Source: a virus
Strand: one strand, 5' to 3'
Virus record (IMG/VR): IMGVR_UViG_3300020468_000006
Location: 1 to 61,667 of that record
DNA length: 61,667 nt
Shown: in pieces, positions 1 through 61,667 of the stretch
Numbering within the stretch: the first letter of the stretch is position 1
Layout: every line of letters starts with the position of its first letter
Notes under the pieces: generated by a model
The model's input: only the letters and a program-made list of their open reading frames with translations
Database searches by the model: none
Told to the model about the DNA's origin: nothing
Position numbers and translations under genes: made by a program

Positions 1-459
1 TTATGTCACAATGTACAGCAGGTTGGTAAAACAAACAAGATTCTCCAGGATTTACCAGATCTCGAAAAACAGTTATTAGAGTGTGTACACTTTCATAATA
101 ATGAAGGATTAAACTATGCATCTGAATTTCGACTATCCGATGTATATGTAGAATTAGCACATAGTGGAGCGATCTATGCACCACATGAACATGCTAATTG
201 CTTATTCTCAGGCACGTTTTTTATATCATATCAAGAAGAACAACATGCTTACCTTAAGTTTAAGAGACAAGTACAGAGTCAAATGTTCCCAGTTATGATG
301 CTACCATTTAAACAAATGACAGCATTTAATCTACAGGAAGCAACAGTTCCATTTAAGAATGGTGATGTAGTAATCTATCCATCTAATCTAACACATGGGT
401 ATGAGAGCAATCAATCAGATGGTAGAATCACTCTAACCTTTAATGTAGTTCCACAGTAG
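1..459 (+). CDS. 2OG-Fe(II) oxygenase-like protein, 5' truncated
   Basis: Reading from base 1 gives 152 codons ending in TAG at 457-459; the start lies upstream of the window. The visible part carries the signature of the phage and bacterial putative 2OG-Fe(II) oxygenase family (PF13759-like). There is a PHEHAN segment followed by SGTFFIS at about codons 61-75, then GDVVIYPSNLTHGYE with the distal His at codon 132, and RITLTFNV at the C-terminus, where the Arg fits a 2-oxoglutarate contact. Such enzymes hydroxylate a substrate using Fe(II), O2 and 2-oxoglutarate, and they are common in marine T4-like phages, usually with unknown substrate. The family call is from motif recognition; the substrate cannot be inferred. 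The 320-base gap with a promoter downstream suggests this is the last gene of its unit. Confidence 0.7.
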   Translation, partial: LCHNVQQVGKTNKILQDLPDLEKQLLECVHFHNNEGLNYASEFRLSDVYVELAHSGAIYAPHEHANCLFSGTFFISYQEEQHAYLKFKRQVQSQMFPVMMLPFKQMTAFNLQEATVPFKNGDVVIYPSNLTHGYESNQSDGRITLTFNVVPQ

Positions 460-492
460 TCAGCGTATGCATTATTGTCACATTTACGGTAA

Positions 493-507
493 AAGGATAG
501 TATCCTT
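493..507 (+). repeat. Inverted repeat, possible weak terminator
   Basis: AAGGATA and TATCCTT form a perfect 7-base inverted repeat around a single G. Folded as RNA it gives a 5-bp stem with a 5-base loop, 34 bases after the oxygenase stop codon. The following bases are T-rich (GTGTATATTTT) but do not form a pure U run, so a factor-independent terminator is only a weak possibility. Confidence 0.3.
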
Positions 508-650
508 GTGTATATTTTAAATGTTTAAATAAATATAGGTAAGATCTTTATTCATGGGATAATACACGGAGTTGCTACTGTCTCAAATTTTAAGGTATCG
601 ACACCGATTTGTCAACAGTACAGGGACGAAATCAGAGAAACCACACACAT

Positions 651-679
651 TTGACAAACATTTGAGTTTCCTATATAAT
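651..679 (+). promoter_or_regulatory. Consensus sigma-70 promoter
   Basis: TTGACA at 651-656 and TATAAT at 674-679 are exact consensus hexamers separated by the optimal 17 bases, so transcription should begin at about 686. This is the best sigma-70 promoter I found in the window and looks like an early or host-polymerase promoter, unlike the ATAAATA motifs elsewhere. It faces the small genes from 780 onward. The direct repeat ACATTTGA at 647-654 and 658-665, offset by 11 bases, overlaps the -35 box and could be an operator. Confidence 0.75.
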
Positions 680-704
680 ATACACATGGGTCAGTACCCC
701 ATAG

Positions 705-724
705 TTTTCCACAGGTGTGGATAA
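705..724 (+). promoter_or_regulatory. Palindromic pair of DnaA-box-like 9-mers / leader hairpin
   Basis: TTTTCCACA (705-713) faces TGTGGATAA (716-724, the complement of TTATCCACA) across two bases. TTATCCACA is the classical DnaA box, and TTTTCCACA fits the relaxed form TTWTNCACA and, as I recall it, the cyanobacterial box. As RNA the same bases give a stem of eight positions with one T-T mismatch and an AGGT tetraloop, located about 20 bases into the predicted leader. Whether it acts as DNA site or RNA structure cannot be told from sequence alone. Confidence 0.45.
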
Positions 725-735
725 GTGTAGAGACA

Positions 736-776
736 TAATTGCCTTAATTGCCTAGACCATTTTGCCCTTATTGCCT
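736..776 (+). repeat. Array of four 9-base repeats (TAATTGCCT type)
   Basis: TAATTGCCT occurs twice in perfect tandem (736-744, 745-753). After five bases come two diverged copies, ATTTTGCCC (759-767) and TTATTGCCT (768-776). The array ends three bases before the ATG at 780. Its place in the leader suggests an operator for a DNA- or RNA-binding regulator; no role is established. Confidence 0.5.
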
Positions 777-779
777 CTC

Positions 780-956
780 ATGCAAATGACTAAAACAATC
801 ACCCTAGAGACCACCCCACCTGTTAGTGTTAAGATCTGGGAAAAGAACAGGAAACACTTTTGGGCGTATGACTATCCAGGATGCAGTAAGAACGGAGCAT
901 TTCGGAGTTATCAACAGGCACTTGAGGATGCTTACGAGTTCTCTACTACACTCTAA
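780..956 (+). CDS. Small hypothetical protein, 58 aa
   Basis: I do not recognise a named family. The ATG at 780 is chosen over an upstream TTG at 762 because the TTG lies inside the repeat array; an ATG at 786 is equally possible, and neither has a clear Shine-Dalgarno sequence. The product runs from MQMTKTITLE, contains SVKIWEKNRKHFWAYDYPGC and ends in EFSTTL, a short mixed alpha/beta sequence rich in aromatics. Its stop TAA shares its last base with the next ATG, so the two genes are probably translationally coupled. It is the first gene after the sigma-70 promoter at 651-679 and may be made earlier than the structural genes. Confidence 0.55.
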   Translation: MQMTKTITLETTPPVSVKIWEKNRKHFWAYDYPGCSKNGAFRSYQQALEDAYEFSTTL

Positions 957-1171
957 TGCAAATCCCTAGTAACCTAGAATTTCTCATGGAATTGTATGAC
1001 CTTGGGAGTCTACCACCTGATGAACAGATAGAACTCGCACAGGGTCTAATCGACTATGGACTGGTAGATGATCTCAGACAATACCAACCCCTATGCGACT
1101 ACTTCATTGCTGAGGGTCTATGCTATGATGTACACGTGGGAGACGAGAGTATAAATACTCAGGGCAGTTAG
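956..1171 (+). CDS. Small hypothetical protein, 71 aa
   Basis: The start overlaps the previous stop (TAATG), which supports coupled translation. The protein is acidic and mostly helical in appearance, with the segment IELAQGLIDYGLVDDL followed by a second short helix and an AEGLC element. This layout recalls small phage proteins with a LIDxG...GLC pattern (I believe filed under DUF7417), but I cannot confirm membership. The final codons contain the palindrome GAGTATAAATACTC, which includes a perfect T4-type late box TATAAATA at 1150-1157. The gene therefore closes one transcription unit and carries the promoter for the next. Confidence 0.6.
   Translation: MQIPSNLEFLMELYDLGSLPPDEQIELAQGLIDYGLVDDLRQYQPLCDYFIAEGLCYDVHVGDESINTQGS
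1150..1157 (+). promoter_or_regulatory. Late promoter box TATAAATA
   Basis: This is an exact match to the T4 late -10 element and lies in the centre of the palindrome GAGTATAAATACTC. It sits inside the 3' end of the preceding gene, about 140 bases before the ATG at 1300, and could drive the small genes, the hydrolase and the spike genes downstream. The 128-base gap after it (1172-1299) is AT-rich and shows no gene. Confidence 0.5.
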
Positions 1172-1299
1172 GACAGGGTTATTTACGTATATTAAAAAAG
1201 TACCTTCTTCTTAAGCTATAAACGTATCCCAGAGGGGTCGTGATATCTAATGCATATCAAAAATATTTTCGTTATATAAAAATTCCCCATAGGTAAAAA

Positions 1300-1446
1300 A
1301 TGAGAGAGAAGGATCAAAGGAAGTATGCGAAGAAGTTAATAAAACTTGCAAAGTGTTGCCCACAGTGGTATACTAAGGGTGACGTAAGATTTGCCAAACT
1401 CATTAAGAGTCGCCTCAAGAAAAAGGATGACAAGACCAACGTATGA
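1300..1446 (+). CDS. Small basic protein, 48 aa
   Basis: The ATG at 1300 follows AGG with suitable spacing (ATAGGTAAAAAATG) and opens a 48-codon frame ending in TGA at 1444-1446. The product begins MREKDQRKYAKKL, contains LAKCCPQWYTKGDVRFAKL and ends KDDKTNV. About a third of its residues are Lys or Arg, so it may bind nucleic acid or a charged partner; no family is recognised. It overlaps the following hydrolase gene by 20 bases if that gene starts at 1427, which suggests coupling. Confidence 0.6.
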   Translation: MREKDQRKYAKKLIKLAKCCPQWYTKGDVRFAKLIKSRLKKKDDKTNV

Positions 1447-1921
1447 CGTAGTGTGGAACAAATGGAAGGACTACATGAACCTTCCATGGTGGAAACAGAA
1501 GCAAAACATCGGAGGATGCTATGGAGTGATACTGAAGTTCTATGAAGAACAGTATGGTATACCTCTATATGATTATCCGAGTGAGAAGAAGTACTACTTT
1601 AAGACTGACTATATACACTCTGCTGCACCGAATGGGAGTACGATAATATATCAGGGAGATAATATGACATCCTTTGATCATCATATAATGAAGGAAGGGG
1701 ATGTTATTATCATGCGTCTATACATAGAACCTCTACAAGGGGGGTATAGGAACGCTGAAGGGCATCGTTTATGTAATCATATCGGAATATACCTAGAGGG
1801 CGGTTATATGCTACATCACCCATATCAAGGGCAGTCTACCATTATAGACTTAGAGGGAGATGGGGCGATGTATCTGTCATATGCTGAGTTGGTACTTCGT
1901 AAAAAAGAAATACCTATATAA
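1427..1921 (+). CDS. NlpC/P60-type cell-wall hydrolase
   Basis: The 164-residue product looks like a phage NlpC/P60 peptidase, the fold that cuts peptidoglycan stem peptides and is found in tail-tip proteins such as lambda gpK. The nucleophile would be Cys31 in NIGGCYGVILKFYEEQYGI, the typical cysteine at the head of a helix. The His would be His118 in CNHIGIYLEGGYMLHH, and His130 or His131 is a candidate third residue. I start it at ATG 1427 rather than at a TTG at 1391, because the TTG version only adds residues from the overlapping small gene. It lies just before the spike-like genes, so it may replace the lysozyme domain that T4 carries in gp5. The triad assignment is inference from motifs. 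Confidence 0.7.
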   Translation: MTRPTYDVVWNKWKDYMNLPWWKQKQNIGGCYGVILKFYEEQYGIPLYDYPSEKKYYFKTDYIHSAAPNGSTIIYQGDNMTSFDHHIMKEGDVIIMRLYIEPLQGGYRNAEGHRLCNHIGIYLEGGYMLHHPYQGQSTIIDLEGDGAMYLSYAELVLRKKEIPI

Positions 1922-1946
1922 AAATGAATACAAAGATACTATGTTA

Positions 1947-2120
1947 ATGTCTGATAGATATGCAATGCATCTAGAGGTTGACGATGATGGGGATTATTTC
2001 ATGAAGATCCCAGAAGATTTGGTCAATGATCTAAGATGGGTAGAGGGAGATACACTGGACTTCGAAGAAGATATAGATGGCACTGTAATCCTTACGAAAG
2101 TACAAAAAAAATCACCGTAA
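1947..2120 (+). CDS. AbrB/SpoVT-like small protein
   Basis: The 57-residue product starts MSDRYAMHLEVDDDGDYF and then shows IPEDLVNDLRWVEGDTL and a final GTVILTKV strand. This is the swapped-hairpin pattern of AbrB-like domains (an IPxxLxxxLxWxEGD core). Such proteins usually bind DNA as dimers, and small versions are common in marine T4-like phages. An ATG at 1941 is an alternative start. An in-frame ATG at 1860 would overlap the hydrolase by about 60 bases and add residues that look like read-through, so I reject it. A regulatory role is inferred from the fold only. Confidence 0.55.
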   Translation: MSDRYAMHLEVDDDGDYFMKIPEDLVNDLRWVEGDTLDFEEDIDGTVILTKVQKKSP

Positions 2121-2149
2121 AAAAAACCCACCGTTTACTCTAATATATT

Positions 2150-2389
2150 ATGGAAGAATTCTTAGACCAGTATAAGGAACATATGGAGATGATCAGTAAG
2201 GGACTCGAAAACCTTGCTAAGAGAATCGAAACACTGGAACATGGAATAAGTCACATGCCACCGCCAGGTGCTGATATGGTAAAGTATAAACCTGAGGGAT
2301 ATGCTGACCACTTAAATCTTGCTGAATTGTTTGACGATCTATATACCCGCCTAAATATGTTGGAGAGACGTATTAAGGAATTGGAGTAG
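2150..2389 (+). CDS. Coiled-coil small protein, 79 aa
   Basis: The protein is dominated by two amphipathic helices: residues about 1-33 (EEFLDQYKEHMEMI, then LENLAKRIETLEHGI) and about 55-79 (LFDDLYTRLNMLERRIKEL). They are joined by a PPPGAD-containing linker, and heptad spacing of Leu, Ile and Met is clear. No family is recognised. Its TAG stop shares its last G with the GTG start of the large structural gene downstream. A Shine-Dalgarno-like AAGGA at 2375-2379 inside its last codons serves that start. It may be a chaperone or assembly partner of the following structural protein, but that is inference from position alone. Confidence 0.6.
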   Translation: MEEFLDQYKEHMEMISKGLENLAKRIETLEHGISHMPPPGADMVKYKPEGYADHLNLAELFDDLYTRLNMLERRIKELE

Positions 2390-5300
2390 TGCCATCCTAT
2401 ATTTTAGAAACAGGTAGGAGTTATCCTAACGTAGTGACCAGTAGCACCTTCGCTGCTGACTACCAACGTCCTGCTGATAGTAGATACCAGTCACATGATA
2501 ATCACAGTGGTCCAGGTACCAACTATAATATTACATTTAACGGATTCGGTCCTGGTTCTTTAATAGCAGGAAAGGATGTAGTCTTATATTTGGGTGATGA
2601 TGATGAAACTTGTGTAGGATCATCCTGTGATGGTGCTCGTCTACCAATTTATAGATGGTATCGTAGTAAATATCAAGATCATACCTATACACAACAGAAA
2701 GTATTAGACCATACTAGGGATTTTCCTGGTGATGGTAATGCAAAGAAGGTCATGCAGGGTTATAATAGAGAACCTCGTGACGGAAGAGCAGTATATCATA
2801 TAGCAAGAAAGGCAGCAACTGGTACAACAGCGTTATATGCTCATTATAATGCAACTCTGAATGACACAATGTTGTCTACGAATGCAACTCCTCCTTCTGG
2901 ATATGCATTAAGAGAGACGATTGGTTATATTTGGACAAGTTCATCCAATGCAGATGCATATAAAGCAGTTAGTGAGACAGTAAAACCTCTTTACGAGTAT
3001 TACTATCAGTCAAATACCATGAAGAGGGATCACTTCTATACGATTGATCCTACAAATGAGGTAAATTTACAGACAGGAATAGCAGGAGTACCTGATTGCA
3101 AGGATCCTAGAGACCAATCGTACACATATGTTGGGATAGTAGGCTATTGTTTTGAGTTAAACAAGGCAAGTAGTGCAGTTACTACCTATGCTGACATCGG
3201 ATCTATCGGTCCGACAGGGGAATGTAACGTAAATAGATCGAATTGGTACCAATGGAACAATAACTGGACACTCTTAAAGTATCTCCGAGAGCAGAATGGC
3301 GTACCTGCGGTACAAGGTTGGGGTAATCCTGACAATGTAGCTGGTGTTAATACTACAGATGCACTGTTTGAGTGGTTCTATGGAAGGAATGGTGCAGTAA
3401 AAGCAGCACTTCCCCGCTATCTTTCATTCGAGCAGTCGTATGATTCGCAGTTTATATACTATTTGTATGATACATCGTACCCATGGAACGGTCCTGTCTA
3501 TGGAATTAACTTCAGTTTGAGTGATGCAGCGTGTTGTCCTAACGATTTTGACTATGCAGACTGCCCAGTTTGTGTTCCTGTACCTGTAGAGTACAGTAGA
3601 TTCTATGAAATAAGGTCAGATTCATGGGAAACACTCAAAACTAAGATGACTATAAGTGATCTAAAGTCTAAAAATGTCAATGAATCCTTCTTAGTAGCGG
3701 ATACGGTCAGTCGTAGAATCCTTTTTAGGTACACAACGACCACTGGATCCTTCTTTATAGGTGAAAAAATCAACGGATGGGACATTACACAGATCAGATA
3801 CTTCGGTGATGAACTAAAAGTGGGGTATATGGAGCTGAATGGGGAAGGAAATGAGTTCACATATCTACAAGCATTCACTTCTACCGACAATGGTGGTATA
3901 CAAGTACTATCTGGATACGGTATAAAGGACAAAGGAGCGTTCTTTGGTGTCTATGAGTTCCCTAAAAAGATAACTTACTACAAAGTTGAGATAGATCCAC
4001 GCCAATTGATTGCTAATCGTACACTTGATACTGCAGATATAAGAGCAAATATAAATTCAGAGGGTCAAGTTGAGAGTGTAGAGATCATTAATGGTGGAAT
4101 GGGGTATGCTCAACCTCTTATTGACATCGAACAACCTGCTGTTTTGACTGAAAGGTCTGCAAATGACAATGCAAGGAAGACTTTACACAACATGGGAGGG
4201 TGGGATCAGACAATGATGGACTCTCCTAACGATCCTGTGAACAATCCATACGGTGAAAAGAACAATTTTAGCTTTAAGGACATCAAAAAGAAGCAGTCTG
4301 CTGTTCTAGAAGAGGATATGTCGCAGAGTTTTAACGAAAGAGAGAACTTAATACCCTATGGAAACGGTGCTCAGAGGGGAGAGGTGCAAATATCAGGCAC
4401 AGATGCCCAAGTTGATGTGGGAAATAAGCAATTAAGAAGAGCAACAGGTGAAGGAAAAGGTAAAACTCCCCTTAAGAAGGCAGAAATAGAGATAACACAG
4501 TTAGATGAGAACGGATCTATCATAGAATTGCTTATAAAAAACCGTGGTAGTGGTTATGATCCTGATCCAAACAACAGACCTGCGGTATTTGTGGTCGATG
4601 CTGAGAAGGATACGTATACTAATCGTGGTCCTAACGTAAATTTATCAACTAAAACGTTTAAAAACAACATTAGAGCAGAGAATGGACTCAAAGAGAAGAT
4701 AACTTCGGGTACAGATGCGTCAAGTGAGGAGATAGATCAGATGGATGACGGTATCATAGGTGGTTTTAACACTATGATGAACGGATTTACCACAAAGTAC
4801 CCTACTGGTTACCTCAGAATTAAGGAAATTGACGATGAGCACACTAATTTGTGCTCAAACTTCCCCGCAAGTTGCATAAACATCGAGATTCCTGGTATTT
4901 TCGAAGACGCATTGTTCACTGCAGAGGATGTAAGAGGTCCGACTAAGTATTCTGATTCATTTAAAGAGATGATGACCAACCAATACCCCGATATGCTTGG
5001 TGGAGTACGTCAAACTGACAAAAAGAGTGGTGACTTTAGTGATCTATGGGGTTGGAACAACAAACAGAGCTGTATAAATCTACCTCAACCTAAGTTATAC
5101 ACCGCTACACGCTTTTTTGAGATACCATGCCCCTATACTGAGTTGGATGAAGAGAAGAAACAGAAGGCATATGGGTATATGGTGTACAAATATTGTGCAT
5201 CAAGTGCAGAGAGAGCTAGTTTTAAGGTTTCGATGGCATTAGAGGGGCATACAACGGGTCCTCAGGGGCAAGATTTCATGAACTTCCTAAGAAATTTGCC

Positions 5301-6156
5301 AGAACCTAATTTAACATGGACTAGAGACTCAGGACCAGGTGGAAATAGCAAATGTTGGCCATGTAAACGAGGTGATATTGAGGGTAGATGCTATCGTGAC
5401 CCAAGTAATGCGTCTGATATTGTATTTGTGCCTGTTGGTAGTGATGAAAACACCTATGATTATAACAGAGGAGGGTTTTCGGAGTATGAACAGTTTAAAA
5501 CTTGGTTAGGTGACAATTTATCTTCCCATGATCCCAATGGGCAAGTTGGTTGGATTGCTCATGAGGCAGATCCTGAGACTGGGCAGGAACTTGATACACG
5601 ATATTGGAACTATACGAATATAAGTGTAGCCATGCCCGTAGGTGGAGTACCTCCTAATGAGTGTTGGGACACCTATCTCCGTCATTCTAGTAATACTAAT
5701 GGATGCTTAGATGTGTATTGCGGATATAACCCTGCAAATCCAGGTACTAATAAAACTGCATCTACGGGATACTGGGGAGTTGGGTATATTGCCAATCCTC
5801 CTTGTACTGGAGGAAATCTAGCACTTGACTTTGTATCTGACGCAGCGATAGCAGTTAACCCTAAGTTGTGTAGTGAGTTTGAGTTGCTCCTTGGACCGTT
5901 TAATGGTACAATGTCAGTATTAAACTATAATACAGGATCGACACTCACTTATGGTGATGCAGTCCGTAACTTCGGTAACCCATATTTCAGTGAATGCGAT
6001 CTAGTATTCGGAACCATGACTAGTATTACTAATCCTGGTACTCTAATAGATAACTCAAAGCGGGTTGCAGCACCTTCTTTCGACCCTACGGATTCGGATA
6101 GGGAGGAATATGACGAAGAGTATAAAATTCCCGACAGTCATTACACAACGGATTAG
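2389..6156 (+). CDS. Large cysteine-rich virion structural protein, 1255 aa
   Basis: The start is GTG in the overlap TAGTG, nine bases after AAGGA. Residues about 84-260 hold two stretches like the DUF5648 repeat: PIYRWYRSKYQDHTYT, and PLYEYYY... with DHFYTIDPTNEVNL followed by YVGIVGYCFE. Two GxGY beta motifs, also abundant in the giant protein downstream, lie near 565-575 (INGGMGYAQP) and 715-725 (KNRGSGYDPD). Cysteines cluster at about 379-396 (CCPNDFDYADCPVC) and 987-1000 (CWPCKRGDIEGRC), suggesting metal sites or disulphides. The position just before the PAAR-like gene and the wedge genes fits a baseplate hub or spike-associated protein, possibly the gp5 position. I see no lysozyme domain. 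The specific role is unproven. Confidence 0.65.
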   Translation: MPSYILETGRSYPNVVTSSTFAADYQRPADSRYQSHDNHSGPGTNYNITFNGFGPGSLIAGKDVVLYLGDDDETCVGSSCDGARLPIYRWYRSKYQDHTYTQQKVLDHTRDFPGDGNAKKVMQGYNREPRDGRAVYHIARKAATGTTALYAHYNATLNDTMLSTNATPPSGYALRETIGYIWTSSSNADAYKAVSETVKPLYEYYYQSNTMKRDHFYTIDPTNEVNLQTGIAGVPDCKDPRDQSYTYVGIVGYCFELNKASSAVTTYADIGSIGPTGECNVNRSNWYQWNNNWTLLKYLREQNGVPAVQGWGNPDNVAGVNTTDALFEWFYGRNGAVKAALPRYLSFEQSYDSQFIYYLYDTSYPWNGPVYGINFSLSDAACCPNDFDYADCPVCVPVPVEYSRFYEIRSDSWETLKTKMTISDLKSKNVNESFLVADTVSRRILFRYTTTTGSFFIGEKINGWDITQIRYFGDELKVGYMELNGEGNEFTYLQAFTSTDNGGIQVLSGYGIKDKGAFFGVYEFPKKITYYKVEIDPRQLIANRTLDTADIRANINSEGQVESVEIINGGMGYAQPLIDIEQPAVLTERSANDNARKTLHNMGGWDQTMMDSPNDPVNNPYGEKNNFSFKDIKKKQSAVLEEDMSQSFNERENLIPYGNGAQRGEVQISGTDAQVDVGNKQLRRATGEGKGKTPLKKAEIEITQLDENGSIIELLIKNRGSGYDPDPNNRPAVFVVDAEKDTYTNRGPNVNLSTKTFKNNIRAENGLKEKITSGTDASSEEIDQMDDGIIGGFNTMMNGFTTKYPTGYLRIKEIDDEHTNLCSNFPASCINIEIPGIFEDALFTAEDVRGPTKYSDSFKEMMTNQYPDMLGGVRQTDKKSGDFSDLWGWNNKQSCINLPQPKLYTATRFFEIPCPYTELDEEKKQKAYGYMVYKYCASSAERASFKVSMALEGHTTGPQGQDFMNFLRNLPEPNLTWTRDSGPGGNSKCWPCKRGDIEGRCYRDPSNASDIVFVPVGSDENTYDYNRGGFSEYEQFKTWLGDNLSSHDPNGQVGWIAHEADPETGQELDTRYWNYTNISVAMPVGGVPPNECWDTYLRHSSNTNGCLDVYCGYNPANPGTNKTASTGYWGVGYIANPPCTGGNLALDFVSDAAIAVNPKLCSEFELLLGPFNGTMSVLNYNTGSTLTYGDAVRNFGNPYFSECDLVFGTMTSITNPGTLIDNSKRVAAPSFDPTDSDREEYDEEYKIPDSHYTTD

Positions 6157-6687
6157 ATGGCATACGGTTTCCTATTACCAGTAGCACCTATTACAGGTTT
6201 ACCTTGTAGCGGACATGGCATATGCATTCCGTCTACGGTTCATTGTGTCATGGGATGTTCTGGTCCTCCACCAATGTATCCTATCAAGATCAAACAGTAT
6301 ACTTGTTGGTGGCCACCACTAGCACTTATACCTTTCGGTCCTCTGAATCCACTAAAGGCAACAGTGCTTACAAACTTCTTACCGACCATGACGTTCGGTG
6401 ATAGGTTTATAAATCATCCGTCGCCATGCACGAACATTGTAATACACATGTGTCCGTGTGGTAAATCCGTGTGTCCAAAACCAACTCCGTATCCATGTTC
6501 GGTATTAACGATCGAAGACGGGGGAGTCGGACATACCCGTATACTCATTGCACAGAGTAAGACGGTATTTGTAACCAAACTACCAATCGGTAGAATATAT
6601 GATCCATTAGGTATCGGGTTTCCTGGTTTCTCTTGGCCATGTTCATCAGTGGTTGCATATGGGTCACCAAATGTGCTATCATCATAA
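6157..6687 (+). CDS. PAAR-like putative spike tip protein
   Basis: This 176-residue protein starts directly after the previous stop. It shows PAAR-like features: an N-terminal PVAPITGLPCSGHG, a core TNFLPTMTFGDRFINH resembling the PAAR pattern (V-x-NG-x-P-x-x-x-x-GD), and many possible metal ligands. These are Cys17, His20, Cys23, His29, Cys30, Cys34, Cys50, His87, Cys91, His97, Cys99, Cys101, Cys106, Cys114 and His126. PAAR proteins such as T4 gp5.4 cap the membrane-piercing spike with a metal-stabilised cone. Its place between a hub-like protein and gp25 supports this. It is longer and richer in Cys than minimal PAAR proteins, so an extended PAAR-like family member is more likely than a canonical one. 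Confidence 0.6.
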   Translation: MAYGFLLPVAPITGLPCSGHGICIPSTVHCVMGCSGPPPMYPIKIKQYTCWWPPLALIPFGPLNPLKATVLTNFLPTMTFGDRFINHPSPCTNIVIHMCPCGKSVCPKPTPYPCSVLTIEDGGVGHTRILIAQSKTVFVTKLPIGRIYDPLGIGFPGFSWPCSSVVAYGSPNVLSS

Positions 6688-6703
6688 TAACTAATTAATT
6701 ACT

Positions 6704-6856
6704 ATGGCAGTTAGAACCAAAGAAGGCTCATGGGGAGCATCAATCTATGTTGAGAAGAATAGGAAGAAGACAAAACAAGGTAGTAGCATGAATACAAAGT
6801 ATTCTGCGACATCTCGCAACCATGCAAAGAAGAAATATAGAGGTCAGGGTAAGTAA
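6704..6856 (+). CDS. Small basic protein, 50 aa
   Basis: ATG at 6704 opens a 50-codon frame ending in TAA at 6854-6856, whose last base is the first base of the next ATG. The product begins MAVRTKEGSWGASIYVEKNR and ends HAKKKYRGQGK, with roughly a third basic residues. No named family is recognised. Gene packing on both sides (16 bases after the PAAR-like gene, a one-base overlap with the next) supports it as real. It may bind nucleic acid or an acidic partner such as the following protein, but this is speculation. Confidence 0.6.
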   Translation: MAVRTKEGSWGASIYVEKNRKKTKQGSSMNTKYSATSRNHAKKKYRGQGK

Positions 6857-7131
6857 TGGATACTCAAGCGATGTCAGCAGGAGGTGGAACAACCTCCGAT
6901 ATAGAAGCACAGAGAGATGCTATTCCACCTATGAAAACAAATAAGATGAATTTGTTATCAGATGCATTTAAAGAAGAACTTAAAGAACTCATTAACGAAG
7001 TCTTAGACGAGAGAGAACTCCGAGTAAAACTTAATGGTCCTTATGACTTTCCAGAGGATGAATCGGAGATAGTTATAAATGATGATGATCTTGATGGGGG
7101 AACTGAATGGCTTTATAGGGGCACATATTAG
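6856..7131 (+). CDS. Acidic hypothetical protein, 91 aa
   Basis: Translation is coupled to the preceding small basic gene (TAATG). The first 30 residues are low-complexity (MSAGGGTTSDIEAQRD). A helix follows at about 33-55 (LLSDAFKEELKELINEVLDE), then a strongly acidic tail (PEDESEIVINDDDLDGG). No domain is recognised. The position between the spike-tip-like gene and gp25 suggests a virion or assembly role. The gap after it contains a CTAAATA late-promoter candidate at 7149-7155. Confidence 0.55.
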   Translation: MDTQAMSAGGGTTSDIEAQRDAIPPMKTNKMNLLSDAFKEELKELINEVLDERELRVKLNGPYDFPEDESEIVINDDDLDGGTEWLYRGTY

Positions 7132-7148
7132 TTTTTCTGAAAACTCGT

Positions 7149-7155
7149 CTAAATA
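7149..7155 (+). promoter_or_regulatory. Late promoter candidate CTAAATA
   Basis: CTAAATA lies in the 48-base gap before gp25, 24 bases before its GTG start. It is one mismatch from the ATAAATA motif found before several other genes in the window, and this is a real intergenic position. Confidence 0.45.
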
Positions 7156-7179
7156 ACTATTGTTACAGTAAAAGCACTA

Positions 7180-7593
7180 GTGCCAGCTTATAGATTTAGA
7201 TCTGAGAAGTTTTTTAGTAGAGGGTTTAAGGACTTAGCAATTTCCTTAAAGGCAAATCCTAATACTAAAGATTTTAGTGCTGTGAGAAATGAGAATGCCA
7301 TAAAGCAGTCTGTTCGTAATTTAGTTTTAACTCAATTTGGTGAAAGACCATATCAATATGATATTGGATCTAGGGTAACTGGGTTGTTGTTCGAACCTTT
7401 TGATGTTTTCCTTGCTGAAGACCTTAGAGACGAAATTTATAATACTATCCAAAGACTAGAACCAAGAGTCGAAGTGGATGCGGTGAACGTTCGAGAGGGA
7501 ATCGATGAAAACTCGATTGATATAGGTATTCGATATACAATTATCGGACAACAACAGAGTCAAACTGTGGAATTCCTGTTAGAGAGAACGTAA
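7180..7593 (+). CDS. gp25: Baseplate wedge subunit gp25
   Basis: The 137-residue protein has the gp25-like fold signature: an N-terminal DLAISLKANPNTKDF, the central AIKQSVRNLVLTQFGERPYQ with its conserved Gly-Glu-Arg, then IGSRVTGLLFEPFD and a C-terminal beta segment. T4 gp25 is 132 residues, so the length matches. gp25 is the conserved wedge protein that bridges the sheath to the gp6 dimer ring and is homologous to TssE of type VI secretion. The start is GTG at 7180 with only a weak Shine-Dalgarno. It abuts gp6 (TAA then ATG), the usual arrangement in T4-like phages. Confidence 0.93.
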   Translation: MPAYRFRSEKFFSRGFKDLAISLKANPNTKDFSAVRNENAIKQSVRNLVLTQFGERPYQYDIGSRVTGLLFEPFDVFLAEDLRDEIYNTIQRLEPRVEVDAVNVREGIDENSIDIGIRYTIIGQQQSQTVEFLLERT

Positions 7594-9699
7594 ATGCCAG
7601 CCACACCATCAGAATTAACGTCACTGGACTTCTTTGAGATCAAGGAGTCTATAAAGTCGTACCTAAGAACTCGTGATGAGTTCACTGACTACGACTTCGA
7701 GGGATCTGCTGCATCCTACATGATTGATATACTTGCTTACAACACGTATTACACATCATTTAATGCCAACATGTCTATGAACGAGGCATTCTTGGAATCA
7801 GCGACCGTAAGAGATAATATTGTAAGAGTAGCGAAGCAGTTAGGATATACACCAAGATCAATTAAGGCATCTAAGGCATGTGTGAGGATGGCAGTGCAGA
7901 CTGCACTGATTGCAGGGGGTCAAACCTACCCTGATACTGTTACTATTAAGAAGGGTGATGTATTTGTGTCTAAAAACACGAATGACACATACACTTACTG
8001 CTTGATGCAAGATACTACTGTAGCAGTTGACCAGAATAGTGGAATTGCTAACTTTGCTCAGGTTATAATTTATCAAGGTAACTTATTAACCTTTAATTAC
8101 ACTGTTGATGATACTAGAAAGCAAGAATTTGTAATTCCATCAGAATCTGTTGATACTGAACTACTAACTGTCTCTGTAAAACCATCAGAGCAGTCTGTAG
8201 AGATCGACCAGTACTCAATATCATCTAACGTAGTAGATATGACTGCTACATCTAGAAATTACTTCTTAGAAGAGACTGAAGACCTTAGATATAAGGTAAT
8301 TTTCGGTGATGGAGTTCTAGGACGTAAATTAATCGATAATGAATTTGTAATGCTGCAATATGTGACGACTGCAGGTACAGAAGCAAACGGATGTACCAAG
8401 TTTTCATTCATTGGTCGTGCAGTAGACTCTACTAATCGTCCTATACCTCCTTCTAGCATGTCTCTAGCGACTATAGACGGTAGTCAAGACGGTACAGACA
8501 GAGAATCGGCACTAGGTATCAAATTCCGTGCTCCAAGGCAGTTCTCGACCCAATCTAGGGCGGTTACAGAAGACGACTACGCTTATATCGTCTCTGACCT
8601 ATATCCTCAAGCAGCAGCAGTTACTGCATATGGTGGAGAGAAGTTAAGTCCTCCTGTATACGGTAAAGTATACATTGCTGTTAGATCAAAATCAGGTGTT
8701 AACCTTAATACCACTACAAAGACACGTATTAAGAACCAGTTGCTGAAATATTCGATGGCATCTATCGAACCAGTAATCGTTGACCCAACAATCTTTTATA
8801 TTACTCCTAAAGTTTACCCTTTCTATAATGGTAACAATACTACTAGATCAGCAAACGAACTAGGTACTGAAATTCTTAAATCAATTGATCAATATAATGG
8901 ACAAAACCGTGAGAACAGATTTGGTAGTAGATTAGAGAAGTCAAGGTTTAACTCAATGGTTGATGCATCAGATGATGCGATATCTGGAACTAGTACCCAG
9001 ATAACAATGGGACAGAATCTAGATCAGTTTACGTTTGGGAACGTATTTACTCAATGTCTAGACTTTGGTAACCCAATTACTAACCCTAGTGACCTTGGTG
9101 GAAACGATGCAGGAGACAGTACATGCCCTCCTAAGTATTCATCAGTTAAATCTGGTAAGTTCTATGCCACAGGGTACACAGAGAACCTTGCAGACCTCTT
9201 AGCGGATGGGTCTACTGCAGGTGGTGGAACAGCAAGTGGTGCAGCATCAGATGCTTCCGATGCTGTATATTCTTCTGCAAATAGAACCACTGAAGTGTTA
9301 GTACCTGTTAACATTAGAGATGATGGTAAGGGTAATTTACTCTTAGTAACTACACGTAACGAAAAAGAGGTAACTCTAAACAGTTCTATCGGAACTGTTG
9401 ATTACACAAACGGTGTTGTTTGTGTAGGACCTTTAGATGTTGCTGATACATCCGATGGAACAACCAGAATCCCTGTTGTAGTCTATCCTGACAGCGATTC
9501 TATCACTATACCACCAGGCGTTGATCCTACAATCTTTAACCCTGAAGTGTACCCAATTGATTATGTAACAAACCCTACCACAGTCCCAAGTTTTGATCCC
9601 AACAACTTTGGTGGATGGAACTATGGTGGAACCCCAATAAATATCATCAGTTACCCGATTGATGCGTTTACATACCCAGAAGTCGATTCCTGTTTCTAA
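7594..9699 (+). CDS. gp6: Baseplate wedge subunit gp6
   Basis: The N-terminus (LDFFEIKESIKSYLR, DYDFEGSAASYMIDILAYNT, then FLESATVRDNIVRVAKQLGY) is the classic gp6/J-like wedge domain. The middle contains DLRYKVIFGDGVLGRKL and the TEDDYAYIVSDLYP element, also typical. At 701 residues it is slightly longer than T4 gp6 (660). In T4, gp6 dimers form the continuous inner ring of the baseplate that opens during contraction. Residues about 535-560 are a Gly/Ala/Ser-rich linker (GGGTASGAASDASDA) before a poorly conserved C-terminal domain ending in Pro/Tyr-rich sequence. A late-promoter-like ATAAATA at 9637 lies in its 3' end. Confidence 0.93.
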   Translation: MPATPSELTSLDFFEIKESIKSYLRTRDEFTDYDFEGSAASYMIDILAYNTYYTSFNANMSMNEAFLESATVRDNIVRVAKQLGYTPRSIKASKACVRMAVQTALIAGGQTYPDTVTIKKGDVFVSKNTNDTYTYCLMQDTTVAVDQNSGIANFAQVIIYQGNLLTFNYTVDDTRKQEFVIPSESVDTELLTVSVKPSEQSVEIDQYSISSNVVDMTATSRNYFLEETEDLRYKVIFGDGVLGRKLIDNEFVMLQYVTTAGTEANGCTKFSFIGRAVDSTNRPIPPSSMSLATIDGSQDGTDRESALGIKFRAPRQFSTQSRAVTEDDYAYIVSDLYPQAAAVTAYGGEKLSPPVYGKVYIAVRSKSGVNLNTTTKTRIKNQLLKYSMASIEPVIVDPTIFYITPKVYPFYNGNNTTRSANELGTEILKSIDQYNGQNRENRFGSRLEKSRFNSMVDASDDAISGTSTQITMGQNLDQFTFGNVFTQCLDFGNPITNPSDLGGNDAGDSTCPPKYSSVKSGKFYATGYTENLADLLADGSTAGGGTASGAASDASDAVYSSANRTTEVLVPVNIRDDGKGNLLLVTTRNEKEVTLNSSIGTVDYTNGVVCVGPLDVADTSDGTTRIPVVVYPDSDSITIPPGVDPTIFNPEVYPIDYVTNPTTVPSFDPNNFGGWNYGGTPINIISYPIDAFTYPEVDSCF
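9637..9643 (+). promoter_or_regulatory. Late promoter candidate inside the end of gp6
   Basis: ATAAATA occurs 59 bases before the ATG of the giant gene, inside the gp6 coding region. The spacing would leave a leader of about 50 bases. It may allow separate transcription of the 25.7-kb giant gene, but a chance match in AT-rich coding sequence cannot be excluded. Confidence 0.3.
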
Positions 9700-9702
9700 C
9701 GA

Positions 9703-12700
9703 ATGCAAACTATTAGTTCTGTAAATATATCCGATAGAGTCGAAGGTCAATTACCTGATTTTATCAAGCAAGAAGACGAGCAGTTTGTCTCGTTTCTGTT
9801 TGAGTATTATAAATCACAGGAAAAGACAGGTCGTCCTTATGATCTATTAAACAATATCCTAACTTACTTGGATATTGATGCATATGATCAAAAAGTCTTA
9901 GCGTCTTCTACTGAATTAATAAAAGACGTTGATACAGCAAACTCACTTATAGAAGTTGAGTCAATTGATGGATTTATGGATCGTGATGGATCTGTAATGA
10001 TCGATAACGAAGTAATTTACTACGAAGAGACAGTTCGTGGTCCTGATGCTATCCTAACACCAGGTTTATCACTAGAAGAATTTAATAAAAAGAGACAAGA
10101 ACTAGAAAGTCCATTTTTAGACTTTGATGGGGTCACTACAACCTTCCCACTTAAGTTTCTAGGTACTCCAGTCTCACCAGTCTCAGCAGAGCACTTAGCA
10201 GTCATAGTTTACAATCAAAGTATGATCCCTAATGTGGATTATACGATTAGTGGTACTAATATAACTTATACTGTTGCTCCTAGAGCTAGAATAGGTACTG
10301 ATATAGTTGGTTCTACTAGAATCCTTTATTACATTGGTTTTGCCGACTCTGTAATCAAAGAATTAGTCTTCCCTGCTCCTGCAGGACTTGCAGGTCAAGA
10401 TTCTATGACTCTTGGTTATGATAATCTAGCATATTCACCAATTTCAGAGATTGGTTTGATTATCAACCGTAATGGTCTTCTACTATCACCATATATCGAC
10501 TATGTGTTGACTGATAACAACACACAGATCAAGTATTTTGTAAATATCGCTCCAAACGATATATTTCACATTCGTTCTATCGAATATGTGTCACCTTCTG
10601 TTGGTACTGGTGCAAAAGCGGTTACTCGTGTTGGACTGAATGGAGAAATCGAAGCAATTCAGGTAAAAGATGGTGGTAAGCAATATGAACTAAACTTTGC
10701 ACCTAAAGTTTCTATTACATCGAGTACTGGAACAGGGCGTGGTTCGGCTGCACGAACATTAGTTGCAGGAATTAAAAATATACAGCTAATTAACGGTGGA
10801 CAAGGATACACAGCATACAACCCACCTAAAGTATTAATAACACCACCTACTGATCAGGTAAATGGTAGTGGTGCTAAGGCATCCATCACAGTTGATGATA
10901 CAACAGGTCAAGTTAGTTCTATTCAGATCACTAACTCTGGATCTGGTTATGACTTCATTCCTGCAATAAGTTTTGTAAACCCATCTGGTGCTATCATCAC
11001 TGATCCAACGATTGACTCCGAGGGTAGATTAAATGCAGGTACTATTACTATTACTGATGGTGGTATAGGTTACAGTAATCCACCTACAATCTATATTGAC
11101 GCTGCTCCCACTGACGGAGTTGATGCTGTTGCTGAGTGTACAGTGTCACCCGATGGTGAAATAGTAGCTGTTACTATTACTAACAGAGGTAGAGGATATA
11201 CTTCTGCCCCTAGAGCAAGAGTTGTGCAACCTATTGGTGCTCAAGTTCTAGATGTTACCGTTGCAAACGGTTCTGTTACTAATGTTAACTTATTAACTGG
11301 TGGAAAGGGATATACTGATGCTCCATCTGTTTATATTGTAGATGATCGTAAAGGACCTCTAGGAGAGTCAATTGGTGGTACTGGTGCAGAAGCAGCAGCA
11401 ACTATCTTTAACGGTGAGATTACAGATATCAATATTATATCATTTGGTACTGGATACTCAACTACAGAACCACCTAGAGTATACATCGCAGAACCCTTGT
11501 CAGCACAGTCATCTTGCGACGTTGGATTTGGGGAAGTTACTGGTTTTACCATTCTATCATCTGGTAGAGAGTATCAACCATCTTCATTAAAGGGATGTGC
11601 TAGAGGTGTATCTGAAATTGTAGAATTTGATAAGTTCGGTAATCAAATATATGCAAAAGAGTCACAACTAAGGCAAAGTAACCATACTACTGGTGCTATT
11701 GTACATAACCTTGATGCAAAGATCATTACACAGGTATTTGACAAGTTCCGTCGTCAATATATGCCTACAATCAACATTGACTATACTCAAGTCAACCCGA
11801 TTCAGGTTATTAAGACAATTAAGGACTTCTATGCATCTAAAGGTACGAAGACTGCTGCACAATATCTCTTTAAGATCTTATTTGGTGAAGAAGTTGATAT
11901 ATTCTATCCTAGAGACGAACTAATCAAACCATCTGATGCTTCTTGGGTAGTTGACACTATTTTACGTGCTGAGTTGATTTCGGGTGACCCTGCAAACTTA
12001 TCAAATGCTCAGTTAGTCCAGAATGCTGATGAGGTTGACCAAAATATTAAAGATGCTACTGTATTGATCGAAAACGTCATTTCTATTATAGAAGGAACTG
12101 ACGTAATCTACGAATTAGCAATATCTGAAGAAACTTTAACAGGTACCTTTAAGATTCCTTATAAAACAAGTCTTGTAGAACCTTTATCAACAACTGGTAA
12201 CATAATAACTGTTGACTCCACTATTGGATGGCCAGAAAAGAACGGAACTATCATAATTAACGATCAAGAGACTGTACAGTATAAAGATAAGTCACTTAAC
12301 CAGTTCATTGAGTGTACTAGGTCTAAAAATGGTGTAGTAGAAGACTGGGATCCTGGCACATTAGTTTATTCAGACATATTTGTCTATGTAAACCAAGGAT
12401 TAGCTAACGAAGTCAAATTAAGAGTCTTAGGTATTGCTGAAGCGGGTACTACAGTCCTAGAAGACAGTGGTTCTTACTATCTACCTGGTGACAAGTTAAA
12501 TGTTGCTGCTTTAGGATCAACTGACATTGATGAGAGACTACAATCATGGTTATATAACGTTAAGAAGTTAATTAGTGTTACTAGTATCACACCAGGTGGT
12601 ATAAACAACCAAACTGCAACTGTTGTTTGTTCTAATGCTCATGGTTTGCTTGTAGAAGACCAAGTTACCATCTATGGTGCTAACCCTGCTGTTTACAATG

Positions 12701-15700
12701 GTACATTTGAGGTTACATCTCGTCTAAACGACTTTACCTTCTCTTATAATATACCTACCCCAATGGATATCGTTCCACAGGGTAATATCTTACTTTCTGT
12801 TGACTTAAACAGAGGTAAGTCACAAACATCCACTATTAATGAAGTAGTTTCACTGTTTACTTCTAATATACAGAATGCTTTCTTTAATCAAGACTATGTT
12901 TATGTTGCAGCGTCTGGATTGCCCAACTATAAGATAGGTCCTTTCCAAGGTTCTGCTATTATACCAGGAAACCAAAGAAAACTACTTAGATTCCCTAGAA
13001 CAGTAGAAACTATTTCTACAAGAACAGCAATTGGTGCTAACAACCCAATTGGTGCTTGGGTTAACGGTGTTTCTGCTTGGTCTTACAAATCTTCCGAATT
13101 TGTCACCTTTGGTCCTCTTACTGCTATCAATATTACCAATTCAGGTATAGATTATGATGCAGGATCAAAACCAGCTCTAGAAATCACTGGTGGTGGCGGT
13201 ACAGGTGCTGCAGCGACTGTTACTGTTAATGGTTCATTAAGTAATGTAGAAGTTTTAACTGAAGGTACTGGATATACATCTCAACCTCTAATTTCTATCG
13301 TTGGTGGTGGTGGACAGGGTGCAACTGCACAAGCAGTTGTTACGAACGGTAGAGTAACAAGAATTCTAGTAGAAAACGCAGGAACTGGATATACATCACA
13401 ACCTACAATATCAATCACTGGTGGAAATGGTGCAGGTGCTACTGCTACTGCCTCTGTACGAGGTGTAATCAGTGCAGTTACACTAAGTAGCACAGGAAGT
13501 GGTTATACGTCTACACCGACCATAAAACTCAATTCTGGAGAAGGTGCATTAGCACAACCAATCGTTATCAACGGTAGAATCGTATCTATTGCTATTATTA
13601 ACTCTGGTTCAGCATATACATCAGCACCTACTGTTTATATTAATGGTGATGGATTTGGTGCTACTGCAACTGCAGTTATTGGTACATTAGGTGAAGATAA
13701 GGGTAAAGTTATCTCAGTATCAATTACAAACAGAGGTGTTGGATATACACAGGGAATGACTGCTGTTAGAATGGAAGCAGTTGGTCAATTAGCAACATTT
13801 ACTGCTGATGTCTTCCAGTGGAACAAAAACGTAGAATATCAATTAGATCCTGATCCTGCTAACCCCACAGCAACTAATGCTGACGGATCTCTTAAGAAAA
13901 GGTATGACATAGCAAGAGGATATGTATTTACTGGATTTAATAACCAGTATGGTGGAGAATATGCTCACGTTTCAGATCCTAAAGAACTACGTTATGTAAT
14001 TGGTGATAATGTATTCCTAAACCCAGAAACTAATCGTTTCCAAGAAGTTCCTTCTAATATAGACCATTCTCCTATCATTGGATGGGCATTTGATGGTAAC
14101 CCAATCTATGGTCCTTATGCATACATCGATCCTACTGATCAGAACAGTGGTATTAGAAGAATGCGTTCTTCTTATAAAATTAAGACAGAACTTATTTTTG
14201 ATGAAGATACAAACCCAACTCCTGCTAGAATAGATGGTCCTTTATTAGCAAATTACCCTGCAGGATACTTTGTTAATGACTATACCTATACATTCCAACA
14301 AGGTGACCTAGATCAGTACAATGGACGTTTCTGTAAGACCCCAGACTACCCTGCAGGTACATATGCATACTTTATAACCATTGATGAGTCAGATGCAGGT
14401 TTACCTGTCTTCCCATACATCATTGGATCAAGTTTTAACTCAGTTGTTGATACTTGGAACCTTTCACTTAATGCTGTACAAGAAAACATCCCACAAGACG
14501 TTGCACGTTTCAGAGATCCATACGTTAACGTTGATATTGACATTGATCGTCAACCTAACCAAGAATCAGATTCATTTGTAACTGAGAAAGAAGGAGATCT
14601 TCTAATATTCGAAATAGAAGATATAGATGGTGATGCAATTATATCTCCTGCTGAAATAGCAACATTACAAGCAATAACTGAAGAAGCAGCACTACAGATC
14701 TATGATTACTTCCCTAGAGTATCAGCTGAGTCAAGAGTTGATATCGAAGTTGATACAACGACTAAATTTGAGTCTGCACAGATAGATGGATTCGTTGTAG
14801 AGAATGCAGGTGTATCTTATCAGGTAAATGACACTTTATTCTTTGATAACACAGGAACAGACGGGTTCGGGGCTTCTGCCATTATTGAGTCCGTCCAGGG
14901 CCGAACAATAAGTGCATATACAAAGGAAATCATTAATGATGTCCCACATGGTAAAATAACCACTGCAACTGCACATGATCTGATTGCACAAGACCAAATA
15001 ATCGTAAATTCCAAGGTTATTACTGATAACACTAATAAACGTTATTATACTTCAGTTGTTACTGGTATTGAGACTATTACAGTGACACAAACTGGTATTG
15101 GTTATAATACACAGATTCCACCAACATATGAGATCATTACAACCACTGGACAAGACGTTGCCTTTAATATTGTCCTAGATGAGACAACTGGTAAGGTTGG
15201 AAACGTTAATATCGTTAATAGTGGTTTTGGATACGATACTGCTAACCCTCCACAGATTAGAGTCTCTCATCCACAACAATACAAGAAAACTTACTACTGG
15301 TTATCTGAATATTACGAAGATACCGATAAAATCAACATTATCGATTCTAAAGTTGCAACAGACCGCCATATTTACATTTGTGGTGAATTAACTCAAGTTA
15401 ATGGTGATACTTCTGCATTCCTTGCTAAATTTACTGATTTGGGTGTTTTAGTCTGGGATAGAACACTTATTTCAGTTACTACCAATAAAAAGGCACGTTG
15501 GAAGTCAATGTACCTAGATCAGACTTCTGCAGAGAATCATTTGATCTATATCATCGGTGAAACCGAATCTCAGACAACTGCGACTTATAATCCCGATATT
15601 TTAGTTGCTAAGTACGAATCTGGTTATGATAACGCTAATGCACCTGAAGGAATCGTTAGATGGCAAAAAGAGATAGCTGGTGTCTCTGGATCCGCTAGAA

Positions 15701-18700
15701 GAGACTATGCGGGTGATATTCATCTAGATGATGAGCAAAGAGTCTATATTTGTGGTTGGACTGATACTAACTCTCCAGATCCTAATGATATCTGGGTTAT
15801 GCAACTTAATAACCTAGGTGACGTTGTTGAGAAGCGTAAATTTGCTTCTGATGCTGAAGGGGAAGAAATGACCCAATTATATTTCATTGGTAACAATAAA
15901 CTTCTATTTACTGGTATTGATTCTGATAATCAAGATATTATCTTTGGTGAGATGTCATATGATGGTGCAAACATAGAATTAACATATACTAAGAGACTTG
16001 CTGTTTCTGGTGGTAATGTACAACGTCCTCGTTTTGTTCTTGATGAATGGGATGATTTGTTCTTTATCTGTGATATGTTTAATGGAACTAAGAACTATGG
16101 TATAGCATTCTTTAAGATACCTTTAGATCAACTTTCCACTAACCCATCTACTCCAACATACACATATTCTAAGATTATTGCTCCTAGTGGTACTTTCGAG
16201 TCAATCAACCATGCAGGAATTAACATGGATGTATTTGGCAACGTTAGTATCGTTGCTGACCTTAAGTATGCAGATAATGACCGTCAAGCGGTTGTTATGA
16301 ACTTTAAGTATGATGGAACTCTATTAAAGTCTACTAATATTGCAGATACCAATGATATTGGTATGATAACTAGAACTCACCAAGTTGATAACTCTGGTGA
16401 TGTCATATTAACAAGTAATAAGCAACTTCCTGTACAAACATATGTTGCTCGTTTCGAGAATGAAAATGATTTAGATGAGGATAGCACAAAGCAAGCACTT
16501 GTAACTACAACCTTCTCCACACCTGCTAACGCAGCACATAATACATCAGAATATAAGTTTGGTGCAGGATCAGTTAAGTTCTCTGGTGGTCCTACTAACA
16601 TGAAGGCAGCAGGTGCAGGTCTTACAGGTAAATGGACTACTGAAGTGTGGTCACTATTGACTGCATCTCATGCATCTAACAACCCTAAGGTTGAGATGTT
16701 CACTATTGACGATGCAACTGGTAATAGTCTTATCGTTACTGTTGATGGTAATGCATCTAGTGGTAACTTAGGTAAGATTGAGATGACCATTGCACCTCAG
16801 GGTGGTGGTGGATCTACAACTGCTTCTGTTGGTTCTACATACTGGACTACTCTACAAGATGCAGCATGGCATCATTGGGCAGTTGTTAAAGACGAACCTA
16901 CACTTGGTTCTTACTCATACTCTGTATACTTTGATGGTATACAAGTTTGTACTGCTACTGTAACTACTAATATTGGTCTTAATGATCTTTATGTTGGTGC
17001 TAATAAGACAACTCCTGCTACAGCAAACTGTTTCTTAGGTAGTATTGATGACCTAGTTATCGATCCAAACACTGTATATACTGGTGCATCATTCACTGTT
17101 GCTACAGAGAGATACAGAATTACTTCTAATGATTCTAAAGTTAACCTTATTAAGTTTGATAGACAGCATGATAAGAGAGGTGCATATACTGCATTCAGTG
17201 AAACAACACATACTAAGGCATTATCATTTACAGAAACTACTGCTATTAATGTCAATACTCTTTCTAATCCAGTCATTACTACATGGAATGTAGGTGCATC
17301 TGGTTTACAGATTCTTGATTACTCTGATGTTTCCTCTCAGTTAACACCAGGTACTTACTCATTTACTAGTGCAATTCATCAGTATGCATCTAAGACTTCT
17401 ACTATACCATCTCCACTTGGTAGAAAAGTCAAGGTTACTGCTGTTCCAATGGCGAAGTTCTACATTAGAGATGCAGGATATCAGAAGATTGACCTAGTTA
17501 AAGAATTTACATTTAACCAAGCAGTTAAGTTCACTAAGGGAACTTTAATACAGCAAAAGAATGAACAGGGTATTATTCAGGCATATGGTACTATCGTTGA
17601 GGTTCCAACTGGTACATTAGACAATCCTGGTCTTGGTAACAAGTATAAGGTTGGTAAGATCTATGGTAACTTTAATAATGATACAACTGATCTATATCAG
17701 AATGATACAGGTGAAGAGAATACAATTGATGGAGTAGTATTTGAGCAACCAAGATTGCAAGATCAGTGGGTAGCAAGTAAAGCATATACTACTGATACAC
17801 AGGTTTATAATGCAGGTAAGATATACAAAGCAACTAACACAGCTACATCTGGTTCTACACCACCTACACATAATATTGGTATTGTAACTGACGGTTCTGT
17901 AACGTGGCAGTATATTAGTGCTGCAGGTGCTATACAGGTTGACTTGTCTGAGCATCCATGGCCAACACCTACAGAGACACTTTGGACTGCTAACAGATCC
18001 TTCTCTGTCAATGATTTAGTTTACTTTGCTAGACAGAAGTACAAATGTACTGTTGCAGGTGTAACAAGTAGTGTTGCTCCTACTCATACTACTGGTACTG
18101 CAACTGATGGTACAGTAACATGGGAATGGCAATCTACATATGATCCATTATCAAGTTATGCTAGGTTCAGAACCTATGATCCTGGTGATTATGCAGTTAA
18201 GATTCTTGAGGTATATCCTGAGTCTGATTTCATTGTCGGTGATGTAATTTCGCTTGGTGGTAGTGTTACCGCAGGGCCAAACACAGATAACCCCAAAATC
18301 GCTGATATCAATGGAGTTACAACTGTTAAGAAACTAGAATTAACTGTTAGACTTGACAAAGATATTGTTAGAACTGCTGAAACAAGAACTGATCTTATAT
18401 ACTGCTCTGCACTCATTGCACATAGATTTACTGCAGGAGATATCCTATTTGTTACTGGATTCCAAGGAACTCAGTTTGATGGATCATTCTTCGTAGAGGA
18501 AATCTTCTCTTCTAGAGACTATACTTATAGGATGAGAGCAAATGCTGTTTCTGATCCTACATTTGATAACAATGCTATTGCTAATGTTAAGATATCTTCT
18601 AAGCACCCAACATTATTACTAGTAAGGAATCATTCATACATCTTTGACTTGAGTGATGCTTCTAACCAAGGATATTTCTTATCATTCTCTCAAGATAACC

Positions 18701-21700
18701 AGTTTAAACTAGAATACTCATTTAACGTTATTGAGAGATCTGGAACACCTGGTCAATCATCTACAACTGAAACTCCTACAGTTAAGTTTACAGTTGGTGG
18801 TGAAGTAACTAATATCACATACTACTTCGATCCTAGTAGAACACTTTCTACCAATTCTCCAGTTGGTGCTAACTCCTTTATTGATGTTATCAAGACACCT
18901 TATGATGGTACATTTACTATCTCAAATGTTATTAGTGATACTGAGTTCAGATTCCCATTAGATCAAGAACCAGAATTTAATAGTGCTGAGATTGGTGAGG
19001 ATGATCAAGATAGACCTAACTCTTTCTATTCTACAACGTCTACTAAAGCAATTGGTCCTATCAATACTATTAAGTTGATATCAGCAGGTGGATTCTACAA
19101 AAAATTACCGATCGTTTCTGACATTGCTTCTAATCGTAAGATCGAAAGAATTGTTATTGCTAACGGTGGTACTGAATATGCACCTGGCGTATATACACAG
19201 GTTCCTATTATAGGTGATGGTGAAGGTGGTCTATTAAACATTACAGTAGAAATAGATCAAGAAACTGATTCTGGTACTATTACCCAAGTTGCTCTTATTG
19301 ATCCAGGTTCAGGTTATACTACAGGTTCTGTTGATGTAGATGCTATACCAGGAATTTTAGGACAGACTCTATCTGGTTCTGGTGCAGAACTAACTGTTGT
19401 TATACCTGCTGAAGGTACAGGTGCTTCTGTATTCTTAACTGGTACACAGATTGGTAAGATCAAAACTCTTAAGAACAATGAATTTGGTTATGGTTACTCT
19501 CATGACTATACTCTACGTCCTGAGATTGCATTCCCAGTTAACTTACAACTCTTTAACACCTCAATACTTTCACAGATCAAGATAACTAATCCAGGTGCTG
19601 GCTATACATCTTCTCCTGTAGTTGTTATCTCTGGTGGTGGTGGAACTGGTGCTGATGCAGAAGCAATTGTTAAGAACAACAGGCTATCTGAAATTATTGT
19701 TAAAGATCCAGGTTCGGGATACAGTTCAGAACCAACTGTTCTTCTAAAATCAGAATTTACATACGTTGTTAACTTAGACCTTAACTACTTACAGTTTAAC
19801 TTCCCACACGGTATTACAACTGGTGCTGAGGTACAGTTTAGGGCAGAAGATATTGGTACTACAGTCGGTGAACTACCAAAACCAAGTTCAGTTGGTTTGA
19901 CATCACTATCTTCCACTCAGACATACTACGCTATTGCAGGTGATGCAAACTCTCTAGAATCTGATCAGTTACGTTTTGCTTTGACACCTGCTGATTCAGC
20001 GTCTGGTAACTTTATTACATTCCTAACACAAGGTGAAGGTAGACAGGTTCTTCTTACTCAAGTATTTGGTGGTACTGCTAGTGCTGTTGTTGAGACTTCT
20101 AGATTCTTAGCATCTGAGCAAGTATTCCAAGGTGAGTCTTTCGAATTAGCAAATGCTTTCGGTACAGTTTCTACTAACGATGGATGGCAGATAGGTCCTA
20201 AGATTCTTAAGGTTGTTAATCCTACAGGTGACTTCGTTGCAGGTGGTAAGGTTCAGGGTGTTATATCTCGTGCATCTGGTATTATTGATAACGTACAGAT
20301 CGCTAAAGGTATTCTAAACATTGATGCTCTTACTAGAACATCTGGTAGATTTATTGATGACGTTGGTAAACCATCAGAGATTGTACAGAAGATTCAGGAC
20401 TCTTACTTCTATCAGAACTTCTCATATGTTATTAAGTCACAAATTCCAATTAACCGTTGGAAGAAGCAGGTATTAGAGAATAACCACCCTGCAGGATTTA
20501 ATATGTTTGGTCAGTTAGAACTGACTGGTGGTAAGGACGTTTCTGGACGTAAGATTGGTACTGAGTTTACTAAACAGGTTAATATTAATGAGTATACAAA
20601 TGTCAACCAGATTACATCATTTGGTGCTGCACAACCAATCTATTCTACATTTAACAACTCTGAAGTTCTATTCAGAAAGAAAAGACTAACAAACTCTGAG
20701 GAAATCTTAACATCTATCGTTAAGAAGTTAGATAATATCTCAAGTCAGTTTGATGGTTCTACTAAGGCATTTAACCTTACTGTAGAAGGTGATCAGGTTA
20801 TTATTAAAGAGAATCAGATGTTGGTCACCTTAAACGGTGTTATCCAGTCACCTGGTACTGCATATCAAATTGTTGGTAATCAAATCGTATTTGCTGAACC
20901 ACCAAGACCAGATTCTAAGGTTGTTTATAGAAACGTAGATATACAGATATTACAGATTACTAAACTGAATCTAAACACTATTGGTGGTATATTCCCATCT
21001 ATCGGTGATTTTGTTTCTGGATTCACTTCTAATGCTAGTGCTAGAGTTGTTGCTACAGGTGCAACCAGTATTGACGTTATTGACATCACTGGTGGTCCTT
21101 TCCAAAACAATGAACGTATTGATGTAAATAGAACTGGATTTAGTGCATTGATCGGTAGTTTTGCACCTATCAACCAAGATACAATCTTTGAGTTTGCAGA
21201 AACAGTTACTAAGGTTTCATTAACAGCAGAGACTGCTAAAATCGAAGAAACTAACTTAGATCTTGATGGTAACATTGATTCTTCATTAGTTCTATCTAAG
21301 ACATCTGGTACTGCTGAATTTGAGACTGGTGTTTATAATATTCTCTTAAATGACTTTATATACTCTTCAGCATCAAATATTGCTGCTAAGATTGTTAGCA
21401 TATCTCCATATAGAGATCCTATCAGTTCTATTCAGTTAACAAGTGGTGCTGCCTTCTTAGAAGGTGATCAGGTTACTGGTGGTAATTCAGGTGCTGTGGC
21501 AGAGGTTGTACGAGTAGATGATGCTTTAAATCCTCCTGTATTGTACTTTGTTGCTAAATCAGTTGCATCATTCGTTAGTGGTGAAACAATTACTGCAGGT
21601 GCTATTAATGATATTGTTGTTGGAGATATCACAAGAGGTGACGTTGTTGACACTCTTATCATTAACAAAGGTTCATCATTCTTTGGATTAGTATTTGAGA

Positions 21701-24700
21701 GACTTATATCTCTTTCTAACCAGAATATCATCCTTGATAACATTGCTCAGACCACAATTACCCCTACTACTCTAACAAATGCAGCAGACAGAATTAATGC
21801 TGATTTCTTAGATTATGAAGAAGTAAGATCTACTGAGATCGAATATAACAACTTATCTGGTGGTGCTCTTGCTAATGATGATGTTATGCGTTCTGTTAAC
21901 GTAACTTATGGTAATACTACAGATGACGCTCTTAACAGATATAAGGATGCTGCTAGAAGTATAAGGAACAATAAACAAGAAATTATTGATTATGCAACAT
22001 CACAGATTGCAATTGACTATCCTGACTTCTATTATACTGGTGAAGCAGAAACTGCACCTTGGGGTAGATTTAGAGATGGTTATCGTCTAATACAGAAAAA
22101 CAAAGCATGGATCGTTGCTAAAGCATATCAGGACATGGTAGTTCAGTATCCTGGTTCTACAATCCCTAGTGCTACAAAATGTAAGAGAGATATCGGATAT
22201 ATGATCGATGCTCTATCAAGAGATACAGGATGGGGTGGAACAGTATATACACGTAAATTTATCCAGAAATACTTCTCTGCTGATGGTTTAACATATCTCT
22301 ATGTTAATGCTCAATCTAACGAGACAGTTTATGCATATGAGCAAGCATATGGATATATGCAGAATGCTATCCAAAACGATCTAACTGGATCTGAAACTAT
22401 CGATGCTGTTGCATATACCAAGTATAACGAGAGAACTAGTGGTCCTAACAACAATAGTGGAATCACTGCTGACCCTAATCCTGGTGGAAACTATGGAACT
22501 ACAGGAACTAACACTACTAACAATGGTACTGACAATTGTGCAGATGTACAAGCAGCACTACAAACTCTCTTTAATAACGTCAAGGAAGTATTAAATGCAG
22601 GTTCATTAACAGATCTTATTGACCTATCATTACCTGATGCTAATTACACTGCTAAAGAAATTAAGTGTAATAGAGACACAGGATACTTTGTTGATGCTAT
22701 TGCAGATGACTTAGATGGTGATGGTAACTTTGCAATCGTAACATTTACTAAAAAATTCTTTGATGCAAGCGGTATACCAATCAACAATGGTCTTCCAGAA
22801 ACAGAAGAAGCAATAACTGCATTTAACGCTGCTAAAGATCTATGTAAGCGTGCAATGAGAAACCTATTGTATAGTCAGACATTGACTACAAAAGGTTATA
22901 ACCTCAACGATCCTACAACTTACTCTGCTCCATACTTAGATGGTGGCGGTGGTACTACTGCACATTACTATGATCCTAACTATGCATCAGGATCTAATCA
23001 ACTTGATACAAACTGTGCAAACGTAGCATCTGCTATTGATACATTATCTAACCTTGCTACAACTGCATTTACTGGTGCTCAGTTTACTGCGTCAGGTGCA
23101 ACATACAATGCAGCAACTGGTGTGATGGTATTGACTATCGGTACTCACAGTTTAACAACTGCAGACACTGTTAGAATCGATGCTAATTCATTGACATTCA
23201 CATGTCTAATGGATGGTAACACTGCTAATAAAACATATCCAAGATCAACTGACCCTGCATATGAAACTCAGCGAGCAATCACTGCAACTACAAATAATAC
23301 AATCACTATCAACGTTGGTACATCTCCTCTAGTAAACCATGATGTTACTGGTGCAAATTACAACGTAACTTCAGGTGATTTACAATTAACAATCGGTGCA
23401 CATAACTTAGAAGTTGGAACTAGCATCAAGATTGCTACTGAATCATTAACATTCCAGTGTGCATATAACGGTGGTGGTACTAGCGTATATCCTCGTGCTT
23501 CAGGTGCTAACACTTCTAGTGGTGCTGACTATGCATATGACACTGCACTACCAATTACATCCAAAACTGGAACAACAATCACAGTTAATGTTAACGGTGG
23601 ACAGGGTGCTATCTCTAACACTGATGCCCATACATTTGTATCTGCAACAGCAGGTGCTGTTGTTTCTGGTGGTAACTATGCACATACCTTTGTAAGTGGA
23701 GTTGCTAACTCTATCAAGGCAGGTGGTAACCTTGACAATATTAATGCATTATCAGTTATATCTGATGGTACATACAGAGAGAATGAGAACATTCGTGTTA
23801 ACAAGTATGCCTATAAGGATAGAGGTGGTTCTGGATTCTTCGTTCCTGGTGATACTATTACAGGTGCAAAATCTGGTGCAAGTTTCGAACTTAAGGGTGC
23901 TAACTCTGGACTAAAATGGTTGTATGCTCAAACTGTTTCTGGAATACTAGAAAATAGAGAGTATATTACTAACACCAAGATGGTTAATAATCTAGGTGGT
24001 AGTAATGTCAACATGACACCTAGCAGTGCAGCGTATGATCCTCTTACTGGTCAACTAACACTTACTAGTACTGCTCATGGTTATTCAGTAGGAAATAAAA
24101 TCTCTCTTGCTAACAACTGCTTGACATTCAGTTGCGATATGGACGGTGGTAATGCAAGTAAGACATATCCAAGAACAACTGATCCTGTAGGACAAGGACA
24201 ACAACTTGATATCATCAGAACAACTGCAGATACATTTACTGTTGTTGTTGGTTCATCACCTATAGTTGAGAAAAATATAACAGGTGCAAACTATGATCCT
24301 GTTCTAGGTGAGATGCAGATCAATGTTGAGGGTGGACACAATCTTAACGTTGGTGAGAGTATTAGATTAAAACCTAATTCATTAGTCTTTACTTGTGACA
24401 CTGATGGTAATGCTACTGAGCACTCTTATCCTAGGGCATCTGGAGCAGGTAACCCTTCAGGTGGTGCTGACCCTGCTTACAATACTGCTGTTGCAATCAC
24501 TGCAGTTGGATTTAATACTTACACAGTAACTGATGCAACATACACTCCTCTAGATGGATCATTAGTTCTTAGTATTGTTAATCATGGAATGCAAAGTGGC
24601 GACAAGATTAAGATCGTTGATGGATCAATAAGATTTACATGTGCTAAAGATAATAATGCAACTAATCATGATTATCCAAGAACATCTGACCCAATCTCAT

Positions 24701-27700
24701 ATCAGTGGTATGATATTACTGTACTAGATGACAATAACATCGGTGTTAATGTTGGAGTATCTTCTGACACATCTGTACATACATTCGTATCTGCAAATTC
24801 TAACGGAGTACAAAAACAAGATGGCACTATTTTTATTAACGTTCTCGGAGGCTCTGCTCCTGCATCTGATACTTCTCCACACACTTTCATAAGAGCTACA
24901 GAGGGTGCTTTGATGACTGGTGGTGGATACACCCATCAGTTCGTATCAGCAGTAACTAACGGTGTTACTGTTTATCCTGCTAGTGTAAGACTTACCAACA
25001 CTCAAAAGCGTGCAGGTACTAAGTCTCTAGCATTTGATTCTGGTGCATACTTATCTTATGGTCTATCAGATATACCTGCATGGGGTACATCAGACTTTAC
25101 TATTGAGTTCTGGATCAGACCTACCACAGCAATGAATAGTACAAAGTATCTTGTTGATCTTCGTACAAGTGGTGCTACTGAAACTAACTCATTTAGTCTA
25201 TACATTGATAGTGGTAATCTAAAATGGAAACTCAATCAAACTGATCAAATAAGTGGTGCTCATGGTATGAGTCCAAATGTTTGGTATCATATTGCATTAA
25301 CAAGAACAAGTCAGATATTAAAACTTTGGGTCAATGGTTCTCAGGTAGGTAGTGACTACACAGATGCTGCTACTTACTATGAACGTAAGATGACTATTGG
25401 TGCTGAGTGGAATGGTCAGAATAACTTTGTTGGATTCATGGATAACTTCGTTATCTACCCAACAACTTCTAAGTACACTGCAACATTTACACCTCCTACA
25501 GTATTCCCAACATCAACAACTGACATCTCATTCTCTATGGACAATGAGTTGCCATTGATTATGAGCAACCAAGAGGCATATGCAACTTATACAGGTACTA
25601 CTAACTCTGCTGCTCAAGCAACTAGTATTGATTATGTTAACCGTGAAGTTATTGTTGAGGAGATTGAGATATCAAGAGACACACAACGTGCTTGTGCTGA
25701 TATCTTAGAACTTAACAGAGCATGGATTGCTGAGACTGCTGTTAATAAGATGAAGGCGAAATATCCTGATCTATTGATGCCTGGTGATACTGCTGATGGT
25801 GTAGGTCCTCAACTTGGTACTAACTTCTGTTTGAGAGATACTAAAGAATTCATTCTTAAAGGTGTTATCGAAGATTTACGTTATGGTGGTAACTATAATA
25901 GTACACTTGCTGCTAGAAACTACTTAACTGCATACGAAGGTCTAGATTACATCGCTAATGAAGTATTGATGTCTATCTACACTTATAGACTTCTTGCTCC
26001 AATCTGTAATTATGTTCTTACCACAACAAGCACTGATCTTAAGACATACGATGGAACTAAGTATACAGAGATACTAAGAATTCCTAATAACTTCTCATCC
26101 CCTGCTGCTCAATCTATACAAGATGAGATTACAAAACTATGTGATGATATTGGAGATGTTATAGGACCAACAGGTCAAAGATATAGAGACGCAGGTGATC
26201 TTCTATGGTTAAACAGAGATGTGATTGCTGCTGAAACTGTTGGTTGGTTGGAAGCAACGTATCAAGCAAATATTAACGGTACGACTTATGACTTCTATCA
26301 GAATCCTAATGCAAATCCTAATAAGTGCAGTTACGAAATCAAGCAATACATTATTCCTGCTGTTATTGCTGACTTGGTTACAGGTGGAACTTCTGCTATG
26401 CAGTACAACGCAAGCAAGTTCCTCAACAATAATAACGAACTTTATTCGGTTGACAATGAACTAAGTGCTGTAATTGATGCTTACAAGTTTGTTAAAATGC
26501 TTTGCGAGAAAGCAGTTAACAACACACTACTAACAAATGGAGTAGCATCTGGTGGTTTAGGTATTCCTTCTGCTTATCAGGATGACTACTATACAATGCA
26601 GTACACAACTTTAACAGTCTATAGAGATCCTACAATCACTATTGACCCAGAAGGTTATGATCCATCTCGTACAGCAAATGACAGACTTCTAGATACTGCT
26701 GAACTTCTAGAGAAGAATGCTAATGTAATTGCTTGGGAAGCAGTTCACACAATGAACGATCTTTCTAAGTTCCTTAACTTTACAGTTCCTGGTGGTGCTC
26801 AAAACTGTGTAGATGACGTTGTAGATATTATTGGTGCTGTTGGACATGACTTAAGAAAGGGTGGAAACAGTAAGACATACGAAGCTGCTAAACTATACCT
26901 TGACTCTGAAACTAATAATCTTATCCAGTTAAATGGTCGTCAGCATACTCATCAATTTGTAAGAGCAGAATTAAATGCAATCCAATCAGGTGGTACTTAC
27001 AATCATACATTTGTAACTTCATCAACTAATGCTGTTACTGCAAATGGTGGTGCACAATTTACTCCATCAAATGTTGTCTATCAACCTGCAACTGGTAACT
27101 TAATTCTTACCATGCCTAGTCATGGATTGACAACTTCTAATACTATTACTATTGCAGAGAACGGATTCACCTTCACTTGTGGAATGGATCAAGATGAAAG
27201 CAATCATACTTACCCACGTAAAGGTGATCCTGCATATGGCAAATCCATTGCTATCACTGGATATACACTATCTACAATTACAGTTAATGTTGGTGCTTCA
27301 CCTCTCGTTAACTATAACGTTTCTCAAGCATCATACGATGCAACTAACGGTGAATTAATATTAAGTATTGGTGCTCACCAATTAGCAGTAGGTAAGAGTT
27401 TCAGATTTAAGCAAGAGTCATTAGTATTCACATGTGATAGAGATGACTATGCAACTGAGCATGCTTATCCAAGATCTACTGATCCTACTTTTGACACTGC
27501 TGTAGATATTAGTGCTGTAGGAACAACAGCACATACTGCTACAAGTGCTGCATACGACCCATCAACAGGTGTTATGACATTGACTCTTAATGGTCATAAC
27601 TTAGCAGGAGAAACAACACACACTGCAACTGATGCTGCATATAATCCTGAGACAGGTATCTTAACTCTAACTGTTGGCAACCACGGATTTGCTTCTGGGG

Positions 27701-30700
27701 ATAGTGTAAAACTTGCTGATAATTCAGTTACATTTACATGTACTTTAGATAGTAATGCTACAAACCATGCATATCCAAGATCAACTGACCCTGCATCAGG
27801 ATCATTCTTACCAATCCGTAACGTAACTCAGAATACATTTGATGTACAAATATTAGAAACAATCCCATCTACTAACGTAACTGCACATACATTCGTATCT
27901 GCAACTACTAATGGAATTACAAAAGCAAATGATTATGTTTGGATAGAAGAAGATGCAGTTGTATTTACATGTGGTCAAGATGGTAATGGATCAAACCATG
28001 CATATCCAAGACCTCAGGATCCTGCATACAAAGCGTGGTTACCTATAACAAGAATCGATGCTAATAATTTCTCTGTACAGACTTTATCAACTGCACCTTC
28101 CACAAACACAACTCCACACGTATTTGTATCCTTCGCAACTGATGGACTTAAGAAACAAACAGGTACGATTACTTGTAATGTAGGTGTTGCACCTGGCGAA
28201 GATGCTGCAGGTATTAGTGTAATTAAGATCGCAACTGAGATTGCTCAGTTAACAATGAGAAATGCATTTGGTCGTGAGAACCTTTACATTTACAATCCCG
28301 ATGCAGGAACTGGTGATGGTGATGGTATAACTGGTGGTGGTTCAGAATCTATTGATAATGTCGATGTATCATCTTATGAAAGAAATGCTGTTAAGGATAG
28401 ATTCATTAACGCTGCTGATGTAATCGATAGAAACATTAGAGTTATTGCTGAAGAAACTATTGCTGCTGCTAAAGCACAGTATCCTTCACTTCAGATTCCT
28501 GGTGGAAATATTAACTGTGTACATGACTTAACTGACTTCTTATATGCTATCCAGTGGAACTTACGTCACGGTGGTAATAACAAGGTCTTCCATGCTGCTG
28601 AATACTATGTTAACGAAGGTCTAACACATGCTACTGAAGCAACATGGATTATGAATTATGCTAGAGATCTAGCAATTCAGGTAATGAGAAATGAGTCTCT
28701 TGCTCTTAACTATGGTGCTGATCCTTCATATGATACTGCTATTGATATTGTTGATATTGCATCTACATCTCACACAGCAACCAATGCTGCTTATAATGCA
28801 TCAACAGGTCTTCTAACCTTAACTATCTCAGGTCATGGATTTGATGTAGGAAACAGAATTAACATTGCTGACAACTCATTGACATTGACTTGCTCAATGG
28901 ATAATCAGAGAAGTAATCATGTATATCCAAGATCTACTGACCCTGTTAGTGGACAATGGTTACCAATCATTTCTAAGACTAATGACACATTTGTTGTTAA
29001 CGTTGGTACATCTAGACTTATTAAGTTTACACCTACTCAGGTCATTTACGAACCTAACACTGGTAACTTAATCCTAACAATAGGACCACACAAGTTAACA
29101 ACAGGAACTAACATCAAGATATTAGGTAACTCATTAACATTCACTTGTACTCAAGATGCTAATGCTACTAACCACACATATCCTCGTACAACTGACCCAA
29201 TCTATGATGAACCAGTTGCTATTGTTGGTACTACTGCTAACACTGTAACAGTTAACGTTGGTACATCTGTAATTAAGAACTATGATATTCATGGTGCAAA
29301 CTTTAACCACACAACTGGTAACATCGTTCTTTCAGTTGGTCCTCATGACTTTAGAACTGGACAGAGTGTTAAGTTAGCAACTAGTTCTTTAGTGTTTAGA
29401 TGTGATGAAGATGCACAAGCAACTGATCACGTATATCCTCGTGCTTCAGCACCTAATGGTCCTGACCCTGCTTGGAATACAAGCATCAATATTGACGCTG
29501 TTGGATACACACAGCATACACCAACAAATGCAACTTATAATTCATCTACTGGTGTTGTACAATTAACTCTTGCTAATCATGGATTAACAGGACACACAAC
29601 TCATACTCCAACCAATGCAGTATTCACACCTGCTGATGGTAAGATGGTTGTTACTCTTGCCAATCATGGTTTTGCAAATAACGATAGAGTTAAACTTGCT
29701 ATTGGAGCGATAACATTTACTTGTGCTTTGGATAATAATGCAACCCTTCATCCATATCCTAGACAGTATGGATCTAATGCACCTGGTGGATCTGACTATG
29801 CATTCGATAAGTGGATACAAGTTACTAACGTAACTCAAGATACATTCGAAATCAACGTTGGTATTTCCTCTAACACTACAACTCATACATTTATATCTGC
29901 TCTTACTAATGGTCTAACACATGCAGGAGACATGGTTAAGGTTGCAGAAAATGCACTAACATTTACATGTACTAAAGATGGAAACTCTGCTAACAAATCA
30001 TATCCTAGAACATCTGACCCATCATACGATGAGTGGTTACCTGTTACTAAGATTGATAACAATACTATTAGTATCGTTGTAGGTGACTCTGGTCCTAATG
30101 ATCAATACACTCACTCATTTGTATCCTTCGCATCTAACGGACTTTGGAAGCAAGACGGAACAATAACATTAGATGTTAACGATGGATCTGGTGCTATATC
30201 TAACCAGACAAACCACGTATTCCAGTATGCAGTATCTGGAGCATTGATAACTGGTGGTAACTATACACATACATTTAAGTCTGCAACTGCAGGTGCTGTA
30301 CAAACTGGTGGTAACTACACTCATGAGTTTGTATCTGCAACAGCAAATGGAATTAAGAGACAAGATCCTGCAGGTAATGTAACATTACAAGTTGGAACAT
30401 CTGGTCCTAATGATCAATACACTCACGCATTTGTAAGTGCTAACTCTGGTGCTTTGATAACTGGTGGTAACTATCAACATAGATTTGTTACTGCAGAATC
30501 ACAAGCAGTGATAACTGGTGGTAATTATCTACACACATTTGTAAGTGCTGCAACTAACGCAGTTGCTGTTGGTGGATCTCCTACTAACTTAACTCCTAAT
30601 GGAGCAACTTATGATGGTGAAACTGGTAAGTTAGTTCTATCATTTGCTTCAGCACATAACTTAACTAATTCCAATACTATCACAATTGCTGATAATGGAT

Positions 30701-33700
30701 TAAACTTCTCATGTACATTTGATGGTAACTCAACAGTTCATGGATATCCAAGATCTACTGACTATGCATCTGGACAGGTATTACAAGTAACTGAATGGAC
30801 AACAAACACAATTACAGTTAACGTAACTACAACTCCGATCGTTAACTATGATGTTACTAATGCAACTTATGATGCAGGTACAGGACACTTAGTATTAGAT
30901 ATTGGATCTGTAGGTGTTGCTACACTTAAAGGACCAACAGCAGGATTGACTGCTACTGATGCTTCATACGATCCATCAACAGGTGTCATGACATTGACTG
31001 TTACAGGTCACAATATGGCAAATGGAGACAGAGTTAACATTGCTGATAATTCATTAACATTCACATGTACACAAGGTTCAGGTAACCACTCTTATCCAAG
31101 ATCATCTGACCCTGCAAGTGGAAACTGGTTAGATATCTCTAACGTAACTACAAACACATTTGATGTACAGGTTCTAGAAAATATTCCTTCTACTAACACT
31201 ACAACTCATACATTTGTATCTGCAGTAAATGGTGGAATTACTAAGGCAGGTGAGAACATTAGAGTTAGAACTGACTCCTTGACATTTACATGTTCACAGG
31301 ATGATTACGCTACAACTCACACATATCCTCGTGCTAAAGATCCTGCATTCGATCGTCCAGTACCTATCGTTGCTAAGTCTGGTTCTACAATCACAGTTGA
31401 TGTTGGACAGTCACCTATCGTTGCTTACACACCAACAAATGCTACCTATGATCCTGCAACTGGATTCTTAGTATTGACTATCGGTGCACACAGTCTAGTT
31501 AATGGAACTACTGCTAAGTTAGCACCTAACTCATTGACATTCACATGCTCAAGAGATGGCAACACTGCACAGAAGACATATCCTAGAAGTGGACATAAGT
31601 TTAAGCAATCATTCTATAATGATCTAGATTACTACCCATACAATAAGGGTGATTATGTTATCACTGCTGATACTGAGAGTCCTCTATGTGCTGACGTAGC
31701 ATCTGCTATCACAACAATGATGGCAATCGTTACTGATTCTATTGCAACTCCTGCATCTCTAACAGATGGTACAATCACTAAGACTCTACCAACAATCTGG
31801 CCAGTTAAGTATGCACCTGAAATGGTAGAACGTGATGTTAGCATTACATACTATGCTGATGCAGGTGATAATTGGAACCAGACATGCCCTAACTCTGCTG
31901 CAGCGATAGAATCATTAATGAACATCGTTGTTGATACTATCAAGTTAGCGAAAGATGGTGGTGGTAGTCATCTAGATGCTATTGAGAAAGTAGAACCATG
32001 GACATTTAACAGACAGTATCAGACATGGACATGTTATAACGTTAAATCTTCTATCCATACATTATTCGATGTATTGATGAAGACATTATCAGGTGGATCT
32101 AAATCTGATCTTAAGTCTGCACGTCATATACTCTTTAATAAGCATGCGATAACTGCTAGAGCATATGAGAGAACAACTAACCAATATCCTGGTACTGCTG
32201 CAACACTTCAGTTTGCTGATGATATGGTTCATTCATTATTGTATGACCTTAACACAGGTGGTAACCAAGGTATGCTTAAGTTGGTTAACTCATGGTTCGA
32301 TGGTGAGGGTAACTTTATTGCATTCCAAGATGTTGTTAGACAGCACTTACTCTTCTACACAACACGTATTCGTGAATATGTAAAACGTGCATTATATGAT
32401 CAGAACAATACTACTCAGTGGGATGGTTATGATATCTACAAGGATACAACCAACACTGCTGCTATTGATGCTAGATTTGAGTATGAGTGGGAAAGTACAG
32501 AGTTTAGAATTGACAGTTCACTAAACCTTGCATACCATGGTCTAAACAGATCTGCACCTCCATCAAATAACCAAGTTACATTCATCAATAGTACTGATGC
32601 TACTAACTTACAGAATCTATATGATGAAGGTGAAGATTATAATACTGATCCAGAACTAGTTCTATTGACACCAACTATCGAAGTTGGATTCGAAAGAAGA
32701 GAAAGTGTTGTGAGAATTACACGTCCTAACTTCTTCTCTCGTGGTGACATCGTTGCTTATATCCCTGCCTCTGGTCAAATAGAACCTGCATTACAAGATC
32801 AAGATTACTACTATGTTCTAAACGCTACTGCAGAATGGTTTGAGATTGCTCGTGAGATTCGTCATGATGCAAGATACAGACTCTTCGAAGTTGATAGAAA
32901 TCTAACAGGTCAGCAAAGAGTACAAACAGTCGTACGTCAAGGTATTATCGTACCGACTGCAACATACGCAATGCGTGATTTGGATCAACCAATTAGTGCA
33001 GGATTTAACACTGCTGACATTCTTATTGGTGCAACATCTAATGCAACATCTGAGGTTATTAGAATACGTAATAACGAAGCAGATATCATTAAACTATACT
33101 ACAAGTATAACATCGATGCTGCTACAGGTAGATTCACAAATGGTGAAACAATACAGCAACAAGGTGCTACATCTAACAATGCTGTAGTTGTTCAGACTTC
33201 TGTATTGACTGGTGATGGAACTGACGAAGGTTGGATTTATGTAGAATCATTAAATGGTGCGTTATCAGATAACGCTGTTATGGAGGGAGTAACTTCAGGA
33301 CTAACTGCATCTATAAACGGAACACCAACAACTCGTATGTTGATCAACCTTAATAGAGGTCAGTTTGCTGCAGGTGAGAAAGTCTTTAATAAATCAAATG
33401 CTGCTACAGCAGATATAGTTTCCTACGAGAACTCAGCAGGTGCATTGGTAGGTAATACTGGTGGACGTATAACAATCGATATCGAAACTATACAGGAAGA
33501 CTTTACTGACGGTGATATAATCTATGGTTCTATTACTGATACAATCTTAGACATTGCTAATATCACTGCAGGTGGATTCGAAGCACTAGAACTTAATCAG
33601 TATGTACATGCTGTATCAACAATAGAATTAGACATCTCTAGTGTTGTTCGTGATGGTGGTTACAATGGTGACTTTAGTGCAGGTGACACAGTTTACTTAC

Positions 33701-35445
33701 TACAAGGTACAATTATTAAGGAACCTGGTTTCACTGCTGTTGTTACTCAGTACCAAGCACCTGACCCTGCTGCTAACCCTCCAGTTCCACATAAGATGTG
33801 GATTGCAAACTTACTACCATATGGTACAGATTCAGATGGCAACCAAGTTACACCTGATGCTGCAGCACAACTTGTAGGACAAGGTACAGCACTTGGTAAG
33901 TTTGAGAACCTCAACAACTTCCCAATAATTCTTGCTGAAGCAAGTGGTGCTACTGAAACTAATGTAGAAGGTTATGGTAAAGTTTCTGGACTATATCAGA
34001 GTGGTGTTACAGGTAGAATTTGGTTAGAAGATGTTGTTGGAACATTCCCAACTAACTTAACAATCATTTCTGATAATGACTGGTCTGCAGGTGTAACACA
34101 ATCTAAAGAACTTCTTGGAAGATGTAACAGATTCTTCAGAGGATTTGATGGTACACAAACTACATTTAAACTTACTATTAATAATGGTGAAGCATACTTC
34201 CCAGATCCTGCAGGACACCTACTAACATTCGTTAATGGTATCTTACAACCACCTGGTGCAAACTTCGCATACACAGCGTTCTCTGATCAGATTCAGTTTA
34301 CTGAAGCACCTACAATCGGATCTGAGTTTATTGGATACTATGTTGGTAAGTTACGTCAGTTAGATGACATATCATTCGAGTTTGACTCCTTACGTTCATC
34401 CTTTAACTTACGTTACGCAGGTGGATTCTACTCACTAACACTAACTGAAGGTGTTAGTAGCTCTACTATACTTCCTGAAAACAATATTGTTGTTTCCCTG
34501 AATGGTGTTATTCAGGAACCAGGCGTAGGTTACGAACTAGTTGGTTCTAGAATAATCTTTGCTGAAGTTCCTCGTGCAGGATCTACATTCGTAGCATTCT
34601 CATACATTGGTTCTGACGCTGACGTTATCGCTGCTACTATCGTACCTCCTGTAGAAGCAGGTGACCTCTTACAAATCGAGGGTGAGAATGACGATCGTGA
34701 AGTTGCGTTGATCGAATCTTCTAACTCCTTAATTACTTTCGAGTACACAGGAACTGTTAAGGGACGTAACGCTGAAGCACTTTCAGCAATCACAACAGGT
34801 GAAATTAAGACAGCAATCATTACATCACCTGGTGACGGATATACCTCACGTCCAAACGTTGACGTTATTTCATCTTCTGGATTCGATGGACGTGTACGTG
34901 CGTTGATGGGTCTTCTAAGAGTTGATGTTAAGACTGCAGGTGTTGGATACTCTAGTCCTGTGGTTACTGTTGAGAATGTAGTTGAGGATGATTGGGTTGC
35001 ACCTGTAGGTCCTGCTGTTAACCAAGGTTTTGATACCTACGCAGGTGAAGGAACTGACAGTGAAGGTAACCCAATTGTAATTGTTCCAGGATTCATCAGA
35101 ATCACAACTCAACCAGTTAACGTAACAGTTAACCAAGGTCAGACTGCAGGATTTACTGTTATCAGTGAGTTTGTTAAAGCATCTGATGGACTAGTAGGAA
35201 CTACACCTCTTAACTATCAGTGGCAACGTAAGCAGTATGGTGAAACTAACTGGGCTAACATAACTGGTGCTACTGCTGCTCTCTATAGTTCTGCAAGTGC
35301 TGAACAGGCAGATGACGGTGATGAGTTCCGTGTTGCTATAACTGCTGCAGGTGCTTCACCAATTTACTCTAACTCTGTGATCCTCACAGTACAGACTGGT
35401 GCAACGATAGTCTCTAACTTTGTACCTACTCAATTGTTCCAATAA
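9703..35445 (+). CDS. Giant multidomain baseplate/virion protein in gp7 position, 8580 aa
   Basis: One unbroken 25.7-kb frame starts three bases after gp6. Residues 1-200 (MQTISSVNISDRVEGQLPDF, FVSFLFEYYKSQEKTGRPYD) look like the N-terminal domain of the large gp7-position protein of cyanophages; T4 gp7 is 1032 residues. The visible layout is: GxGY beta repeats at 316-630, 1140-1366 and 3120-3350; YHYH-like segment (GWAFDGNPIYGPYAY) 1455-1550; propeller-like stretch 1862-2247; LamG-like domains 2270-2470 and 5088-5270; two carbohydrate-binding-like modules 2686-2818; cupredoxin-like remnant 2967-3055; seven helical modules with Cys or equivalent near 4160, 4322, 5376, 5542, 5702, 6272 and 7503; 18 TFTC...YPR repeats 4460-7300; LNGVIQ-type motifs near 3706 and 8266; Ig-like domain about 8467-8565. 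The role is inferred: wedge initiation by the N-terminus, and an external decoration or fibre by the rest. Confidence 0.85.
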   Translation: MQTISSVNISDRVEGQLPDFIKQEDEQFVSFLFEYYKSQEKTGRPYDLLNNILTYLDIDAYDQKVLASSTELIKDVDTANSLIEVESIDGFMDRDGSVMIDNEVIYYEETVRGPDAILTPGLSLEEFNKKRQELESPFLDFDGVTTTFPLKFLGTPVSPVSAEHLAVIVYNQSMIPNVDYTISGTNITYTVAPRARIGTDIVGSTRILYYIGFADSVIKELVFPAPAGLAGQDSMTLGYDNLAYSPISEIGLIINRNGLLLSPYIDYVLTDNNTQIKYFVNIAPNDIFHIRSIEYVSPSVGTGAKAVTRVGLNGEIEAIQVKDGGKQYELNFAPKVSITSSTGTGRGSAARTLVAGIKNIQLINGGQGYTAYNPPKVLITPPTDQVNGSGAKASITVDDTTGQVSSIQITNSGSGYDFIPAISFVNPSGAIITDPTIDSEGRLNAGTITITDGGIGYSNPPTIYIDAAPTDGVDAVAECTVSPDGEIVAVTITNRGRGYTSAPRARVVQPIGAQVLDVTVANGSVTNVNLLTGGKGYTDAPSVYIVDDRKGPLGESIGGTGAEAAATIFNGEITDINIISFGTGYSTTEPPRVYIAEPLSAQSSCDVGFGEVTGFTILSSGREYQPSSLKGCARGVSEIVEFDKFGNQIYAKESQLRQSNHTTGAIVHNLDAKIITQVFDKFRRQYMPTINIDYTQVNPIQVIKTIKDFYASKGTKTAAQYLFKILFGEEVDIFYPRDELIKPSDASWVVDTILRAELISGDPANLSNAQLVQNADEVDQNIKDATVLIENVISIIEGTDVIYELAISEETLTGTFKIPYKTSLVEPLSTTGNIITVDSTIGWPEKNGTIIINDQETVQYKDKSLNQFIECTRSKNGVVEDWDPGTLVYSDIFVYVNQGLANEVKLRVLGIAEAGTTVLEDSGSYYLPGDKLNVAALGSTDIDERLQSWLYNVKKLISVTSITPGGINNQTATVVCSNAHGLLVEDQVTIYGANPAVYNGTFEVTSRLNDFTFSYNIPTPMDIVPQGNILLSVDLNRGKSQTSTINEVVSLFTSNIQNAFFNQDYVYVAASGLPNYKIGPFQGSAIIPGNQRKLLRFPRTVETISTRTAIGANNPIGAWVNGVSAWSYKSSEFVTFGPLTAINITNSGIDYDAGSKPALEITGGGGTGAAATVTVNGSLSNVEVLTEGTGYTSQPLISIVGGGGQGATAQAVVTNGRVTRILVENAGTGYTSQPTISITGGNGAGATATASVRGVISAVTLSSTGSGYTSTPTIKLNSGEGALAQPIVINGRIVSIAIINSGSAYTSAPTVYINGDGFGATATAVIGTLGEDKGKVISVSITNRGVGYTQGMTAVRMEAVGQLATFTADVFQWNKNVEYQLDPDPANPTATNADGSLKKRYDIARGYVFTGFNNQYGGEYAHVSDPKELRYVIGDNVFLNPETNRFQEVPSNIDHSPIIGWAFDGNPIYGPYAYIDPTDQNSGIRRMRSSYKIKTELIFDEDTNPTPARIDGPLLANYPAGYFVNDYTYTFQQGDLDQYNGRFCKTPDYPAGTYAYFITIDESDAGLPVFPYIIGSSFNSVVDTWNLSLNAVQENIPQDVARFRDPYVNVDIDIDRQPNQESDSFVTEKEGDLLIFEIEDIDGDAIISPAEIATLQAITEEAALQIYDYFPRVSAESRVDIEVDTTTKFESAQIDGFVVENAGVSYQVNDTLFFDNTGTDGFGASAIIESVQGRTISAYTKEIINDVPHGKITTATAHDLIAQDQIIVNSKVITDNTNKRYYTSVVTGIETITVTQTGIGYNTQIPPTYEIITTTGQDVAFNIVLDETTGKVGNVNIVNSGFGYDTANPPQIRVSHPQQYKKTYYWLSEYYEDTDKINIIDSKVATDRHIYICGELTQVNGDTSAFLAKFTDLGVLVWDRTLISVTTNKKARWKSMYLDQTSAENHLIYIIGETESQTTATYNPDILVAKYESGYDNANAPEGIVRWQKEIAGVSGSARRDYAGDIHLDDEQRVYICGWTDTNSPDPNDIWVMQLNNLGDVVEKRKFASDAEGEEMTQLYFIGNNKLLFTGIDSDNQDIIFGEMSYDGANIELTYTKRLAVSGGNVQRPRFVLDEWDDLFFICDMFNGTKNYGIAFFKIPLDQLSTNPSTPTYTYSKIIAPSGTFESINHAGINMDVFGNVSIVADLKYADNDRQAVVMNFKYDGTLLKSTNIADTNDIGMITRTHQVDNSGDVILTSNKQLPVQTYVARFENENDLDEDSTKQALVTTTFSTPANAAHNTSEYKFGAGSVKFSGGPTNMKAAGAGLTGKWTTEVWSLLTASHASNNPKVEMFTIDDATGNSLIVTVDGNASSGNLGKIEMTIAPQGGGGSTTASVGSTYWTTLQDAAWHHWAVVKDEPTLGSYSYSVYFDGIQVCTATVTTNIGLNDLYVGANKTTPATANCFLGSIDDLVIDPNTVYTGASFTVATERYRITSNDSKVNLIKFDRQHDKRGAYTAFSETTHTKALSFTETTAINVNTLSNPVITTWNVGASGLQILDYSDVSSQLTPGTYSFTSAIHQYASKTSTIPSPLGRKVKVTAVPMAKFYIRDAGYQKIDLVKEFTFNQAVKFTKGTLIQQKNEQGIIQAYGTIVEVPTGTLDNPGLGNKYKVGKIYGNFNNDTTDLYQNDTGEENTIDGVVFEQPRLQDQWVASKAYTTDTQVYNAGKIYKATNTATSGSTPPTHNIGIVTDGSVTWQYISAAGAIQVDLSEHPWPTPTETLWTANRSFSVNDLVYFARQKYKCTVAGVTSSVAPTHTTGTATDGTVTWEWQSTYDPLSSYARFRTYDPGDYAVKILEVYPESDFIVGDVISLGGSVTAGPNTDNPKIADINGVTTVKKLELTVRLDKDIVRTAETRTDLIYCSALIAHRFTAGDILFVTGFQGTQFDGSFFVEEIFSSRDYTYRMRANAVSDPTFDNNAIANVKISSKHPTLLLVRNHSYIFDLSDASNQGYFLSFSQDNQFKLEYSFNVIERSGTPGQSSTTETPTVKFTVGGEVTNITYYFDPSRTLSTNSPVGANSFIDVIKTPYDGTFTISNVISDTEFRFPLDQEPEFNSAEIGEDDQDRPNSFYSTTSTKAIGPINTIKLISAGGFYKKLPIVSDIASNRKIERIVIANGGTEYAPGVYTQVPIIGDGEGGLLNITVEIDQETDSGTITQVALIDPGSGYTTGSVDVDAIPGILGQTLSGSGAELTVVIPAEGTGASVFLTGTQIGKIKTLKNNEFGYGYSHDYTLRPEIAFPVNLQLFNTSILSQIKITNPGAGYTSSPVVVISGGGGTGADAEAIVKNNRLSEIIVKDPGSGYSSEPTVLLKSEFTYVVNLDLNYLQFNFPHGITTGAEVQFRAEDIGTTVGELPKPSSVGLTSLSSTQTYYAIAGDANSLESDQLRFALTPADSASGNFITFLTQGEGRQVLLTQVFGGTASAVVETSRFLASEQVFQGESFELANAFGTVSTNDGWQIGPKILKVVNPTGDFVAGGKVQGVISRASGIIDNVQIAKGILNIDALTRTSGRFIDDVGKPSEIVQKIQDSYFYQNFSYVIKSQIPINRWKKQVLENNHPAGFNMFGQLELTGGKDVSGRKIGTEFTKQVNINEYTNVNQITSFGAAQPIYSTFNNSEVLFRKKRLTNSEEILTSIVKKLDNISSQFDGSTKAFNLTVEGDQVIIKENQMLVTLNGVIQSPGTAYQIVGNQIVFAEPPRPDSKVVYRNVDIQILQITKLNLNTIGGIFPSIGDFVSGFTSNASARVVATGATSIDVIDITGGPFQNNERIDVNRTGFSALIGSFAPINQDTIFEFAETVTKVSLTAETAKIEETNLDLDGNIDSSLVLSKTSGTAEFETGVYNILLNDFIYSSASNIAAKIVSISPYRDPISSIQLTSGAAFLEGDQVTGGNSGAVAEVVRVDDALNPPVLYFVAKSVASFVSGETITAGAINDIVVGDITRGDVVDTLIINKGSSFFGLVFERLISLSNQNIILDNIAQTTITPTTLTNAADRINADFLDYEEVRSTEIEYNNLSGGALANDDVMRSVNVTYGNTTDDALNRYKDAARSIRNNKQEIIDYATSQIAIDYPDFYYTGEAETAPWGRFRDGYRLIQKNKAWIVAKAYQDMVVQYPGSTIPSATKCKRDIGYMIDALSRDTGWGGTVYTRKFIQKYFSADGLTYLYVNAQSNETVYAYEQAYGYMQNAIQNDLTGSETIDAVAYTKYNERTSGPNNNSGITADPNPGGNYGTTGTNTTNNGTDNCADVQAALQTLFNNVKEVLNAGSLTDLIDLSLPDANYTAKEIKCNRDTGYFVDAIADDLDGDGNFAIVTFTKKFFDASGIPINNGLPETEEAITAFNAAKDLCKRAMRNLLYSQTLTTKGYNLNDPTTYSAPYLDGGGGTTAHYYDPNYASGSNQLDTNCANVASAIDTLSNLATTAFTGAQFTASGATYNAATGVMVLTIGTHSLTTADTVRIDANSLTFTCLMDGNTANKTYPRSTDPAYETQRAITATTNNTITINVGTSPLVNHDVTGANYNVTSGDLQLTIGAHNLEVGTSIKIATESLTFQCAYNGGGTSVYPRASGANTSSGADYAYDTALPITSKTGTTITVNVNGGQGAISNTDAHTFVSATAGAVVSGGNYAHTFVSGVANSIKAGGNLDNINALSVISDGTYRENENIRVNKYAYKDRGGSGFFVPGDTITGAKSGASFELKGANSGLKWLYAQTVSGILENREYITNTKMVNNLGGSNVNMTPSSAAYDPLTGQLTLTSTAHGYSVGNKISLANNCLTFSCDMDGGNASKTYPRTTDPVGQGQQLDIIRTTADTFTVVVGSSPIVEKNITGANYDPVLGEMQINVEGGHNLNVGESIRLKPNSLVFTCDTDGNATEHSYPRASGAGNPSGGADPAYNTAVAITAVGFNTYTVTDATYTPLDGSLVLSIVNHGMQSGDKIKIVDGSIRFTCAKDNNATNHDYPRTSDPISYQWYDITVLDDNNIGVNVGVSSDTSVHTFVSANSNGVQKQDGTIFINVLGGSAPASDTSPHTFIRATEGALMTGGGYTHQFVSAVTNGVTVYPASVRLTNTQKRAGTKSLAFDSGAYLSYGLSDIPAWGTSDFTIEFWIRPTTAMNSTKYLVDLRTSGATETNSFSLYIDSGNLKWKLNQTDQISGAHGMSPNVWYHIALTRTSQILKLWVNGSQVGSDYTDAATYYERKMTIGAEWNGQNNFVGFMDNFVIYPTTSKYTATFTPPTVFPTSTTDISFSMDNELPLIMSNQEAYATYTGTTNSAAQATSIDYVNREVIVEEIEISRDTQRACADILELNRAWIAETAVNKMKAKYPDLLMPGDTADGVGPQLGTNFCLRDTKEFILKGVIEDLRYGGNYNSTLAARNYLTAYEGLDYIANEVLMSIYTYRLLAPICNYVLTTTSTDLKTYDGTKYTEILRIPNNFSSPAAQSIQDEITKLCDDIGDVIGPTGQRYRDAGDLLWLNRDVIAAETVGWLEATYQANINGTTYDFYQNPNANPNKCSYEIKQYIIPAVIADLVTGGTSAMQYNASKFLNNNNELYSVDNELSAVIDAYKFVKMLCEKAVNNTLLTNGVASGGLGIPSAYQDDYYTMQYTTLTVYRDPTITIDPEGYDPSRTANDRLLDTAELLEKNANVIAWEAVHTMNDLSKFLNFTVPGGAQNCVDDVVDIIGAVGHDLRKGGNSKTYEAAKLYLDSETNNLIQLNGRQHTHQFVRAELNAIQSGGTYNHTFVTSSTNAVTANGGAQFTPSNVVYQPATGNLILTMPSHGLTTSNTITIAENGFTFTCGMDQDESNHTYPRKGDPAYGKSIAITGYTLSTITVNVGASPLVNYNVSQASYDATNGELILSIGAHQLAVGKSFRFKQESLVFTCDRDDYATEHAYPRSTDPTFDTAVDISAVGTTAHTATSAAYDPSTGVMTLTLNGHNLAGETTHTATDAAYNPETGILTLTVGNHGFASGDSVKLADNSVTFTCTLDSNATNHAYPRSTDPASGSFLPIRNVTQNTFDVQILETIPSTNVTAHTFVSATTNGITKANDYVWIEEDAVVFTCGQDGNGSNHAYPRPQDPAYKAWLPITRIDANNFSVQTLSTAPSTNTTPHVFVSFATDGLKKQTGTITCNVGVAPGEDAAGISVIKIATEIAQLTMRNAFGRENLYIYNPDAGTGDGDGITGGGSESIDNVDVSSYERNAVKDRFINAADVIDRNIRVIAEETIAAAKAQYPSLQIPGGNINCVHDLTDFLYAIQWNLRHGGNNKVFHAAEYYVNEGLTHATEATWIMNYARDLAIQVMRNESLALNYGADPSYDTAIDIVDIASTSHTATNAAYNASTGLLTLTISGHGFDVGNRINIADNSLTLTCSMDNQRSNHVYPRSTDPVSGQWLPIISKTNDTFVVNVGTSRLIKFTPTQVIYEPNTGNLILTIGPHKLTTGTNIKILGNSLTFTCTQDANATNHTYPRTTDPIYDEPVAIVGTTANTVTVNVGTSVIKNYDIHGANFNHTTGNIVLSVGPHDFRTGQSVKLATSSLVFRCDEDAQATDHVYPRASAPNGPDPAWNTSINIDAVGYTQHTPTNATYNSSTGVVQLTLANHGLTGHTTHTPTNAVFTPADGKMVVTLANHGFANNDRVKLAIGAITFTCALDNNATLHPYPRQYGSNAPGGSDYAFDKWIQVTNVTQDTFEINVGISSNTTTHTFISALTNGLTHAGDMVKVAENALTFTCTKDGNSANKSYPRTSDPSYDEWLPVTKIDNNTISIVVGDSGPNDQYTHSFVSFASNGLWKQDGTITLDVNDGSGAISNQTNHVFQYAVSGALITGGNYTHTFKSATAGAVQTGGNYTHEFVSATANGIKRQDPAGNVTLQVGTSGPNDQYTHAFVSANSGALITGGNYQHRFVTAESQAVITGGNYLHTFVSAATNAVAVGGSPTNLTPNGATYDGETGKLVLSFASAHNLTNSNTITIADNGLNFSCTFDGNSTVHGYPRSTDYASGQVLQVTEWTTNTITVNVTTTPIVNYDVTNATYDAGTGHLVLDIGSVGVATLKGPTAGLTATDASYDPSTGVMTLTVTGHNMANGDRVNIADNSLTFTCTQGSGNHSYPRSSDPASGNWLDISNVTTNTFDVQVLENIPSTNTTTHTFVSAVNGGITKAGENIRVRTDSLTFTCSQDDYATTHTYPRAKDPAFDRPVPIVAKSGSTITVDVGQSPIVAYTPTNATYDPATGFLVLTIGAHSLVNGTTAKLAPNSLTFTCSRDGNTAQKTYPRSGHKFKQSFYNDLDYYPYNKGDYVITADTESPLCADVASAITTMMAIVTDSIATPASLTDGTITKTLPTIWPVKYAPEMVERDVSITYYADAGDNWNQTCPNSAAAIESLMNIVVDTIKLAKDGGGSHLDAIEKVEPWTFNRQYQTWTCYNVKSSIHTLFDVLMKTLSGGSKSDLKSARHILFNKHAITARAYERTTNQYPGTAATLQFADDMVHSLLYDLNTGGNQGMLKLVNSWFDGEGNFIAFQDVVRQHLLFYTTRIREYVKRALYDQNNTTQWDGYDIYKDTTNTAAIDARFEYEWESTEFRIDSSLNLAYHGLNRSAPPSNNQVTFINSTDATNLQNLYDEGEDYNTDPELVLLTPTIEVGFERRESVVRITRPNFFSRGDIVAYIPASGQIEPALQDQDYYYVLNATAEWFEIAREIRHDARYRLFEVDRNLTGQQRVQTVVRQGIIVPTATYAMRDLDQPISAGFNTADILIGATSNATSEVIRIRNNEADIIKLYYKYNIDAATGRFTNGETIQQQGATSNNAVVVQTSVLTGDGTDEGWIYVESLNGALSDNAVMEGVTSGLTASINGTPTTRMLINLNRGQFAAGEKVFNKSNAATADIVSYENSAGALVGNTGGRITIDIETIQEDFTDGDIIYGSITDTILDIANITAGGFEALELNQYVHAVSTIELDISSVVRDGGYNGDFSAGDTVYLLQGTIIKEPGFTAVVTQYQAPDPAANPPVPHKMWIANLLPYGTDSDGNQVTPDAAAQLVGQGTALGKFENLNNFPIILAEASGATETNVEGYGKVSGLYQSGVTGRIWLEDVVGTFPTNLTIISDNDWSAGVTQSKELLGRCNRFFRGFDGTQTTFKLTINNGEAYFPDPAGHLLTFVNGILQPPGANFAYTAFSDQIQFTEAPTIGSEFIGYYVGKLRQLDDISFEFDSLRSSFNLRYAGGFYSLTLTEGVSSSTILPENNIVVSLNGVIQEPGVGYELVGSRIIFAEVPRAGSTFVAFSYIGSDADVIAATIVPPVEAGDLLQIEGENDDREVALIESSNSLITFEYTGTVKGRNAEALSAITTGEIKTAIITSPGDGYTSRPNVDVISSSGFDGRVRALMGLLRVDVKTAGVGYSSPVVTVENVVEDDWVAPVGPAVNQGFDTYAGEGTDSEGNPIVIVPGFIRITTQPVNVTVNQGQTAGFTVISEFVKASDGLVGTTPLNYQWQRKQYGETNWANITGATAALYSSASAEQADDGDEFRVAITAAGASPIYSNSVILTVQTGATIVSNFVPTQLFQ
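10648..11590 (+). repeat. GxGY beta-repeat block 1 in the giant gene
   Basis: Eight degenerate units of about 40 residues share a strand, a G-G-x-G-Y turn and a P-x-V-x-I strand: INGGQGYTAYNPPKVLI, ITDGGIGYSNPPTIYI, TNRGRGYTSAPRARVV, LTGGKGYTDAPSVYIV and others. Similar units occur at 13120-13800, 19060-19750 and about 34810-34980, and in neighbouring structural genes. Confidence 0.75.
13120..13800 (+). repeat. GxGY beta-repeat block 2 in the giant gene
   Basis: Six units occur here, including VLTEGTGYTSQPLISI, VENAGTGYTSQPTISI, LSSTGSGYTSTPTIKL and IINSGSAYTSAPTVYI. These copies are more alike than those of block 1 and are joined by Gly/Ala-rich strands (GGGGTGAAATV, GGGGQGATAQAVV), consistent with more recent duplication or gene conversion. 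Confidence 0.75.
14060..14390 (+). other. YHYH-like domain inside the giant gene
   Basis: GWAFDGNPIYGPYAY and, about 85 residues later, FCKTPDYPAGTYAYF match two conserved segments of the complete YHYH protein encoded at 35453-37048 (GLAFDGFPVYGP and FCVTPEFPDGTYAYF). The name-giving Tyr-His-Tyr-His segment is not seen, so this is a partial or diverged copy. Confidence 0.6.
15286..16445 (+). other. Propeller-like stretch inside the giant gene
   Basis: Repeated units of the form IYICGELT...DTSAFLAKFTDLG, IYIIGETES...DILVAKYESG, VYICGWTDT...DIWVMQLNNLG, LLFTGIDSD and VILTSNKQL are typical of blades in beta-propellers of the SBBP or Kelch-like kind. About six blades are visible over some 385 residues. 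The fold is inferred from pattern only. Confidence 0.5.
16510..17110 (+). other. LamG-like (concanavalin-fold) domain 1 in the giant gene
   Basis: The pattern YKFGAGSVKFSG, GKWTTEVWSLL, AWHHWAVVKDE, YSVYFDGIQV and FLGSIDDLVIDP is that of LamG/concanavalin-like jellyrolls, which often bind glycans. It corresponds to residues about 2270-2470. Confidence 0.65.
17755..18155 (+). other. Two carbohydrate-binding-like modules in the giant gene
   Basis: Two similar segments, WVASKAYTTDTQVYNAGKIY...W and WTANRSFSVNDLVYFARQKY...W, share spaced aromatic residues and the linker PTH...TDG. They resemble the small aromatic-rich modules of the CBM5/12 (chitin-binding type 3) class. A related segment occurs in the tail fibre at 50728-50905. 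Confidence 0.5.
19060..19750 (+). repeat. GxGY beta-repeat block 3 in the giant gene
   Basis: Five units occur, for example ISAGGFYKKLPIV, IANGGTEYAPGVYT, IDPGSGYTTGSVDV, TNPGAGYTSSPVVVI and KDPGSGYSSEPTVLL. The block lies between the cupredoxin-like remnant and the fibre-like middle of the protein. Confidence 0.7.
21930..22900 (+). repeat. Helical module cluster 1 (two copies) in the giant gene
   Basis: Two units centred on CKRDIGYMIDALSRDTG (residue 4160) and CNRDTGYFVDAIADDLDGDG (4322) are followed by KKFF or RKFI and a Gly, and preceded by a helix with the pattern YP. The 162-residue distance defines the period. Predicted all-helical character contrasts with the beta repeats around it. 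Confidence 0.65.
23080..24975 (+). repeat. TFTC...YPR repeat cluster 1 (five copies)
   Basis: Five units of about 85 residues each contain a strand with TFTC or a close variant, an acidic/Asn turn, YPR and then a hydrophobic strand pair. Units lie near 23182, 23440, 24118, 24382 and 24625. Copies 1 and 3 have Lys where most later copies have His before YPR. Confidence 0.75.
24965..25510 (+). other. LamG-like domain 2 in the giant gene
   Basis: The segments SLAFDSGAYLSYG, DFTIEFWIRPT, VWYHIALTRTSQILKLWVNG and FVGFMDNFVIYP are a clear LamG/concanavalin pattern, stronger than in domain 1. It corresponds to residues about 5088-5270 and could bind surface polysaccharide. Confidence 0.75.
25660..26930 (+). 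repeat. Helical module cluster 2 (three copies) in the giant gene
   Basis: Three units with Cys at residues 5376, 5542 and 5702 share LNRAWIAETA / LNRDVIAAETV / KNANVIAWEAV, then C...D, I...DL and GGN or GGT. Spacings of 166 and 160 residues match cluster 1. Confidence 0.7.
27049..28180 (+). repeat. TFTC...YPR repeat cluster 2 (four copies)
   Basis: Four copies lie near 27163, 27418, 27724 and 27955, all with His before YPR (NHTYPR, EHAYPR, NHAYPR, NHAYPR). Between copies are HTFVSA-type strands. This cluster follows helical cluster 2. Confidence 0.75.
28380..28700 (+). repeat. Helical module, single copy (sixth)
   Basis: The unit DVIDRNIRVIAEETIAAAK, CVHDLTDFLYAIQWNLRHGG and HAAEYYVNEG is a full copy of the helical module, with its Cys at residue 6272. 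It lies between TFTC clusters 2 and 3. Confidence 0.65.
28770..30235 (+). repeat. TFTC...YPR repeat cluster 3 (five copies)
   Basis: Copies lie near 28876, 29131, 29386, 29707 and 29951, at spacings of about 255, 255, 321 and 244 bases. The same long-then-short alternation appears in cluster 2, pointing to duplication of multi-repeat blocks. Confidence 0.75.
30235..30570 (+). repeat. Short HxFVSA...TGGNY tandem repeats
   Basis: At least four units of about 17 residues follow one another: ALITGGNYTHTFKSA, AVQTGGNYTHEFVSA, ALITGGNYQHRFVTA and AVITGGNYLHTFVSA, one spacer of about 25 residues interrupting them. This is the densest small-period repeat in the giant gene. Confidence 0.75.
30570..31595 (+). 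repeat. TFTC...YPR repeat cluster 4 (four copies)
   Basis: Copies lie near 30698, 31048, 31278 and 31530 (VHGYPR, NHSYPR, THTYPR, QKTYPR). The last one runs into short helical repeats (LCADVASAITTMMAIV, TCPNSAAAIESLMNIV, TCYNVKSSIHTLFDVL) and the seventh long helical module near 32080-32400, which lacks the Cys. Confidence 0.75.
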
Positions 35446-35452
35446 ATAAAAC

Positions 35453-37048
35453 ATGGCTGCTACATCGACATACAATTCAGGAACTAAAAACATCACAGTA
35501 GATGGAGATGGATTACCCAATCCAGTATTGTATGGAACGTTCCCTAATGCAAATAATCCTAGTTCTGTAACGGAGCAGGATTTTGAGCATACCTTTTATT
35601 ATAGAGGTGGTACATTTGGTGTTAGTAGAACATTTGATGATGCTAATTTTGCACAGACTGGATTTGTAATTACTATTAGTATATCTACTGCAGACAATGC
35701 TTTGTTAGGTTCTAGTATTCAGGTAGGAGATAGAGTATTATTCATATTAGATGCAGGAACAGCTAACGAGAAGAAGCAAGTATTTAAGTATACTGGTACA
35801 CAACAGACTGTTGCATCTGGTGAGTTTTGGAGAGCAACATCTAACACATTAGAATTAATTGTAGATTATACAAGATCAGCATATTCAGGAACCTATACTT
35901 ATTACGATCAAAGAAATGGAAGAGCAGCTACACCTTTAGGTGCTATTGGTATTGCTTCTAATGGCGTTGTATTTTTTAATCCTAGTGCAGGAGCAGGTGG
36001 TAACCCTCCTACAGGATTTAACTGGAATGCACACTTCCCTGACTCTCCTGTAAACTTTGGAGATGACTCATGTGGCGGGCATCCTGAACAGACAGGACAG
36101 TATCATTATCACGATACAGACTTTATATCATGTTGGAAAGCTAACTCTGTAATGGCATCATACAATGACTATTATGGATCAAGTCAGTATAACGGTGACA
36201 ACTTAAGACACCCAGACGGTCATTCCAAAATGCTAGGTTTAGCATTTGATGGTTTCCCTGTATATGGTCCTCATTGCTATAGTAATCCTTGGTTAAATTC
36301 ATCAGACCTAACTTTAGCAAGTACATCATATAGAGTGAAATCAGAAGAAGCTGTTGGTAGACCCACATATGGAACTAGTCAACAGAATCCTCCAGCTGGT
36401 TCATTAATTCAGGACTGGGAATATCAAGAGGGGCTAGGAATGCTAGACTATCATAATGGTAGATTCTGTGTAACACCTGAGTTCCCTGATGGTACCTATG
36501 CTTATTTCTTATCTACATCATATGACAGTGAAAATAATCTGGTTGCTGAGTTTCCATATTTACTAGGAATTACTAGTAGAGAGGCATTAAACCAACCAGC
36601 CAACAATGGTGCTGCTACACCACCTGCACCACCTTCAGGAGGAGGTGCTCCACCTCCAGCAACAATTTTGATTGGTGCTCAACCTCAGTCAGCTACTGTA
36701 GCTGCAAATGCTTCTGTCACCTTTACTACTACAGTGTCAATCAGCCCTCAAGATGGACCGAAGACATACCAGTGGTACAGGTCTACTGACGGTGGTTACT
36801 CCTTTGCTGTTCTTACTGGAGCTACAGCAAACTCTTTGACATTCACAGCACTTGCATACATGTCTGGATATAAATTCAGATGCGTGATTGCAGGTCCTGT
36901 AGGTGGTACTGCTGCTACCAACTCTCCTCTAACAACTGACGTTGCGACTCTCACTGTGACAGGTGGTGGCGGTGGTCAGACAGCTGAGGACTTCTCAAGT
37001 ACCAACGTTTCGTTGGATACTACTGGCATATCCTTCGATGCCACATAA
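35453..37048 (+). CDS. YHYH domain plus Ig-like virion protein, 531 aa
   Basis: The name-giving YHYH is at residues 217-220 (QYHYHDT). It is followed by LGLAFDGFPVYGP at about 262-274 and FCVTPEFPDGTYAYF further on, which defines a full YHYH domain (PF14240-type). A Pro/Ala/Gly linker (PPAPPSGGGAPPP) leads to an Ig-like domain from about 404 (QPQSATVAANASVTF, YQWYRS, YKFRCVIAG). The C-terminal 25 residues are Ser/Thr-rich. YHYH domains have unknown function and occur in phage and marine bacterial surface proteins; Ig-like domains in phages commonly help attach to cells or mucus. The gene begins eight bases after the giant gene, whose own C-terminus is also Ig-like. A structural role is inferred from context. 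Confidence 0.75.
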   Translation: MAATSTYNSGTKNITVDGDGLPNPVLYGTFPNANNPSSVTEQDFEHTFYYRGGTFGVSRTFDDANFAQTGFVITISISTADNALLGSSIQVGDRVLFILDAGTANEKKQVFKYTGTQQTVASGEFWRATSNTLELIVDYTRSAYSGTYTYYDQRNGRAATPLGAIGIASNGVVFFNPSAGAGGNPPTGFNWNAHFPDSPVNFGDDSCGGHPEQTGQYHYHDTDFISCWKANSVMASYNDYYGSSQYNGDNLRHPDGHSKMLGLAFDGFPVYGPHCYSNPWLNSSDLTLASTSYRVKSEEAVGRPTYGTSQQNPPAGSLIQDWEYQEGLGMLDYHNGRFCVTPEFPDGTYAYFLSTSYDSENNLVAEFPYLLGITSREALNQPANNGAATPPAPPSGGGAPPPATILIGAQPQSATVAANASVTFTTTVSISPQDGPKTYQWYRSTDGGYSFAVLTGATANSLTFTALAYMSGYKFRCVIAGPVGGTAATNSPLTTDVATLTVTGGGGGQTAEDFSSTNVSLDTTGISFDAT

Positions 37049-37051
37049 ATA
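37045..37051 (+). promoter_or_regulatory. Late promoter ATAAATA overlapping a stop codon
   Basis: ATAAATA includes the TAA stop of the YHYH gene. The next ATG is 22 bases after the box, leaving room for a short leader. The context CACATAAATAAAA is the same as at 40423-40433, which strengthens the call. Confidence 0.55.
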
Positions 37052-37073
37052 AAACTGTACAAACTGTAAAAAA

Positions 37074-38573
37074 ATGGCTAAACAATCAGTTGGTATTGGA
37101 TCTTCGGCAAATGATGGCACAGGTGATACCCTGCGTGATGGTGCGATTAAAGTAAATTCCAACTTTGACGAATTATATACAGCCTTAGGTAACGATACAT
37201 CAATCCAAGTTGATATCAGTGGGTCTCCTGCTGATGGACAAGTATTAAAGTGGTCTTCCAGCCCTAGTGGAGCATTTCGTGCGAGTGATTATAACTTGCT
37301 AAGCTCTGATCTTGATACAAATGGCAATCAGATAGTCTCTGACGGGACAGATGCTATTACAATCAAACAAACTGGAACAGGTAATATCAATTTATGGGCT
37401 GGTGGATCTGGATCTGCATACAGTTATGTTGATGGTAGTGATGGATATTTTAAATGGTATGCACCATATGCAACAGAGGGAGACCTTCCCAATGCAACAA
37501 ACCATCATGGTATGTTTGCACATGCACATGCTACTGGTAAAGGATATTTTGCACACAGTGCTGCTTGGGTTCCTCTCATCTCAGAGAACAGCAGTGTTAG
37601 TTTATTGAGTGATGTTGATACAACTATAAACGGTGGTCCTAGTGATGGTCAGGTTCTTAAGTGGGTAGCATCAACATCTAAATGGTCACCTGCTAACGAT
37701 GAGCAAGGAACTGGTGGTAGTGGTGGAACTACACAAAACTTATTTGAGACAGTTAATGGAGATACAGGCACAACAACTGCATCTGCTGCTAACGACACAT
37801 TAATAATCGCAGGTGGAACCAATATCACTACGTCTATTACAGGCGATACACTGACTATTGACATGACAGGTGCATTAGGTGCCCCTGATCAGAACCTATT
37901 CTCAACAATTAATGCTGACAATGGTGGTACTAGTGCTACTGTAACTACAGACTCTATTACATTTGCAGGTGGTACAGGAGTTTCGACCAACCTGAATGCA
38001 GGTACTATCACCATAACAAACACATCACCTAACGTAACACAGAGTTTATTTTCTACTGTTGCTGGTGACACGGGTTCTCAGGCTGCAGGAAGTGCAACTA
38101 CCACACTAACAATAGCTGGTGGTACTGGTGCTACTACTGCACAGTCTGGTGATACACTGACAGTTAACGTTGATAATCCTCTCCCAGGTGGTTCAGGAGG
38201 ACAGAATTTATTTTATGATGGAGCAGCTAGTGCATGGGCAACTAGTGCATCTCCTACAATATGGTATTCAGTAGGTTCTAACGGTGCAAGTTCATATAGG
38301 TTTACAGGACCAGGTTTATCATCTGCAACTGATAATCCTACAATCTATGTCTATAGAGGGTTTACATATAGATTCTACAATACGACTGGATCAAGTCACC
38401 CATTTGAGATAAGAGTTTCATCCCAAGGAGCTGCGGTTACTAGTGGTATTAGTGGTTCTATAACAGGCACATTAATATACACAGTTCCAATGACTGTTGC
38501 TGCAGGAACGACATACAAGTATCAGTGTACTATCCATGAGACTAACATGGTTGGCGACATAGTGGTGGTGTAA
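37074..38573 (+). CDS. Fibre-like structural protein with C-terminal cupredoxin-like domain, 499 aa
   Basis: The N-terminus (VGIGSSANDGTGDTLRDGAI, NSNFDELYTALG) is the standard anchoring motif of phage tail fibres. The middle is a chain of Gly/Thr/Ser-rich beta repeats: paired DGQVLKW units near 58 and 192, then four or so units around LFSTINAD, LFSTVAGDTG and LTIAGGTG. Residues about 415-499 look like a cupredoxin: a strand TIYVYRGFTYRF, His442 in SSHPF, and the C-terminal loop with Cys485, His488 and Met492 followed by VGDIVVV. These are all four ligands of a type-1 copper site. Neighbours are structural, so this is probably a baseplate fibre with a metal-binding tip. Copper binding is inference; no redox role is known. 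Confidence 0.75.
   Translation: MAKQSVGIGSSANDGTGDTLRDGAIKVNSNFDELYTALGNDTSIQVDISGSPADGQVLKWSSSPSGAFRASDYNLLSSDLDTNGNQIVSDGTDAITIKQTGTGNINLWAGGSGSAYSYVDGSDGYFKWYAPYATEGDLPNATNHHGMFAHAHATGKGYFAHSAAWVPLISENSSVSLLSDVDTTINGGPSDGQVLKWVASTSKWSPANDEQGTGGSGGTTQNLFETVNGDTGTTTASAANDTLIIAGGTNITTSITGDTLTIDMTGALGAPDQNLFSTINADNGGTSATVTTDSITFAGGTGVSTNLNAGTITITNTSPNVTQSLFSTVAGDTGSQAAGSATTTLTIAGGTGATTAQSGDTLTVNVDNPLPGGSGGQNLFYDGAASAWATSASPTIWYSVGSNGASSYRFTGPGLSSATDNPTIYVYRGFTYRFYNTTGSSHPFEIRVSSQGAAVTSGISGSITGTLIYTVPMTVAAGTTYKYQCTIHETNMVGDIVVV
38319..38570 (+). other. Cupredoxin-like domain with type-1 copper ligand set
   Basis: His442 (38397-38399), Cys485 (38526-38528), His488 and Met492 are arranged as H...C-x2-H-x3-M. 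Plastocyanin has C-x2-H-x4-M and amicyanin C-x2-H-x2-M, so the ligand loop is intermediate in length. The strands before His442 and after Met492 fit the fold. Confidence 0.65.
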
Positions 38574-38574
38574 T

Positions 38575-40419
38575 ATGACAAGAACAGTACCAGGTAGCGG
38601 TGCAGCAATAGAACCAGTCTTTAACTCTGTATACGGAGTGAGGGATGTTATTGTGACCAATCCTGGTTCTGGTTACAGTCAAACTGATCCCCCAAAACTT
38701 AGTGTTGGTAACTGTGGTACTCCTATTAGAGATGCAGTTCTTCGTGCAAACATTGGTGTTAACGGTGATCTTCTATCTGTGGATGTTGTAGATCCTGGTG
38801 AAGGATATGATCCATTAAGATTAGAGATAACAAGTGACGATGCGGGCGTTGTTCAGGCAGATGCAAATATTGTATTAACGACTGATGGTGTTGGTGGTAT
38901 AGGTAACTTACAAGTCACGCAGCCTGGTGATGGATATTATAGTGCTGAAGCTGAGATAAAAGGTGGTGGTGGATCTGGTGCAGAACTAGTTCCCATCACT
39001 GGTGGTGTAACTGGTCTTGCTATCGAAGGTAAAGGTAGGAACTACAATCTCAACGATATCACTCTTGTTATATCAGGTGGTGGTGGAGACGGAGCAACAG
39101 GTGTTGCTGAGGTTAATCAGTTCGGCTCAGTTACCTCAATTAGTATCAGTAACCCAGGTGAGTTTTTTGAGACTCCTCCAATTATACAGCTAATTGGTGG
39201 TGGTGGATCTGGTGCTACTGCTGAAGCACAGATCAATCTTGGAAGGATAACAAGTATTGATATACTAAATCCAGGTGGTAGTTACGTTACAGCACCGTCA
39301 GTTATATTCACTAGAGACACTAACTTAATTAGAACTCAAAGGAATAGAACTTCGTTAGAGAGTACATTATATAATGTAACTGCACTATTAAGAAATGCTG
39401 CAGCAGCAGATACTGTTCTATATGTTCAGACTACTGATGCATTTGCAGGTTCTGGTAAGTTCCAAATAGGAACTGAGATCGTAAGATACACTGGTAAGAC
39501 TACTACTAGTTTTACTGGATGTACTAGAGGACTGAACTTTAGATATGATCAGAGGGTTGTATTAGATGCTTTAGCAGATTCTGGTGGACAGTCTGGATAT
39601 AACTTTACTGTTTCAGATAGAATCAGAAGAGTTACAGAAGACAAGACCAATAAAGTTGCTGTTGTATATGACTGGAATAAGGTAACTAAAGAGTTATTCT
39701 TAATATTCGAAGTTGATGAATTAGCGTTTATCGATGGTGGTCGTTCTAACGAATCGACTGCTGTGATTCAGTTTATTGGAGGTGTTGCTAGTTCTTCTGG
39801 TACAGGTGAATCTCCACATGTACTTCTTGAGTCAATAGGAAAGAATATTCCAATCTTCACTGATCCTGTCGGTGTATTGGAAAATTTTGAGTTCGAAGAC
39901 AACGATGAATTGGATGGAGCTGGTGATGGTATCCCTGACCTGGTAAATACTGGTACAGAGTTTGAGAATGAAATAAGTCTAGATGGTGGTATTGCATCAT
40001 CTCTTTATGGTATTGAGGAAACTGTTGGTGGTCAAAACACCACACTATTCCAACAAGGGGATCAGTTATATGATTCTAGTTTAGTGCCATTAGTGTCTAC
40101 TGTATCTACTGCAGGTGCTCTTGGTGATGGTGTTGCACATAGTGCGACCTCTTTCATTATTGCTAAATCATGGAATAGCGTTAATTATCAAGTAGATGAA
40201 ATCCTAACTGGTAACTCTACTGGTGTAACTGCTAAAGTAGTTTCATTTAATAATGCATATGCTACTGGATATGTACAGTTAGAAGTAAAAGATCTAACAA
40301 ATAATGGTAATACTTACCAATTTACGACCAGTGATACCCTAACAGGTGGTACATCTGGTGCGACGGTTGTATTCTTTAAAACGGAGTATACTAACCTCGT
40401 TAGAAACGAACCTGAATAA
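38575..40419 (+). CDS. Glycine-rich virion structural protein, 614 aa
   Basis: The ATG comes one base after the previous stop. Residues 1-250 are GxGY-type repeats like those in the giant protein: NPGSGYSQTDPPKL, DPGEGYDPLRLEI, QPGDGYYSAEAEI, NPGEFFETPPII and NPGGSYVTAPSVIF. They alternate with GGGGSGAxAxA strands. Residues about 275-350 hold an E-x-V-x-Y-T...CTRG element (FQIGTEIVRYTG, TGCTRGLN) shared with the giant protein and gp15. The C-terminal third has two GxxTSGATxxV motifs (ILTGNSTGVTAKVVSF, TLTGGTSGATVVFF). No enzymatic motif is seen. It is likely a baseplate or short-fibre protein located between the cupredoxin fibre and gp8; the exact role is unknown. Confidence 0.65.
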   Translation: MTRTVPGSGAAIEPVFNSVYGVRDVIVTNPGSGYSQTDPPKLSVGNCGTPIRDAVLRANIGVNGDLLSVDVVDPGEGYDPLRLEITSDDAGVVQADANIVLTTDGVGGIGNLQVTQPGDGYYSAEAEIKGGGGSGAELVPITGGVTGLAIEGKGRNYNLNDITLVISGGGGDGATGVAEVNQFGSVTSISISNPGEFFETPPIIQLIGGGGSGATAEAQINLGRITSIDILNPGGSYVTAPSVIFTRDTNLIRTQRNRTSLESTLYNVTALLRNAAAADTVLYVQTTDAFAGSGKFQIGTEIVRYTGKTTTSFTGCTRGLNFRYDQRVVLDALADSGGQSGYNFTVSDRIRRVTEDKTNKVAVVYDWNKVTKELFLIFEVDELAFIDGGRSNESTAVIQFIGGVASSSGTGESPHVLLESIGKNIPIFTDPVGVLENFEFEDNDELDGAGDGIPDLVNTGTEFENEISLDGGIASSLYGIEETVGGQNTTLFQQGDQLYDSSLVPLVSTVSTAGALGDGVAHSATSFIIAKSWNSVNYQVDEILTGNSTGVTAKVVSFNNAYATGYVQLEVKDLTNNGNTYQFTTSDTLTGGTSGATVVFFKTEYTNLVRNEPE

Positions 40420-40424
40420 GTCAC

Positions 40425-40431
40425 ATAAATA
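40425..40431 (+). promoter_or_regulatory. Late promoter ATAAATA before gp8
   Basis: The motif lies in the 34-base gap between the glycine-rich gene and gp8, in the context CACATAAATAAAAGGAAGG. Six bases separate it from the upstream stop. The downstream GGAAGG may be part of the ribosome binding region, 13 bases from the ATG. Confidence 0.6.
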
Positions 40432-40453
40432 AAAGGAAGGTAACCACTGCGTC

Positions 40454-41989
40454 ATGGCACTACTCACCGATCAATTTAGAATTTTTACTGCCGAGAGATT
40501 CATTAAAGCTCTTGAGGGAGCAGATGCGTCGCAGTCAGACCTTGAGGCGGGTACGTCTAGAGATAGGTTGTACGTATTCATTGGCAGACCACAAGAATGG
40601 GATAACGAAAACGCACCTCCTACACCTGTTGACTCTTTCCAAGAGTTCTCAGATACATTTGCAGACATGATTTCACTGAAACGTGTTCTTGCGAATGACA
40701 CTATACAGGTTGTTAGAAGAATCGACTGGACACCCCCAGAGCAAACAACTGGTGGATTAGGTTATGTTTATGATATGTATAGACATGATTATAGTTCTAC
40801 AAAGACTGCTTCATCTGGTGCAACCAAGTTGTACGATGCAGACTTTTATGTTGTAAACTCACAATATCAAACTTATAAATGTATCTACAATGGCACGTCT
40901 CCTTCGGACCCCAATGGTAAACCGTCTACGGTTGAGCCAACTGGCACGTCAACAAGTATTATCACTACCTCCGATGGTTATCGTTGGAAGTATCTTTATA
41001 CTATACCTGTTGGTCAGGTCTTAAAATTCTTCTCTAACGACTATATGCCTGTTCTTAGCGATGTCGCTGTTACAGGTGATGCTGTTGGTGGAGAGATTGA
41101 TACAGTTGTTATCCAAGCATCAGGTACTGGATACAACAACGGAACCTATGAAAACGTCCCTATTAAAGGTGACGGAGTTGGTGGAAGAGTATCACTGGTT
41201 GTAGATGGTGGACGTATAGTTAACGCTACTGTGACATCTGGTGGATCTGGATACAACTTTGGTAAGATCGTTATTGATGAGGTCAACGGTATTGGTGCAG
41301 GAACTGGTACTGGTGCTGCTATTGACGTTATCATTCCCCCTGAGACAGGACATGGTGCTGAACCAGACTCTGAGTTAGGTGGATACCGTGTGATGATCAA
41401 CACCAAGTTTACCTACGCTGAAGGTTCAGGTGACTTCCCAACTGATAACGATTATCGTCGTATTGGTTTGGTGATCAATCCTAAGCAGTATGGAACTACA
41501 GCTCTTACATCTGCTATTACATTATCTGCGACTCAAGCGGTGATATTCTCACCAACCTTTACAGGTCAGTTCCAAACTGATGAGATCGTAACCCAATCTC
41601 GTACCGTTGGTGGTCAACAGGTGACTGCTAGAGGTAGAGTTATATCATGGAATGATACCACTAAAGTCCTGAAGTTCTATCAAAATAGAATCGATGGTGT
41701 GTTCCCAGAAATTACTGGTAACTTAACTGACTTCGAAGGTGGTAACCCTGTGGTAGGTGCTACATCAGGTACATCTGCTGACCCAGACATCAACTTCCCA
41801 ATAGTCTCTGGTTCATCCACTCGTATTATTAACAATACAGAATATGACTTGGGTATGTCATTTACTAATGGTTATGCAAAACCTGAGATCGAGCCAAATA
41901 GCGGTGAGATTATTTACATAGATAACAGAGGTGCTATCTCCAGAGCAGGAGACCAAATCGAAGATATCAAGATCGTAGTCGAGTTCTAA
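40454..41989 (+). CDS. gp8: Baseplate wedge subunit gp8
   Basis: The 511-residue protein starts MALLTDQFRIFTAERFI and contains the gp8 core: RLYVFIGRPQEWDNENAPP, DTFADMISLKRV and DGYRWKYLYTIPVGQ with FSNDYMPV. T4 gp8 is 334 residues; the extra length here comes mainly from an insertion at about 200-290 with two GxGY motifs (IQASGTGYNNGTYENVPI, TSGGSGYNFGKIVI). In T4, gp8 dimers bind gp10/gp7 at the wedge periphery and help the dome-to-star change. It is preceded by an ATAAATA late promoter and followed four bases later by the DUF4815 gene. Confidence 0.88.
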   Translation: MALLTDQFRIFTAERFIKALEGADASQSDLEAGTSRDRLYVFIGRPQEWDNENAPPTPVDSFQEFSDTFADMISLKRVLANDTIQVVRRIDWTPPEQTTGGLGYVYDMYRHDYSSTKTASSGATKLYDADFYVVNSQYQTYKCIYNGTSPSDPNGKPSTVEPTGTSTSIITTSDGYRWKYLYTIPVGQVLKFFSNDYMPVLSDVAVTGDAVGGEIDTVVIQASGTGYNNGTYENVPIKGDGVGGRVSLVVDGGRIVNATVTSGGSGYNFGKIVIDEVNGIGAGTGTGAAIDVIIPPETGHGAEPDSELGGYRVMINTKFTYAEGSGDFPTDNDYRRIGLVINPKQYGTTALTSAITLSATQAVIFSPTFTGQFQTDEIVTQSRTVGGQQVTARGRVISWNDTTKVLKFYQNRIDGVFPEITGNLTDFEGGNPVVGATSGTSADPDINFPIVSGSSTRIINNTEYDLGMSFTNGYAKPEIEPNSGEIIYIDNRGAISRAGDQIEDIKIVVEF

Positions 41990-41992
41990 ACA

Positions 41993-44900
41993 ATGCCACA
42001 AAATACCAATCTGAATATCGCTCCGTATTTCGACGATTTCAGTAAAGCAAATAATTTTTATAGAGTACTCTTTAGACCAGGATTTCCAATCCAGGCTAGA
42101 GAACTTACTACTATGCAATCGATTCTACAGAATCAGATTGAGAATATGGGTACGCACCTCTTTAAAGAAGGTGCTATGGTCATACCTGGTCAAATAGGAT
42201 ATGACTTAACTGTACATAACATCCTTATTCAGCAAGCATTTTTAGGAGTAGACGTAGAGACATATAGAACACAGTTACATGGAAAGATTGTAGAGGGTCT
42301 TACTACTGGCATTAAAGCTAAGATTCTTTTCTCTATTCCTGCTACTGAATCTACTCGTGGTTATATTAGTTTCTATCTTAAGTATATTGAGTCAGGTGAT
42401 ACTACATCTGATGTAACTACAAAAGTATTCCAGAACAATGAACAGTTAATTTGTGAAAATGAATTGACTTTCGGTAATACTTTGATCGAAGTTGGATCAC
42501 CATTTGCTCAGTTATTACCTGTGGAAGCATCACAGATTGGTACTACTGCATATATTAACGAAGGTGTATATTTTATTAGAGGTCACTTTGTAGATATTGC
42601 ATCTGCATACATCATCTTAGATCAGTATACTAACAACCCATCTTATAGAGTTGGTTTCGAAGTATCAGAATCTATTATAACTCCAGAAGACGATCCTGCA
42701 TTGACTGATAATGCTATCGGATCATCAAACTATTCTGCACCAGGTTCACATAGATTTAAAATTAATTGTACATTAGTTAAGAAACCAATAACTGATGACA
42801 CGGATAAGAACTTTATAGAATTGTTACGTCTTAATAATTCTATTGTAGAAAACTTTGTTGATCGTACTGAGTATAATGAGATTGAGAAATCTATTGCTCG
42901 TCGTACTTATGAGACACACGGTGACTATGTTGTAAACTCATTTGAGGTACGTCCTAGAGAACACCTAGATGATTTCTTTAACAATGGTGTATATAAAGCA
43001 GGTGTAACTTCTGCTGATGGTAATGTAGCAAGTCAGAACTATGCTGCATTGGAAGTTGGTAAAGGAAAGGCATATGTAAAAGGATTTAGAACTGAACTTC
43101 TAACAGCAAACTACGTTGATGCACCAAAACCTCGTACATTTGTTGGACGTAATAACCAGATCATTCCTATTGACTTCTCACAGTCATGTGAGGTATATGA
43201 CATCTGGGGTTGGCCAGAGATCGCAGGAGAGGGTGTAACCAACTGTTATCAGGTATTGGAACTAAGAGACAACTGGTCTGGTACAGGTGCTTCTAACAGC
43301 GTACAGGGTCGTCTCATAGGTATGGCACGTACTCTACAGTTAGAGCGTGATGGTAGTAAGTATAATCTGTTTATGTTTGACCTACAGATGATGACTGCTA
43401 TTAACTTTGCAAACAGTCAAACAGTTAACAGTGGAGAAGTATTAAGAGGTCGTCAATCTGGTGCTACAGGTTTTGTATACAGTGGATCTGGTGCTGCAGC
43501 AATGCTTCATCAGGTATCTGGACAATTCCAGATTGGTGAAGTTATCGAAAGAGATGGTAGAGTATTAGATACATTAGATGCAGTATATCCATATGAGCCA
43601 TCTGACATTCGTCAGGTAGTTGGTAAGGATGGTGCTACTGTTATCTTTACTGCTTCATTAACACTTAACTTAAGAGAGTCATTACCAGGCACAACTATTA
43701 CTATTGATGCTGTAGGTGGTAACGATAGAATAGAAGGTTATGGTACTTTATTTGAGAATGATATTCGTGCAGGTGAAGTTCTAACTGCAACTGCTACCGA
43801 TGGTAAAGCACAGAACTCTATTCGTGTTAAGAGAATAGATCCTGCTGCTATTGGATTTACTACTGCAAACAGGAATGATCCTGGTACTGCAGTTGTGTTT
43901 GATTTTACACAACAGCATGCTGCATTAGATACAGGTTTGACAAAAGGTACTGTTAGTGATGCTGAGTACCCTGCAGGGCAGGTTGTACGTTTACGTCCTC
44001 TCTTTAATCAGAAGACTGTAATGGATGGGGAATTGGTTATTGATATGCCTAAGAGAGCTATCAAGTCAATCTCTGACGAATCATTTACTATACTAAAAAC
44101 ATTTGCTAACAAACAGTTATCATCTGGTGACGTTACATTTACATTACCTGAGAACGAACAGTTTACTACATTAGATGGTGAGAATTATATTCTTACAGTT
44201 ACTGCAGGTTCTAACTCTCATACTGGATATGGTTGGACACCTGGTACTAACGTTGATATTGAGGCAGAGTCAGAAAAGAACTCTCCTACTATCGGTGTAT
44301 CGTTTGGTGCTAATAGACAATCACTACAGGTCACTGGTATGAACGGTGGTAGTGGTGGTTCATCAAATATATCTGAAGTAACTCTAACTGCTGCAGTTTC
44401 TGTTAATACAGTATCGAAGAAGATTAAGACTGCTGCTAAGATGAGAACAATGAAAGTTGTTCGTACTAGAAACAATACTGATGTACAGAACTATGGTTTA
44501 ACATATGGTAACTTATATGGTACACGTATTGAGGATGAAGAGATATCATTTGCACTAAACGATGTCTACAAGGTTCATGCTGTATATGAATCAGAAGCAG
44601 ATACCGATGCACAAGTTCCTTTTATTGTTCTAACTGAGAACGTATTCTTCGATCCAGGATCTATTGTCGTTGGTAGAACTAGTGGTGCACGTGCAAGAGT
44701 TGTATCATTTAACTCTAATAATCTTAGACTATACATCGTACCTACAAGTTCTGAGTTCTTTAACTCAGGTGAAACTGTTGATGGTTTTGATGATGCTCTA
44801 AATGCTTTAGTTGGTGTTGTTGATGACGCTGACGGATCATTAGAAAGAGGATCAAAGAATATCACAGCAAACTTTGATTTAGATTCTAATCTAAACTCAT

Positions 44901-47900
44901 ACTACTATAGTGTATCTAAAATTGTTAGAAAGGGTGGTACTGCTGAACCTCGTAGAAAACTAGCAGTTGTATTTGACTACTTCATTCATGAAGCATCAGG
45001 AGATTACTTCTCTAACCAGTCTTATTCTGGTATTGACTTCGCTGATATTCCTAGATGGAGAGGAGATAACAGTCAGAGATACTTAACTGATACTGTAGAC
45101 TTCAGACCTGCTGTTGGTGAATTAGCATCTGGATCTGGTACTGTTGAGCAACCATACTACACTAACTGTGTTAGTTTAGACTTTGATGCAAGAGTATTTA
45201 CATCTACTGGTGGTGCAGGTGGTTCTACAATCTTTAATCCACCTAAGGTAGAAGAAGAATTTAGATGTGATTATGATTACTATCTTCCACGTCGTGACAA
45301 GTTATTCATGACTCATGATGGTGATCTAAAACTATCACAAGGTATCCCTGCTGAAGATCCCCCTGAGGCAGATAATCTTGACAATGCAATGTTACTTGCC
45401 AAGATTACATACGAACCATATGTTTATGATGTAGATGAAGATATTACTATCTCATTACATCAACAGCGTCGTTATACAATGGAAGACATTGGTAACATGG
45501 ACAGACGTTTACAAGACGTTGAGTACTACACTTCTCTATCACTTCTTGAGAGTGATGCTAGAAATGTAAAAGCGTATGATGATGATGGATTTGATCGTCT
45601 TAAGAATGGATTTATGGTTGATGACTTTACATCTCATGGAACATCTGCAACACAATCAATTGACTTTAAGTGTTCATTAGACTTTACTGAAGGAGAATTA
45701 CGTCCACAGCACTATACTACTAACGTAGCATTAGAGTGGAACCAGACTGCTTCTTCTAATATACAGAAAGCAGTTGCTAATATTTTAACTCTTCCATATA
45801 CATCTGATGCATTAATCATACAACCATATGCTTCTAGAATGGAGAACGTTAACCCATTTAACGTCTTCACATTCATTGGTCGTATTGATCTAACTCCTGC
45901 ATCTGATGACTGGACAGATACACGTCGTGCTCCTGTTAGAATAACAAACATAGAAGGTAACTTCGAAGCAACTCGTAGAAGGTTAGGTGCAAACCAACAA
46001 GGTTTTGCTCCTATACAGTGGAGAGCATGGAGAACAGCATGGACTGGTGTTAGAAGATCTGAAACAAGAAGATGGAGAGAAACAACATTTGCTCGTGGTG
46101 TACCTAGAAGAGTTCTATCTGGTGAGACTATCACTACAACTCGTCGTCAGGTAAGAAGTGGTGTAAGAACCAGAGTTGTACCTAGGATTGACAGAAGATC
46201 ATTAGGTGATAGTATTATTGACTCAACATTCGTACCATGGATTCGTTCCAGAAACGTTGGGTTCGATGTACAGCGTATCAAACCAAAAACAAGAATGTAT
46301 GCATTCTTTGATGGTGATCAGGTAATGACTTACATTACACCTAAGTTGATTGAGATAGTTAAGAACTCCACAGAAGATGCTAGAACGAACGAAACACCAT
46401 TTGTTATTGGTGAAACTGTTATTGGTGCACAATCTGGATCAAGGTTTAGAATTGCTGCTCCTAACGACGGATTATCTACTAACCCATATAGTCAGACTAA
46501 TTCTTTACTACCAGACTCATATGCGTCACAAACAGATATCATAAACATTGATACTGTTGTTATGGCACAAACTATATCACCTGATTACTATGGTAATGCT
46601 AGAATCGGTGAGATATTAATTGGTCAAACATCTGGTGCACGTGCTGTTGTAAAAGATAGAAGATTGATTTCTGACTTAGTTGGAAACATGAAAGGTATAT
46701 TCTTTATACCTAACCCTCAGAACAGTTCTAACCCACGTTGGGCAACTGGTTCCAGAGTGTTTAGATTATCCTCCTCAGAGACCGATAGCAGACTCCCTGG
46801 TGCAGTTGATTCTGCTGCTGAGGCAGATTATACAGCAAGAGGTACTCTTAATACTGTACAAGAAAATATCCTTGCAGTTAGAAATGCAAGTGTTGTTCGT
46901 GATACTGTCAATGATACAAGAACAGTTCGTTCTACAAGAACAAACGTAAGACAGGTTGGTTGGTGGGATCCACTTGCTCAATCATTCTTATTAGAGCAAC
47001 AAGGTGGTACATATGTTACTGCTGTTGATATCTTCTTTGGAACTAAGGATACAAATATTCCTATCTCTATGCAGATACGTCCTATGGAGAATGGATATCC
47101 TACTAAAGACATCCTACCTTTCTCTGATGTTACTATAGAACCATCAGGTGTTGAGGTATCTGAGAACGCATCGATTGCAACTAGATTTGTATTCCCTGCT
47201 CCTGTGTACATTCCACAGTCTGAAGAGCATTGCTTCGTTCTATTCTCTGACTCTAACGAGTATAAGGTGTGGATATCACGAATGGGTGATATCGATATTA
47301 GTGGAACCCGAACCATATCTGAGCAACCATATGCAGGTGTTCTCTTTAAATCACAGAACGCTTCTACTTGGACTGCAGACCAGTATGAGGATCTTAAGTT
47401 CACATTATACCGTGCTACATTTGATACATCTGTCACTGGTAGAGCAGTGTTTAACAACACTAAATTGGGTCTAGCGAACGATGGAATATTAAGTTTGGTA
47501 AATAATCCTATAACAACAATTAAACCACAGCAGTTAATTACACTACCTGCAGGTACAAACTACTCATTCACTGTGGGTGCCCGTATCAAACAGACCCCTT
47601 CCAATGCAGAAGGAACTGTGGTAGAATTTGATTCTGTCGCTAACCCAGAAGTGATAACTGTTACAGATATCGTGGGTACATTTGCACAAGGTTTCTTAGA
47701 TGGATCGGGAGATCCCTTCCAAGCACTGAAATCTTCACAGTCAACTGTATCACTTGTCATGTCAGTGGTTAACAATGGTGTGTTCGAACCAGGTGATGTT
47801 ATCACAGGTTCTTCCTCAGGTGCGACTGCAGTGGTTACTGCATACGATTCTGGTACAACAACAATTACAGCTAACTATGTTGACTCTCAATTTGATACTA

Positions 47901-49360
47901 GCAACGACACCCTTTCGGAGCCTGGTGGAGTTTCTGGTACTATCAGTTCTGCTTCCTACAGTGGTGACTCTTACACCGCTTACCCAAGTTTAACTCCTAC
48001 TGCAAGGGCAGTAGATAAGAAGATTCATGTCTTCCATCCTAATCACGGTATGCACAGTCGTGCAAATAACGTAACGATTACTGGTGTGAAGTCAGAGATT
48101 CCTTCTACAGTACTTACTACAACGCTTTCTTCTACAGCAACATCTATTGCTATACAGGAAGCAGGTACCTTCCATAAAATTATTAATGGACAAAGTATAA
48201 GCAATACAAACCAAGGATACCTTAAGATCTATGCTGCTGAGTTCCCATCTGCTGTAGGTTCTATACCTGGCACAGATGAAGCAACAGAAGCATGGCAAGG
48301 ATGGGATCCAGTACATGAGATTGTTGCTTACAGTGCAATCAACTCAACTGGTACTACAATTACTGTAGCAACATCAGGTAGGGCATCTGCTTCTACAGTT
48401 GCTAGAGAGTGGCCAGCAGGTTCTATTGTAGAATGCTATAACCTTGATGGTATACCTCTAACAGAAATCAATAAGACACACACTGCTCTTGATGATCCAA
48501 CCTTAGATTCATATACTCTCACCACAACTTCCACTGCTAGTGTTGGTATTAGAACTGGAGGACCAGGTATAACAGCTACACAGAACGTTCCATTCGAACT
48601 TATAACTCCTACAATTCAGGTAATGAACTTTAAGGAGACTAGTATGGTTGCCTCACTGAATACCACATCTGGTACTTCTATAGGTAACAGTGGAACTATT
48701 GTTGACCAAGCATCCTTTGTTAACAATGGTACCTATGATATTATCCAAATGAATGAAGAGAACTATTATGATAATCCTAGGATTATTTGTTCACAGATCA
48801 ATGAAGATAATAAACTAGAAGGTAACAAGTCATTTATTATGCGTATCGACATGGCATCGGAGAAAGATAACCTTACTCCTGTCATTGACTTGGATCGTGT
48901 TTCTGCTATTACTACTAGTAACAGAATCAATAAGTGGCCAGGTGGTCAGCAAGTATTAGGTCTACAAGCTGATATTGATACCACTGCGGATGTCTCTCTA
49001 TTACCTGCAGGTGACCAGAATGAGGCAGTCTATATAACTAAGATAGCGAAACTTTCTAATGTCTCTCGTTCTATCAGATTAATGATATCAATGAAGAGAT
49101 ATGGTGATGCTAATATTAGTGTCTACTACAGAACCCAAAAACCAGGTTCTGATAAAATGGTAGAGGAAATTGGATTCACCAAGGTTCCAATACCTGAAGT
49201 TGGTTCTACCAACATTGGTGAGGAAGAGTGGGAAGACTTCGAATACACAGTCGAAGGTGAGGAATTCCAAGCATTCCAAATTAAGATCGTTATGACAGGA
49301 ACCAACCAAGCGAAAGTTCCTTTAGTGAAAGACCTACGTGCAATCGCATTTGCTTCATAA
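41993..49360 (+). CDS. DUF4815 baseplate/fibre protein, 2455 aa
   Basis: The N-terminus (IAPYFDDFSKANNFYRVLF, RPGFPIQARELTTMQSIL, NQIENMGTHLFKEGAMV) is the DUF4815 signature of marine T4-like phages. Residues about 1320-1425 are Arg/Trp-rich (WRAWRTAWTGVRR, then STFVPWIRSRNVGFDV and KPKTRMYAFFDGDQV), the last part typical of phage tail-tip proteins. Several GE-x-I-x-G-x-x-SGA motifs punctuate the chain (IVVGRTSGARARVV, ILIGQTSGARAVV, VITGSSSGATAVV). Residues about 1670-1820 (VDIFFGTKDTNIPISMQI) begin a C-terminal beta domain conserved in these proteins. It occupies the position of T4 gp9/gp10, so it probably forms the fibre-connecting outer wedge, but homology to gp9 or gp10 is not evident by eye. 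Confidence 0.8.
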   Translation: MPQNTNLNIAPYFDDFSKANNFYRVLFRPGFPIQARELTTMQSILQNQIENMGTHLFKEGAMVIPGQIGYDLTVHNILIQQAFLGVDVETYRTQLHGKIVEGLTTGIKAKILFSIPATESTRGYISFYLKYIESGDTTSDVTTKVFQNNEQLICENELTFGNTLIEVGSPFAQLLPVEASQIGTTAYINEGVYFIRGHFVDIASAYIILDQYTNNPSYRVGFEVSESIITPEDDPALTDNAIGSSNYSAPGSHRFKINCTLVKKPITDDTDKNFIELLRLNNSIVENFVDRTEYNEIEKSIARRTYETHGDYVVNSFEVRPREHLDDFFNNGVYKAGVTSADGNVASQNYAALEVGKGKAYVKGFRTELLTANYVDAPKPRTFVGRNNQIIPIDFSQSCEVYDIWGWPEIAGEGVTNCYQVLELRDNWSGTGASNSVQGRLIGMARTLQLERDGSKYNLFMFDLQMMTAINFANSQTVNSGEVLRGRQSGATGFVYSGSGAAAMLHQVSGQFQIGEVIERDGRVLDTLDAVYPYEPSDIRQVVGKDGATVIFTASLTLNLRESLPGTTITIDAVGGNDRIEGYGTLFENDIRAGEVLTATATDGKAQNSIRVKRIDPAAIGFTTANRNDPGTAVVFDFTQQHAALDTGLTKGTVSDAEYPAGQVVRLRPLFNQKTVMDGELVIDMPKRAIKSISDESFTILKTFANKQLSSGDVTFTLPENEQFTTLDGENYILTVTAGSNSHTGYGWTPGTNVDIEAESEKNSPTIGVSFGANRQSLQVTGMNGGSGGSSNISEVTLTAAVSVNTVSKKIKTAAKMRTMKVVRTRNNTDVQNYGLTYGNLYGTRIEDEEISFALNDVYKVHAVYESEADTDAQVPFIVLTENVFFDPGSIVVGRTSGARARVVSFNSNNLRLYIVPTSSEFFNSGETVDGFDDALNALVGVVDDADGSLERGSKNITANFDLDSNLNSYYYSVSKIVRKGGTAEPRRKLAVVFDYFIHEASGDYFSNQSYSGIDFADIPRWRGDNSQRYLTDTVDFRPAVGELASGSGTVEQPYYTNCVSLDFDARVFTSTGGAGGSTIFNPPKVEEEFRCDYDYYLPRRDKLFMTHDGDLKLSQGIPAEDPPEADNLDNAMLLAKITYEPYVYDVDEDITISLHQQRRYTMEDIGNMDRRLQDVEYYTSLSLLESDARNVKAYDDDGFDRLKNGFMVDDFTSHGTSATQSIDFKCSLDFTEGELRPQHYTTNVALEWNQTASSNIQKAVANILTLPYTSDALIIQPYASRMENVNPFNVFTFIGRIDLTPASDDWTDTRRAPVRITNIEGNFEATRRRLGANQQGFAPIQWRAWRTAWTGVRRSETRRWRETTFARGVPRRVLSGETITTTRRQVRSGVRTRVVPRIDRRSLGDSIIDSTFVPWIRSRNVGFDVQRIKPKTRMYAFFDGDQVMTYITPKLIEIVKNSTEDARTNETPFVIGETVIGAQSGSRFRIAAPNDGLSTNPYSQTNSLLPDSYASQTDIINIDTVVMAQTISPDYYGNARIGEILIGQTSGARAVVKDRRLISDLVGNMKGIFFIPNPQNSSNPRWATGSRVFRLSSSETDSRLPGAVDSAAEADYTARGTLNTVQENILAVRNASVVRDTVNDTRTVRSTRTNVRQVGWWDPLAQSFLLEQQGGTYVTAVDIFFGTKDTNIPISMQIRPMENGYPTKDILPFSDVTIEPSGVEVSENASIATRFVFPAPVYIPQSEEHCFVLFSDSNEYKVWISRMGDIDISGTRTISEQPYAGVLFKSQNASTWTADQYEDLKFTLYRATFDTSVTGRAVFNNTKLGLANDGILSLVNNPITTIKPQQLITLPAGTNYSFTVGARIKQTPSNAEGTVVEFDSVANPEVITVTDIVGTFAQGFLDGSGDPFQALKSSQSTVSLVMSVVNNGVFEPGDVITGSSSGATAVVTAYDSGTTTITANYVDSQFDTSNDTLSEPGGVSGTISSASYSGDSYTAYPSLTPTARAVDKKIHVFHPNHGMHSRANNVTITGVKSEIPSTVLTTTLSSTATSIAIQEAGTFHKIINGQSISNTNQGYLKIYAAEFPSAVGSIPGTDEATEAWQGWDPVHEIVAYSAINSTGTTITVATSGRASASTVAREWPAGSIVECYNLDGIPLTEINKTHTALDDPTLDSYTLTTTSTASVGIRTGGPGITATQNVPFELITPTIQVMNFKETSMVASLNTTSGTSIGNSGTIVDQASFVNNGTYDIIQMNEENYYDNPRIICSQINEDNKLEGNKSFIMRIDMASEKDNLTPVIDLDRVSAITTSNRINKWPGGQQVLGLQADIDTTADVSLLPAGDQNEAVYITKIAKLSNVSRSIRLMISMKRYGDANISVYYRTQKPGSDKMVEEIGFTKVPIPEVGSTNIGEEEWEDFEYTVEGEEFQAFQIKIVMTGTNQAKVPLVKDLRAIAFAS

Positions 49361-49620
49361 TGGACTATAAATTTACTGGAAAGAAATTTATCCCTGTCGA
49401 GGGTGACGAAAACAAAGGATACTACAGAGATGTAGATTCCAATGCTATCGTAATGACCGATGGTGATGAGTATTCTAAATACATGCAGTCTTTTAATGAA
49501 AGACAACGTAAGAAAAGTGAATTTACCTCTTTACAAAAGGAAGTAAATGAACTAAAATCTGATGTAACAGACATTAAAACTTTACTATTACAACTCGTGG
49601 AGAAGAAACATGCCAGCTGA
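49360..49620 (+). CDS. Small coiled-coil protein, 86 aa
   Basis: The ATG overlaps the preceding TAA by one base. A short N-terminal beta part (YKFTGKKFIPVEGDENKGYY) is followed by a long helix from about residue 50 (RKKSEFTSLQKEVNELKSDV and DIKTLLLQLV) with heptad repeats. No family name is known to me. It is followed, with an 11-base overlap, by a second coiled-coil gene, so the two may form a hetero-oligomer acting as assembly chaperone for the large flanking fibre proteins. That function is inference from position. Confidence 0.65.
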   Translation: MDYKFTGKKFIPVEGDENKGYYRDVDSNAIVMTDGDEYSKYMQSFNERQRKKSEFTSLQKEVNELKSDVTDIKTLLLQLVEKKHAS

Positions 49621-49822
49621 CGTGACTGAATCAAAAGAACCTTCTGTATTATTGCAGGAGTTTAAGGATCGTTATTCCAACATCCAAAAAGAGACTCAAC
49701 AACTCCAAGGAAAGATCAGGGAGAATGAGTCAACAGCTCTTAAATTGTTAGGAGCAATAGAAACTTTAGAGTATCTTAATCCACCTGTTGCTGAAGAACC
49801 AGTGACAGAACCAACCGAATAA
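49610..49822 (+). CDS. Small coiled-coil protein, 70 aa
   Basis: The gene overlaps its predecessor by 11 bases. Residues about 10-55 form an amphipathic helix (LLQEFKDRYSNIQKETQQLQ, then KIRENESTALKLLGAIETLE), and the tail is Pro/Glu-rich (PPVAEEPVTEPTE). The paired overlap with the 86-residue gene suggests stoichiometric expression. No domain is recognised. It stands directly before the late promoter of the tail fibre gene. Confidence 0.65.
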   Translation: MPADVTESKEPSVLLQEFKDRYSNIQKETQQLQGKIRENESTALKLLGAIETLEYLNPPVAEEPVTEPTE

Positions 49823-49844
49823 GCTCTAAGGTCTCATTTGTGGC

Positions 49845-49851
49845 ATAAATA
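49845..49851 (+). promoter_or_regulatory. Late promoter ATAAATA before the tail fibre gene
   Basis: The motif is in the 62-base gap between the second coiled-coil gene and the fibre gene, 33 bases before the ATG. Its context GGCATAAATAAAC resembles the other late boxes, and it is clearly intergenic. Confidence 0.6.
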
Positions 49852-49884
49852 AACAAGAGAGCTTATAGCTAGCGTTTAAATTAA

Positions 49885-52800
49885 ATGGCAAATAGACTAC
49901 AATTACGACGTGACGGTGCACAGCAATGGGCAAACGTTAATGCAATCCTTGCTCAGGGTGAACTTGGCATCGAACTTGATACCTCACGGATCAAGATAGG
50001 AGATGGTGTCACACCATGGAACTCTCTTAAATACGAAAGACCATTAGAGACGGAAAGTAATACTGCAAACACACTTGTAAAACGTGATGCTGACGGTAAC
50101 TTTGAGGCAGGTGCCATTACTGCTTCTATTATCGGTAACAGTGCTACTGCTACAAGACTTGCTAACGCTCGTTCATTCACCCTAACAGGTGACATGTCGG
50201 GTTCTGCTTCGTTTGATGGATCAGCAAACATTAATATTACTGCTGAACTAAACTACCAACCTGGTCTGCCACATTATGATCCTAATAATCTTACAGCACA
50301 AGCATCATATACTAGACTAACAATTGACTCTCGTGGTCGTGTTGTTACTGGTGACAACCCAACAACGTTGGCACAGTATGGTATTGCTGACGCTCAACCT
50401 GCAGATCCAGAACTACAGTCTCTAGCAGACATGTCTGGTTTTGGTATTATTGCTCGTACTGCTGCAGGAACATTATCAAACAGACAGATCGCAGTTAGTT
50501 CGGGTCGTTTACTCGTAACTAATGGTACTGGACAAAACGGAAACCCTGTATTAGATCTTGCTGATACACCTGTTGTTGTTGGTTCTTACAACCCTGTAGG
50601 AAACTTAGACACACCTTTAGTGTCAGTCACAACTGGTGATGAGACAGTAAACACAACGAACTTTACTGTCGATAGATATGGTCGTCTTACTGCTGCGACT
50701 ACATCTGCTATTGCTACAGCAACACAAGGTACTGAAGTAATAGCGTACGACGCAGGTACATCATATACAAGAAATGATAAGATCAAAAACTCAAGTGATA
50801 GGCTTTACCAGGCTTTGCTTGATATTACTAGTGGTGGCGGGGAACCAACACACACAGATGGAAGTGATACGGGGTCTTGGAGATATCTCGGATCTAGTTT
50901 AGCACCTCAAAAAGGTCTAGCATCATTTAACCAAGAAGATTTTGACGTTACTGCATGGAATGCTGCAGGTAACTATGAAGGTGGTTTTGTTACTATTGCA
51001 CAGGCAGGTGTAGATAACGGTCAGTTACAGAACTCACGTGTATCATTTGCTGATGGAAATACTAAAGAAGATTTTGATCTAGATCAAGAACTTACAGCAA
51101 CTACAGGATACAGAGGATTTAATTATCTAAACTACGTTAAGATAAACAACACATCTGGTAGTCTTTTATTTGGAGCGAACAATACAGGAGATAGTGGTGC
51201 AGGAGAAATTGATATTAATGTTAGATCATACTTTAGTGATCCAGACATAACACTTGATGGTACTGTTGCACAGACTTTAGATAAGACTGGTGATGGTAAC
51301 TTAATATTCCAGACTACACAGAACTCAACTTCTGCTAGGAGTCTTAGTATACTTGCAACCAACTCAGGTTCGGGTGATTCTAATATTATTATTCAGTCAG
51401 AGAATGATATTACAATCGCAGCAACGAATGTCTCTAACAGAGTTCATGTAGAAGACTATTGGTTACAAGATAACGTCTTATCAACTACCAATGCAACAAT
51501 GGTACTTGACCCTAATGATGACGATGATGTCACAGGTCTAGTACAAGTTCGTGGTAACTTGCAAGTAGATGGAACTACAACAACAGTTAACTCTACTGTT
51601 GTAACTATCGATGATCCTATATTTACACTGGGTGGTGATACTACTCCAGTAGCAGATGACAATAAGGATCGTGGTATTGAGTTTAAATATTATGATTCAG
51701 AAGCAAGAGTTGGATTCTTTGGATGGGATGAAGATTATGCTGACTCTAATATATGGAGTTCTACTGGTGGATATAGATTATTATATAATGCAACTAATAC
51801 ATCCGAAGTTTTCTCTGGTACTGATGCTCCCCTAATCGCAGGTAACCTAAGACTTACAACAAACACAGGTTCTACCTGGAAGACACCTACAACTGGTACA
51901 CTGGTTGTAACTGGTGGTGTAGGTATTTCTGAAAACATTAACGTTGGTGGAACATCCCACTTAAACGGTAACGTTGAGATTGATGGCACTGTTGATATAG
52001 ATGCCAACTTCGCTGTTAGAAATAATACTACTGATAAGTTTACTATTGCTAGTGCGACAGGTAACACAGTTATTGAGGGTACAGTTGACATTCAGTTAGC
52101 AACAACTATAACTGATGGTCTTCTTATACAAGCAGACGATAAAAAATTCGAAGTTCAGACTGCAGGTGGTACTAGCGTATTTGATATTGATACAGATAAT
52201 GGTAATACACATACAGATGGTACATTAGATGTAGATAGCGGAGTAACATTTAATAGCACTCTTGATGTAGATAACAACGTAACTCTTAATGCTGAGTTAG
52301 ATGTTGATGGCAACTCATTATTCCATAACAACATCACTCTTGATACAACTGGTAAGAACTTTAAGATCACAAACGGATCTGCAGATAAGTTTACTGTTCT
52401 ATCTACAAATGGTAATACAGATATCAGAGGTACATTAGATGTAGGTTCTGCAGTCGTATTCGAAAATAACTTTAATGCTAATGGTAATAACACTACTATT
52501 GGTAACGCTAATACTGATGTATTCACTGTCAACTCAGTCACAACATTTACCGATAATATCACAGTCAATGGTGACGTTGATTTCGACACTAATCTAAATG
52601 TAGATGGTCATGCAGACTTTAATACAACTGTAATTATAGATGGTCAAACTACAATCTATGATTCAGTAATTATTCAGTCTGATAACGAAGTCTTTAACGT
52701 TAATAACGCAGCAGCACAGACCCAATTCTCTATCGACTCTGACAACGGTAACACCGTAATAGGTAGAGCAGGTCTTGGTACTGCATCTGTAGGTCTATTG

Positions 52801-55800
52801 ACTGTTCATGGTGATACTCTACTGAACCGTGACTTAGTAGTTGATGGCAATACAACCATAGGTGATGCTAATACAGATACATTAACTGTTAACTCAGAAT
52901 CAACATTTAATGCAGATGTAACAATCGCAGGTTCTAATAATTTCCAAGTAACGGGTAATGCAATAGTTGACGGGAACCTAACAGTTCACGGTACTACAAC
53001 AACAGTTAACTCTACTGTAGTTACTTTAGATGATCCTATCATTACTTTGGGTGGTGACACTGCTCCTGCTAATGATGACGGTAAAGACCGTGGTGTTGAG
53101 TTTAGATACTACAGTGGTTCGGCTAAACTTGGATGGTTTGGTTGGGATAATAATATAGGGCGTTTTGCACTCTTTAATGATGCAACAAACTCTAGTGAAG
53201 TATTCTCAGGAACTAGATCAGGTATTGATGCAGGTAGTATAAAACTATTTGACACAACAAACGCTACTACCTCCTCTACAGGTACATTAATAGTTGGTGG
53301 TGGTGCAGGTATTGGTTTAGATCTATATGTTGGAGATGATCTTAACGTTGCTGACGATGCTTCTATCGGTGGAAACTTAGATGTTACAGGAACATTTGAT
53401 GTAACTAATGACTTAGCAGTTAACACTTCTAAGATGACAGTTGCTTCTGCAACTGGTAATACAGTTATCCAAGGTTCACTACAAGTAGATCAGGGTGTAA
53501 CTCTTGGTGATGCTGCAGGTGATAACCACACTATTACTGGTACTGTAACCTTTAACCAAGCAATTACATCAACAGATATCACTGCTGATAATATTCAGAT
53601 CGGTGTATCGGGTGCTACTGAGATTGATACTACTTCAGGTAATCTAGTTTTAGATTCTGCAGGTGGTACAATTCACATTACAGATCATGCTGACATCGAT
53701 GGAAACTTAAATGTTGATGGTAATCAACAATTAGATGGTACACTGACTGTTGATAGTACATCAACCTTTAAAGACCATGTATCAATAGAAGATAATAAGT
53801 ATTTAAAATTAGGTGATGATAGTGATTACAGTATAGGATTTGTTACTGCAATTAGTGCAGTTTGGGAAAATGTTGGTACAGGAGCAACCCAGAAAATTAC
53901 CCAAGCACCAGGCATCACTTTACAAGACGGTAGTGGTAATAAATTCTTTAAAGCAGGAAGTTCTGATACTGGTTTGTATCATGTGGGATCTCAGAAACTT
54001 GCTACAACTTCTGGAGGGGTTACGGTAACTGGGTTAACAACTACTGATACTCTCTTAGTCAACACAACTTCTACATTTAGCGGTGCGATTACATCAACAG
54101 ATATTACTGCTGATAACATTCAGATTGGTGTTAGTGGATCTAGTGAAGTTGATACAGCATCTGGTGCGTTAACATTAGACTCTGCTACTGGTGAGACTAT
54201 CGTTGATGACAACTTAACTATCAATGGAACATTAGATGTAGATGCGTTAACAACAATAACTGACGCTCTAACAGTTAAGGCAGATAACAAACTAGTATCA
54301 TTCCAGACTGCTGCAGGTGCTACTGTGTTCAGTGTCGATACTGACAACGGTAACACAGATATACAGGGTACTCTTAATGTGGAGGGTGCAACAACTATTG
54401 ACGATACATTTAATGTTACTCAGGCAACTGATCTAGATAGCACTCTAAATGTTGATGGTGTTGCTACTTTCCAAAACAATGTAGTATTAAACGCTGATAA
54501 TAAAGAATTTGCAATACAGTTAGATGATGGCACTGACAAGTTTACAGTCCAATCAGCAACTGGTAATACAGATATACAAGGAACTCTTGATGTTAATGGA
54601 GCAACAAATGTTACCAACACATTAGGAGTCACAGGACTTACATCTCTTACAAATAACACTAACCCAACATCTCTATCTGGCAATGCTGCTTTGATGGTTA
54701 CTGCAGGTGGTGCAACTGTTGATGAAGATGTGTACATTGGTTCTGATCTATTCTTAGGTCCTAACGCAGGTACAACAATCACCCTAAATGGTGGTAGTGG
54801 TAATGCAGACTTTGGTGGAACATTAGACGTAGCTGGACAGACAACATTATCAACTATCGATGCTACTAGTTTGACAACATCTTCTGGTTTGACAATCGGT
54901 GGTTCGATAGCAGTTAACTCCACTAAGTTTACAGTGGCAGGTGCTACTGGTAACACTGCTGTTGATGGAACATTAGATGTCAACAACGCAACAACAATAA
55001 CAGATACACTGAACGTTACTAACAACGTTGACTTTGATGCTGCGTTAAATGTAGATGGAACTACAACATTAAATGATGCTCTCACACAGAACAGTACATC
55101 ACTCTTTAAAGATAATGTTGTACTAAGAGGATCTACTAAGACATTAAAACTTCAGAACGGATCTGGAACTGATAAGATAACTCTTAACTCCACTTCTGGT
55201 GCTGCAACAATCACAGGATTAACAACAACTAATTCTCTTGACGTTACAACCAACACCACGATAGGTGGAACTCTTGGAGTTACAGGTCAGATCACTGGTA
55301 ACGTAACAGGTGCTTTGACAGGTAATGCTGATACTGCATCGTTGGTTGACGTTACTGATACTACATCATCTAACCTTACATACTATCCAACTTTCGTTTC
55401 TACTAACACAGGAAACACAGAAGTTAGAACTGACTCTACTAACCTTACATACAACCCTTCTACTAACAGACTAACTGTTACAAACTTCAGATCAACAACT
55501 GACTTTGAGGTTCAGGGTAACTTGACTATTACTGGTAACATTGCATATAACCAGTCAGAGGTTGGTAGTATTGCGAACCATGATACTGATGCACTTACTG
55601 AAGGATCAACTAATCTATACTTCACTAACGAAAGAGTTGATGATAGAGTTGATGCTCTAATCACAGGTGGTACAGGTATTACTGCGACTTACGATGACGC
55701 AGGTAACATCTTAACCTTGAGCACTACTCAAGCAGATATTAATACAGACAACGTTACTGAAGGAACAACTAATCTATTCACTACTGCTGCTAGAACTAGA

Positions 55801-57276
55801 ACACACTTCACATATGGTAATGGTATTGCACTAGCAGGTTCTGGTGAACTAACTGTAACTCAGTCACAAATTAGCACAGACAATGTAACTGAAGGATCAA
55901 CAAACCTCTTTACTACTGCTGCTAGAACTCGTGGACATATTAGTGTAACTGGAGACTTAGCATACAATGCTTCTACTGGTGTCATCTCTTACACAATCCC
56001 AACAACGATTGCTTCTATATCTAATCATGATACTGGTGATCTAACAGAAGGAACAAATCTATACTACACAGATGAGAGAGTAGATGACAGAGTTAATGCT
56101 CTTATAACTGCAGGTACAGGACTAACTAAGACTTACGATGATGCTTCTAACACATACACACTAGCATTCTCATTCTCTGAGTTTGATACAGACAGTGTTG
56201 TAGAAGGATCAACTAATCTCTTTACTACTGCTGCCAGAACAAGAACACACTTTACATATGGCACAGGTATCACTCACTCTGGTGGTACTCTATCTGTCAC
56301 ACAGGCAGACATTGACACAGACAATATAACTGAAGGTTCATCTAACCTCTTTACAACTGCTGCTAGAACTAGAACTCACTTCACATACGGAACTGGTATT
56401 ACACACAGTAGTGGAACTCTTTCTGTTACTCAATCTGATATTGATACAGACAATGTAACTGAAGGATCTACAAATCTATTCACAACTGCTGCTCGCACTA
56501 GAGGACACATCTCTGTTGGTGGAGACCTAGCATACAATAGTGGCACAGGTGTTATCTCCTTTACTGAGAGAACTGATGCTCAGGTTAATACTCTTGCAGA
56601 TGCAAGAATTACTGCTGCTGATACCGATGATCTATCTGAAGGATCAACCAACCTTTACTACACCAACGCTCGTGCTGATGCTCGTGTCGTTGCAGGTATC
56701 ACTGGAAAACTTGATGCTTCTGCAATCAGCACATTCGGTCTAACACTAGTTGATGACGCTGATGCTGCTGCTGTCATAGCCACTCTTGGACTTGGCACTG
56801 CTGCTGTTACTGCATCAACTGCCTATGCTACTGCTGCACAGGGTACACTTGCTGCATCTGCTACACAACCAGGTGACTTATCAACTGTGGCAACCAGTGG
56901 AGCATACAATGACCTAACTGGCAAACCTACATTATTCTCTGGTGATTATGATGACCTATCTAACAAACCTACATTAGGAACTGCTGCTGCAACTGCAACA
57001 ACTGCCTATGCTACTGCTGCACAAGGTACACTTGCCACTAACGCAGCACCATTAGCATCTCCTACGCTGACAGGTACACCAGCTGCACCAACTGCTGCTC
57101 AAGCAACTAACACAACACAGATTGCTACCACAGCATTTGTCCAGTCTAATTTGACTGCTGCATTACTTCGCACTGCTCTTGGTATTGTATCGGCAGTTAA
57201 CGATGCTGGCTCTGGTCTCGCATCAGGTGAAATGTACTTTAATACTACTTCTAATACTTACGTACTTGTAGCATAA
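49885..57276 (+). CDS. Long tail fibre protein, 2463 aa
   Basis: Residues 1-55 (RLQLRRDGAQQWANVN, LAQGELGIELDTSRIKIGDG, VTPWNSL) match the N-terminal domain of major tropism determinant-type and other receptor-binding phage proteins. An aromatic-rich carbohydrate-binding-like insert lies near 282-340. A duplicated module (TVVTIDDPIFTLGGDTTP and TVVTLDDPIITLGGDTAP, each followed by DRGIEF or DRGVEF and FGWD) occurs at about 563 and 1038. Between and after are dozens of degenerate DGTLDVDNATTI-like beta-helix rungs. Eight TEGSTNLFTTAARTR-type repeats occupy about 1896-2272. The end has LTGKPTL, LSNKPTL and ASPTLTGTPAAPTA elements with IATTAFV, as in many fibres. It should be a trimeric host-recognition fibre. 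Confidence 0.85.
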   Translation: MANRLQLRRDGAQQWANVNAILAQGELGIELDTSRIKIGDGVTPWNSLKYERPLETESNTANTLVKRDADGNFEAGAITASIIGNSATATRLANARSFTLTGDMSGSASFDGSANINITAELNYQPGLPHYDPNNLTAQASYTRLTIDSRGRVVTGDNPTTLAQYGIADAQPADPELQSLADMSGFGIIARTAAGTLSNRQIAVSSGRLLVTNGTGQNGNPVLDLADTPVVVGSYNPVGNLDTPLVSVTTGDETVNTTNFTVDRYGRLTAATTSAIATATQGTEVIAYDAGTSYTRNDKIKNSSDRLYQALLDITSGGGEPTHTDGSDTGSWRYLGSSLAPQKGLASFNQEDFDVTAWNAAGNYEGGFVTIAQAGVDNGQLQNSRVSFADGNTKEDFDLDQELTATTGYRGFNYLNYVKINNTSGSLLFGANNTGDSGAGEIDINVRSYFSDPDITLDGTVAQTLDKTGDGNLIFQTTQNSTSARSLSILATNSGSGDSNIIIQSENDITIAATNVSNRVHVEDYWLQDNVLSTTNATMVLDPNDDDDVTGLVQVRGNLQVDGTTTTVNSTVVTIDDPIFTLGGDTTPVADDNKDRGIEFKYYDSEARVGFFGWDEDYADSNIWSSTGGYRLLYNATNTSEVFSGTDAPLIAGNLRLTTNTGSTWKTPTTGTLVVTGGVGISENINVGGTSHLNGNVEIDGTVDIDANFAVRNNTTDKFTIASATGNTVIEGTVDIQLATTITDGLLIQADDKKFEVQTAGGTSVFDIDTDNGNTHTDGTLDVDSGVTFNSTLDVDNNVTLNAELDVDGNSLFHNNITLDTTGKNFKITNGSADKFTVLSTNGNTDIRGTLDVGSAVVFENNFNANGNNTTIGNANTDVFTVNSVTTFTDNITVNGDVDFDTNLNVDGHADFNTTVIIDGQTTIYDSVIIQSDNEVFNVNNAAAQTQFSIDSDNGNTVIGRAGLGTASVGLLTVHGDTLLNRDLVVDGNTTIGDANTDTLTVNSESTFNADVTIAGSNNFQVTGNAIVDGNLTVHGTTTTVNSTVVTLDDPIITLGGDTAPANDDGKDRGVEFRYYSGSAKLGWFGWDNNIGRFALFNDATNSSEVFSGTRSGIDAGSIKLFDTTNATTSSTGTLIVGGGAGIGLDLYVGDDLNVADDASIGGNLDVTGTFDVTNDLAVNTSKMTVASATGNTVIQGSLQVDQGVTLGDAAGDNHTITGTVTFNQAITSTDITADNIQIGVSGATEIDTTSGNLVLDSAGGTIHITDHADIDGNLNVDGNQQLDGTLTVDSTSTFKDHVSIEDNKYLKLGDDSDYSIGFVTAISAVWENVGTGATQKITQAPGITLQDGSGNKFFKAGSSDTGLYHVGSQKLATTSGGVTVTGLTTTDTLLVNTTSTFSGAITSTDITADNIQIGVSGSSEVDTASGALTLDSATGETIVDDNLTINGTLDVDALTTITDALTVKADNKLVSFQTAAGATVFSVDTDNGNTDIQGTLNVEGATTIDDTFNVTQATDLDSTLNVDGVATFQNNVVLNADNKEFAIQLDDGTDKFTVQSATGNTDIQGTLDVNGATNVTNTLGVTGLTSLTNNTNPTSLSGNAALMVTAGGATVDEDVYIGSDLFLGPNAGTTITLNGGSGNADFGGTLDVAGQTTLSTIDATSLTTSSGLTIGGSIAVNSTKFTVAGATGNTAVDGTLDVNNATTITDTLNVTNNVDFDAALNVDGTTTLNDALTQNSTSLFKDNVVLRGSTKTLKLQNGSGTDKITLNSTSGAATITGLTTTNSLDVTTNTTIGGTLGVTGQITGNVTGALTGNADTASLVDVTDTTSSNLTYYPTFVSTNTGNTEVRTDSTNLTYNPSTNRLTVTNFRSTTDFEVQGNLTITGNIAYNQSEVGSIANHDTDALTEGSTNLYFTNERVDDRVDALITGGTGITATYDDAGNILTLSTTQADINTDNVTEGTTNLFTTAARTRTHFTYGNGIALAGSGELTVTQSQISTDNVTEGSTNLFTTAARTRGHISVTGDLAYNASTGVISYTIPTTIASISNHDTGDLTEGTNLYYTDERVDDRVNALITAGTGLTKTYDDASNTYTLAFSFSEFDTDSVVEGSTNLFTTAARTRTHFTYGTGITHSGGTLSVTQADIDTDNITEGSSNLFTTAARTRTHFTYGTGITHSSGTLSVTQSDIDTDNVTEGSTNLFTTAARTRGHISVGGDLAYNSGTGVISFTERTDAQVNTLADARITAADTDDLSEGSTNLYYTNARADARVVAGITGKLDASAISTFGLTLVDDADAAAVIATLGLGTAAVTASTAYATAAQGTLAASATQPGDLSTVATSGAYNDLTGKPTLFSGDYDDLSNKPTLGTAAATATTAYATAAQGTLATNAAPLASPTLTGTPAAPTAAQATNTTQIATTAFVQSNLTAALLRTALGIVSAVNDAGSGLASGEMYFNTTSNTYVLVA
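50728..50905 (+). other. Carbohydrate-binding-like insert in the tail fibre
   Basis: The stretch AYDAGTSYTRNDKIKNS, LYQALLDITSGGGEPTHTDG and GSWRYLG matches the two aromatic modules in the giant protein (PTH, TDG and a final Trp). It interrupts the repeat part of the fibre and could bind host glycans. Confidence 0.5.
51550..53350 (+). repeat. Duplicated fibre module (copies at 51550-51965 and 52970-53350)
   Basis: Both copies contain GTTTTVNSTVVT, DDPI, TLGGDT, FGWD, SEVFSG and a final GTLVVTGGVGI or GTLIVGGGAGI, over about 125 residues. They are separated by about 335 residues of beta-helix-like rungs. A tandem duplication with later divergence explains the pattern. Confidence 0.75.
55560..56705 (+). 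repeat. Eight tandem TEGSTNLFTTAARTR-type repeats in the tail fibre
   Basis: Units of about 40-55 residues carry TD-x-V-TEGSTNL followed by FTTAARTRTHFTYG or YYTDERVDDRV. Two adjacent copies (HFTYGTGITHSGGTLSVTQ and HFTYGTGITHSSGTLSVTQ) are nearly identical, which implies recent duplication or gene conversion and makes copy number variable in principle. Confidence 0.8.
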
Positions 57277-58076
57277 TGGCACAACCAAACTCAAAAGCAA
57301 CCCTTAAAGAATACTGTTTACGTAGATTAGGTAAACCAGTATTAGAGATCAACGTATCTGATGATCAAATCGATGATGCTATCGATTATGGAATACAAAA
57401 ATTCCAACAGTATCATTATGATGGTGCTGAGAGAGTTTATCTTAAACACCTATTTACAGCAGCTGAGATCGCTGCAGGTAAACAAACAGATAGTACTACA
57501 GGTGTAGATGGTACTACAGCATGGGGTGAGCAAACAAACTATCTTTCTATACCAGATCATATACTAGCGGTAGAAGGTCTCTTTGCATTTACTGACAAAG
57601 GAACTAGAAATATGTTTGACATTCGTTATCAGATCAGACTAAATGATCTATACGATTTTACATCAACACAGTTCTATCATTACTTTATGATTCAGTCACA
57701 CTTAGAAAGTATTGACTGGTTATTAGAAGGTATGAAACCAGTAAGATATTCGCAGGTACAGAATAGATTACATATAGATTTTGACTGGACAGAAGATTCC
57801 CTAGCAGATCAGTATGTTGTTATCAAAGCATGGAGAGCATTAGATCCAACTACATGGACAGAGATATACAATCAGATGTGGTTAAAAGATTATTGTTCTG
57901 CAAAAATTAAGAAGCAGTGGGGACAGAATATGACCAAGTTCCAGAACGTTCAGATGCCAGGTGGAGTAACTCTTAACGGTGAAATGATATACAATGATGC
58001 AGTAGAAGAGTTAAAAATCTTAGATGAGTCCCTACGTAATACATGGGAAACTCCTCCACTAGACATGATAGGATGA
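57276..58076 (+). CDS. gp13: Neck protein gp13 (head completion)
   Basis: The 266-residue protein begins MAQPNSKATLKEYCLRRLGK, then VSDDQIDDAIDYGIQKFQQY with later FYHYFMIQSHLESIDWLLEG and YSQVQNRLHIDFDW, all typical of T4-like gp13 (309 residues in T4). In T4, gp13 and gp14 form the neck complex that closes the filled head and joins it to the tail. The ATG overlaps the fibre stop by one base. gp14 follows after one base, as expected for this operon. Confidence 0.9.
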   Translation: MAQPNSKATLKEYCLRRLGKPVLEINVSDDQIDDAIDYGIQKFQQYHYDGAERVYLKHLFTAAEIAAGKQTDSTTGVDGTTAWGEQTNYLSIPDHILAVEGLFAFTDKGTRNMFDIRYQIRLNDLYDFTSTQFYHYFMIQSHLESIDWLLEGMKPVRYSQVQNRLHIDFDWTEDSLADQYVVIKAWRALDPTTWTEIYNQMWLKDYCSAKIKKQWGQNMTKFQNVQMPGGVTLNGEMIYNDAVEELKILDESLRNTWETPPLDMIG

Positions 58077-58077
58077 T

Positions 58078-58953
58078 ATGGCACTTAACACTTATTTTTC
58101 ACAAGGAACTACAGGTGAGCAAGGTCTTACCCAAGATCTAGTTGACGAACAAATTAAGATGTTTGGGAAGAATGTGTTTTACATTCCTAGAACATTAGTA
58201 AAAGAAGATGGAGTATTTGGTGAAGATACCCTATCCAAGTTTGAGGGTGCATTCGAAGTAGAAGTTTATATCGAAGACTCAGGTGGGTTTCGTGGTGATG
58301 GAGATATCTTTAGTAAGTTTGGTGTGCAAATATCTGATCAGGTTACTCTGGTTATGTCACGAAGAAGATTTACTGCTGCTGTAGATGATAACGCACAGTT
58401 AATTGTAGAAGGTAGACCTAACGAAGGTGATCTAATTCATATACCATTAGCAAACAAAACATTCGAAATACAATTCGTAGAGCATGAACAACCTTTCTAT
58501 CAGTTAGGTAGTTTATATGTTTGGGGATTACGCTGTGAGTTGTTCCAGTACAGCGACGAGGATATCGATACTGGTGTTGCTGCAGTAGATGCTATAGAAG
58601 CAAACTTTGCAAATGCAATAGCAGTAAACCTAGTTGCAGGTGGTACAGGTACATTCTCAGTGGGAGAGATTATCACTGGTGGTACATCTAATGTATCTGC
58701 TGAGGTTAAGTCCTTTGATGCAGCAACACAACAGATACAGGTATACAATCGTACAGGCATCTTTACGGTGCCTGAGACCCTCACAGGGCAGACTTCAGGG
58801 GCAGCTTGGACAACTGCTACATATAATACAATAAATAATGTTAACAGTGAGTTTGATATCAATGCAACAGTTGAGACTCAAGCAGATGCTGTTGTTGATT
58901 TCACACAAGGTAATCCCTTTGGTGAATTTGGAAATAAAGGGAGTAGCATCTAA
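58078..58953 (+). CDS. gp14: Neck protein gp14
   Basis: The first 170 residues (MALNTYFSQGTTGEQGLTQD, VDEQIKMFGKNVFYIPRTLV, FEVEVYIEDSGGF) are characteristic of T4-like gp14, which with gp13 and Whiskers forms the neck. At 291 residues it is longer than T4 gp14 (256). The extra length is at about 187-265, where two GxxTSGA-type beta motifs (IITGGTSNVSAEVKSF and TLTGQTSGAAWTTA) shared with the baseplate proteins are inserted. The C-terminus FGEFGNKGSSI is again typical of gp14. It overlaps gp15 by one base. Confidence 0.9.
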   Translation: MALNTYFSQGTTGEQGLTQDLVDEQIKMFGKNVFYIPRTLVKEDGVFGEDTLSKFEGAFEVEVYIEDSGGFRGDGDIFSKFGVQISDQVTLVMSRRRFTAAVDDNAQLIVEGRPNEGDLIHIPLANKTFEIQFVEHEQPFYQLGSLYVWGLRCELFQYSDEDIDTGVAAVDAIEANFANAIAVNLVAGGTGTFSVGEIITGGTSNVSAEVKSFDAATQQIQVYNRTGIFTVPETLTGQTSGAAWTTATYNTINNVNSEFDINATVETQADAVVDFTQGNPFGEFGNKGSSI

Positions 58954-59993
58954 TGCTTGGCACATACAGTTATCATGAGATAATAAAGAAGACAGTTGTC
59001 GGTTTCGGTACACTGTTTAATAATATAGAACTTAGACGCACATCTGGTTCTAAAACTGAGGTGATGAAAGTTCCCCTAGCATATGGTCCTAAGCAAAAGT
59101 TTCTTGCTAGACTACAACAGTTAGGAGATCTAAGTACTAAGAATCAGGTACAGATCACCCTACCTCGTATATCATTTGAGATTACAGGTATTCAGTATGA
59201 TGCAACAAGGAAGGTTGCACCCACTCAGTACATAAGACACACTAGTGGTACTACTACTAACAAAGGTTTTATGCCTATACCATATAATGTAAACTTTGAG
59301 TTAGCAATTCTTGCCAAGAATCAGGATGATTCACTTCAGATCCTTGAGCAAATTTTACCATTCTTCCAACCAAGTTTTAATATTACGATGAACTTGGTTC
59401 CTTCTTTAGGTGAGAAAAGAGACTATCCTATCACTCTAACTGATGTCGCTTATGATGATCAGTATGAAGGTGATTATGATACTCGTAGAACTTTGATTTA
59501 CACTTTGCAATTTATTGCAAAAACCTATCTTTACGGTCCTGTATTGGACAAGTCAGGAGAGGTTATCAAGAAGTCTATCGTGGACTACTCAACAGACAGT
59601 GCTCGTACTGCTCCAAGAGAAGTCAGATATACTGCTACACCTAGATCACTTGTTGATAGAACAGGTGATGCTGTAACTACACTCTCTAATAGTATAGATC
59701 TTAACGATGGAATCTTCGAGGTTGCATCAGTAGCAGATCTAGTAGTTGGAGATGAGTTCCAAGTCGATACCGAGGTTATGCACATCACTCGTATAGTAGG
59801 TACTACATTACACGTTAGTCGTGGATATAATCAGAGTACTATTGCTACACATACAGGTGGTGCAGGATTACTTAAGATCGATGCTGCAGACAATACACTT
59901 GTAGAATCAGACGATGACTTTGGTTTTAATGAATTGTATTCTGAGTTCACCGATGGAAAATCAAGAAACCCAACCACAGGATCCGATGAATAA
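58953..59993 (+). CDS. gp15: Tail sheath stabilizer / tail completion protein gp15
   Basis: MLGTYSYHEIIKKTVVGFGT and LFNNIELRR, then PLAYGPKQKFLARL and LPRISFEITGIQYDATRK, identify gp15, the hexameric ring that terminates the tail and accepts the neck. The core (about residues 1-215) matches T4 gp15 (272 residues). An added C-terminal segment at about 256-310 carries a phage beta module (VASVADLVVGDEFQVDTEVM, HVSRGYNQST) also seen in the glycine-rich and giant proteins. The last eight bases overlap the start of gp16. Confidence 0.9.
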   Translation: MLGTYSYHEIIKKTVVGFGTLFNNIELRRTSGSKTEVMKVPLAYGPKQKFLARLQQLGDLSTKNQVQITLPRISFEITGIQYDATRKVAPTQYIRHTSGTTTNKGFMPIPYNVNFELAILAKNQDDSLQILEQILPFFQPSFNITMNLVPSLGEKRDYPITLTDVAYDDQYEGDYDTRRTLIYTLQFIAKTYLYGPVLDKSGEVIKKSIVDYSTDSARTAPREVRYTATPRSLVDRTGDAVTTLSNSIDLNDGIFEVASVADLVVGDEFQVDTEVMHITRIVGTTLHVSRGYNQSTIATHTGGAGLLKIDAADNTLVESDDDFGFNELYSEFTDGKSRNPTTGSDE

Positions 59994-60390
59994 ATTTGAT
60001 GGGATTGAGGATGCTCTCAATGTAGAAGCATCTATCATACCAAAAGAAGAAGTTAAACCTGTCGTTAAGATAGATAACTCCAAAGATCTTAAACAGGACT
60101 ATGAATATTCTCGTGGTCAACTTTATAATCTTATTGAGAAAGGTCAAGAAGCAATTAGTGGTATCATGGATGTCGCTAATCAATCTGATCAACCTAGAGC
60201 ATATGAAGTCGCAGGACAACTTATCAAACACGTCGGTGATGTGGCAGATAAACTAGTTGATTTGCAGAAAAAAGTAAACGATATAGAAAATCCTAAAGCA
60301 AGTAAGACACAAGAAGTTACTAACAATACTATGTTCGTTGGTAGTACTAGTGACCTTGCAAAGTTTCTAAAGAAGAAACAAGATAAATAA
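59986..60390 (+). CDS. gp16: Terminase small subunit gp16
   Basis: The 134-residue product (MNKFDGIEDALNVEASIIP, DYEYSRGQLYNLIEKGQEAI, RAYEVAGQLIKHVGDVADKL, NTMFVGSTSDLAKFL) is a close match to cyanophage gp16, the DNA-recognition subunit of the packaging terminase (T4: 164 residues). The C-terminal FVGSTSDLAKFL motif is conserved in marine homologues. I choose ATG 59986, which has AGGA eight bases upstream, over in-frame ATGs at 59953 and 59914 that only extend into gp15. gp17 is expected further downstream. Confidence 0.85.
   Translation: MNKFDGIEDALNVEASIIPKEEVKPVVKIDNSKDLKQDYEYSRGQLYNLIEKGQEAISGIMDVANQSDQPRAYEVAGQLIKHVGDVADKLVDLQKKVNDIENPKASKTQEVTNNTMFVGSTSDLAKFLKKKQDK
60383..60389 (+). 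promoter_or_regulatory. Late promoter ATAAATA at the end of gp16
   Basis: ATAAATA overlaps the TAA stop of gp16 (60388-60390), 34 bases before the next ATG. The leader that follows contains the inverted repeat TAGGTA-A-TACCTA (60400-60412) and a good Shine-Dalgarno AGAGAGG six bases before the start. Confidence 0.55.
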
Positions 60391-60423
60391 CACTGTAGAT
60401 AGGTAATACCTAGAGAGGCAACA

Positions 60424-60969
60424 ATGTCAGTTTTAAATGTATTAGATACCCAAACAATCTCTGCTAATGGCAGTGGTTTTATTGTGGTGAAAACAGGAGT
60501 GCTCAGAGCATTCTGCACAGCAGCATCAACTATAAAAGTTGACGCAGGTCCTGCAATCGTACTTGCAGCAGGTGAAGCAATATTAATTTATTGTGGTAAA
60601 CCAAAGCATGCAAAGATCGCTGCAGCTACCGATGCTAACCCAACAGTCTTGACCATATCAGGATTCTCTGGTGGTGGTCGTCATACATTTAGTGCTGATG
60701 ATTATATCGAAACTGTAGATGGTGGTGACACTGATGGTTTCGTTGCTGCATTCGAATCTGCTGCTAGTGCAGGTAAAAAGGTTGCATCTGCAACTGGAAG
60801 TACCATCACTACAGATATAGATGCATCTGCTGCATCTGGTGATTATGCATTATCTGCTGCTGATTCTACTGCAGGAAATATTCCTCAAGTATCAAGAGCA
60901 GTTAAACTTACCGCAGGAGCTGGATCTGGTGGTGTAGTCATTGAGCAAGTCCAGATAGTAGGGGGTTAA
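60424..60969 (+). CDS. Hypothetical virion-type protein, 181 aa
   Basis: The gene has a strong ribosome binding site (AGAGAGG) and its own late promoter, which suggests high expression. The sequence is Ala/Ser/Gly/Thr-rich and predicted beta: an N-terminal jellyroll-like part (ISANGSGFIVVKTGVLRAFC, IVLAAGEAILIYCG), then a DDYIETVDGGDTDGF loop and a C-terminal VSRAVKLTAG strand ending IEQVQIVGG. I do not recognise a family. Its position after gp16 and its expression signals make a head decoration or other abundant virion protein plausible, but this is inference. Confidence 0.65.
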   Translation: MSVLNVLDTQTISANGSGFIVVKTGVLRAFCTAASTIKVDAGPAIVLAAGEAILIYCGKPKHAKIAAATDANPTVLTISGFSGGGRHTFSADDYIETVDGGDTDGFVAAFESAASAGKKVASATGSTITTDIDASAASGDYALSAADSTAGNIPQVSRAVKLTAGAGSGGVVIEQVQIVGG

Positions 60970-60975
60970 GTTGGA

Positions 60976-61667
60976 ATGCCCGCAGTCTCCAAAAAACAAC
61001 AACGATTCTTCGGGATGGTTAGACAAGCTCAAAAGGAGGGTCAAGCGAAAGCTGCCTCACCTGAGGTTGCCAGAGTTGCTTCCAGCATAAAGAAAAAAGA
61101 TGCAAAAGACTTCGCATCCACTAAACATAAAGGGTTACCCATGAAAAAAGAATCTGCAATCAGTGAGGAAGGTTACGACAAGATGCGTGACAAGAAACTT
61201 GAGCGTGGAGAATGGAAAGGTGGTAAGTCCAATTACAAAGCACCTTACGAAACTGATAAGCAAAGATCAGAACGTATGAAAAAATCAGCAGCAAATTCCA
61301 TGAAAGCATTAAACATTGTCAAAGATGCCATTCGTAAGAAGCACGGTAAAGGTGCTATTATGGGTGAAGAGAATCTTTCTGAACTAGATAAAAAGACACT
61401 AGGAAGTTATGTTAGAAAGTCTTCTGCTAGTATGGCAGGTGCTGCAATCGATAATGATATGAAAAAGGTTGGTAAAAGATACTCTGGTATCCAGAAAGCA
61501 ACTAAGAAGATGGCAGAGCATCATGAGAAAGATGAGAATGGCAAAGTTATAGAGCATGAGGTGGAAGATACTACACCCAGTTCAGTAGAAGAAGCAGCGT
61601 ACACAGGACCTAACAAAGAAGATAGAAAGCAAATAAAGAAAATGGATAAACCTAGTTATGCTAAGAA
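60976..61667 (+). CDS. Basic protein, DUF3008-like N-terminus, 3' truncated
   Basis: A frame opens at ATG 60976 and runs without stop for 230 codons to the window end. It begins MPAVSKKQQRFFGMVRQAQK, followed by ASPEVARVASSIKKKDAKDF and a TKHKGLP motif. This is the conserved start of a small phage family I believe is called DUF3008, normally about 60-80 residues. Here it continues into a long Lys/Glu-rich, mostly helical region (SERMKKSAANSMKALNIVKD, GSYVRKSSASMAGAA). It could be a DNA-binding or scaffold-like protein next to the packaging genes. The family name and function are uncertain and the C-terminus is not visible. Confidence 0.6.
   Translation, partial: MPAVSKKQQRFFGMVRQAQKEGQAKAASPEVARVASSIKKKDAKDFASTKHKGLPMKKESAISEEGYDKMRDKKLERGEWKGGKSNYKAPYETDKQRSERMKKSAANSMKALNIVKDAIRKKHGKGAIMGEENLSELDKKTLGSYVRKSSASMAGAAIDNDMKKVGKRYSGIQKATKKMAEHHEKDENGKVIEHEVEDTTPSSVEEAAYTGPNKEDRKQIKKMDKPSYAK

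Follow-up and report, generated by a model that had tools for sequence, protein, structure and literature searches.

The T4 baseplate contains six trimers of gp9, and marine T4-like cyanophages are among the most abundant and best-studied viruses in the ocean. Cupredoxins are themselves already known, as are the public records of the gp9 family, and the length of the cupredoxin ligand loop is known to vary between azurin, plastocyanin and amicyanin. A literature search, exclusive of preprints and most subscription journals, returned no report of a complete type-1 site in such a virion protein. Among the papers considered on cupredoxin and bacteriophage, judged by title and abstract, none concerned virion proteins, and the sole match for cupredoxin with cyanophage, outside preprints and subscription papers, was a Borg paper. 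A complete type-1 site in a virion connector therefore seems unreported. The feature has been hidden by annotation, since the records say only 'baseplate wedge tail fiber connector' or 'hypothetical protein'.

The connector and its C-terminal domain

The window analysed here is a virus record of 61,667 bases, whose structural genes are nearest to those of Cyanophage P-RSM6 (79.5% identical DNA across 3.5 kb surrounding the cupredoxin gene). A gp9/gp10-like baseplate wedge-tail fibre connector of 499 amino acids was encoded at 37074..38573 (+ strand). It matched PF07880 (E 4.9e-11, above the cut-off) and, over its whole length, phrog_677 (E 5.6e-149; labelled 'baseplate wedge tail fiber protein connector'), and the N-terminal PF07880 domain together with phrog_677 identified the protein as T4 gp9/gp10-like. 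Between the window and P-RSM6, divergence across 37074-41989 (+) was mosaic: the gp8 proteins were 99.6% identical, gp9 was ~70-89% identical, and the gene between them was 86% identical.

Along the connector, an N-terminal T4 gp9/gp10-type wedge-attachment domain leads into a middle region, which is followed by three repeats and a C-terminal cupredoxin domain. The wedge-attachment domain (residues 3-79; 37080..37310, +) was recognised by PF07880 and by phmmer, which matched the first ~40-60 residues to T4 gp10 (6e-7) and T4 gp9 (7e-5). The three beta-rich repeats of ~50 residues (residues 222-377; 37737..38204, +; starting at 222, 274 and 324) probably form a trimeric fibre-like shaft; they appeared as regular beta-hairpins in a monomer model of low confidence, the full-length model being of low confidence everywhere outside the cupredoxin domain (pLDDT 65, pTM 0.29). 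No hydrophobic N-terminal signal was apparent in the connector sequence. Family membership and gene order suggest that the connector would lie in the baseplate and bind the tail fibres. The original prediction had placed the feature at the tip of a phage fibre, beginning at position 38319; it is the C-terminal end of a gp9/gp10-like baseplate wedge-fibre protein, a place that need not be a fibre tip, and its first strands begin earlier, near residue 390 (nucleotide ~38241).

The cupredoxin domain comprised residues ~390-499 (~110 amino acids; 38241..38570, +). Modelled with AlphaFold2 from a 54-sequence alignment, it gave nine strands at pLDDT 93.9 and pTM 0.85. Among the Foldseek matches listed for this model in the PDB with E ≤ 0.001, all were cupredoxin-fold copper proteins: nitrite reductase cupredoxin domains, rusticyanin, plastocyanin, amicyanin, pseudoazurin, and multicopper oxidases. 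E-values of the listed matches reached 1.3e-5 and TM-scores were 0.5-0.6; because these scores are moderate, the domain is described as a divergent cupredoxin. A family profile built from 29 relatives and compared with solved structures scored amicyanin (1e-6) and plastocyanin (9e-6) best, followed by rusticyanin (1e-3), and the alignment to amicyanin and plastocyanin ran through the C-x-x-H-x-x-M region. Cupredoxins were reached only by the family profile; when the connector domain was the sole query sequence, the PDB returned no match. Against PF00127 (plastocyanin/azurin) the connector scored 18.0 bits (E 0.004), below the curated cut-off of 21.2, and 9 of the 29 relatives matched this model at E ≤ 0.01. 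The domain also scored under the curated cut-off of the NCBIfam halocyanin model.

Among the features of the cupredoxin superfamily are an eight-stranded Greek-key beta-barrel and an ordered type-1 set His...Cys-His-Met. The first was found in the confident AlphaFold2 model and its listed PDB matches, and the second as invariant columns in two alignments. A cupredoxin-like domain in a tail protein had been proposed, with structure prediction as the check and the Greek-key barrel as the point at issue, and the predicted fold, the Foldseek matches and the family profile all agreed with that proposal. The assignment of residues ~390-499 to a cupredoxin domain thus holds at the level of predicted structure.

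Predicted copper ligands and their conservation

The predicted copper ligands were His442 in the HPF motif (38397..38399), the thiolate Cys485 (38526..38528), His488 (38535..38537), and the axial Met492 (38547..38549), all on the + strand. The reading frame, these four residues and their motifs (SSHPF at 440, QCTIH at 484, NMVG at 491) occurred where they had been predicted. Cys485 was the sole cysteine of the 499-residue connector.

All four ligands were conserved in two alignments, in agreement with the complete type-1 set first suggested. Ten residues were invariant among 29 sequences that were 31-94% identical to the query (P, G, F, H, P, G, Y, C, H, M), the four ligands among them; nine columns were invariant among 54 sequences, again with all four ligand columns included. 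In a wider alignment of 103 sequences that included a second subfamily, the ligand columns ranked 3, 4, 5 and 12 of 109 in conservation. The Cys and the second His were invariant in 103 of 103 rows, the Met was present in 97, and the first His departed in three. Every departure, of the three His and six Met, fell in the second subfamily, and the first His was misaligned in three of that subfamily's six rows. In this second subfamily of phage cupredoxin-like domains (rows L046, L047, L093, L098, L102 and L106) the axial Met was replaced by Gln or Lys, as in CHHHTGQ. Stellacyanin has an axial Gln, of which this position is reminiscent.

The C-H-M loop was present in 77 of 77 distinct full-length gp9-type relatives, and in 73 of them the ligand Cys was the only cysteine. 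Loop spacing was x2/x2 in 71 relatives, x2/x3 in five (the window's group: the connector and four others), and x4/x2 in one. The spacing differs between relatives, yet the ligands are kept. As originally noted, the C-x2-H-x3-M loop of the connector is intermediate between the C-x2-H-x2-M of amicyanin and the C-x2-H-x4-M of plastocyanin, the latter seen in phage petE proteins. With x3, the connector departs from the amicyanin pattern, and the x2 loop of the 71 relatives is not enough to name any of them amicyanin.

The pattern H-x(30-60)-C-x2-H-x(2-4)-M occurred once in the 22,568 amino acids of window open reading frames of at least 100 residues, and arose in one of 200 shuffles of the connector protein. 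A chance motif was ruled out by these shuffles together with the ligand conservation. Compared with its P-RSM6 counterpart, the cupredoxin domain had a dN of 0.22 and a dS of 1.18, indicating purifying selection.

Distribution and origin of the domain

The domain is no peculiarity of this virus; tblastn and profile scans showed it to be common in cyanophages. A first tblastn query with the domain found 324 phage records at E ≤ 1e-3, rising to 355 when the threshold was relaxed to E ≤ 10, and the positive records were all from marine Synechococcus or Prochlorococcus phages or labelled 'marine virus'. A second query found 358 records and added a few Pelagibacter and other phages. Altogether, the domain is carried by ~324-358 phage records, nearly all cyanophages, and its usual place is the gp9 C-terminus. 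For scale, the neighbouring gp8 was found in 513 records, which included Stenotrophomonas and Sinorhizobium phages; the search of phage records did not find the cupredoxin domain in these gp8-bearing Stenotrophomonas and Sinorhizobium phages. At least 543 viral metagenome contigs also contained the domain (543 of 600 candidates confirmed).

The profile search of other tail proteins that had been suggested as a check did find the domain there. In 12 cyanophage records chosen as known or suspected carriers, all 12 had at least one copy, and copies outside gp9 lay in proximal tail fibres, S8-peptidase-like proteins and giant gp7-like proteins; the podovirus P-SCSP2 was positive. Most copies in these other structural proteins retained H...C-x2-H-x2-M. 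Proteins of ACG-2014j and S-H9-1 (L032, L035) had a C-terminal cupredoxin with complete ligands, the S-H9-1 copy being annotated as a subtilisin-like serine protease. In P-SSM2 and S-SCSM1 the domain was near the N-terminus of the proximal tail fibre. The gp9-type protein of S-SCSM1 was short (264 amino acids) and had no cupredoxin, its proximal fibre bearing the domain instead, and this swap, a single case, fits a role at the joint between connector and fibre. Placement at the gp9 C-terminus or the proximal-fibre N-terminus is likewise consistent with such a joint.

A link to host plastocyanin, hinted at originally, did not survive comparison with petE, which was present as a separate gene in 6 of 10 domain-bearing phages tested. 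Its product was small, with a signal peptide and a C-x2-H-x4-M loop. A tree built from 54 sequences split petE from the gp9-type domains at 100/100 support; given this split and the separate petE genes, the domain is no recent capture of host plastocyanin, and that origin was ruled out. The connector domain grouped apart from petE, had a different loop, and had no apparent export signal. The nearest cellular sequences were proteins of Bacteroidota and Poseidoniales, whose 20 rows formed their own group in the tree (support 94/75). Several of the nearest apparently cellular hits lay on contigs filed under Flavobacteriales (TMED113), Nonlabens, Euryarchaeota and Rhodopirellula (L118-L122, L124); these contigs encoded complete gp9-type proteins of the cyanophage kind, and for this reason are probably phage DNA in those assemblies.

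Candidate roles of the site and comparison with known systems

The reading we favour, with somewhat better than even confidence, is that the connector cupredoxin binds one copper through the predicted ligands His442, Cys485, His488 and axial Met492, and serves as a metal-stabilised docking or adhesion module. The C-terminal ~110 residues would hold a single ion much as amicyanin or plastocyanin does, copper being the most likely metal to fill the site. Once bound, the metal would stiffen or lock the ligand loops at one barrel end; the rigid domain would dock or adhere where the connector meets the tail fibre or the cell surface. Such a module would require no redox chemistry. Because the connector appears to have no export signal, a reasonable guess is that copper loading would occur perhaps only at lysis, from the lysate, or afterwards from seawater. 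If the connector forms trimers, and in the same number as in T4, a virion would have ~18 sites.

Support for a copper-stabilised module comes from the homology, the predicted fold, the strict conservation of four ligands, the exclusion of other cysteines, and the position at the connector end shown here. Several points weigh against it. With no apparent signal peptide, the connector would reach its folded state inside the cytoplasm, a compartment with very little free copper. The site might instead take zinc. A sister domain without ligands in the same window shows the fold to be useful without metal. The TM-scores are modest (0.5-0.6), and exposure and fibre binding are inferred.

That sister domain bears on the next reading, in which the domain would be an apo scaffold, a plain Ig-like beta-sandwich for binding whose conserved residues are structural and whose site is metal-free in the virion. 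The window encodes a giant virion structural protein of 8580 amino acids with many repeats, in a single uninterrupted open reading frame (9703-35445, +). Within it, a cupredoxin-like domain at 18547..18828 (+) was found with the second-subfamily HMM (E 1.7e-22), its first His and Cys-His-Met loop lost; the fold can therefore persist without copper, and other beta-sandwich modules of phage tails are metal-independent. Yet precisely the four copper ligands stay invariant even as identity in the connector domain falls to 31%, and 73 of 77 proteins permit no cysteine other than the ligand Cys. The sister domain also cuts the other way, as the ligands can evidently be lost when no metal is needed, and gp9 keeps its site. 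An apo scaffold is judged unlikely. An electron-transfer fold has apparently been put to new use as a virion module, and copies that keep the ligands occur alongside copies that have lost them.

A site that holds metal could also be occupied differently: in the virion it might carry zinc or some other soft metal, or it might bind copper for protection or nutrition of the virus. Soft-ligand sites of this kind also accept zinc. Directly upstream of gp9 lies a virion protein with a YHYH domain (PF14240, 5.4e-33; 35453-37048, +), so that two predicted metal-binding domains adjoin; a zinc site and hydrolase activity have been predicted for the YHYH protein (PMC7824862), and metal-binding tail fibres have been proposed for marine phages (PMC11705849). 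A Cys-His-His-Met set is, however, a copper signature unlike structural zinc sites, and such alternative metal use is considered distinctly improbable. We give similarly little credence to the broader proposal that cyanophage virions are copper particles, with redox-competent blue copper on each connector and on other structural proteins, used in adsorption or injection at photosynthetic cells. A redox-active blue copper site in the connector, exchanging electrons with partners at the host surface or in the periplasm or acting as a redox switch in adsorption, is very improbable: the H-C-H-M set is complete, as in electron-transfer cupredoxins, and gp9 keeps its axial Met although the second subfamily has Gln or Lys, but no partner, genetic link or neighbouring redox gene was found, the tree shows that the domain is not plastocyanin-derived, and its copies occur in many structural contexts.

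If a conserved type-1 copper site in the baseplate connector is real, it would make the virion a metalloparticle. Marine virus biogeochemistry would then gain a copper pool, and phage attachment a sharp experimental handle through colour, spectroscopy and copper chelation.

Compared with described systems, the connector resembles T4 gp9/gp10 in its N-terminal PF07880 domain and in adjoining gp8 and other wedge genes; similarity stops after the first 40-60 residues, however, beyond which the connector adds a beta-repeat shaft and a cupredoxin. The petE product of cyanophages is also a cupredoxin, and its gene accompanies the connector domain in 6 of 10 phage genomes tested. The Bacteroidota and Poseidoniales domains share 33-41% identity and the HPF/HPL and C-x2-H-x2-M motifs with the connector domain; these proteins are cellular, however, and several have signal-peptide- or lipoprotein-like N-termini and collagen-like repeats. 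With amicyanin, plastocyanin and rusticyanin the connector domain has in common the predicted fold, the ligand order H...C-x2-H-xn-M and profile similarity, but it differs in being the C-terminal part of a virion protein with no apparent signal peptide, in having its first His in an HPF motif, and in its H-x3-M spacing.
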